The translations under genes and the position numbers were made by a program. This document shows positions 1 through 39,733 of a stretch of 39,733 nt of DNA, in pieces. The notes under the pieces were generated by a model. That model saw only the letters and a program-made list of their open reading frames with translations, ran no database searches and was not told the origin of the DNA. The number at the start of each line of letters is the position of its first letter. Positions within the stretch are counted from its first letter, which is position 1. The stretch is from Candidatus Harrisonbacteria bacterium. GTDB lineage: Bacteria; Patescibacteriota; Minisyncoccia; UBA6257; 1-14-0-10-44-23. The DNA is taken from contig JAHFLF010000002.1 of assembly GCA_023255625.1 (NCBI GenBank), positions 1 through 39,733 on the forward strand. Direction: 5' to 3'.

Positions 1-120
1 AACTTAAATCATCACTGCTCGCTGGAGCAGACAATCAAAAAACAGGCCGAGTGGCCTGACATATTAACAGAGTTGGGGATTTTAGACCCCCGGAAAACCA
101 ACCCGAAATGAAGCGGTATC
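1..120 (+). mobile_element. Right end of an IS copy, truncated by the window start
   Basis: Bases 1-120 (aacttaaatcatcactg...gaagcggtatc) match 18994-19113 of the complete IS with no difference seen; ends in the same terminal inverted repeat. Confidence 0.93.
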
Positions 121-351
121 ATGATTCGAACATCCATCCAGCAGGTGATGCTGGATGTGAGCCAGGCGCAGTGCAGCCACGCAGGCAGCGTAATAGTTGC
201 CTCCTGGTTGCATCTCCCTGTCCCTGATTTCAGTCAGGACCGCAACTGCCCGCTGCATTTCCTCCGGTCCCCAACGGTAGATCAAGAAGAACTCATCCGT
301 CATCTCCCACAAGCACCAGGTGGGAGTCATGAGCGTTGTTGCTCGTGCCAT
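82..351 (-). CDS. Small hypothetical protein whose 3' end runs into the IS copy
   Basis: ORF preceded by a near-perfect Shine-Dalgarno (AAGGAGGTGACC) before ATG; the last residues DTASFRVGFPGV and the stop are encoded by IS DNA. Confidence 0.55.
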   Translation of the reverse strand: MARATTLMTPTWCLWEMTDEFFLIYRWGPEEMQRAVAVLTEIRDREMQPGGNYYAACVAALRLAHIQHHLLDGCSNHDTASFRVGFPGV

Positions 352-451
352 TACTGGTCACCTCCTTCATTATCAAAATAACCCTTTGCAGTTTTTAAAG
401 CAAGGACGATTCCTAAGTTTCTACTAACTAACCAGCTAACCAAGCAACTAA

Positions 452-1798
452 CTAACTTTTTATCTCCTTCATCCCAGCCCACTTCTGCAGTACCTTTGGT
501 ACTTTCACCGTTCCCTCCTTGGTCTGGAAGTTTTCTAAAATGGCGATGATCGTCCGGCCAATCGCAAAGGCGGTTGCATCATTCATATGAACAAAACGCG
601 GTTGTAGGTTATGGGTTGTAGGTTGTAGCGTGTCACGGGTTGGGCGATACTTTGTAGCCAGCCGGCGTGCCTGAAAATCAGTCATCAGGTCGGCGCTGTG
701 AGTCTCACGATATTTGTTCTGACCCGGCATCCACATTTCAATATCAAACTGGCGTGCGTCCGGCGTGCCAGTATCCCCTGCACAATTTTGTACGAGCCGG
801 TATGGAATACCAAGTTGTTGCGTGAGGTACTCCTGAATCGCCACGAAGAAATCCTGTTCTTTAGTTGAAGTTTCCGGAGTACAGAATGACTCCATCTCTA
901 ATTTATCAAACTGATGCACGCGCAAGATGCCGTGCGTGTCCTTACCGGCCGCGCCGGCCTCGCGCCTAAAGCTGGTTGAGTAGCCAATATAGCGAATTGG
1001 TAGCTGTTGCTCGTCTAAAATTTCATCGGCATACATTGAACCAAGCGTGTGTTCAGCTGAACCGATAAGATATAAATTGTCGGCGGCCATGTGGTAGCGT
1101 TCATCTTTTGTTTCTGGAGAAAGCCGCGCCATGCGGGTGTACATCTCGGGGTTGATCATGACCGGCGGGAAGATGGGCGTGAAAGGTTTGTCGCTAACTC
1201 CTGCTTTTTTAGCAAGTTTTTTGATGATTTTAGGATCTGTAAGCGTTGTAAAAACGAACTGCATAAGTGCCAGCTGCAGCCGTGCCGCTCCGCCCTTCAG
1301 ATACGTAAATCGTGCCGCGGTAACTTTGGCTGCTCGCTCGTTATCTATGATGCCAAGTTTTGTTCCTAGCGCCATGTGATCGAGTACCGGAAAATCGAAC
1401 TTTGTCGGCTCGCCCCAGGTACGAATGGTTTTGTTCTCGGCGTCATCTTTGCCCTCGGGCACATCATCCGCCAAAAGGTTAGGAATCGCCAGAGCCGCCT
1501 CGTTTCTTTTTTTATCTAATGTTTCAAGCGTCGTTTGAAGAGCCACAAGCTCCTCTTTGAGTTTTTTTGCCTCATCCCGCCCAGTACTCTGGGCGAGGCT
1601 CGCCCCACCAGGGGCGGCTATCATTTGCTTACCAAGTTTTTTTTGGAGTGCGCGCATGTTTTCACTTTTTGCAGTTGCTTCGCGCCACTCTTTGTCTAAC
1701 GACAAAAAATCGTCAACAAGTTTTGGTTCTTGGTGGCGCTTTTTGATACTTGCCCGAAACAATTCGGGATTTTTACGAAGGAGTTCGATGTCAATCAT
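452..1798 (-). CDS. serS: Seryl-tRNA synthetase
   Basis: N-terminal coiled-coil MIDIELLRKNPELF..., class II aaRS motifs (TSFRREAGAAGKDTHGILRVHQFDKLE; ETHSADLMTDFQARRL). Confidence 0.95.
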   Translation of the reverse strand: MIDIELLRKNPELFRASIKKRHQEPKLVDDFLSLDKEWREATAKSENMRALQKKLGKQMIAAPGGASLAQSTGRDEAKKLKEELVALQTTLETLDKKRNEAALAIPNLLADDVPEGKDDAENKTIRTWGEPTKFDFPVLDHMALGTKLGIIDNERAAKVTAARFTYLKGGAARLQLALMQFVFTTLTDPKIIKKLAKKAGVSDKPFTPIFPPVMINPEMYTRMARLSPETKDERYHMAADNLYLIGSAEHTLGSMYADEILDEQQLPIRYIGYSTSFRREAGAAGKDTHGILRVHQFDKLEMESFCTPETSTKEQDFFVAIQEYLTQQLGIPYRLVQNCAGDTGTPDARQFDIEMWMPGQNKYRETHSADLMTDFQARRLATKYRPTRDTLQPTTHNLQPRFVHMNDATAFAIGRTIIAILENFQTKEGTVKVPKVLQKWAGMKEIKS

Positions 1799-1857
1799 GA
1801 AAATTTTACTAAATTTTCACCCCATGAGATGTTGTAATCGACTATCTCTTTGGGGTT
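1796..1857 (-). promoter_or_regulatory. Two-hairpin leader element abutting the serS start codon (copy 1)
   Basis: Minus strand ACCCCAAAGAGATAGTCGATTACAACATCTCATGGGGTGAAAATTTAGTAAAATTTTCATG; closely matches 5347-5410. Confidence 0.7.
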
Positions 1858-2365
1858 ACTTCATTAAACTGCTTTTATACACATCAGGTTTATGTGGCGA
1901 CAACATGACTATTTTAGGCCTTTTAGGATTTTTTTGCCAGCTTGCCCGCCCGCCTTCGTCTTCTGGCGGGTCCCCCTCCGCAGTTTCAACTTCGGGATAT
2001 GCTTTTTCTAAATACTCCTCTAAATTTTGTCGCAATTCGTCTTGATCATAACCGAGCGCGATTATGCTGGGTTTATATTTTTTTAAAATTTTCCAACTGG
2101 ATTGCTCCGTGTCTCCAAGTACAACCTCGTCGGCCAGGTGTTCGGTTTTCAGTAGCGCGATTCGCTGCCCAGCGTTGAACTTAGGTGGGCTGCCCTTGAG
2201 ATCGAGTACGACAGAGTCTGGAGCAACAGCAACGATCAAATAATTTTGTTTTTCCTGACTAACTGTCGACTGTCGGCTGGCGACTAACTTCGCTTGTCGC
2301 AGCATCGCCCGATGTCCATCGTGGACTCCGTCGAAAGTTCCAAAGGTGAGGATACGGTTAATCAT
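1856..2365 (-). CDS. RibF/cytidylyltransferase-like nucleotidyltransferase
   Basis: MINRILTFGTFDGVHDGHRAMLRQAK: HxGH-type nucleotidyltransferase motif; short protein without a riboflavin kinase domain. Confidence 0.75.
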   Translation of the reverse strand: MINRILTFGTFDGVHDGHRAMLRQAKLVASRQSTVSQEKQNYLIVAVAPDSVVLDLKGSPPKFNAGQRIALLKTEHLADEVVLGDTEQSSWKILKKYKPSIIALGYDQDELRQNLEEYLEKAYPEVETAEGDPPEDEGGRASWQKNPKRPKIVMLSPHKPDVYKSSLMK

Positions 2366-2454
2366 AGTCGTCAGTTAGTCAGTAGACGGTTAGTCGGTAG
2401 ATGCAAATCAGGATTTCATTTTTTTTGCTGTCTAACTGTCGCCCGACTAACTGA

Positions 2455-3969
2455 CTAACTAGATTTCCGGGGCCGCATCGTTGGGAAAAAGACAGTCTCA
2501 CGAATTGGTTTGTCCATAAGCACGGCGAAGAGCCGCTCCGAAATACCAAATCCGGCTGTTGGCGGCATGCCATACTCCAGTGCCTCAACAAAATCATCGT
2601 CCATGGTCTGCGCCTCTTTGTCTCCTTGCTCACGCAACTTCATCTGCTCTTCAAAACGAGCCCGCTGGTCAATCGGATCGTTCAGTTCCGAAAATCCTTT
2701 GCCAAGTTCGGTACCGCCGGCAACTATTTGAAAGCGAGCAACTTTATTGCTGCCAGATTTTAGCCGTTTTGCCAGCGGCTCAACCTCAACCGGCGGATTT
2801 ACTAAGAAGCAGGGCTGAATGAGTGTCTTGCGAATAGATTTAAAGATTGCATCAATTAAGCGGCCCTTACCGCTATGCAGATTTACATCAACTCCATTTT
2901 TTGCGGCGTACTCTTTCAGTTGCGCGTCTGTAACTTTATTTAAATCCAGACCGGTTTTTTCTTTAAAGATCGTGAAGTAATCAACCAGCGGCCACTTCCC
3001 GCTCCAGTCTACGGTCTGTCCACCTCGCGTCATCTGAAGCGAGCCGGTAGTTTTTTCTATAACTTTTTTATAGAGCTTTTGGACCAATTTCATTAAATCT
3101 TTGTAATCGGCGTAGCCCCAGTAGAGCTCCAGTTGCGTGTAGTCTTGTAAATGTTCGGCGTCAATTCCCTCATTGCGGAAGATGCGGCCAATTTCGAAAA
3201 CTTTATCAAAACCGCCGACCATCAGCCGTTTGAGCGGCAGTTCCAGTGAAATCCGCAAAGTCATGTCAATATCTAGCGCGTTGTGATGAGTTTTAAACGG
3301 CTCGGCGTCAGCCCCGCCCGGAGTCAGTTCCAGCACCGGTGTTTCCACCTCTAAAAACCCGGCTTTAATAAGTTCGGTACGGAAAGTTGACCAGAAGACA
3401 GTTTTTTTACGGAAGAGATTGCGTAGCTCCGGACTCATGAGTAGATCCAAGTAGCGCTTGCGTAAACGAATCTCTTCGTTCTCAATACCAAAGTGCTGTG
3501 ATGGAATCGGCAGTAGCGATTTGGTAATCACACGAACTTTTGTTGCGTCAACGCTTTTCTCGCCGCGCTTGGTTACAATCAGTGGCCCTGTTGCCTCAAC
3601 AAAGTCGCCGATGTCAACCGTATCACGAATTAACTCAAAATTAGTTTTGTGCGGCGCCTGCCCCGTAGTCAGCTTTGCTGTACTACCGGGGTTGTCCTGC
3701 CGAAATACTACCTGCAGAGAGCCCTGCTCGTCTTTAATATCCAAAAAAAGCAACGCTCCCTGACCGCGTTTTGCATATACGCGACCGGCAATCGTAACTG
3801 ATTTTTTTGCCGCATACGATTCCCACTTTTTTAATATGACGGAAAGCGCCGCTGTGCGTTTGACTGTTGCCGGATATGCGTCAAAACCAGCTTGTTCTAA
3901 GGCCTGCCTTTTTTTAAGTCGCTCGGCGCGAATGTCTTCTAACATATGAGAGTAATCGCTAATATACAA
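2455..3969 (-). CDS. lysS: Lysyl-tRNA synthetase, class II
   Basis: OB-fold plus class II core (VFEIGRIFRNEGIDAEHLQDYTQLELYWGYADY; GLDLNKVTD; GGTELGKGFSELNDPIDQRARFEEQ). True start may be the internal M of MLEDIRAERLKKR. Confidence 0.93.
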   Translation of the reverse strand: MYISDYSHMLEDIRAERLKKRQALEQAGFDAYPATVKRTAALSVILKKWESYAAKKSVTIAGRVYAKRGQGALLFLDIKDEQGSLQVVFRQDNPGSTAKLTTGQAPHKTNFELIRDTVDIGDFVEATGPLIVTKRGEKSVDATKVRVITKSLLPIPSQHFGIENEEIRLRKRYLDLLMSPELRNLFRKKTVFWSTFRTELIKAGFLEVETPVLELTPGGADAEPFKTHHNALDIDMTLRISLELPLKRLMVGGFDKVFEIGRIFRNEGIDAEHLQDYTQLELYWGYADYKDLMKLVQKLYKKVIEKTTGSLQMTRGGQTVDWSGKWPLVDYFTIFKEKTGLDLNKVTDAQLKEYAAKNGVDVNLHSGKGRLIDAIFKSIRKTLIQPCFLVNPPVEVEPLAKRLKSGSNKVARFQIVAGGTELGKGFSELNDPIDQRARFEEQMKLREQGDKEAQTMDDDFVEALEYGMPPTAGFGISERLFAVLMDKPIRETVFFPTMRPRKSS

Positions 3970-4073
3970 ATTTAAGCGATATATCGCGAATGGATTAAGG
4001 ATACCAAAAAATTGGATTTTGTAAACGCACCATTAGCGACATATCGCCTAATTAGCTATATTGGCGATTACTC
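3953..4073. repeat. Long imperfect inverted repeat filling the greA-lysS junction
   Basis: Left arm GAGTAATCGCTAATATACAAATTTAAGCGATATATCGCGAATGG; reverse complement of right arm GAGTAATCGCCAATATAGCTAATTAGGCGATATGTCGCTAATGG. Confidence 0.8.
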
Positions 4074-4528
4074 TATTTAATTTCGGCAATCGTATACTTT
4101 TGCTCTCCGGCGGGAGTTTTGAAAGCAATGACATCTCCAAGTTTTTTACCCAGGAAAGCGCGGCCAATTGGAGATTCGTTGCTAACCAGGCCGGCCTCCG
4201 GCTTTGCCTCATCGGCTCCGACAACAGTGTAGGTGTATTGTTTACCATTTTTCCCTGCGACAAAAGTTGTGCCAATTTCCACGGTTTTAGTACCGCGAGT
4301 CATGGTAATTATCTGTGCGCCCTTGATGATATCCTCTAGCTCGCCGATGTGGCTTTCGACAAACTGTTGTTCGTCGCGCGCCTCCATGTATTCGGAGTTT
4401 TCAGAAAGATCACCAAGTTCTTTTGCGCGTTTAAGCCGCTCTCCAACTTCCAGCCGCCTGACGCTGCGATAGTGTTCTAGCTCCTCTTTCAGATCTGCTA
4501 ATTTTTTCGCAGTTACATAGTGGTCCAT
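4073..4528 (-). CDS. greA: Transcription elongation factor GreA
   Basis: RAKELGDLSENSEYMEARDEQQFVESHIGELEDII plus the C-terminal domain SPIGRAFLGKKLGDVIAFKTPAGEQKYTIAEIK. Confidence 0.95.
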   Translation of the reverse strand: MDHYVTAKKLADLKEELEHYRSVRRLEVGERLKRAKELGDLSENSEYMEARDEQQFVESHIGELEDIIKGAQIITMTRGTKTVEIGTTFVAGKNGKQYTYTVVGADEAKPEAGLVSNESPIGRAFLGKKLGDVIAFKTPAGEQKYTIAEIK

Positions 4529-4605
4529 GAGGGTTCATTAATGGGAAATGTTATTGATTGGGCAAGATTCTACCACAAAATAGGTTTTCTTGACAATATT
4601 GACTA

Positions 4606-5349
4606 CTAGACAGATTTTTTGTATCGCTTGGTAATTACATTTAACCAGATTTTGGAATATTCACTTAGACCGGTAAAAAAGGATTGACTGGAACGGTGCG
4701 TGCCCGGATCATAAGCCCAGAATACCGGTACTTCTTTAATTTTATATCCAAGACGGTCTGCGATTACCAGAGCTTCAGTGTCAGTCGCCCAGCTATTCGT
4801 AGTGCAAAGTTTGAATATTTGTTCCGCGCTCGTACCAGAGAACAGCTTAAAACCGCAGCCGGTGTCGCTTATATTCTTGAGCAAAAATATTCTTACGAAT
4901 ATCCGGCCAATTTTTTCGGAGAACCGGCGCCGCGCCCCGGCCGGCGGATCAATTTGCGAGCCCTCCAGAAAGCGAGAGCCAATCGCGATTTCGCAGCCAG
5001 TTGATTTATCAGTTACATAAGGCAGCATTTTTGCGCACTCAACTAGCGTAGTTGAATTATCGGCATCCATGACGAGTCGCCAACTTCCCCGTGCGGCGAG
5101 CATGCCGGTTTTCACAGCGTAACCGCGGCCCAAATTTTCAGAAAGATTAATGACCCGTAAATTTTTAATGATCGCCTGGAATCGTTTTAAAATTTCCGGA
5201 GTATGATCGTGTCCCTGGCTGACAACTACGACGATTTCAGAAACAAAATCTTGCTGTGAAAGATGGCGGTCAACATCAATAAGCGTGAGCGGCAGGCGCG
5301 TCGCTTCGTTGTAGCATGGGATGATTATGGAGAGAAAGGGGCGGGACAT
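4606..5349 (-). CDS. GT2 glycosyltransferase (dolichyl/polyprenyl-phosphate glucosyltransferase-like)
   Basis: MSRPFLSIIIPCYNEATRLP..., NLGRGYAVKTGMLAARGSWRLVMDADNSTT, DTGCGFKLFSG. Confidence 0.85.
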   Translation of the reverse strand: MSRPFLSIIIPCYNEATRLPLTLIDVDRHLSQQDFVSEIVVVVSQGHDHTPEILKRFQAIIKNLRVINLSENLGRGYAVKTGMLAARGSWRLVMDADNSTTLVECAKMLPYVTDKSTGCEIAIGSRFLEGSQIDPPAGARRRFSEKIGRIFVRIFLLKNISDTGCGFKLFSGTSAEQIFKLCTTNSWATDTEALVIADRLGYKIKEVPVFWAYDPGTHRSSQSFFTGLSEYSKIWLNVITKRYKKSV

Positions 5350-5410
5350 GAAAATTTTAGTAAATTTTCACCCCATGAGATGGCGTATCCGCCTATCTCT
5401 TCGGGGTGGC
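5347..5410 (-). promoter_or_regulatory. Two-hairpin leader element abutting the GT2 start codon (copy 2)
   Basis: Minus strand CACCCCGAAGAGATAGGCGGATACGCCATCTCATGGGGTGAAAATTTACTAAAATTTTCATG. Confidence 0.7.
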
Positions 5411-5529
5411 TTTCTAAAACAAGTATAACATAGCCGATGCACCAATTTTTACTCAAGATCGGCCAGGACTTCTTTACGGCCGCCTATGACTAAAAATTAT
5501 TGCGTCGGCCAGCACATCAACTCGCGCCA

Positions 5530-6183
5530 CTACACTTCCAGCACCTCTCCTGGTTTGAGAGGATGGAATACAATACCGGATTCAGCATAAATTTTCCCAT
5601 GTTCACGATATTTAGTCGTGACCCAATCGCTTGTTACAAAACCATCGTGAATTGGAATAATGTGCTGTGGATGAACTTTTAATCCGGTTTCTATTGACTG
5701 CATGGCGGTTCCCCATCCACCGATAAGAGGCAGCGCTAACACTGTTGGAGTTTTCAGAAGATTTTCGATGAAAGCGAATGAGTCTCCGGGATGAAAAAAT
5801 TTGTGATTAATATAAAAACCGTTGCAGAGTGGCGGAGTTATCGGTGACGATGGCGCGTGCGGAGAAATAACGGATGATATAGTGAATCCCGCGATTTCAA
5901 TCGTTTCCGGAATTTTTATTTCGGTCGCCAAAAGTTTTTGTTCGGTTAGATCCACAACAACCTCGCTATTACCTATAATGGTCGGATTATCATGTTTGGC
6001 AATTTCTTGAATTGCCTCGTGCCAACAGTGGTCGCCGTGCGAATGAGTGATTAAAATAATGTCAATTTTTGGCAAGTTTTTTAAAATGCCAGCATCAAAA
6101 CTATAATGGCCCGGATCAATCAAGATTCGTTTGCCATTCTCTTCTACGAGCAAACAAGAATGAAGAAACTTTTGGATTTTCAT
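5530..6183 (-). CDS. MBL-fold metal-dependent hydrolase (UPF0173-like)
   Basis: ILITHSHGDHCWHEA metallo-beta-lactamase motif; IPIHDGF near the C-terminus. Confidence 0.85.
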   Translation of the reverse strand: MKIQKFLHSCLLVEENGKRILIDPGHYSFDAGILKNLPKIDIILITHSHGDHCWHEAIQEIAKHDNPTIIGNSEVVVDLTEQKLLATEIKIPETIEIAGFTISSVISPHAPSSPITPPLCNGFYINHKFFHPGDSFAFIENLLKTPTVLALPLIGGWGTAMQSIETGLKVHPQHIIPIHDGFVTSDWVTTKYREHGKIYAESGIVFHPLKPGEVLEV

Positions 6184-6186
6184 GGT

Positions 6187-6582
6187 CTATATTTTAATCG
6201 CTTCTAATACATAACTACCTTTTAGTATGGATGCCATGCTCTCTATTTCCGCGGCGCTCAGCCACTGTGCATTCATAATCTCATCGACTGGCGGAGAAAG
6301 CTCACCGCTTATCACAATAGCTTCAAAAATGTGAGTTTGGAATTTATGTCCTATCTCGCTTGAGGAGAAACTTCCAATTTTTTTGATAATCCTGATATCA
6401 AACCCAGTTTCTTCTTTAGTTTCTCGTATGACAGCATGCTCCATATCTTCATTCGGATCTACGCGTCCGCCGGGGAAAGTCCAAGTTCCTTTGCTAGGGC
6501 CCTCTGCTTCTTGTAGTAAAAGATAGCGATGATGAGCATCCCTGATTACTGCGCGCCCTCTGTCCAAAGCTAATCTTTCCAT
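6187..6582 (-). CDS. NUDIX hydrolase
   Basis: Nudix box GGRVDPNEDMEHAVIRETKEETGFD. Confidence 0.9.
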   Translation of the reverse strand: MERLALDRGRAVIRDAHHRYLLLQEAEGPSKGTWTFPGGRVDPNEDMEHAVIRETKEETGFDIRIIKKIGSFSSSEIGHKFQTHIFEAIVISGELSPPVDEIMNAQWLSAAEIESMASILKGSYVLEAIKI

Positions 6583-7337
6583 TATGTTAAAATCCGAGGC
6601 CCTTCTTTGGTAATCGCAATTGTTTTTTCAAAATGTGCGGCAATGCTTCCGTCTTTGGTACCGTAACTTTCGTCGGCGAGCTGCACAATTTCGTTTGTTC
6701 CAATCGCGACCATTGGTTCAATCGCGATAACCATGCCCGGCACGAGCTTGGGACCGGTGCCGGGCTTTCCTTCATTGAAAATACTGGGCTCCTCATGCAA
6801 ATTTGTGCCAATGCCGTGGCCGGTTAATCCTTTGACGACATACAGGCCCTGTTTCTTAATAAAGCTACCGACGGCATTACCAATATCGCCCACAGTGTTG
6901 CCATGCTGCGCGGCGTCTATGCCCCGCTGCAGCGCCTCTTCGGTAACGCTGATGAGTTTTTTGAGTTGTGGGGAGACCTCACCTACCGCCACGGTAAAAG
7001 CAGCGTCAGAGTACCAGCCGTTTATTTTGACTCCGCAATCAATGGAGACGATGTCTCCGGCGCGTAGCGCGTAGCTCGTGGGGATGCCGTGCACGACAAC
7101 ATTATTAACCGAGGTGCAGAGTGTGGCGGGATACGGCCGCGTTGCGCCGCTTGGTTTATAGCCAAGAAAAGCTGGTTTCCCGCCAGCAGCTTCAATCAGT
7201 TGCCGCGCGCGTTTATCAAGTTCCAAAAGTGAGAGGCCTGGCCGGATTTCCGCTTTCAGTGTATCTAATACGGTTCGCAGAATTGCGCCAGCGCGGGCCA
7301 TGGTTTCAATCTCTGGCTGACTTTTAACCAATGCCAT
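6582..7337 (-). CDS. map: Type I methionine aminopeptidase
   Basis: GDIVSIDCGVKINGWYSDAAFTVAVG, GHGIGTNLHEEPSI, MVIAIEPM. Confidence 0.95.
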   Translation of the reverse strand: MALVKSQPEIETMARAGAILRTVLDTLKAEIRPGLSLLELDKRARQLIEAAGGKPAFLGYKPSGATRPYPATLCTSVNNVVVHGIPTSYALRAGDIVSIDCGVKINGWYSDAAFTVAVGEVSPQLKKLISVTEEALQRGIDAAQHGNTVGDIGNAVGSFIKKQGLYVVKGLTGHGIGTNLHEEPSIFNEGKPGTGPKLVPGMVIAIEPMVAIGTNEIVQLADESYGTKDGSIAAHFEKTIAITKEGPRILT

Positions 7338-7340
7338 ACA

Positions 7341-8015
7341 TTAGGCAATATGCTTTACAATTTCCGCAAAAATTTTTGGCGGTTCCTGGTCGGCGCTGAT
7401 TGTCACGATTTTCATGCCTTGTTTGCGCAGCTCGTCAAGAATAGGAACGGTGCGGGTGGTGTACTGCTCATAGCGGGTTTTGTAGGTCTCTGGGTTGTCG
7501 TCTTTTCGGATACTTAACTCACCCATACAGATTGGACATGTTTCTACTGGCGAGTTGCTTAAAACCGGTGTTGTGCAGACTGTGCAGGTGCGGCGGATTT
7601 TGTTTCGTCCCGCCGCTATTTCTGGCTTGATGTCCAAATAAAATGCGTGGACGTTTTCTTTTCCGTACAGTTTGTGAAGCGTCTGTAAAAGACCGGCCGT
7701 GTTCTTATTGCCAAATGCCTCATAGAGCGTTCGTGGGCTGCCGCTGTAGACAATGCTCATACCGGCTTTTGCAATTCGCTTAGCACCTTTTTTGAACATG
7801 CCAAGCACCCAGCTCGGAGTGTTTAAAATGCCTTTCTCATTTTGCTCGCGTTCTTTTTTGAGTCGGGCATTATCTTTGTTTGCCGGATCATATAAAATCG
7901 CCCGCAGTTCCTTGCCGCTATCCCAGTGATAAAAACCTTTTGTCCAAGCCAAAAGATTGGCCTGCGTCCCCTTGCCGCTGCCGGGTGTTCCAAAAATGAA
8001 AATAGCTTGCTTCAT
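7341..8015 (-). CDS. adk: Adenylate kinase with Zn-type lid
   Basis: P-loop FGTPGSGKGTQA; lid cysteines CTVC...CPIC. Confidence 0.87.
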   Translation of the reverse strand: MKQAIFIFGTPGSGKGTQANLLAWTKGFYHWDSGKELRAILYDPANKDNARLKKEREQNEKGILNTPSWVLGMFKKGAKRIAKAGMSIVYSGSPRTLYEAFGNKNTAGLLQTLHKLYGKENVHAFYLDIKPEIAAGRNKIRRTCTVCTTPVLSNSPVETCPICMGELSIRKDDNPETYKTRYEQYTTRTVPILDELRKQGMKIVTISADQEPPKIFAEIVKHIA

Positions 8016-8024
8016 AGATCTACG

Positions 8025-8095
8025 AATAACGAATTAATTCACGAAAGTACGAATAGATACAAGGATAACAATTATTCGTACTTTCGTACAGGATT
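8025..8095. repeat. AT-rich inverted repeat upstream of adk
   Basis: ACGAAAGTACGAATA ... TATTCGTACTTTCGT perfect 15-bp arms. Confidence 0.8.
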
Positions 8096-8128
8096 CCTGC
8101 CTACCGGCAGGCAGGCGTAACTCGTTGG

Positions 8129-9415
8129 TCATCCGAGATTATCATTTCTGATAAAAATCCAAAAACCCATCAGCCAATACTTAACCGCTCTTGTAATCTT
8201 AAAAATTGAAAGCAAATAATTAAACTCAACCGCACCTTTCACTACCCAGGCAAAAAAACCGGTAAAAAGTATTGGCCCGAATTTGGCGATAGCGTACTTT
8301 CCGCCGATTGGCAGAATGTAGGGGTAATTTATCGGATGATACTGTTCTGCTCGCACAGTTCGTATTAATTCCTGTTCGGCAAAAATTTCCTGAAGGATAT
8401 TGTGAGCCACTACCCTGCCCTGATTTATGGCCGCTCTGGCAACACCAGGTGTTGGTTTTCCGGTTTTCGGGTCAATAAAAGAGATTGCATCGCCAATACC
8501 ATACACTCTTGTCGCCAAGGAGAGGTCATCTGGTTCGGGCAGGCAGACCATTTCCGGAGTTACTAAAATCCGCGTACCAGACTGATCTTTCTTCAGTTGT
8601 AGTGTATTCATTAGATGATTTGGTGCAACGCCACCGGTCCAGATCAAGACATCAAATGGAATTTTTTCGCCGCTTTGCAAAATTACTTGTTTATCATCGA
8701 CTTGCTGGATTCGTTTACCGGCTAGGGTGACCACGCCAAGTTTTGTCAGCCGTTTTTGCGCATACCGGACAATGCGCGGACTAAAGTTCGAGATAACGCT
8801 TGGGCCCCCGTCAATAATCATCACCTGCTCGGAGCAGTCGCCGCCGAAAATTCGCGGCAATCCTCTCAAAAGATTTTTAATTTCACCGGCCAGCTCAACT
8901 CCGGTCGGCCCGCCGCCGCCGATTATGACCCGCAATGCAGGTTTATCCTCCCCTTCTTCGCATTCAACAATTTTTTCCCGGATTCGGAGTGCGTCAGTGA
9001 ATGTTTTTAGCGGTAAAGCGTGCTCAAGCATGCCCGGAATATTAAAATAATTAACTTGACTGCCGAGTGCCAAGACAAGCCAATCACATCTTAATGCCGT
9101 GCCTGTTTCAAATTTAATCTCGCCACCGATTAAATCTATTTCCGTAACAACACCGGTAACTATTTCAACCGGCAGACCATCTAAAATTTCTTTGATAGAA
9201 AAAGCAACAATCCTTTTCAACTGGCTATTTGAGGCAACGAGGTCGGTCGTCGTCGCAGTTTCGTAAAGCGTTGGCGTAAATGTATGGTAAGTATTTTTGT
9301 CGACGAGAATAATCCGATAGAGTTCCGTTAATTTTCGCCGTTTAATACATTTGGAAATTTTCCGGGCCGTTTGTAGTCCACCAAAACCACCGCCAAGAAT
9401 AAGGATGTTTTTCAT
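8129..9415 (-). CDS. NAD(P)/FAD-dependent oxidoreductase, type II NADH dehydrogenase (NDH-2)
   Basis: ILGGGFGGLQTARKI, second Rossmann VIIGGGGPTGVELAGE, VYGIGDAI; membrane-associating C-terminus. Confidence 0.88.
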   Translation of the reverse strand: MKNILILGGGFGGLQTARKISKCIKRRKLTELYRIILVDKNTYHTFTPTLYETATTTDLVASNSQLKRIVAFSIKEILDGLPVEIVTGVVTEIDLIGGEIKFETGTALRCDWLVLALGSQVNYFNIPGMLEHALPLKTFTDALRIREKIVECEEGEDKPALRVIIGGGGPTGVELAGEIKNLLRGLPRIFGGDCSEQVMIIDGGPSVISNFSPRIVRYAQKRLTKLGVVTLAGKRIQQVDDKQVILQSGEKIPFDVLIWTGGVAPNHLMNTLQLKKDQSGTRILVTPEMVCLPEPDDLSLATRVYGIGDAISFIDPKTGKPTPGVARAAINQGRVVAHNILQEIFAEQELIRTVRAEQYHPINYPYILPIGGKYAIAKFGPILFTGFFAWVVKGAVEFNYLLSIFKITRAVKYWLMGFWIFIRNDNLG

Positions 9416-9489
9416 AGGGCTTCCCGAAGATCGAATATATAAATTAAAGAGGTAATATACAAATAAAGCAATAGGGATATTCGCGATTA

Positions 9490-10230
9490 CTTAAAAAATG
9501 CGAGAACCCCCGGGCGTAAGCCAGAGGGTTCGGTGCTTGGATGCGGGGCAGTTCATCAAACCTGTAACCATCGCGCCGCGAGAAGCGCGTCTGGAAGATT
9601 GATCTTCTGCCCCGCTGGGAGAGAGGGAGGAGCCCGCCGGCGTGCTTTTGCACGCCGGCGGTACGAGACGCGGGACTCTAACTTATAAGTCCATAGGCGC
9701 GTCCGACGGAGTAGTGTTGGCCCTCCTTTGGGACCGTAGCTTTACTCCGTAGCAGTGGGGGCGCGCTTCGCCCCCACCACTGTGCCAGCGGGCTGCTTTC
9801 TTGGGAAAAGCAGGCGCTTTTTATTGTATTGAGAAGGGTGGTGGGGGCGTAAGACATGCCCGTACAAGCCCCCACCTTCGATCGGTCTCTGTTCGTGCCT
9901 CCTCCCGAAGATGCTTGCGGGCACGGAAGACGACCAAGCCGCCGCGCGGAGCGCAAGCTGCAGCGATCCACGAACCCTTTCTGCGCGGTCAAGGTGCACC
10001 GGTTTACGAGTTTTGGGGATTTTTTCAGAGGAAGGCGCTTCCGCCATCCTGCCTGTGCCCCTCCCGTATACCGTTAACTCAACACGCGCAATGCGGACGC
10101 AGCCGGAGAAGAATCCCCCGGTCTGCGCCGCTATTTGTGGCCAGAGGCCGAACAGAGCGCTATACAAGTTTGTAAAGCAGTCTATTCGACCCCCAACCAC
10201 ACTATTCGGTAACATTCGAGCCATTCAAAG
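9490..10230 (-). ncRNA. Candidate large structured non-coding RNA
   Basis: Possible promoter TTGACA-16-TATTTT; many strong hairpins (GGTGGGGGC/GCCCCCACC, CCGCCGGCGTGC/GCACGCCGGCGG, GCGGGGCAG/CTGCCCCGC); terminal hairpin GAACCC...GGGGTTC followed by TTTTTT. No convincing ORF. Confidence 0.55.
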
Positions 10231-10269
10231 AACTAAAATAAAAATACTCTATCCTGAAAATCTGTCAAG

Positions 10270-10415
10270 TTTTTCGGCGGGGAGCAGTGAAGTTCCCCGC
10301 CGAGGTTTTCGGCTGCGTCAGTTGCCGAGGGTTCTCCGAACCCAATCTTCCGCAGACCTCGAGGGCCTTTCGCGGCGGGTGACCGTGGACTTATACTGAC
10401 GCAGCTTCAAGAATA
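10270..10415 (-). ncRNA. Candidate small structured RNA downstream of pheS
   Basis: Promoter-like TTGCCC-16-TAAGAT; perfect 10-bp closing helix GCTGCGTCAG/CTGACGCAGC around about 74 nt; then hairpin CGGCGGGGA/TCCCCGCCG. Confidence 0.5.
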
Positions 10416-10477
10416 ATCTTACGCGTTTTTAAATTTTGGGCAAGTATCCTATAAAAGAGCAGACAGCGGATTCAAAA

Positions 10478-10517
10478 ATCCCTCACCGCAAGCGGTCCCC
10501 TCCCTTTTTCAAAGGGA
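10478..10517. repeat. Half copy of the CCCTCACCGCAAGCGGTCCCCTCCC repeat
   Basis: tccctcaccgcaagcggtcccctccctttttcaaagggagaatt; same core at 16505-16550 and 19950-19992. Confidence 0.85.
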
Positions 10518-10520
10518 GAA

Positions 10521-11666
10521 TTAACGGATCTCCGCACCAAACTGTTTTTTTGTCTCTTCAATGACTTTGTTTTGCAGCGGTTCAATCTCTTCTACCGTGA
10601 GCGTCCGGTCAATACTGCGGTAGACGATGTGATACGCATAGCTGATTTTGTCCGCGCCAAATTTTTTATCGTTTTCGTATTTATCCAGCAGCGTTACCTC
10701 CTCGGCTAAATCCCCTACAATGTCGCGAATCAAATCAAAATAATTATTTGGAATAAAAGTCTTGGGCACGACAAACGATATGTCACGGGTGATGGCCGGA
10801 TACTTGCTAACCTCTTTGAACTTGTTGCCCAGTTTAAGCTGTTTTTTCACCCGCTCGTCCTGGCTCCAGAGCAGACGGATGTCCGGCAGAGACATGCTAA
10901 CCATCGCCAGCCGTTCCAGTCCAAAACCAAACCACCAGCCGGTGTAATGATCCACGCCGAAGTTTTTGAGCACGCTTTCGCGCGGCACGCCGCAGCCGAG
11001 CATCTCAATCCACTTGCCGTCCTTCTCAATCTCCATCTCCATACTTGGATCGGTGTACGGGAAGTCATCCTTATTAAAGCGATTTTTAACATCTTTGCCG
11101 AAAAGGTTGTGGGAAATATCATTAAGAGCTTCTTTGAGCTTTTCCTGCCAGACCGCTCCGGTATCTTTTTCGGTTTTCGGCACCATGTATCCACCGCCAA
11201 ACTGGTGGAAGACATTCATGTGGCGATTATCAATTTCGTCTTTACGGTAGACTTTGCCGTAGCAGACCACGCCGAATGACTCCCCTTTTGCGATTTTCGT
11301 TTTTATTTCCGGCAGATTTAAATAGTAGTGCCAAAAAACTGTGTCGTGGGTACGCAAAATGTTTTCATCGTTCACATAATAGGTGTCGCTTTTGCTGCGC
11401 GCCGGGTGGCCAGGTGGCATATTAAACAAATCAAAGGTAACACTGGCCGGCACAATCTCCGGAATTTTGATGATGTCAAAACCATCAAGACTTTTTGCGC
11501 TTAGTGCTTTTTGGATGATTTCATACAGCGGGCTGCCTGGCGTGCGCGATAGGTCCGGCATGGCCAAAAACCGCTTCATGCGGAGCGCCTCGGCGTCAGT
11601 TCGTTTTTCTAGTTCTGCCCGAGCAGATTTTTCTTCAGGGGTGTCTATGATGATTTCCCGATGCAT
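10521..11666 (-). CDS. pheS: Single-chain phenylalanyl-tRNA synthetase: PheS-like core fused to a C-terminal FDX-ACB domain
   Basis: HPARSKSDTYYV, GCGVPRESVLKNFGVDHYTGWWFGFGLERLAM; C-terminus FKEVSKYPAITRDISFVVPKT...ISYAYHIVYRSIDRTLTVEEI resembles the FDX-ACB domain usually in PheT. Confidence 0.87.
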   Translation of the reverse strand: MHREIIIDTPEEKSARAELEKRTDAEALRMKRFLAMPDLSRTPGSPLYEIIQKALSAKSLDGFDIIKIPEIVPASVTFDLFNMPPGHPARSKSDTYYVNDENILRTHDTVFWHYYLNLPEIKTKIAKGESFGVVCYGKVYRKDEIDNRHMNVFHQFGGGYMVPKTEKDTGAVWQEKLKEALNDISHNLFGKDVKNRFNKDDFPYTDPSMEMEIEKDGKWIEMLGCGVPRESVLKNFGVDHYTGWWFGFGLERLAMVSMSLPDIRLLWSQDERVKKQLKLGNKFKEVSKYPAITRDISFVVPKTFIPNNYFDLIRDIVGDLAEEVTLLDKYENDKKFGADKISYAYHIVYRSIDRTLTVEEIEPLQNKVIEETKKQFGAEIR

Positions 11667-11688
11667 AGAGTTGATTATAGCAGATAGG

Positions 11689-12099
11689 TTAGGATAATTT
11701 GCTCAAGTTTTTTGTAAGCGGGTAGACAATCTCTTCAGGGCCGTATATCCATACTGCCCGATATTGTAAGGCATCTTCGTTGTGGGCCGCAATAGTCCGT
11801 GTATACTCGGCATAATCTGCCGGAGCGGCGTCATCCGTATAGTCAACCACAAGAATTCCTTTATCAAGACACTCCTTGCGGATTGTTTTCATCTTGTTCT
11901 GTCCGGCTTTCCGGACATAGTGTCCGATTTGCGTCAGGTATTTGTGGGTGGATCCATCTCCGTCAACTACATCGGGTCCAAATGTTTCTTGCGGCAGCTC
12001 CCTACCGGCAGTAAGGCCCAGTACAAAGGCGGCATTAGAAATGATTCCTTTGTCTTCCCTGGCTTGATCCACTATGAGTACGCTTATATTTTTGTTCAT
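11689..12099 (-). CDS. DUF2000-like (PTH2-fold) protein
   Basis: NAAFVLGLTAGRELPQETFGPDVVDGDGSTHKYLTQIGHYVRKAGQNKMKTIRKE. Confidence 0.6.
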   Translation of the reverse strand: MNKNISVLIVDQAREDKGIISNAAFVLGLTAGRELPQETFGPDVVDGDGSTHKYLTQIGHYVRKAGQNKMKTIRKECLDKGILVVDYTDDAAPADYAEYTRTIAAHNEDALQYRAVWIYGPEEIVYPLTKNLSKLS

Positions 12100-12130
12100 A
12101 TTTTGTGATTTAAGTTTACTATGAATAATG

Positions 12131-12156
12131 AAAAACCGCCCAAGCGGCGGTTTTGG
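12131..12156. terminator. Bidirectional intrinsic terminator
   Basis: AAAACCGCCcaagcGGCGGTTTT. Confidence 0.8.
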
Positions 12157-12273
12157 TTAGTCAATTTCTAAACAAAACTCTACCGCCTGGGCGATGTAAA
12201 GGCGGTAAAGAAAAACTGGCGAGTTGTGATAGATGTAATCATCATATGTACGATATCACGGGTAAATTCGGTG

Positions 12274-12714
12274 TCAATACCAGTCAACTAATTCGGTAAA
12301 GCGTACATAAAATCCAAATGGATCAACGACTCTAAAGTCTTTTTTGTTCCATCGTTTGAGCATGAGGGGCTGTGAAATCTGCTCTGGTTTAAGTTTGTCT
12401 TTGATGTTGTTCCAGAGTCCTTCAACATCAGAGACGGGGATCGTTATTTCAACTTCGTATCCGCGCCGTGTGCCAGCCGGAAAATCTTTGAAAAATGCAT
12501 GTTGCGAAACCTTTTCTTTGTCACCATAGAAATTTAAATGTGTCTCGCCGAGCGCGTCTTCGCGTCTTAGGACCATGTAGCCGAGGTCGCTGTTACCGCC
12601 ACTCTGTGGGTCGTAGCGAATTTCACGAAAACCAAAAATGCCATAAAAATCTCGCGCTGTCTGAAAATCAGGGACATGCAGTTCGAGAATTAAATTATTC
12701 GTTACTTTGTCCAT
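12274..12714 (-). CDS. VOC/glyoxalase family protein
   Basis: NLILELHVPDFQTARDFYGIFGF...VVDPFGFYVRFTE. Confidence 0.8.
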   Translation of the reverse strand: MDKVTNNLILELHVPDFQTARDFYGIFGFREIRYDPQSGGNSDLGYMVLRREDALGETHLNFYGDKEKVSQHAFFKDFPAGTRRGYEVEITIPVSDVEGLWNNIKDKLKPEQISQPLMLKRWNKKDFRVVDPFGFYVRFTELVDWY

Positions 12715-12716
12715 AG

Positions 12717-12788
12717 TACCAGGGGCGAGGATCGGACTCGCGGCCTAACGCTTATGAAGCGTTTGCTCTACCACTGAGCTACCCTGGC
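12717..12788 (-). tRNA. tRNA with CAT anticodon, elongator type (Met, or Ile2 if lysidine-modified)
   Basis: GCCAGGGTAGCTCAGTGGTAGAGCAAACGCTTCATAAGCGTTAGG...; C11-G24 pair is elongator type. Confidence 0.9.
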
Positions 12789-12871
12789 GTACGAAAATAA
12801 TAGCGATTTTAGAGAATTATTGCAAACTTTCAACTTTTGCTCTATAATATCTGCTTACCGCTGTTCAAGGC

Positions 12872-12946
12872 AGCGGAGTAGGGAAACGGTATCCCGCTTG
12901 GCTCATAACCAGGAGACAGTCAGTTCGACTCTGACCTCCGCAACCA
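12872..12946 (+). tRNA. Probable initiator tRNA-fMet(CAT), CCA encoded
   Basis: AGCGGAGTAGGGAAACGGTATCCCGCTTGGCTCATAACCAGGAGACAGTCAGTTCGACTCTGACCTCCGCAACCA; unpaired 1:72, R11:Y24. Promoter TTGCAA-17-TATAAT upstream. Confidence 0.87.
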
Positions 12947-12976
12947 TTCTTCGCTAAAGCTTCGAAATGGCAAGCA

Positions 12977-15613
12977 TTATTGTTTACCCAGTTTTTTGGC
13001 GTACTTTTGGAATTCATTGCCCTTTTCATTAAAGTCTTTCCATAAACTATAGCTTGGCGAGGCGGTTGAAAGCAGGCAGATCTCGCCCGGCTCTGTATGA
13101 TCATACGCAAACTGTACGGCGTCGCGCATGCTGCGGGTACGCAGGATGTTTAACTCGCTAGCTCCGGTAAACATGCGCTCGCCGGTATCTGGAAATAAGA
13201 CAATATTTTTTATCCCTGCGGTACGCACAGCCGCTTCCAGACCCGTAAAGTCATATCCTCTATCAAGTCCGCCGAGAAAAATTGTGCCAATTTTTGGCAA
13301 TGAGCGGAGCGCCATAATCGTTGACTCTGGTGCGGTTGAAATAGCGTCGTCATAGAATGTAATGCCGCGAAAGGTGCAAATGTTTTCAAGTCGGTGCGGG
13401 AGTGGTTTAAAGTTGAGGATTGCCCGGCGGCTGACCTCGTCAGGAATTTTAAGCAGACGCGCAACAGTTACCGCTGCACATACATTTTCTAAATTGTGCG
13501 GCCCAAGGAGTGGCATCTCTCCAGCAGTAACTGGGATATCGGCGGCAAATGGTATCGCCTTGGAACGAGTTGTACCCGCCCATTCTACAAGCTGCGGGTC
13601 ATTTGGGTTAAAAATAAATGAGTCATTTTGGCTTTGGAATTCAACAATGTTTCTTTTAGCTCGGTAATATGGCTGTGCGCCTTCGTGATATGGAAGATGC
13701 TCCGGAAATAAGTTCGTGACTACGGCGATATTCGGCGAATATTTTGTGTCATCAAGCTGGTGGCTGGAAAGCTCAAGCACAAAAATAGTTTTATCACTTA
13801 GCAATTTAGATAAATTGCTAATTAAGGCGCCAAGCATTGGTACGCCAATGTTGCCAAGTAGCTGGACCGGCTTGCCTGCTTCTTTAAGAATTGCGTAGAT
13901 CAGCGATGAGGTCGTGCTTTTGCCCTTTGTGCCGGTAACGCCAATCGTCAGATGAGAGCGAGTTTGCGAGAAAAATAAATTAGTTGCGGTAGTGTATGGA
14001 ATATTCACAAACCGTTTCGGAATTCCCGGTGTTTTTATTGCAACATCGTACTTCTGCTGGATCTCAAGATAATTTTTATTTTTGCGCTCATCGGCAATCC
14101 CGAGTTTGAGTTTTGGATAGCGCTTGCGCATATACTTATAGCTGACAGTTCCCTCTTTACCGTAGCCAAGAATAAGTGCGTTAGTCATCCCAGAGAAACG
14201 AAACGGCGCAGGCACAAGCGGCGATGGCTGTGTACGCATAATGCCGGCGATTGCCTCTGGCGTCGTCGTAAGTTGCAGCGACAGTGTTTTAAACACTATC
14301 GTTTTGCCATAGCGTTTTTTGCATAGGTGAAGAGCTGCCTGAATTTCTTCAAAGGTGCCAACGCAGTCAAATGGTTTGAGCGTGCCAAGCCCAACCAGAT
14401 CTTTGTAGATTGGGATAAGCGCTTCGTCCTCAAACAAATTTTTGCCAAAGATTGAGACCAAATCTTTTTTACTGACAAACGGCGCGAGGATTGCAAAGAC
14501 AAAGGCGCATTTGCTGCATTGATTGCACCACAGCTTCCTGCTGTCATCCCGAAGCCGAGGGATCTCGCCGGAGGCGGGCGCGTACTCGCGCCCGAGATTC
14601 TTCGCTTCGCTCAGAATGACCGAGGGATTAATCTTCGCCACTTGATTGCAGCTGCTGAATTTTCTGAAATACTTTGCGTGCCTGCTGAATAATTTTGCAA
14701 TCCGTAATTCATAGAACGGCCGCAGGATTGAAAAATAGGTTATGTCTGGTGTTACAAAACGACGAATGTATTCTTGAAACAGTTCTTCAAATTCTGCGGA
14801 TTTGCTCCACTGGTGATTAATAAGTTCCCCCTTATATTCAAGGTTGCCAAAATTACTACTGTATTCATTTGCAACAATCGCGTATCGATAATCGTAAAGA
14901 ACGCCAGCCAAAATACCAATCCAGGCAAGGATCGCTGAAATGGGTATGTGACCATTAAAACTGTCCGGGTATTTCTCAAAAATTTTTGGATCAAGCTGGC
15001 GCGAGATAAAGATACTAGGTAGGCCAATGGCTTTAACGACGCTGCGCGTCTGCGCATTTTGCCGCTGGGTTTCCGTGACCAGGGTGCTCGCTGGCAGTTT
15101 TTGTTCTTTAAGGAGCTCCGCGGCAACGAGCGAGTCTTTTCCACCGCCAATGCCAAGGAGCGACCTGTTTGTGCGCGCAAAATCCACTCCGACGCTCGCG
15201 GTGCGAGGTCGGAGCCCCGACCCATCCGCCGTCGGGGCTGTTTCCGGAAATTTTGCTAATATCGCAGGATCAAGATTGTTGCGATACAAAAATTCACCTA
15301 GACCTTTGCGATAGACTTTGTTCCAAAACAGCGCTTGTTCGGGTGCAAGTGGCTGGGTAAGGGTAATCGTGTTTGGGCAGTACAGTTTATAGTAGCTGAT
15401 GCCCATCATAAGATGCAGCCCCTGAATCACGCTCTCAAGGAGCTGCGGCGGAATGTTTGCCGCGATTTTTTGGTCAGCAGGAAGAATAAGTTTTTCTGTA
15501 AAGACGAGCGGCTCTCTATTAGAAAAATTAATTGTGTAGGTAAATGTCAGCAATCTCTTAGCGAGATCGGCGCTATACGAAGTAAATTCAAAGGTGGTCG
15601 GGCTGATCGGCAT
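12977..15613 (-). CDS. Bifunctional MurL-MurD2-like fusion (UDP-MurNAc-L-Ala-L-Glu epimerase domain + Mur ligase domain)
   Basis: N-half LLGIGGGKDSLVAAELL ... WCNQCSKCAFVF (MurL-like); C-half MTNALILGYGKEGTVSYKYM ... IGVTGTKGKSTTSSLI ... LPHRLENI (MurD-type ligase). One continuous ORF. Confidence 0.78.
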   Translation of the reverse strand: MPISPTTFEFTSYSADLAKRLLTFTYTINFSNREPLVFTEKLILPADQKIAANIPPQLLESVIQGLHLMMGISYYKLYCPNTITLTQPLAPEQALFWNKVYRKGLGEFLYRNNLDPAILAKFPETAPTADGSGLRPRTASVGVDFARTNRSLLGIGGGKDSLVAAELLKEQKLPASTLVTETQRQNAQTRSVVKAIGLPSIFISRQLDPKIFEKYPDSFNGHIPISAILAWIGILAGVLYDYRYAIVANEYSSNFGNLEYKGELINHQWSKSAEFEELFQEYIRRFVTPDITYFSILRPFYELRIAKLFSRHAKYFRKFSSCNQVAKINPSVILSEAKNLGREYAPASGEIPRLRDDSRKLWCNQCSKCAFVFAILAPFVSKKDLVSIFGKNLFEDEALIPIYKDLVGLGTLKPFDCVGTFEEIQAALHLCKKRYGKTIVFKTLSLQLTTTPEAIAGIMRTQPSPLVPAPFRFSGMTNALILGYGKEGTVSYKYMRKRYPKLKLGIADERKNKNYLEIQQKYDVAIKTPGIPKRFVNIPYTTATNLFFSQTRSHLTIGVTGTKGKSTTSSLIYAILKEAGKPVQLLGNIGVPMLGALISNLSKLLSDKTIFVLELSSHQLDDTKYSPNIAVVTNLFPEHLPYHEGAQPYYRAKRNIVEFQSQNDSFIFNPNDPQLVEWAGTTRSKAIPFAADIPVTAGEMPLLGPHNLENVCAAVTVARLLKIPDEVSRRAILNFKPLPHRLENICTFRGITFYDDAISTAPESTIMALRSLPKIGTIFLGGLDRGYDFTGLEAAVRTAGIKNIVLFPDTGERMFTGASELNILRTRSMRDAVQFAYDHTEPGEICLLSTASPSYSLWKDFNEKGNEFQKYAKKLGKQ

Positions 15614-15716
15614 AATTCCAAGATTATAGCCGAATCTGCTCTATTTCTCAATTCTAGATCCTGCCGGCAGGGGCTAATTGTCAAAATTGCCAGGAATGAG
15701 TATAATCCTATGCATT

Positions 15717-15790
15717 GCGGGTGTAGCTCAGTTGGTTAGAGCGTCCCCCTGTCACGGGGAAGGTCACCGGTTCGAGTCCGGCCATCCGCG
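15717..15790 (+). tRNA. tRNA-Asp(GTC)
   Basis: GCGGGTGTAGCTCAGTTGGTTAGAGCGTCCCCCTGTCACGGGG...GGTTCGAGTCCGGCCATCCGC; promoter TTGTCA-17-TATAAT upstream. Confidence 0.96.
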
Positions 15791-15842
15791 CAGAGTAATT
15801 AAAATTAATGTAATATCTCGCATACGACTTCGTCTTCCTATT

Positions 15843-16115
15843 ATGGATACCTTAGCAAAGTCTGAGATTTTCTTCTTCATTACATCTATTGCCGTTGTTT
15901 TATTTACGATTGTCGGTGTCGTGATTGCATTTTATCTCATTAAGATCTCTCGCAATATAAGTGAGATTACCGAGCGGGCGAAAGATCAGGCCGGGAAAAT
16001 TTCTAACGACATTGATGCGCTCCGTGAAAATATTAAAGAAGAGGGGGTGCAAGCTTTGAAGAAATTTAAATTCATTGCAAATCTGTTTGGCAGCAAAAAA
16101 ACTAAGAATAAATAA
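15843..16115 (+). CDS. Small membrane-anchored hypothetical protein
   Basis: MDTLAKSEIFFFITSIAVVLFTIVGVVIAFYLIKISRNISE...; the longer ORF call at 15678 reads through tRNA-Asp. Confidence 0.7.
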   Translation: MDTLAKSEIFFFITSIAVVLFTIVGVVIAFYLIKISRNISEITERAKDQAGKISNDIDALRENIKEEGVQALKKFKFIANLFGSKKTKNK

Positions 16116-16119
16116 TGAT

Positions 16120-16449
16120 ATGACAAAAATAAACAAAAAGGCGGTACTGCTTGGGCTTGGGGCGACGGCGGTTGCAGCGGCAGCAGCGTATTTTTTAACC
16201 GGTGAGCGCGGCGAAAAGAATCGGCAGAAAATAAAAGTATGGGTTGAGGAGGCAAAAAATGAACTTGTCCGGGAATTAAAAGGTCTTAAGCAGGTCAGCC
16301 AGCAGAGTTATGCTGAAGTAGTTGATGAGGTTATAGGTCGCTATAAGGCCACAAAGGGCGCAACCCCGCGTGAACTTTCCTTGCTTAAAAAAGAGCTTAA
16401 AGCTCACTGGAAAAACATTACCAAGCACGTCGCCGGCGAGCGGGCTTGA
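16120..16449 (+). CDS. YtxH-like small membrane protein
   Basis: MTKINKKAVLLGLGATAVAAAAAYFLTGERGEKNRQKIKVWVEEAKNEL. Confidence 0.7.
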   Translation: MTKINKKAVLLGLGATAVAAAAAYFLTGERGEKNRQKIKVWVEEAKNELVRELKGLKQVSQQSYAEVVDEVIGRYKATKGATPRELSLLKKELKAHWKNITKHVAGERA

Positions 16450-16552
16450 TTCTCCCTTTTATAAAGGGAGTACCGCCAGCAGGCGGGGAGGGATTTGGAA
16501 TCTAAATCCCTCACCGCAAGCGGTCCCCTCCCTTTTATAAAGGGAGAATAAT
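16448..16552. repeat. Full-length approx. 100-bp palindromic repeat (AAAGGGAG/CTCCCTTT family)
   Basis: ttctcccttttataaagggagtaccgccagcaggcggggagggattt...aaatccctcaccgcaagcggtcccctcccttttataaagggagaat; same structure at 19884-19992. Confidence 0.9.
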
Positions 16553-17779
16553 AACCCCTAGTTCCTTCCCTACTTTCGTAAATGCAGCAACTGTTGTGTC
16601 TATCTGGGCTTTCGTGTGTGCGGCAGAAAGTTGCACGCGGATTCTGGCTTTGCCTAGCGGCACGACCGGGTAGCTGAAGCTGCGGACGTAAATGCCAAGA
16701 GCAAAGAGCTTTGAGGCAAAGAGCGCTGACAGTTTTTCGTCCATAAGCATTACCGGGTTTATAGGGTGTTTACCGTCCCCTCCCAATTTGAAACCAAGCG
16801 CCTCCATTTTCGCGCGGAAATATTTTGTGTTTTCGGCAAGCGTTGCGCGGGCCGGCGCAAGCAGCGTATCAAAGTTTTTGAGCGTATAAAGTGCCGTGCC
16901 GGCAATAACGGGGGCAAGTGCGTTTGAAAAGAGTGATGTTCGCGAGCGCTGGCGCAGCCAGTCAATAATTTCTTTGCGTCCGCTGGTAAAGCCGCCGGAG
17001 GCGCCGCCGAGCGCTTTGCCGAAGGTTGAGGTAATGATGTCTATTTTGCCTGTCATACCAAGCGCCTCAATTGACCCCCGGCCGGTTGCGCCGAGGACCC
17101 CAGAGGCGTGTGATTCGTCTACCATTACGAGCGCGCCATATTTTTGTGCGAGCGCAACAATCTCCGGTAGTTTAGCCGTTGATCCGTCCATGCTGAATAC
17201 GCCGTCGGTTGCTATCAGAATCCTTCGGGGACGTGTTGTCCCATTCGGTAGCTTCACTTGTGCTACTTGTGCCCCACTTGCCACTTGCAACTGCGACTCC
17301 AAGTCGCTCATATCCGAGTTTTTATATCGAAACCGCTCGGCTTTACAGAGTCGCACTCCGTCAATTATGCTCGCGTGATTGAGCTCGTCGGAAAGGATTG
17401 CATCGCCTTCTGAAAGAATTGTTTCAAAAAGCCCGGTGTTGGCATCAAAGCAGGAGGTGTATAAAATTGTGTCCTCTGTGCCCAAAAATTTTGAGACCTC
17501 CTGTTCAAGCTCTTTGTGCACATTCATCGTGCCGCAAATAAAAGGAACCGAAGCCGTGCCGTAGCCGTATTTGTCCAGCGCCTCATGAGCCGCCTTGCGC
17601 AGCATCTCACTGCCAGCCAAACCTAAATAGTTGTTTGCGCAAAAATTTAAAAATGTTTTGCCATTGATTGTAACCTCCGCGCCCTGATACCCAGAAAGCG
17701 TGCCGAATTCTTTGAATGTCCCCGCTTCTTTGAGAGACGCGAGATCCTTAGCGAACTGTTCTTGGAATGGATAATCCAT
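16535..17779 (-). CDS. kbl: Glycine C-acetyltransferase (2-amino-3-ketobutyrate CoA ligase)
   Basis: NFCANNYLGLAG, LGTEDTILYTSCFDANTGLFE, DGVFSMDGSTAKLP, ESHASGVLGATGRG, TSTFGKALGGASGGFTSG. Confidence 0.93.
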   Translation of the reverse strand: MDYPFQEQFAKDLASLKEAGTFKEFGTLSGYQGAEVTINGKTFLNFCANNYLGLAGSEMLRKAAHEALDKYGYGTASVPFICGTMNVHKELEQEVSKFLGTEDTILYTSCFDANTGLFETILSEGDAILSDELNHASIIDGVRLCKAERFRYKNSDMSDLESQLQVASGAQVAQVKLPNGTTRPRRILIATDGVFSMDGSTAKLPEIVALAQKYGALVMVDESHASGVLGATGRGSIEALGMTGKIDIITSTFGKALGGASGGFTSGRKEIIDWLRQRSRTSLFSNALAPVIAGTALYTLKNFDTLLAPARATLAENTKYFRAKMEALGFKLGGDGKHPINPVMLMDEKLSALFASKLFALGIYVRSFSYPVVPLGKARIRVQLSAAHTKAQIDTTVAAFTKVGKELGVIILPL

Positions 17780-17914
17780 ACAATAAAAATAGCATAATTT
17801 ATTCGCGTGCGCTATTTGTAAGCGTATCTACCATAAAAAGCGAACGACCCCCGAGGAGCGAGAGTCTCGCTTGACCTTGAGGGTCGTACTTGCGGCGGGC
17901 GAAGCCTTGTGCGC

Positions 17915-19113
17915 GTTACCGCTTCTCTTTGGGTTGGTTTATATCGCCGAAAAATTCTAAAAACCCTGATGGCATCAGGTGTTTTTGTTTTCCAATCCGT
18001 GCTTCACTGGTGAAAAACACTTTTATATGAAAAAAACGCTCCAATCCGAGCTGTCCTGAGTGCGGCGCAGAGTCCCAGAAATTCGGCACCCGCTTAGGGT
18101 TACAGCGATACCGGTGCAACGGAACTCCCCAGCACTCATTTCAAATCAACCACCGGCCCCAGCCTCCGCTCCTGTGGATCGACCACATCGACGGCGTACC
18201 GAGCCGGAAGCTGGCAAACGAATTCGGATACTCCCGAGCCAAGGCGTATCGGCACATTGACGAGGAGATTAGGAAGCTCCCTGCCAGCAACGAGCTGACA
18301 GCTGGCCTCTGCTCCCGCTTCTGCGGCATCCTGATTGTCGATGCCAAATACATCAAGGTCCGTGGCTACCCCAAAAAGATTCCCTTCATCTTCGCCATTG
18401 ATTATTTAACCCATGACATCATCTGCTGTTTGCTGGCTCCCTCAGAAAACCAACTGGCATACGAGAAGTTTTTTGGGATGTTGCGGCGTATGCAGTACCC
18501 GATGAAGATTGTGGTCGCGGATGACAACGGAGCCGTGAGCCCCGCATTATCAAGGGTTTTCCCGCGTGCGGGGCTCCAGACCTGCCAAAACCACTATGTT
18601 GAGAACATGCGCAGAGCCCTCTGTGTCCGGACTGATGAAACTCACCGAGAGTTTTTCTTTTCTCTCAAAAAGCTGGTGTTTGACCAGCACAAGAACTTTG
18701 CACGGCTCCGGGGAGTCCTGCATCATCTGCTCACGAAGTACGCGCTGCACTCTCCGATACGGCAGGAAATTCTTTTGGATATCGAACGCAGGAAGTTCGA
18801 GTTGTTTGCGTATATCGAAATACCACGATGCCCCCGAAACACCAACCTGATCGAACTCTACAACTCCCACTTAAATGGTTGTCTCAAAACTATCAAAGGA
18901 TTCAAGTCGTTCGCCAGCGCTGCGCGCTGGCTCAATGCGTATGTGGTGCGAAGAAGGACCCAGGATTTCACTGATTGCGAAGGACAATTTAAAAACTTAA
19001 ATCATCACTGCTCGCTGGAGCAGACAATCAAAAAACAGGCCGAGTGGCCTGACATATTAACAGAGTTGGGGATTTTAGACCCCCGGAAAACCAACCCGAA
19101 ATGAAGCGGTATC
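17915..19113 (+). mobile_element. Complete insertion sequence, 1199 bp, 9-bp target site duplication
   Basis: Termini GTTACCGCTTCTCTTTGGGTTGGTTT and (reverse complement) GATACCGCTTCATTTCGGGTTGGTTTT; direct repeat CTTGTGCGC at 17906-17914 and 19114-19122. Confidence 0.93.
18027..19104 (+). CDS. IS transposase, Zn-ribbon + DDE/MULE-like core; +1 shift needed at an A7 run after ATG
   Basis: Frame open from 18031: KKRSNPSCPECGAESQKFGTRLGLQRYRCN...FCGILIVDAKYIKVRGYPKKIPFIFAIDY... continuing into the listed 224-aa ORF. ATG AAA AAA A|CGC TCC. Confidence 0.8.
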
Positions 19114-19160
19114 CTTGTGCGCCCGAATTTCTCTTTCTGCTCCCGTGGGAGCTGTTGCGG

Positions 19161-19508
19161 CTACTTGTTCACGCCCAGGACCAGGGCACCCACGCCGTGA
19201 AGCAGCGCTCCGAAGCTGAGAATGGGGAACAACAGATCCCCCATCTGCTTCGCGACCTTCTTCCAGTCGTCGTCTCCGTAGAAGTCGTCTGCGATGCGGG
19301 CGCAGACGGGGAGGAGGAGCAGCGCCGTACCCATGGTGCACGCGGCGACGATGAGGGACGCCGTGCTGGCCGGGAACGCCACAGCGATGCCCCAGCAGAG
19401 AACCATCAGGATGGCTCCGCGCCACCCTTTTGCCTCATTGAGCCAGTCCAGTGCCGGAATGAGGCGCGCCGCGATGGACATCGTGACCAACTTTCTTAAA
19501 AAGGACAT
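19161..19508 (-). CDS. Small hypothetical membrane protein, GC-rich
   Basis: Start MSFLRKLVTMS... preceded by GGGAG; upstream promoter TTGACA-18-TATAAT; two hydrophobic segments. Confidence 0.65.
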   Translation of the reverse strand: MSFLRKLVTMSIAARLIPALDWLNEAKGWRGAILMVLCWGIAVAFPASTASLIVAACTMGTALLLLPVCARIADDFYGDDDWKKVAKQMGDLLFPILSFGALLHGVGALVLGVNK

Positions 19509-19639
19509 TGAGCGCACTCCCTGCGCTATAGGGACCGGGGGCACGCACCATTGCGAGCCGGTTTATATATTATACCACATAAATAGTCTATTTGTCAATA
19601 GGAACGCAAAAAAGCCCTTGAAATAAGGGTTATTGGCAG

Positions 19640-19720
19640 TATTCGCTAACACGCTAATAAAACCTAATACACGAATAGAATCCCTCCCGTATTGATTAGC
19701 ATATTAGCGTTTATTCGCAT
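19640..19720. repeat. AT-rich imperfect inverted repeat at the tdh 3' end
   Basis: gtattcgctaacacgctaataaaacctaatacacgaatag / tattgattagcatattagcgtttattcgcatg; encodes the tdh C-terminus (QHANKR*). Confidence 0.65.
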
Positions 19721-20765
19721 GTTGGAGATTGCTGAGCATCACCTTCGTCATCTTTTCCAAATCAAACTCGTGCTTCCAGCCCCAGTCTTTGCGGGCTTGG
19801 GAGTCGTCAATGGAGCGCGGCCAGGAGTCGGCGATTTTTTGGCGGTGGTCGGGACGGTAGGTGACGGTGAGAGGTGGCGTTATTCTCCCTTTCCTAAAGG
19901 GAGTACCGCCAGCAGGCGGGGAGGGATTTCTAGGCGCCGAAGGATTTAAATCCCTCACCGCAAGCGGTCCCCTCCCTTTAGAAAAGGGAGAATGGGACAA
20001 TTGCTTATTGATCTCGGCGGCCAGCTCGTCGGCGCGGAAGCTGATGGCGGCCATGTTGTAGCTGGTGTGCACCGTGAGTTTTTTGGCCGGCGCATCCATC
20101 AGTTTAATGGTGCCGCGAATCGCGTCATCCATATACATCATAGGAAGCACGGTATCTTTTTTAACAAAGCACTCATATGAGCCTTTTGCGAGCGCGTCAT
20201 AAAAAATTCCCACGGCATAGTCGGTTGTGCCGCCGCCCGGCGGAGTCTTCCAGCTGATGAGCCCAGGATAACGGAGAGATCGGATATCAAGGCCGTATTT
20301 GAGGTGGTAGTACTGGCACAATAATTCACCGGCTACTTTGGTCGCGCCGTACATTGTCGTCGGCTCAAGGACTGTCTGTTGCGGAGTCTTGTCACGCGGG
20401 GTGGTCGGGCCAAAGGCGGCGATGGAGCTGGGCCAGAATACACGCAGTTTATATTTTACCGCGAGGTCTAAAATAATTTTCAGACCGTTCATGTTGATGT
20501 CCCAGGCGAGATTCGGGTTTTGCTCCCCTGTTGCTGACAGAAGCGAAACTAAATGAAAGACCGTATCTATCTTGTGCTCCTTGACGATTCGCTCCATTGC
20601 CACTCCATCACGGATGTCGGCGATTTCAAAAATACCCTTAAATCCAGCAGCTGGCTGCCTGTTGTCGTGCGAAACAACTTTAACAACGCCCTTCTTTTTT
20701 GAAAGTGCGGTAACGAGTTCTGATCCAATTTGTCCGAAGGCCCCGGTGACAAGGATATTTTCCAT
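19704..20765 (-). CDS. tdh: SDR-type L-threonine 3-dehydrogenase / NAD-dependent epimerase family, with in-frame repeat insertion
   Basis: MENILVTGAFGQIGSELV..., SLRYPGLISWKTPPGGGTTDYAVGIFYDAL, LPMMYMDDAIRGTIKLM, YRPDHRQKIADSWPRSIDDSQARKDWGW. Confidence 0.87.
   Translation of the reverse strand: MENILVTGAFGQIGSELVTALSKKKGVVKVVSHDNRQPAAGFKGIFEIADIRDGVAMERIVKEHKIDTVFHLVSLLSATGEQNPNLAWDINMNGLKIILDLAVKYKLRVFWPSSIAAFGPTTPRDKTPQQTVLEPTTMYGATKVAGELLCQYYHLKYGLDIRSLRYPGLISWKTPPGGGTTDYAVGIFYDALAKGSYECFVKKDTVLPMMYMDDAIRGTIKLMDAPAKKLTVHTSYNMAAISFRADELAAEINKQLSHSPFSKGRGPLAVRDLNPSAPRNPSPPAGGTPFRKGRITPPLTVTYRPDHRQKIADSWPRSIDDSQARKDWGWKHEFDLEKMTKVMLSNLQHANKR
19884..19992. repeat. Palindromic repeat inserted in frame in tdh
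   Basis: Encodes HSPFSKGRGPLAVRDLNPSAPRNPSPPAGGTPFRKGRI; same family as 16448-16552. Confidence 0.92.
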
Positions 20766-20802
20766 GTATCTTAGAATAACAAATAGATCAGGTTATTAAC
20801 AG

Positions 20803-20832
20803 TTGACAATTTTTAGTGTGTAGGAATACACT
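20803..20832 (+). promoter_or_regulatory. Sigma70-like promoter for the riboswitch leader
   Basis: TTGACA-18-TACACT. Confidence 0.65.
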
Positions 20833-20856
20833 GGGTGTACTTTGAAATACGAATAA

Positions 20857-20930
20857 TTATTGCAGTCGGGGAAGTTGGGTGAAATTCCCACACAGTACCG
20901 CTACGGTCATAGTCCGAGCGCCGATGCAAT
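20857..20930 (+). promoter_or_regulatory. Cobalamin (B12) riboswitch aptamer core
   Basis: ATTGCAGTCGGGGAAGTTGGGTGAAATTCCCACACAGTACCGCTACGGTCATAGTCCGAGCGCCGATGCAAT: GGGAA..GGTGAAA.UCCC..CCGC.ACGGU..AGUCCGAG.GCC arrangement, B12-box-like segment, enclosing helix. Confidence 0.9.
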
Positions 20931-20995
20931 AAGTTCTTGCTTCTCAGTCCTCGGGTAAGGATTGTGGCACCACATGGCTTAGTCCCCATCTGATG

Positions 20996-21024
20996 TCCCG
21001 CTCTTACATGAGTGGGATTTTTTA
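20996..21024 (+). terminator. Rho-independent terminator of the riboswitch expression platform
   Basis: TCCCGCTCttacatGAGTGGGATTTTTTATTT about 30 nt before the ATG. Confidence 0.85.
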
Positions 21025-21054
21025 TTTAAAATTTTAAATTAAACATTAAAAATT

Positions 21055-22956
21055 ATGCAAAAGCATAGTTTTCAGCGCATCGCGAGCGGTGTATCCTCCT
21101 TCGCTAAAGCTTCGGCGGACAAGCTCGCCTCGCGCAACCTAGTGAGCGGTGTACTCGCTAGCATTCTGACCTTCTCCGTACTTATTCCGGCTATCGTTGC
21201 ATATGGTGGTACGAACGAAGCGGTAACCTATCTACAAAGTAAGCCCCTAAATCCGTGGAGCATTATGGGGCTCGTTGCCTCGGGTCATGTGCCGAGCGAT
21301 TTAAGTTCGTTGACGGGAATTGATAGCGCCAAAGCGATTGATTACGAGGCGCCTACTATGGCGCTTGCAGCCGCAGGAAAAGATCCGCGGACTTACCCGG
21401 CCACTGATTATGTCGCCAAGATAAAAAGTTTTTGGGATGGGACACAGCTTGGCGATGGAGCAAGCGTGAACGATGATATCTTTGGTGCTCTAGCGCTTTC
21501 GGCAGCCGGCGTTGCGAATACTGATCCGGTAATGATCGGACTGAAGTCATACATCACCGCACGACAAAATACTGACGGCGGATTCCCCTTCTCGGTAGCC
21601 GGCAGTTCGGATACAAACATCACTGCGGCGGCGATTATGGCGCTACTAGAAATCGGCACAGCAAAAACAGAGGTTGTTATCACAAAAGCGGTCGGCTATC
21701 TGCAATCAGCGCAAAATGCTGACGGCGGTTTTCCATCTGACCCCCACAGCCCTTGGGGCACGGATTCTGATGCTTCTTCTGATGCGTGGATTCTGATGGC
21801 AATTAATCGTCTCGGAGATTCGCTCTCGTCTTGGACAAAAAATGGCAAAACCCCGCAAGATCATTTGTTGGGACTACAGGCGGAGAGCGGTTTCTTCAAG
21901 TGGCAAAGTGCAAGCGCTGAAGATCAGTTTTCCCCGGCAACGACCGGCTACGCCCTCATTGCCCTTTTAAGCAGATTTTTTCCGGTCGCAAAGTTTACTG
22001 CACCGGTTGCGCCGCATGTTAGTTATCGTATCGCCGGAAGTGTGAATGATTGTATCGGCGAGACCTATGCTATTAATCCACTTGAGCTAGTCAAGAACGC
22101 GGCAGAAAACTGTGGCATTGATTATCATCTTACGCACTACTCATTTGGCGATTATTTGGATCGCATCGGCAGCGATACGGCATCGGGGAACAATGGCTGG
22201 ATGTATTATGTGAATAATGTCAGCCCGAGCGTCGGCGCCGATAGTTATTTACTGAAAGCTGAAGACACTGTTCTTTGGTTCTTCTCGGGCTTTGACGACA
22301 AGATTACGCGCTTACAAATTACAAGCGCTCAAGTCTCAAGTGGCAATGCTGCAATAGTAACGGTTGAGTATTTAGACGGTTCGACCTGGAGGCCGCTTGC
22401 CGGCGCGTCTATACATGCCGGTAATACTGTCGTGGCGACCGGCATTGATGGAAATGGATCACTGACTTTGCCAGACGGTTCATACAAGTTGTATGCGACT
22501 AAAGTTGGCTATGTCCGCAGCGAGCAGCAGACGATTAATTTTGGCGCAACTTCGCAGACAGATTTAAATTTGTCTGCTGATCTCGGCGGCACAGTTATTG
22601 GTGGCAATAACAATGCCGGTGGCAGCGGCACGCTTTCGTTTACTCTGACGCCGGCTGCGGCGGGCAGTGACGGTACATTAAAATTCGGCGCAATCTCGAA
22701 AGGTCAGAATAAAGTTCAAGAGGTGACGATTGCCAACAAGAGTTCTTTGCAAATGTACTTTGAGTCAATCGTCTCTGGCGATAAAGTATTTACGACCTAT
22801 CTGACCGTAGACGGCACAAAGTGGCGTGCGTTTAACGATAAGCTAAATGCAAACGGCACAAAAACATTAAGTGTTGGGTTGAATGTTCCCGCTGATTATC
22901 CGGATTCTGGCGTGAAAGCTGGTAAATTAACTATTTGGGCGGCAAGTGCCAACTAA
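21055..22956 (+). CDS. Secreted prenyltransferase-like alpha-barrel + DUF4430 (transcobalamin-like) protein
   Basis: Signal peptide; repeats RQNTDGGFPFSVAGSSDTNITAAAIMALLEIG and SAQNADGGFPSDPHSPWG; DUF4430-like CIGETYAINPLELVKNAAENCG...NNGWMYYVNNVSPSVGADSYLLKAEDTVLWFFS; carboxypeptidase-regulatory-like domain. Confidence 0.85.
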   Translation: MQKHSFQRIASGVSSFAKASADKLASRNLVSGVLASILTFSVLIPAIVAYGGTNEAVTYLQSKPLNPWSIMGLVASGHVPSDLSSLTGIDSAKAIDYEAPTMALAAAGKDPRTYPATDYVAKIKSFWDGTQLGDGASVNDDIFGALALSAAGVANTDPVMIGLKSYITARQNTDGGFPFSVAGSSDTNITAAAIMALLEIGTAKTEVVITKAVGYLQSAQNADGGFPSDPHSPWGTDSDASSDAWILMAINRLGDSLSSWTKNGKTPQDHLLGLQAESGFFKWQSASAEDQFSPATTGYALIALLSRFFPVAKFTAPVAPHVSYRIAGSVNDCIGETYAINPLELVKNAAENCGIDYHLTHYSFGDYLDRIGSDTASGNNGWMYYVNNVSPSVGADSYLLKAEDTVLWFFSGFDDKITRLQITSAQVSSGNAAIVTVEYLDGSTWRPLAGASIHAGNTVVATGIDGNGSLTLPDGSYKLYATKVGYVRSEQQTINFGATSQTDLNLSADLGGTVIGGNNNAGGSGTLSFTLTPAAAGSDGTLKFGAISKGQNKVQEVTIANKSSLQMYFESIVSGDKVFTTYLTVDGTKWRAFNDKLNANGTKTLSVGLNVPADYPDSGVKAGKLTIWAASAN

Positions 22957-22967
22957 ATTATAGAAGT

Positions 22968-23513
22968 ATGAATTATGAAGTAAGAAGTAGGATTGCAGCC
23001 CTAGCGATAACAATCGCGATTTCCCTTGTTCCACTCGCCGCCGGCGCGATCGGAGTCAGCGTTACGCCGGCCAAGGCCGCAATTACCGTTGCTGCCAATG
23101 AGACTGCGACGATTCGGCTGAATGTTGCCAACCCATCCAAGGATGTTGCAATCTTTGAGGTCTACCCTGATGCGCTTGAACAGCTAATCAGTGTTACGCC
23201 GGCTAGCTTTACGCTAGAGGCGGGGGCGGAGCGGTTTGTTGAGGTCTCTGTACGCGGCGAAAAGGAAGCGAGTATGACCGCAGATATTTCTGTTGTTGCG
23301 CGTCCCCTTGCAGACAATACCTTTCAGCAAGGCACCGGCATCAAAGTCCCGGTGGCGATTACCGTTACGGCACAATCAATTGGTGTTGCAAGCGTCTTTG
23401 ATACGCTTGCCACAAGCCCCTGGACCGGAGCGGTTGCTCTCGCAATTATTGTCGGATTTGCGGCGTATAAGTTAGGCGGGCGAAAAAAGAAAAGCAGTCT
23501 GGCGAAAAATTAA
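22968..23513 (+). CDS. Secreted/membrane-anchored beta-sandwich protein with C-terminal TM and basic tail
   Basis: Signal peptide; VTPAKAAITVAANETATIRLNVANPSKDVAIFEVYPDAL; TM then GGRKKKSSLAKN. Confidence 0.75.
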   Translation: MNYEVRSRIAALAITIAISLVPLAAGAIGVSVTPAKAAITVAANETATIRLNVANPSKDVAIFEVYPDALEQLISVTPASFTLEAGAERFVEVSVRGEKEASMTADISVVARPLADNTFQQGTGIKVPVAITVTAQSIGVASVFDTLATSPWTGAVALAIIVGFAAYKLGGRKKKSSLAKN

Positions 23514-23557
23514 TCCGTGCATCAACAAGCGGCCGCTTGTTAATGTACGGATTAATT
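23508..23557 (+). terminator. 50-nt near-perfect palindrome overlapping the stop codon; probable terminator
   Basis: AATTAATCCGTGCATCAACAAGCGGCCGCTTGTTAATGTACGGATTAATT followed by TTAG. Confidence 0.65.
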
Positions 23558-23576
23558 TTAGTTGATCTAACTTTCC

Positions 23577-23614
23577 AAAACATCAAACCGCCCGAAAGGG
23601 CGGTTTGATGTTTT
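23577..23614. terminator. Bidirectional intrinsic terminator
   Basis: AAAACATCAAACCGCCCGAAAGGGCGGTTTGATGTTTT. Confidence 0.9.
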
Positions 23615-23949
23615 AAGTCATTGGTGGGGCCTCGCTTGTAGTACAAGCTCGGCCCCGGCGGGTGCGTGGACTTCGGTCCGAGTGTCGAGTTGACTACCTC
23701 GGCTAGGAAAAAACAAAATCTTCGGTGCATTGCAGGTTATGAGGCGTAGTGGGCGCACAAGACCGCCCCCTGTCCGATGGAAGCCGGATCCTCTCGCCGA
23801 TAGATCGAGAAAACCCTAGCCAATGCTGCCGAAAATATGCAAATCCTAGGCATCGCCAGGTTCATCGCTTGGTCGCGCCAAAACGAACTGATGTCGTGTC
23901 CCCCTTCGTCGGTTGAAGGGTCCCTCGCATCATTTTCCGTCCACGCAAG
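23615..23949 (-). ncRNA. Candidate structured ncRNA downstream of gatA
   Basis: Promoter TTGGCA-17-TAGGGT overlapping the gatA stop; closing helix GCGTGGAC(23939-23946)/GTCCACGC(23664-23671); hairpin GGGGCC..GGCCCC; terminator at 23577-23614. Confidence 0.62.
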
Positions 23950-23953
23950 ACTT

Positions 23954-25489
23954 TTACCCTAGCACGGGATGTTTCCTGTGCCAATCAGTTGTCTGCTGGT
24001 AAGCGTACCCGACATTAAAAATCTTTTGCTCGCCCCACTGCGGGCCGATGATTTGCAAACCAACGGGCATGGGGGAGGAGTGAGTAGTTGGTAGTGAGTA
24101 GTTGGTAGCTGATGGGGAATCTTTGGGAACGACAAAGCCGCACGGGATTGAGAGTGCGGGCAAGCCGGCAAGAGAGCTTGGGATATTCAGCTGGTCGGCA
24201 ATATAGCCAAAGAGTGGGTTTCCGGCGGCTGCGCCCAGTGTCTCTGCAACGGTTGGCACGGACGGGCAGCAGAGCACATCAACAGTTTTGAACACTTCGG
24301 CAAACTCGTTAATGATCAACCCGCGCACGCGCTGCGCTTTTTTGTAGTAGGCGTCGTAGTAACCGTGGCTTAAGACATATGTGCCGGTTAAAATACGCCG
24401 TTGCGCCTCAAGACCAAATCCTTCGCCGCGGGTTTTAGTGTACACCTCCAGCAAATTATTCGCATTTTTTGAGCTCTCCGGAAAACGGATGCCGTCGTAA
24501 CGAGCCAAGTTAGAACTAATCTCTGACGGGCAGATAATTGCATAGACTAACGCTCCATATTTTGTGTTTGGCAGATGCACCTCAACCAGCGTTGCGCCAC
24601 GCTTTTCTAATTCTTTAATGCCCTCCATCACGCGCGCTTTAACATCCGGGTCCATGCCGTCAATAAAGTATTCCGCCGGGATTCCAACTTTGACGCCTTT
24701 CAAATCAGCATTTAAATTTTTGGCATACGCCTCAACCGGCGCGGTGCCTGTAGTTGAGTCGTGCCCCCAATCCTTGCCGGAGAGTATCTCGGCGGTAAGT
24801 GCCAGGTCGCTCACTGAGTATGCCATCGTGCCGATTGAATCTAACGACGAGGCCATTGAAATAACGCCGTGTCGCGAGACGCGGCCGTAGGTCGGTTTCC
24901 AGCCGGAGATGCCGCAGAGACTTGATGGTTGGCGGATTGATCCGCCAGTTTCAGTCGCAAGTGCAAATGGTGCGATGCCAGCGGCAACAGCTGCTGAAGA
25001 ACCGCCGGATGATCCGCCGGGCATGCGGCTTACATCCCACGGATTGTGCGACGGCCCATATGCCGAGGTTTCGGTTGAGGAGCCATGTGCAAATTCATCC
25101 AGGTTGGTTTTGCCAAGCAACACGCTCCCCTGCGCATTGAGTTTTTCAATCACTGTGGCGTCGTGCGTTGGCACGTATTGATCTAAAATTTTTGATGAGG
25201 CGGTCGTGCGAATGCCTTTGGTGCAGAAGAGGTCTTTAGCGGCGTATGGAATGCCGAGGAGAGGGGGCGTTAGTTGGTTAGTTAGTTGATTGGTTAGTTG
25301 GTTAAGACGGGTGTCGGCGGCTTTCGCTTGAGCTAAAGCGTGATCTTCGCAAACGGTTAGGTAGGCGTTTAATTGCGGATTCAGTTTTTTTATACGCGCC
25401 AAAAAATAGCTTGTCAGTTCAACTGATGAAACTTTTTTTTGATCAAGCAGCGTGCGTAGCTCGGTGAGTTCTAGGTATTCGTAGTTCAT
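23954..25489 (-). CDS. gatA: Asp/Glu-tRNA amidotransferase subunit A
   Basis: Amidase signature GGSSGGSSAAVAAGIAPFALATETGGSIRQPSSLCG; PTYGRVSRHGVISMASSLDSIG. Confidence 0.96.
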   Translation of the reverse strand: MNYEYLELTELRTLLDQKKVSSVELTSYFLARIKKLNPQLNAYLTVCEDHALAQAKAADTRLNQLTNQLTNQLTPPLLGIPYAAKDLFCTKGIRTTASSKILDQYVPTHDATVIEKLNAQGSVLLGKTNLDEFAHGSSTETSAYGPSHNPWDVSRMPGGSSGGSSAAVAAGIAPFALATETGGSIRQPSSLCGISGWKPTYGRVSRHGVISMASSLDSIGTMAYSVSDLALTAEILSGKDWGHDSTTGTAPVEAYAKNLNADLKGVKVGIPAEYFIDGMDPDVKARVMEGIKELEKRGATLVEVHLPNTKYGALVYAIICPSEISSNLARYDGIRFPESSKNANNLLEVYTKTRGEGFGLEAQRRILTGTYVLSHGYYDAYYKKAQRVRGLIINEFAEVFKTVDVLCCPSVPTVAETLGAAAGNPLFGYIADQLNIPSSLAGLPALSIPCGFVVPKDSPSATNYSLPTTHSSPMPVGLQIIGPQWGEQKIFNVGYAYQQTTDWHRKHPVLG

Positions 25490-25582
25490 ACAGTATTCAC
25501 TAACACGCTAATTAAGACTAATACGCTAATGAGACATGACCTAATTCGCATATTCGGTTTCATTAGTATGTTCGTGATTACT
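25488..25582. repeat. AT-rich imperfect inverted repeat between gatA and gatC
   Basis: acagtattcactaacacgctaattaagactaatacgctaatgag ... ttcgcatattcggtttcattagtatgttcgtgattactgtt. Confidence 0.75.
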
Positions 25583-25871
25583 GTTCAAAAATAGCTTTAA
25601 CTTTTACATATCCGTTCTCACTTGCCGGAGCAGATTTCACTAATTCCTGACTAACTTGTTCACCCGCCACGGCGGGCAAGTCTTCTCGCAGCGCATTCTT
25701 AAGCCCGGTAACTTGAGACACTTCAGGCAAACCCTCGGTGTCTACCGATTTGAGCGCGTCAACATAATCCAAAATTTTAGAGACATCTTTTGCAAGCTGC
25801 TCCTCCCGCTCGAGGCTGATTTCAATCCGGGCAAGTTTGGCAAGCTGCTGGATGGTTTCTTTATCAATCAT
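25578..25871 (-). CDS. gatC: Asp/Glu-tRNA amidotransferase subunit C
   Basis: IQQLAKLARIEISLEREEQLAKDVSKILDYVDALKSVDTEGL; promoter TTGAGA-17-TATAAT upstream. Confidence 0.93.
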   Translation of the reverse strand: MIDKETIQQLAKLARIEISLEREEQLAKDVSKILDYVDALKSVDTEGLPEVSQVTGLKNALREDLPAVAGEQVSQELVKSAPASENGYVKVKAIFEQ

Positions 25872-25959
25872 AAAAGCAGGTTATAGGTTTTAGGTGATAG
25901 GTTATAGTGGCGGAAAAGAATAAAGAAATTATAGCGGGTATTGACGATTTTCTCAATGA

Positions 25960-26356
25960 AGAATACCATTTCGGATGTGCAGGCTCAAAACTGGGCCTGT
26001 ATGTAAAGACCGGTGAGGATGACACCGGGCCAGCAGTGGCTGATTCTGTGCCGACTGGTTTCAAAAGGGAAACATCTACGCTTTGGCAGGAGTTGGCGCG
26101 CGGGGAAAAGTGTCGAGGACTACTCCATTATCCTCGAACCCTGGTGGCGGTTAAATCCACCGTGGCGAGTTGTAATCGCCTAGAGCTAACGCGCGTTAAG
26201 CCCGGACGGTCTCCTGCTATAGATGCTTGGCTGCGAAAAATGGAAGTGTGGCCAGGTATCCGGCGCTGTGTTCCGAAAGGAGCTCTCTCCCGACGGTTCT
26301 GCCGAAAGCGTCCAACCGACGCAACGAGCTCTACTCCCCTCCAGGAGTAGAGCTCA
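25960..26356 (+). ncRNA. Candidate structured ncRNA divergent from gatC
   Basis: Possible promoter TTGACG-17-TACCAT; hairpins CGAGGA/TCCTCG, GGTGG/CCACC, GGCGA/TCGCC, CCGGT/ACACCGG; 12-bp hairpin GAGCTCTACTCC/GGAGTAGAGCTC at 26326-26355. Strand uncertain. Confidence 0.4.
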
Positions 26357-26361
26357 AAACT

Positions 26362-26393
26362 TATGTTACAGCGTACTAGTACACTGTAACATA
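26362..26393. repeat. 32-bp near-perfect palindrome (operator-like)
   Basis: TATGTTACAGCGTACTAGTACACTGTAACATA; one mismatched pair. Confidence 0.8.
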
Positions 26394-26526
26394 GTAAGAA
26401 TAAGATATTGGCCCGTTTTAAGTATTTTTAAAAGATTTTTTATTCAAATTAAACCTAATCTTATAGGTATTTTTACCATTTTTTAGACCACTTGACAAAT
26501 ATACTAGAGTATGATATACTGTATCT

Positions 26527-26753
26527 TATAAGGGGTGCCTCTCCAACGAAGCGAGCGCCATGCGGCTCACGCCGTCGGCCACGCTAGGAGATGCTCTCAA
26601 AAAGAGGTTGTGGTACGCGACCAAGGGCGATCGAACGGGACTACACTATTTCGGTGTATCGCCTGCTGTCCCCGAGGTGTAACCACATCGCACCCCTTTC
26701 CCCAAAGCAAACTTGAGACTTATTTCCCCTGCGAAATGAGTCTCTTGTTCGTT

Positions 26754-26756
<3 letters not shown>
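26527..26756 (+). ncRNA. Candidate structured ncRNA with consensus promoter and terminator
   Basis: TTGACA-17-TATACT at 26492-26520; closing helix AAGGGGTGC (26530-26538)/GCACCCCTT (26690-26698); hairpin GAGACTtATTTC..GAAATgAGTCTC then TTGTTCGTTTT. Confidence 0.7.
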
Positions 26757-26906
<150 letters not shown>

Positions 26907-26939
26907 TTAGTAGTGAGCTAGACTAAATTCAATTACTAC

Positions 26940-27680
26940 TTATTTCTTTTCGCCAAAATCAAATTTCTTAGGAAGTTCGTGGCACCAACACCCTAAGGTT
27001 ATAAGGCATTGCCCTGGCTTTGTACCAGCATCATCAAAACTACATGTATGCTCGTTGCAAAGGCTTTTACTGAAGGCGCTAGGGCAATCTTCTCCTGCTC
27101 CGATAACCGGGACGGATTGAGTGGGATCTGCAGAGTTGCTTAATCTTAGTTCAACGGAATAAGATACGTTTTGCCGTAAAGTTAGTATTGTTGTTTCGGC
27201 ATATTTTTTACCACACAAGCTTACCAAAGCATCACCGGCTTTCAGGGCTTTTACAACTTTGTCATAAGTAACCTCACGAACATCTTCTTGGCTGTATCTA
27301 ATGTAGTAAGTGGCATTCTTAGCGAGCTTTTCAACGTTTGCAAATAGGCTCTTATTATTTTGAGTCACAATCAAGGCATGTAGAAATTTTCCTTTGCCTA
27401 TTGTCGTGCTAACAGCCGGAATGTAGATAACGTCATTAGTAGTTAGCTTACTTAATTTTGGAGTAATAACTTTTTTTTGAATCGCTGCCTGACTGGCTTC
27501 AAACTGCGCCGAGCGGTTGGCGACGTAGACAATGCCCAGCGCCATGCCAAAGACGATGCCGACGATGGCCCAGGCGTACCAGCTGTGAACTCTCTGCTTG
27601 CCGACAATCGTAAAGTCTTTTTTTAGTTCTCCGACCACCTGCTCCGCCGCGTCCCTGCCGTGATGATTATGATTTTCCAT
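26940..27680 (-). CDS. Hypothetical single-pass membrane protein
   Basis: TM segment YAWAIVGIVFGMALGIVYVA; Cys-rich C-terminus; plausible full ORF. Confidence 0.65.
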   Translation of the reverse strand: MENHNHHGRDAAEQVVGELKKDFTIVGKQRVHSWYAWAIVGIVFGMALGIVYVANRSAQFEASQAAIQKKVITPKLSKLTTNDVIYIPAVSTTIGKGKFLHALIVTQNNKSLFANVEKLAKNATYYIRYSQEDVREVTYDKVVKALKAGDALVSLCGKKYAETTILTLRQNVSYSVELRLSNSADPTQSVPVIGAGEDCPSAFSKSLCNEHTCSFDDAGTKPGQCLITLGCWCHELPKKFDFGEKK

Positions 27681-27752
27681 AGAATTTATATTAACTTCAT
27701 TATAGCAAGGCGTATGATATACTAAAAGTTAATAAGTTATTATATTAATAAC

Positions 27753-28211
27753 ATGAATAAAATCATCATTTGGGTCGTCGTGGGTGTGGTCGCAGTCGGG
27801 CTGGGCGTTGGCGCGCGGTTTATGTTTGGCGGGCAGAACAATGCGGGCGTGCCGGGGCAACCGGTTCCTGTGGTTCCTGCTGTCGATGAGGCTTCGACCC
27901 TCCCGTCTGTTACGACTAACGGATCGAAAATATGTCGAAAAGAAGGCCAAACCGTATATTTAACAGAAAATTTTGTCCGTAAGGATTCCATGGTAGATAA
28001 CTCTGAGCTTCATGAAATTCACAACATTCCAGAAAATAAAATATATAAGTGGGACAACCAGTCCACACGGGGCCTTATAATTGACCTTAATCCCGCTTAC
28101 CTGGAGAATCTCCGTTCGCTGATGGTGTTTTCATCATGCCAGCCATGGGACTTTGACCAGTCAGTCTTTACGTTGCCGGCCAACATTAGCTTTCAAAAAA
28201 TTCGAGATTGA
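27753..28211 (+). CDS. Hypothetical membrane-anchored extracytoplasmic protein
   Basis: N-terminal TM MNKIIIWVVVGVVAVGLGVGARFMFG followed by a soluble domain. Confidence 0.65.
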   Translation: MNKIIIWVVVGVVAVGLGVGARFMFGGQNNAGVPGQPVPVVPAVDEASTLPSVTTNGSKICRKEGQTVYLTENFVRKDSMVDNSELHEIHNIPENKIYKWDNQSTRGLIIDLNPAYLENLRSLMVFSSCQPWDFDQSVFTLPANISFQKIRD

Positions 28212-28213
28212 GA

Positions 28214-30277
<2,064 letters not shown>

Positions 30278-30300
30278 CTATTTTACCAAAAAATTGCCGA

Positions 30301-31173
30301 TTAGATAAGTCCAAAGTACCACCGCAGAATTGTCTCGCTCCAGAAGACTGCGACGAAAAGGCCAATGATTAGGAATGGACCGAAAGGCAGAGCGTGTTTC
30401 ATAGTTGCCTTTCTTTTTGCAATCAGCAGTAGGCCGACAAGCGAACCGATCACAAAACTCGAAGAAAAAGCGATAAGCGCGTCTGGCCAGCCAAGAATAA
30501 GCGCTAGCGGAATCGCGAGTTTTACATCACCCAGTCCCATGCCGCGTTCTTTAGTCAGATAAACAATTCCCCCAAAGAGAGCCAGTGCGAATCCGGCGGC
30601 AATCAAAGCCGCAAAAATAGGATTGGCGGGCGCACCAAGCATAGTCGCGTAACTACCGCTGAAATTAGCATAATCGAGCAGGCCAAATTTTTTTATGGCC
30701 ACCAGGATCACGCCGATTAAGGCGAGTAAAATATTCGCCTGATCCGGGATAATTTTTAATCGTAAATCGATTGCGGCTAGCGTAATCGCAGTGTAGACGG
30801 CTAAAAGCCACAATCCAATGGCGATGTATACCCAAACAAGCGATAGCCCTTGCGCAGTTAGTTGCGCGCCATGCAGATGTTGATATAAAAAAATCGGTAG
30901 AGATGCGGTTAGCAAGCCGGTGGCCAATTCGATAAGCGGATATTGCCAAAGCAGTGGTTTTTTGCAGCCGCGGCAGGTTCCGCACTGGATGCCGTAGCTA
31001 ACTAGCGGAATCAGTTCATACCAACAGAGTACCTTTGCGCAATCACGGCAGCGAGAGCGGCCTTGAATGGCGGAGGTGAAAAGTATTTTATTTTTTTCCT
31101 CGTCGTATCGGAGCGATAAAACATTAATAAAGCTACCGATTGCAACGCCGAAGATGAATAGAATCGCAAACAT
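30301..31173 (-). CDS. pilD: Prepilin peptidase (A24)
   Basis: GSFINVLSLRYDE, CRDCAKVLCWYELIPLVSYGIQCGTCRGC, ERGMGLGDVKLA. Confidence 0.92.
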   Translation of the reverse strand: MFAILFIFGVAIGSFINVLSLRYDEEKNKILFTSAIQGRSRCRDCAKVLCWYELIPLVSYGIQCGTCRGCKKPLLWQYPLIELATGLLTASLPIFLYQHLHGAQLTAQGLSLVWVYIAIGLWLLAVYTAITLAAIDLRLKIIPDQANILLALIGVILVAIKKFGLLDYANFSGSYATMLGAPANPIFAALIAAGFALALFGGIVYLTKERGMGLGDVKLAIPLALILGWPDALIAFSSSFVIGSLVGLLLIAKRKATMKHALPFGPFLIIGLFVAVFWSETILRWYFGLI

Positions 31174-31183
31174 ACAAACTGGC

Positions 31184-32260
31184 TCAAATCTGACTTAGCA
31201 ATAATTTGAGCTCCGCAGAACTTAGCGAATACAAAAGAGCATTTTCCGGAGTTAAAAGTTTGCGTTTGACCAAATCGGCCAGACTGCGATTTAGAGTTTC
31301 CATTCCCTCCTGCGCGTTTGTCTCAATAACTACATCAATCTGGTAAGTTTTTTTCTCGCGAATCAGATTACGGATTGCGGAATTGACCAGCATGATTTCG
31401 GTGGCCGGAATTCGCCCCCCGCCGATTCTTGGTACTAGTCGTTGGCTGACGATGGCGACTAGCGTTGCTGCCAGTTGGCTGATGGCCTGACCCTGCTGGT
31501 TAGCCGGAAAGGTATCAATGATTCGGTCAATAGTTTGGCTGGCGGAGTTAGTATGCAAAGTAGAAAGTACCATGTGGCCGGTTTCGGCCGCGGTCATAGC
31601 CGTGGCGATGGATTCTGCGTCGCGCATTTCACCGATCATAATCACATCCGGATCCTGTCGCAGCACAGCGCGTAAACCATTTTGAAAAGAAAGAGTGTCA
31701 TTGCCAACTTCTCGTTGTGAAATGACCGAGCGATCTTGGGTAAATTGATATTCGACCGGATCCTCGATGGTGATGATGTGTTCCGTACGGGTATGATTGA
31801 TTTCGTCAATTACTGCAGCGATCGTTGTAGATTTACCATGTCCGGCCGGTCCGACCACGAGGACAAAGCCCTGGTTTAGTTTAGCGACATCATGCAAAAC
31901 AGCGGGCAAATTTAATTCTTCAAGGGTCTGAATTTTAGCGGGAATCAATCGGAAAGCACCAGTCATGTACCCGCGCTGGAAGAAAAAGTTGGACCGGAAA
32001 CGAGCATTATTTCCTTCGTGCGTGAAAGAAAAATCCAACTCTTTATTCGTTTTCAAACGATATAATTGGTCTGGAGAAAGTAGCGCGCTTAGTAAGCCCT
32101 CGGCTGTTTCCGGCGTGATTATTGGTTCTTCTTCGATAGGCAAGAGTGTTCCATCTAGACGAATGCTGGGCTTGCGGCCAACGGCGATATGCAGATCAGA
32201 GGCATTTTGCCTGGCGGTAATCGCGAGCAGATTATTGATGTGTTGTTTAAAGTTTTCCAT
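31184..32260 (-). CDS. pilT: Type IV pilus retraction ATPase PilT
   Basis: VVGPAGHGKSTTIAA, IITIEDPVEYQF, LRQDPDVIMIGEMRDAESI, AETGHMVLSTLHTNSA. Confidence 0.95.
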   Translation of the reverse strand: MENFKQHINNLLAITARQNASDLHIAVGRKPSIRLDGTLLPIEEEPIITPETAEGLLSALLSPDQLYRLKTNKELDFSFTHEGNNARFRSNFFFQRGYMTGAFRLIPAKIQTLEELNLPAVLHDVAKLNQGFVLVVGPAGHGKSTTIAAVIDEINHTRTEHIITIEDPVEYQFTQDRSVISQREVGNDTLSFQNGLRAVLRQDPDVIMIGEMRDAESIATAMTAAETGHMVLSTLHTNSASQTIDRIIDTFPANQQGQAISQLAATLVAIVSQRLVPRIGGGRIPATEIMLVNSAIRNLIREKKTYQIDVVIETNAQEGMETLNRSLADLVKRKLLTPENALLYSLSSAELKLLLSQI

Positions 32261-32263
32261 TTT

Positions 32264-33352
32264 TTACAAATTTTTTATCGCCAGACCGAGCGCAACTGTT
32301 AAATTGGCATTTAGTTCCGGCAGTAATTCATTTAATTCTGGCGGGTAGTTAACAGTTGTGCCAATCGTGTTGGCACGGAGCACCGGTAGTTTAAAATCAT
32401 TGGTAATATATTGCTCAAGTCCGGTCAGCTGGCTACCGGCGCCGCAGATTATTACCTGTTTGACTAGTTGACCGGTGGCATCCTCAAATATTTTACGAGC
32501 GCGACCTGCCTCATTGAGTATAACACCTAAAATTGGCGTGACGATCGTGGATAACTCGTGTCCGCCGGCGCCGTAATTTATTGTGCTTTGGCGCTTTAAT
32601 GCCTCGGCTCGTTTTGGGCTGATAGAAAGGGCCCGAGCGACTGCCTGCGTGGCTGAATCGCTGCTGAAGTCAGTTTGCGCAACTGCATAGCAGACTCCCC
32701 TGGCTGCCACAGTACAAGTGCTCGAACGGCCGCCGATATCAATTATTAGCGACGGCTCTTGATTGCCCATAGTTAAAGCGCGCGCCGCACTGACATTTTC
32801 CAACTCAATGTCGGCAACAGTAAATCCGGCCCTGGTTGCAATTTCAGTATACTCTGCAACCCGTTCGCTGGGGATTGCCATAAATAAAACTTTCCGATGT
32901 TTTGTGCCGTCCGGATATGTAACCTCGCCGACATCTACCCAGCGTAAAGTTGTCTCGGTGAGCGGTAATGGCAAGTAAGCTCCGGCAGTTTTAAAAACTG
33001 CGCTGGCGATTGTCTTCTCTGAACTGGTCGCCGGAACATCGATTAATGCAGTTTGCGACAAAAAACACGGCAACGATAGATTCGCGGTCAGCGTTTTAAA
33101 ACCGGTGCGCTTACGAATTTCGGTTAGATAAAGCCGTAAATCTTCGGTCAGCGGATGTAAACTGCTGGATTGCAGTGCGTTATTTAATGCATCACTTCTA
33201 TCTGCCAGCTCCGCGATTGCGTAATTGGTCATGGATAACCCCCCGGCCGTGCGAGTTACTTCAGCTACTTTGACGCTAATCGTGCCAATATCAATTCCAA
33301 GGCCGATTTCTCCAACTGATTTTTTCTTGCCAAAGATATTTAAAAAACCCAT
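32264..33352 (-). CDS. pilM: Type IV pilus assembly protein PilM
   Basis: GLGIDIGTISVKVAEV, ALIDVPATSSEK, SLIIDIGGRSSTCTVAARG. Confidence 0.9.
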   Translation of the reverse strand: MGFLNIFGKKKSVGEIGLGIDIGTISVKVAEVTRTAGGLSMTNYAIAELADRSDALNNALQSSSLHPLTEDLRLYLTEIRKRTGFKTLTANLSLPCFLSQTALIDVPATSSEKTIASAVFKTAGAYLPLPLTETTLRWVDVGEVTYPDGTKHRKVLFMAIPSERVAEYTEIATRAGFTVADIELENVSAARALTMGNQEPSLIIDIGGRSSTCTVAARGVCYAVAQTDFSSDSATQAVARALSISPKRAEALKRQSTINYGAGGHELSTIVTPILGVILNEAGRARKIFEDATGQLVKQVIICGAGSQLTGLEQYITNDFKLPVLRANTIGTTVNYPPELNELLPELNANLTVALGLAIKNL

Positions 33353-33402
33353 ACTACAAATAATAACATACTCTGGGTCAGAGAAATTGGCACAATACAG
33401 AA

Positions 33403-34125
33403 ATGCGAGCTAATTTAAAGAAATTGATTTTTGATGCGCTTTTTCCGCCAATTTGTATTGGCTGTAAAAAAGATCTGGACGAAAGTGCCGCTCTGCTTTG
33501 CGAAATTTGTCAGAATACTTTGATCGCCGATCCGGCACTGCATTGTTCGGTTTGTCGCCGTCGGCTGCCGTTTTCAACTGGCGGCCTGCCGAATTCAAGT
33601 AATCGCTGTCATCCCGGCGGCTCGCATCTTATTTTTTCCGCCGGCCGCTATGAACACGAGGTTATTCGCGCTCTGATTTGGCATTTAAAATTTAAACACC
33701 GAACGCAGGCGGCGGCCTATTTGAGTAAGCTGATCAGCCAGGCATTGATTAGCGCGAATATCCTATTACCTGACTATACACTTACATCGATTCCCCTTTC
33801 TGATGAGCGGTTGCGCAAGCGCGGGTTTAATCAGGCGGCGTTAATTGCCAAAGGTGTTGGCCTTGCGCATTCTTTACCAACGCAGGAGATGTTGCTGCGC
33901 ATAAAAAATTCAACACCTCAATCCGAGCTAGCCAGTTGGGACGAGCGGCGTGTGAATATCGCCGATTCTTTTCGTTTATGCGATCCGCTGAATGTGCAAG
34001 GTAAAAAAATAGTAGTGATTGACGATGTCTGGACATCCGGTGCAACCATGAGTGAGGCCGCGGCGATTTTAAAGAAGCACGGCGCAGCAGAGGTTTTGGC
34101 CGTTGTAGTTGCGCGAGCCAAGTAA
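33403..34125 (+). CDS. comF: ComF family phosphoribosyltransferase
   Basis: Zn ribbon CIGCKKDLDESAALLCEIC..CSVC; LRKRGFNQAALIAKG; PRPP site VVIDDVWTSGATMSEAA. Confidence 0.9.
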   Translation: MRANLKKLIFDALFPPICIGCKKDLDESAALLCEICQNTLIADPALHCSVCRRRLPFSTGGLPNSSNRCHPGGSHLIFSAGRYEHEVIRALIWHLKFKHRTQAAAYLSKLISQALISANILLPDYTLTSIPLSDERLRKRGFNQAALIAKGVGLAHSLPTQEMLLRIKNSTPQSELASWDERRVNIADSFRLCDPLNVQGKKIVVIDDVWTSGATMSEAAAILKKHGAAEVLAVVVARAK

Positions 34126-34145
34126 TCTTGCTTACGGGTAGACGA

Positions 34146-36860
34146 TTAAATATTTTCTTTTTCAAAGATTAGCTTCGCAAGTTCAATCAGTAGAATATTG
34201 AACATGCCGAATAAAAATATGCCGATAAGCCATTCTGCCGGCAGAGTTACTGTACCAAAATAGTGCTGCAAGAATGGAACATAGATTGCAGCAATAGTCA
34301 GAATAAAGCCGATCAAAATACTGATCGTCAGATAACGGTTGGCAAAGGGATTATAGCTGAAAATGCTGGCTTTGAGATTTCTGATTGAGAGAACGGCAAA
34401 CAAGCTGTATGTGCCCAAGCAGCCATAGATAAATGTTTTAACAATCCCGGCATCAAAGCCCATACTCAAGAAAATCTGATACATTAAAAAAAGCAGAATG
34501 CTGCCGATGAGTCCGTTGACTACGATCAGATATTTCATTTCGCCCGTGAAGACGCCCCGAGAGACATGTTGAATCCGATGCCGTGCTCCATCGACATCTT
34601 TTTCAAAAGCCAGTGCAATACCGGGGAAACTATCGGTCAGAAAATTAATCCAGAGTATTTGCAGAGCATTGAGCGGCGCACCGATTCCCAGAAGCAGTGA
34701 GCCGCCTATAAGCACAATTTCGTGCATCAATGTAGAAGTTAAATAAACGATTGCCTTGCGCATATTACTTAAAATCTGCCGGCCTTCAAAAATCGCCCCG
34801 GCGATCGTTTCAAAATTGTCATCCAGAAGAATCAGGTCGGAAACATCCTGGCTGACATCAGTGCCCGTACCCATGGCGACGCCGATATCTGCCTGTCGCA
34901 GGGCCGGCGCATCATTAATACCGTCTCCGGTCATGGCGACGATTTCACCTTGTTGTTGCAATAATTTTACGATCCGCAATTTTCCGGTCGGGCTAACCCT
35001 GGCAATGACTTTGATATGTGGCAATACATCAAGCACCTGTTCGTCTGTCATCGAATCAAGCACAGCACCGTGCAGCAGGCCGTCCGAGCCGACTTCAATG
35101 CCAACCTTACGGGCAATCGCGGCCGCTGTTTCCGGTTGATCGCCGGTAACAATAATTACCCGTACCCCGGACTCTTGAATGTGTTCAATTGCCACAGATA
35201 TGCCCGGCCGAAGCGGGTCTTCAAAAGATAAAATTCCTAAAAAACGCAAACCGGCGAGATGTTTGTGATCGTGTAAAACGATTTGTTCCGGATTCTCCAC
35301 CTCCTTAATTGCAACACCAACCAGTCGCTGGCCGGCTGATCCCATTTCACCAATTGCCCGACTGATTCTTTCGCGCTCCAAATCGCTGACATTGGAAAGA
35401 TTTAGCAAGACATCCGGAGCCCCGAGCAGACTCAAAACAAACGGCTCTTGCGCCTTGAATTTTCCCTTAAACCATTCTAAAGGCATCTTGTATAAACTTG
35501 CAGAAAATTTATTCAGAGAGTTGAAAGGTAAAATACGAATTTGCTCTTTACCTTCACGAAAAGACGGAAAATGGACTCCGCGCGCCGCCGCCGCCTTAAT
35601 CAACGCAACCTCGAGCGGCTTGCCAACCAAGCGCCAATCCGTGTGATGGTCTTTCGGATTTTCAACAATTGCATCAATATTTAGTAGAGCGGCGTGGAGT
35701 AAAAACTCTTCTTCTGTTTTGACAAGTTCCGACTCATTTTGAGCAAAATTCGGATTATTAATTTCCGTCTGAAGCAGTGCTTTCGGTGCTGCGAAGACGC
35801 TAATTGCCGCCAAAGACATTTTGGCCTGCGTCAGCGTCCCGGTCTTGTCTGTTAAAATTATCGAAGTACTGCCGAGCGTTTCAGCCGCAGTTAAGCGCCG
35901 AACAATACCTTTTCTTTTTGCCAATCGTTGCACCCCGATCGCCAGAATAACTGTTGTTACTATCGGTAATCCTTCCGGCACAGCCGCAACCAAAATTGCC
36001 AGGGAGATTAAAAATGCCTCAAGCAATGGCAGTCCGGCAATCGAGGCGATCATAAAAAGTACTATGCTTAGTAAAATAATAGCCCCAGCTGCCAGGGAGG
36101 TAAATTCACGCAGTGCTTTTTGAAGCGGCGTCTGCTCAAATGATCTGCTTGTAACTGCTCTGGCGATCGCACCAAACTCTGTACCATCATCTGTAGTGAC
36201 GACCACCGCAATACCAATCCCCTGCGTTACCATCGTGCCGGCGTATGCTATACATTTTCGATCAGCCAGCAAAGCATTCTCTGCAACCCCGGGAGCATCT
36301 TTTTCTACAGTTAGAGATTCACCGGTCAGAACCGCCTGATCAATCCGTAACTCGCTGGATTTAATAATTCGAACATCGGCCGGAACACGCGCGCCCTGAA
36401 CCAGATGAATAATATCCCCGGGCACTAACTCCAGAGTGTCAATTTCGCGATCCGCTCCATCGCGCGTTACCCGAACCCGACTTGTGATATATGAGCCAAG
36501 ATGTTCGAGTGCGCGTTCTGCCTTGTTCTCCTGATAAAATCCAAGTACGGCATTAAAAAAGGCGGTGAAAAGAATAAATATTGCGTCATGATAATCTTGC
36601 AGTAATAAGGTGATGGTTCCGGCGACGAGAAGAACGATTACTAGCGGACTGGTAAATTGAGAGCCGAAAATCTTTAACTGATTTCTCGGTCTGCTCGTCG
36701 TAATTTTGTTTGGTCCGTAGTATGCCAGTCGTTTTTCCGCGTTTGTTTCCGATATTCCCCGCTCGCTACTTTTTAAATCCAAAAGCACCTCCGAAACCGA
36801 CATCGACCAATATGGACGAGTCATTAATGTTCTGGCGGTGGTAACTTTGGGATGATGCAT
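34146..36860 (-). CDS. Cation-transporting P-type ATPase (P2, Ca2+-type)
   Basis: ILTDKTGTLTQAKM, MTGDGINDAPALRQADIGVAMG, VPEGLPIVTTVILA. Confidence 0.93.
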   Translation of the reverse strand: MHHPKVTTARTLMTRPYWSMSVSEVLLDLKSSERGISETNAEKRLAYYGPNKITTSRPRNQLKIFGSQFTSPLVIVLLVAGTITLLLQDYHDAIFILFTAFFNAVLGFYQENKAERALEHLGSYITSRVRVTRDGADREIDTLELVPGDIIHLVQGARVPADVRIIKSSELRIDQAVLTGESLTVEKDAPGVAENALLADRKCIAYAGTMVTQGIGIAVVVTTDDGTEFGAIARAVTSRSFEQTPLQKALREFTSLAAGAIILLSIVLFMIASIAGLPLLEAFLISLAILVAAVPEGLPIVTTVILAIGVQRLAKRKGIVRRLTAAETLGSTSIILTDKTGTLTQAKMSLAAISVFAAPKALLQTEINNPNFAQNESELVKTEEEFLLHAALLNIDAIVENPKDHHTDWRLVGKPLEVALIKAAAARGVHFPSFREGKEQIRILPFNSLNKFSASLYKMPLEWFKGKFKAQEPFVLSLLGAPDVLLNLSNVSDLERERISRAIGEMGSAGQRLVGVAIKEVENPEQIVLHDHKHLAGLRFLGILSFEDPLRPGISVAIEHIQESGVRVIIVTGDQPETAAAIARKVGIEVGSDGLLHGAVLDSMTDEQVLDVLPHIKVIARVSPTGKLRIVKLLQQQGEIVAMTGDGINDAPALRQADIGVAMGTGTDVSQDVSDLILLDDNFETIAGAIFEGRQILSNMRKAIVYLTSTLMHEIVLIGGSLLLGIGAPLNALQILWINFLTDSFPGIALAFEKDVDGARHRIQHVSRGVFTGEMKYLIVVNGLIGSILLFLMYQIFLSMGFDAGIVKTFIYGCLGTYSLFAVLSIRNLKASIFSYNPFANRYLTISILIGFILTIAAIYVPFLQHYFGTVTLPAEWLIGIFLFGMFNILLIELAKLIFEKENI

Positions 36861-36898
36861 GCAGCCATTTTAACATAAAAAACGAAAAGGGCCGCTGT

Positions 36899-37390
36899 TC
36901 AGGCGAGCCCCTCGTTGCTTTTCGGCGCCTCCACGCCGAAGATGTTGTCGCAGACTCTGATCAGAACGCCCAGCAAGACCGCTAGCGGTAACGATGCCAC
37001 AAAGACCGGTCCGGCTGTTACCGCTATGTCAGCCCAGGATGCACCGAAGCACAGAAGACTCACAACTAGCGGAATTATTTGCGTCAGGAAGTACGCAGTG
37101 TAGTCGGCCAGGAGCAGACGCCACAACAGCCACCGATTGCCGGATGTCTTGGCAAGCTGCCAGTAGCCGATGGCCTGCTCGGTCGACTCTAGTCGCAGCC
37201 GGGCAATTACCTTGACCCGCAACCCGCGATTATACAGATAAATCGCGGTCCAGCCAAAAACGAAGGCCAGGAAGCTGGTGGAAGCCGCTCCGATAAAACC
37301 GAGCTTTGCTCCGATCATGTTCCAGCCGACGCTGACTGCGAACAGAATGATCGCCACCAGCGTTGAGGCGAAGAAAATGCGGTATTTCAA
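36899..37390 (-). CDS. Hypothetical multi-pass membrane protein (TTG start)
   Basis: Hydrophobic segments; promoter TTGAAA-17-TAGTAT and leader hairpin CAGCACC/GGTGCTG upstream. Confidence 0.6.
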   Translation of the reverse strand: MKYRIFFASTLVAIILFAVSVGWNMIGAKLGFIGAASTSFLAFVFGWTAIYLYNRGLRVKVIARLRLESTEQAIGYWQLAKTSGNRWLLWRLLLADYTAYFLTQIIPLVVSLLCFGASWADIAVTAGPVFVASLPLAVLLGVLIRVCDNIFGVEAPKSNEGLA

Positions 37391-37474
37391 TCCACACCTC
37401 GCTGTTAGCGGCCAGTCTGAATGTCAACAGCACCTACGCGGTGCTGTATAGACGATATACTACTCTTTTCCTGC

Positions 37475-37732
37475 CTATTTTTCAATATGCAGAACTTTTT
37501 TCAATGCGTCACGAATCCAGCCGCCAGGAAAGAGCTCTGCGAGTTTTGATGGATCTGTTGCAACCAGACCAATATCTCGTATTGCAGCATCTGTGGCAGC
37601 GATACTTAGGCCCCTTGTGATTGCTCGCAACCTAGTCGCCTCAATGACATCTTCAAGAGTATTAATGGTTTCAAGCTTGGGGGCGTTTAGGTCAGCGGGC
37701 GCAGTCGGCATCTCCTCGGGTCTCATAACCAT
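37475..37732 (-). CDS. Hypothetical small protein
   Basis: ORF only. Confidence 0.5.
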   Translation of the reverse strand: MVMRPEEMPTAPADLNAPKLETINTLEDVIEATRLRAITRGLSIAATDAAIRDIGLVATDPSKLAELFPGGWIRDALKKVLHIEK

Positions 37733-37753
37733 GGGTTTATAGTATATAAATTA

Positions 37754-37972
37754 TTAAACATTCGCCGGACAAAATGCAGTATAACACTTTCCGTCAGTTC
37801 CGGTAATCTCGCGGGTTTTCCAGCCGGCGACAGCTGCAAGTTTTTGAACGGCCGAGTTTCGCGCGGATTGCGTGAGCGCGCGAAACTCGACTTGCTCTTT
37901 GGCGGTCATCGCGCGGCCCTGGGCGGCCATAAATAAATCACTAAAGCTGTATGCACATTCTTTGGTGATCAT
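37754..37972 (-). CDS. Hypothetical small protein
   Basis: ORF only, overlapping the NUDIX gene stop (ATGA-type overlap). Confidence 0.5.
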   Translation of the reverse strand: MITKECAYSFSDLFMAAQGRAMTAKEQVEFRALTQSARNSAVQKLAAVAGWKTREITGTDGKCYTAFCPANV

Positions 37973-38451
37973 GAATTAAATACTTTTAATGAAGTTAGGA
38001 GGTGTGGAGTTGTTTTACCTTCATTTGCGAGCTGATTAATCTTTTCGGTGTTCATAAACTCACCCGCATCGCCCTCAAGTTTATTCAGCGCGACGCTATT
38101 TGAACGGCAGGTATAGATTGTTATCAGCTCGTTTTCAAATGTGTCGGCAACTTTCTGCTCACCAATTTTTTGAAGCGGGACCTCAAGTCCGAGGAAGTTT
38201 TTTAGTTCTTTTTTCGCGGTCTCGTCTGGGCTTGACCCCGAAAGAACATGCGCGCCAACAGAACTAGTCCAAAGATTTGGATAAATTGCTTTTGTCTGTG
38301 GTCGCAGCCGTACATAAATCTCGGCTCCATCATTAACGACAAGGATATGTATTGAACGGTGTAAAAGAAGTTCTTTGTGTGCGATCTCAACTGGAACTGA
38401 TCGTTCAATTTTACCACTTGCATCAATGATGTCTAAGTATCTAGTATCCAT
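37969..38451 (-). CDS. NUDIX hydrolase (isopentenyl-diphosphate isomerase-like)
   Basis: HRSIHILVVNDGAEIYVRLRPQTKAIYPNLWTSSVGAHVLSGSSPDETAKKELKNFLGL. Start moved from 38550 because upstream residues are translated tRNA. Confidence 0.8.
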   Translation of the reverse strand: MDTRYLDIIDASGKIERSVPVEIAHKELLLHRSIHILVVNDGAEIYVRLRPQTKAIYPNLWTSSVGAHVLSGSSPDETAKKELKNFLGLEVPLQKIGEQKVADTFENELITIYTCRSNSVALNKLEGDAGEFMNTEKINQLANEGKTTPHLLTSLKVFNS

Positions 38452-38490
38452 TTTGTCCCTGTATTTATGATTAACTTTTTTGGTGGGCCC

Positions 38491-38567
38491 CGGTGGACCT
38501 AGGGAGAATCGAACTCCCCCCTCCTCGTTGCAAACGAGGCGTTCTACCACTGAACTATAGGCCCACC
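38491..38567 (-). tRNA. tRNA-Ala(TGC)
   Basis: GGTGGGCCTATAGTTCAGTGGTAGAACGCCTCGTTTGCAACGAGGAGGGGGGAGTTCGATTCTCCCTAGGTCCACC. Confidence 0.95.
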
Positions 38568-38740
38568 AAAAAAATTAATTTTTGAAAAATCGTGAAGACG
38601 CACTTACGGGACAGCTTTTCTCATTGCCGAAAGTTAGAAAATAATAACAAAAAAGTACGAAAAAGTAAATAAAATGTTGCGAGGTCGCCGCAGGTGGTGT
38701 TCCGTGCGGCGACCCCGTTTGGTTGGTTGGCTGGCGAGGC

Positions 38741-39733
38741 CTAGTTGAGCGCGATGTCGTGTCGGAACCACGACCCCGGACTCGCTATGAGAGCCGCGCC
38801 TGCCATGGCCCGCTCTCTCGCTACGTATCGGTGTTCGTCATAGCCGATGATGTTGACAATCCGACCACCGACAGAGACTCGTGCGCGGTCCGACTCTCGA
38901 ATGCCGGTGCCGGCTTCCAGAACTTCGACGCCCTTCAGTCGCTCTGCGGCGCTAAGGCCAAGTACGACCTCACCTACGTGCGCTTTCTCCGGATAGCCGG
39001 GGGCGCAGATGACGATGCAGACCGCGTGCTCATTGCGCCAGGTGGGCTCCGGAACGCTCGCGAGGTCGCCGACTGCCGCGCCGTCCAGTAACGGGAACAG
39101 ATCTGCTGTCATCGTGCCCAGTATGACCTGGGTCTCCGGGTCGCCAGGCCGGCAGTTGAACTCGACGATCTTGGCACCCGTCGGGGTAGCCATGAAACCC
39201 CCGTAGAGACAACCCTGAACTTGATCGATGCCTTCGTCGTGCAGCCCGCGGATCATCCGTTCGAAGATGTCGCGAACCTGGCCTTCGAGTTCCGGCCTTG
39301 TGCTGAACATCTCTGACGGACACTGTGCGCCGACGCCGCCGGTCATGAATCCCCGATCGTCGTCGTACGCGCGCTTGTAGTCCCTGCCCCAGCGCAGGAG
39401 ACGGATCGTCTTGCCGTCGGTGAAGCAGAACACGGAGAACTCGAAGCCCTCCATGAACTCTTCGACCAGAAGCGCCCGCTGGCCCTCGAAGGGTGGCATG
39501 CTCGCGAACATCTCTCCGGCCACCACGATTGCCTCCGAGACGGTAGAACAGATTCGTACGCCCTTGCCGGCCGCCGGGTAGACCCACTTGAGGACGATGG
39601 GTAGCTGGCACGAACGAAGGTGCTCGGTGAGATCCGTCGTAGGGCTCGAGGCAGTGAAGAGGCGGGCCTTGGCTGTCGGCACGCCCCAGCGCTCCATGGC
39701 TCGCTTGCAGTCTTCCTTGGAGCCTTCCGTGAT
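38741..39733 (-). CDS. purD: Phosphoribosylamine-glycine ligase, partial (5' end beyond the window)
   Basis: KWVYPAAGKGVRICSTVSEA, LLVEEFMEGFEFSVFCFTDGK, YGGFMATPTGAKIVEFNCRPGDPETQVIL; the frame stays open to 39733. Confidence 0.9.
   Translation of the reverse strand: MTEGSKEDCKRAMERWGVPTAKARLFTASSPTTDLTEHLRSCQLPIVLKWVYPAAGKGVRICSTVSEAIVVAGEMFASMPPFEGQRALLVEEFMEGFEFSVFCFTDGKTIRLLRWGRDYKRAYDDDRGFMTGGVGAQCPSEMFSTRPELEGQVRDIFERMIRGLHDEGIDQVQGCLYGGFMATPTGAKIVEFNCRPGDPETQVILGTMTADLFPLLDGAAVGDLASVPEPTWRNEHAVCIVICAPGYPEKAHVGEVVLGLSAAERLKGVEVLEAGTGIRESDRARVSVGGRIVNIIGYDEHRYVARERAMAGAALIASPGSWFRHDIALN

What the first reader, a model, noticed from the sequence alone, without database searches (positions are those of the whole stretch)
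20803..23513. B12 riboswitch controlling a transcobalamin/intrinsic-factor-like surface protein: candidate cobalamin scavenging module
Seen: a leader with a cobalamin aptamer core, a downstream intrinsic terminator, then an exported protein with Gly-rich alpha-barrel repeats and a DUF4430-like domain. Established: animal intrinsic factor/transcobalamin combine an alpha6/alpha6 barrel with a DUF4430-type beta domain. Inference: the protein captures corrinoids and the next gene (beta-sandwich + C-terminal TM) anchors or hands over the ligand. It would be a B12 uptake route in a reduced genome.
Basis: partly seen in the sequence, partly recalled or inferred. Interest (0 to 1): 0.9.

Follow-up and report, generated by a model that had tools for sequence, protein, structure and literature searches.

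The report
Transcobalamin-like B12 capture module, Patescibacteria
A tiny-genomed bacterium of the Candidate Phyla Radiation carries, under a vitamin-B12-sensing RNA switch, a surface protein predicted to fold like the animal B12 carriers intrinsic factor and transcobalamin, and related genomes link it to a predicted B12 membrane transporter and to the B12-dependent enzyme that makes DNA building blocks.

Summary
20858-20931 is an AdoCbl-II riboswitch (RF01689, 58 bits, gathering 36.5), with a promoter-like site before it and a terminator after it. The next gene (21055-22956) encodes an alpha6/alpha6-toroid + DUF4430 protein. Its AlphaFold model (pLDDT 88) has transcobalamin, intrinsic factor and haptocorrin as its 15 best PDB matches, across both domains. 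A beta-sandwich + C-terminal-TM gene follows here and in 26 relatives.

Cobalamin riboswitches of three Rfam classes precede this gene across Patescibacteria. Relatives pair it with a small membrane-bound DUF4430 protein and with DUF6580, whose profile matches one PDB sequence, in the ECF-CbrT B12-transporter entry, and whose model resembles ECF S-components. DUF4430-DUF6580 recur in NrdR-NrdJ-CobA operons. The host genome has class II RNR, CobA and the DUF4430-DUF6580 pair; class I RNR small subunit, CbiC, EcfT and BtuC were not found.

Best reading: a B12-scavenging route feeding the class II RNR. Fold, regulation and gene linkage are well supported by computation; corrinoid binding and transport are untested. 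New variant of a known kind: transcobalamin-type capture joined to a solitary S-component-like family of unknown function.

The parts
20803..20832 (+). sigma-70-like promoter site (TTGACA, 18 nt, TACACT)
   Evidence: consensus scan, 10 of 12 matches; such sites are not rare in this region
20858..20931 (+). AdoCbl-II cobalamin riboswitch aptamer (RF01689)
   Evidence: 58.0 bits, gathering 36.5, full-length model match; single copy in genome
20995..21018 (+). intrinsic terminator hairpin, presumed expression platform
   Evidence: 9-pair stem with T-rich tail, -15.5 kcal/mol; a competing anti-terminator was not resolved
21055..22956 (+). transcobalamin-like capture protein, 633 aa: N-terminal export segment, alpha6/alpha6 toroid (about 53-315), DUF4430 (about 320-415), CarboxypepD_reg-like and ASH-like beta domains
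   Evidence: Pfam; AlphaFold pLDDT 87.7; 15 best PDB fold matches are transcobalamin/intrinsic factor/haptocorrin
22968..23513 (+). presumed membrane anchor/partner, 181 aa: ASH-like beta-sandwich + C-terminal TM
   Evidence: weak ASH / choice-of-anchor hits; a homologue follows the capture gene in 26 relatives, L089-L112, L117, L120

Best explanation
The locus is a B12-starvation-induced corrinoid capture module. When cellular cobalamin is low, transcription passes the terminator at 20995-21018; when it is plentiful, the liganded aptamer favours termination (direction inferred from the class). The 633-aa protein is exported, closes its toroid and DUF4430 domain around a corrinoid as intrinsic factor and transcobalamin do, and is held at the cell surface by its ASH-like C-terminal domain and/or the TM-anchored partner (22968-23513). 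The ligand passes to a small membrane-bound DUF4430 protein and to DUF6580, an S-component-like membrane protein (both at C12:114.9-115.9 kb of the same genome), which carries it across the membrane without an ECF module. CobA then adenosylates it for the class II RNR. Shown by computation: aptamer, domain fold, gene linkage across relatives, presence/absence of the enzymes. Inferred: ligand binding, hand-over, direction of the switch, transport.
For: Aptamer 58 bits. Fold: best 15 PDB matches are B12 carriers, E 7.8e-12 to 5.7e-10, spanning both domains. Cobalamin riboswitches of three Rfam classes upstream of homologues or of the DUF4430 gene before them in many Patescibacteria; 26 of 67 strong cobalamin riboswitches in 384 genomes lie within 3 kb upstream, same strand, of a capture, DUF4430 or DUF6580 gene. 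NrdJ-CobA-DUF4430-DUF6580 clusters; DUF6580 within 5 kb of NrdJ in 33 of 47 genomes with listed places. DUF6580 profile hits only 6fnp_A in the PDB, and 6FNP is ECF-CbrT; its model is nearest to S-components. Own genome: NrdJ, CobA, DUF4430 + DUF6580, no EcfT (41), BtuC (42, 88), CbiC (81) or NrdB (82).
Against: No direct evidence of corrinoid binding. Pfam's animal Cobalamin_bind model does not hit. Global TM-scores to transcobalamin are low (0.37-0.44 by target, rmsd about 22 A) because relative domain placement differs. Anti-terminator not found. The DUF6580-CbrT sequence match is weak and composition-biased (28 bits, bias 13), with no Pfam cross-hit, and its Foldseek E-values are above 0.5. 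The DUF4430-DUF6580 pair is not adjacent in this genome.
Confidence: 0.8

Rival explanations
1. The capture protein is real but its preferred ligand is another corrinoid (cobinamide, pseudocobalamin or other cobamides made by neighbours), so the module salvages precursors or analogues rather than B12 itself.
For: Fold and riboswitch do not fix the ligand. ECF-CbrT takes cobinamide as well as cobalamin (PMC5997447); DUF6580's link to it is compatible with either.
Against: CobA and NrdJ next to DUF6580 in many relatives need only a corrinoid to adenosylate; completion enzymes for cobinamide were not searched.
Confidence: 0.15
2. It is a surface adhesin or structural protein switched on by B12 shortage, for example to contact a B12-producing host cell, and does not itself bind corrinoid.
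For: CPR bacteria are commonly epibionts (general knowledge); the protein and its partner carry ASH/choice-of-anchor-like domains typical of surface proteins.
Against: Toroid + DUF4430 pairing is specific to B12 carriers among the fold matches; stand-alone DUF4430 and DUF6580 cluster with CobA and NrdJ, which adhesion does not explain.
Confidence: 0.06
3. It is a terpene-cyclase or prenyltransferase-type enzyme.
For: Best sequence hits of the toroid are squalene-hopene cyclases.
Against: No DxDD motif in the window protein and a D.DD string in only 5 of 39 relatives, at scattered positions; apparent export and fusion to DUF4430; fold search ranks B12 carriers above cyclases; cobalamin riboswitch control.
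Confidence: 0.02

Closest known systems
Animal transcobalamin / intrinsic factor / haptocorrin (PDB 8ixu, 4zrp, 3kq4, 4kki)
   Same: alpha6/alpha6 toroid followed by a DUF4430-type beta domain; both domains aligned by Foldseek as the 15 best PDB matches
   Different: About 14% identity, no hit to the Pfam animal model, two extra C-terminal beta domains, bacterial surface anchoring, riboswitch control; corrinoid binding untested
ECF-CbrT cobalamin transporter (PDB 6FNP, PMC5997447)
   Same: DUF6580, the predicted membrane partner, has 6fnp_A as its only PDB sequence match and an S-component-like model
   Different: No EcfT found in this genome; in E. coli solitary CbrT did not support growth on B12 (PMC5997447), so an ECF-free DUF6580 would have to work differently
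BtuM solitary B12 transporter (PMC6072759)
   Same: Predicted S-component-type B12 uptake protein working without an ECF module
   Different: BtuM binds cobalt through Cys80; DUF6580 has no conserved cysteine, but a nearly invariant histidine
DUF4430 lipoprotein beside class II RNR in Lacticaseibacillus (PMC9963975)
   Same: DUF4430 gene next to rtpR; the same paper lists an 'additional lipoprotein component of putative cobalamin ECF transporter'
   Different: That paper does not state that the two entries are the same protein; no toroid domain and no DUF6580 mentioned
Bacteroides surface B12-binding lipoproteins (BtuG; PMC6143338)
   Same: Surface-exposed B12 capture ahead of membrane transport: works-like (abstract)
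   Different: Different fold (beta-propeller, general knowledge) and partnered with outer-membrane BtuB; not homologous

Membership tests
AdoCbl-II cobalamin riboswitch (RF01689) | Covariance-model score above the curated gathering score, full-length | tested here: met
   58.0 bits against 36.5, model positions 1-81
AdoCbl-II cobalamin riboswitch (RF01689) | Expression platform controlling the downstream gene | tested here: inconclusive
   Terminator hairpin present at 20995-21018; switching structure not resolved
AdoCbl-II cobalamin riboswitch (RF01689) | Cobalamin binding | not testable with these tools
   needs in-line probing
Transcobalamin / intrinsic factor family | alpha6/alpha6 toroid | tested here: met
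   high-confidence model and fold search
Transcobalamin / intrinsic factor family | C-terminal DUF4430-type beta domain | tested here: met
   PF14478 41.5 bits, cut-off 23.8
Transcobalamin / intrinsic factor family | Match to the curated animal sequence model of the cobalamin-binding barrel (Pfam Cobalamin_bind) | tested here: not met
   absent from the Pfam list up to E 1; hence 'transcobalamin-like', not a member
Transcobalamin / intrinsic factor family | Corrinoid binding between the two domains | not testable with these tools
   bench assay needed
Squalene/terpene cyclase, prenyltransferase | DxDD catalytic motif | tested here: not met
   no D.DD in the window protein; 5 of 39 relatives have one at scattered positions
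ECF transporter S-component (for DUF6580) | S-component fold | tested here: inconclusive
   best fold matches ThiT and RibU, TM 0.53-0.63, prob up to 0.93, but E above 0.5; profile hit to 6fnp_A, E 1.2e-5
ECF transporter S-component (for DUF6580) | EcfT in the genome | tested here: not met
   no PF02361 match in the own genome, 10 of 14 controls ring
BtuM (for DUF6580) | Conserved cysteine ligand to cobalt | tested here: not met
   no conserved cysteine among 28 DUF6580 sequences; essential Cys80 in BtuM
BtuCDF | BtuC permease (PF01032) | tested here: not met
   only a sub-cut-off 20.5-bit hit beside permease and binding-protein ORFs that look like a branched-chain amino-acid ABC system (by eye)

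The most novel reading that the evidence does not exclude
Patescibacteria import B12 by a route not described before: intrinsic-factor-type surface capture proteins hand corrinoids to a membrane DUF4430 protein and to DUF6580, a solitary S-component-like carrier that works without an ECF ATPase module, all to serve a class II RNR; animal B12 carriers would share ancestry with this bacterial family.
Probability: 0.5. Interest if true: 0.85.

Novelty: new variant of a known kind. Interest (0 to 1): 0.75.

Why it matters
How reduced-genome Patescibacteria, most of which carry class II RNR in the sample searched (233 of 384 over cut-off), obtain B12 is not explained in the open literature searched here. 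This locus gives a regulated, testable candidate made of four proteins. It gives a predicted function to DUF6580 (108 of 384 sampled genomes over cut-off) and to stand-alone DUF4430 proteins. It also puts the intrinsic-factor/transcobalamin architecture in bacteria under direct B12 control, which bears on the origin of the animal carriers.

Tried and rejected
First Pfam/NCBIfam calls failed on a wrong start coordinate and were repeated with 22968. Terpene-cyclase reading: rejected on motif, apparent export and fold. BtuC from the FecCD hit: rejected; below cut-off, and its neighbours look like a branched-chain amino-acid ABC system. Chain identity of 6fnp_A: the paper confirms that 6FNP is ECF-CbrT; that chain A is CbrT rests on its length and its S-component Pfam match (ECF_trnsprt, 45 bits). 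Pfam cross-hit between that chain and DUF6580: none, so the link is profile-to-sequence only. Simple anti-terminator by minimum free energy: not found; the unliganded MFE breaks the aptamer but keeps the terminator. The anti-hemB Rfam hit in the leader (17.5 bits) is below cut-off and ignored. One Rfam call exceeded the size limit and was replaced by smaller ones. Literature: no paper names DUF6580; SCO2321, the NCBIfam relative of the toroid, appears in no relevant paper; only two papers hold both DUF4430 and cobalamin.

Full report
Observation. The leader at 20800-21054 holds a full-length AdoCbl-II aptamer at 20858-20931, 58.0 bits against a gathering score of 36.5, the only such site in the 931,659-base genome. 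A sigma-70-like site lies at 20803-20832 and a terminator-like hairpin at 20995-21018; neither site type is rarer than in shuffles, so they count only through their position. The 633-aa product of 21055-22956 matches SQHop_cyclase_C and DUF4430 above Pfam's cut-offs and CarboxypepD_reg below it. The next gene, 22968-23513, gives weak ASH/choice-of-anchor hits and ends in a hydrophobic stretch plus RKKK.

Who it is. The nearest named relative is a Candidatus Harrisonbacteria genome (L089, 52% identity); its match position and identity are those of contig 13 of the congener G003, so the two are probably the same contig. The window is therefore from Patescibacteria (Candidate Phyla Radiation).

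Fold. AlphaFold2 on an alignment of 39 relatives gave pLDDT 87.7. Against the PDB the 15 best Foldseek matches are all transcobalamin, intrinsic factor or haptocorrin (E 7.8e-12 to 5.7e-10), with 417-446 alignment columns that span toroid and DUF4430; cyclases and prenyltransferases follow from 2.3e-7. Global TM-scores are low: two extra beta domains are present and the relative placement of the domains differs. By sequence the toroid resembles cyclases, but the DxDD catalytic motif is missing, and a profile of the family also draws transcobalamin-2 at E 0.1 over the DUF4430 part. The protein does not hit Pfam's animal Cobalamin_bind model, so I call it transcobalamin-like rather than a member.

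Regulation is conserved although the switch class is not. Cobalamin riboswitches above cut-off lie just upstream of homologues, or of the DUF4430 gene before them, in many Patescibacteria: AdoCbl-II in L018, L020, L022, L090, L107; AdoCbl in L014, L015, L091, L094, L102, L115, L117, L118; Cobalamin in L013, L028, L031, L034, L097, L106, L110, L112; and, outside the phylum, Cobalamin in a Solirubrobacterales relative, L134. Some of these loci are the same contig reached by two routes (for example L013 and L112), so they are not all independent. Taken from the other side, 26 of 67 strong cobalamin riboswitches in 384 sampled Patescibacteria genomes lie within 3 kb upstream, same strand, of a capture, DUF4430 or DUF6580 gene (inputs). 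Some of the rest precede PduO adenosyltransferase (L135, L137, L142) or NrdJ (L140, L155), judged from the sequences.

The wider module. The own genome has a second, small DUF4430 protein (146 aa) next to a DUF6580 membrane protein at C12:114.9-115.9 kb, 94 kb from the window locus. In the congener G003 an AdoCbl-II riboswitch (54.2 bits) follows DUF4430-DUF6580 at the end of one contig, and the capture gene starts 13 nt into another. The flanking epimerase and gatA genes look like those around the window locus, so the order epimerase / DUF4430 - DUF6580 - riboswitch - capture - anchor / gatA is likely, but it is joined across a contig break. In L094 riboswitch, capture, anchor, DUF4430 and DUF6580 are contiguous. 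L115 has PduO, NrdJ, riboswitch, capture, DUF4430, DUF6580. The anchor gene follows the capture gene in 26 relatives (L089-L112, L117, L120); several shorter or more distant relatives lack it.

Link to B12 use. Several genomes carry NrdR-NrdJ-CobA-DUF4430-DUF6580 in one run, sometimes with inserted genes (L074, L075, L077, L079, L082, L086; Pfam on L075 and L086). Among 47 genomes with DUF6580 and a listed NrdJ, 33 have the two within 5 kb on the same strand, 32 of them with DUF6580 downstream; about 1% per genome would be expected by chance. Of the 30 best DUF6580 loci, 22 have an adjacent DUF4430 and 18 an adenosyltransferase (16 CobA, 2 PduO). DUF6580 co-occurs with strong NrdJ in 93 of 108 genomes against 171 of 276 without it, Fisher p 2.5e-6 (counts compiled by hand, phylogeny not corrected).

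DUF6580. A profile of 28 members matches one sequence in the PDB, 6fnp_A, E 1.2e-5. 6FNP is the ECF-CbrT vitamin B12 transporter, and the matched chain stretch is an ECF S-component by Pfam. The predicted structure (pLDDT 78, six sequences) is closest to the ThiT and RibU S-components, at weak E-values. No EcfT was found in the own genome, so DUF6580 would act alone, as has been proposed for BtuM (PMC6072759, PMC11109136). It lacks a conserved cysteine like BtuM's; a nearly invariant histidine, H24, might play that part (inference).

Need for B12. The genome encodes class II RNR and CobA. No class I RNR small subunit, CbiC or BtuC was found. Class III RNR was not tested, and the genome is estimated at 95% complete.

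Mechanism. Low cobalamin allows read-through; the exported capture protein binds the corrinoid and is tethered by its own ASH-like domain and the TM partner; membrane DUF4430 and DUF6580 take it in; CobA makes AdoCbl for NrdJ. The direction of the switch, binding, hand-over and transport are inferred.

Novelty. A DUF4430 gene beside the class II RNR gene rtpR, and an 'additional lipoprotein component of putative cobalamin ECF transporter', are on record in Lacticaseibacillus (PMC9963975; not stated to be the same protein), so a role of DUF4430 lipoproteins in B12 uptake is not wholly new. I found no description of the toroid-DUF4430 capture protein in Patescibacteria, of DUF6580 as a B12 carrier, or of the NrdJ-CobA-DUF4430-DUF6580 operon (open-access papers only).

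Noticed in passing
L135, L142, L151, L161, L165, L166, L180, L185, L190 (also L137, L149, L164): Cobalamin riboswitches in other Patescibacteria precede ORFs of about 260-440 aa with no Pfam family above cut-off; nine form one similarity cluster and three more a second one, with a 'WxSPP' stretch and, in several, a C-terminal CPxC zinc-ribbon. A B12-regulated family of unknown function.
   Followed up: partly
L152, L153, L154, L158, L159, L162, L173, L183, L184, L187: Further cobalamin riboswitches precede unrelated ORFs of about 400-500 aa; of the four scanned (L154, L162, L184, L187) none has a Pfam family above cut-off.
   Followed up: partly
window 23610-23960, - strand: 351 nt between the anchor gene and gatA fold better than all 100 shuffles (z -3.57) with no Rfam family; in the congener the two genes abut (L003). 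Possible structured RNA.
   Followed up: partly
window 1-120 and 18994-19113: Identical 120-nt direct repeat; the contig begins inside a copy, next to a transposase-like ORF at 18430-19104 in the second copy's neighbourhood.
   Followed up: no
window 1796-1869 and 5347-5420: 84% identical 74-nt elements directly upstream of the start codons of seryl-tRNA ligase and a glycosyltransferase, both on the - strand; looks like a shared leader.
   Followed up: no
window 10472-10521, 16438-16549, 19871-19993: Dispersed palindromic repeats of the type CTCCCTTT..AAAGGGAG, REP-like.
   Followed up: no
DUF6580 alignment A4 (own copy L067:6871-7428 -): Nearly invariant R-x-x-P-H-x-x-N motif near the N-terminus; the histidine could be a cobalt ligand.
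   Followed up: no
L069 (G332) 5503-8880: DUF6580 ORF directly follows NrdJ, and a further 126-aa ORF 3' of it also matches NrdJ: a possibly split or duplicated NrdJ C-terminus around DUF6580.
   Followed up: no
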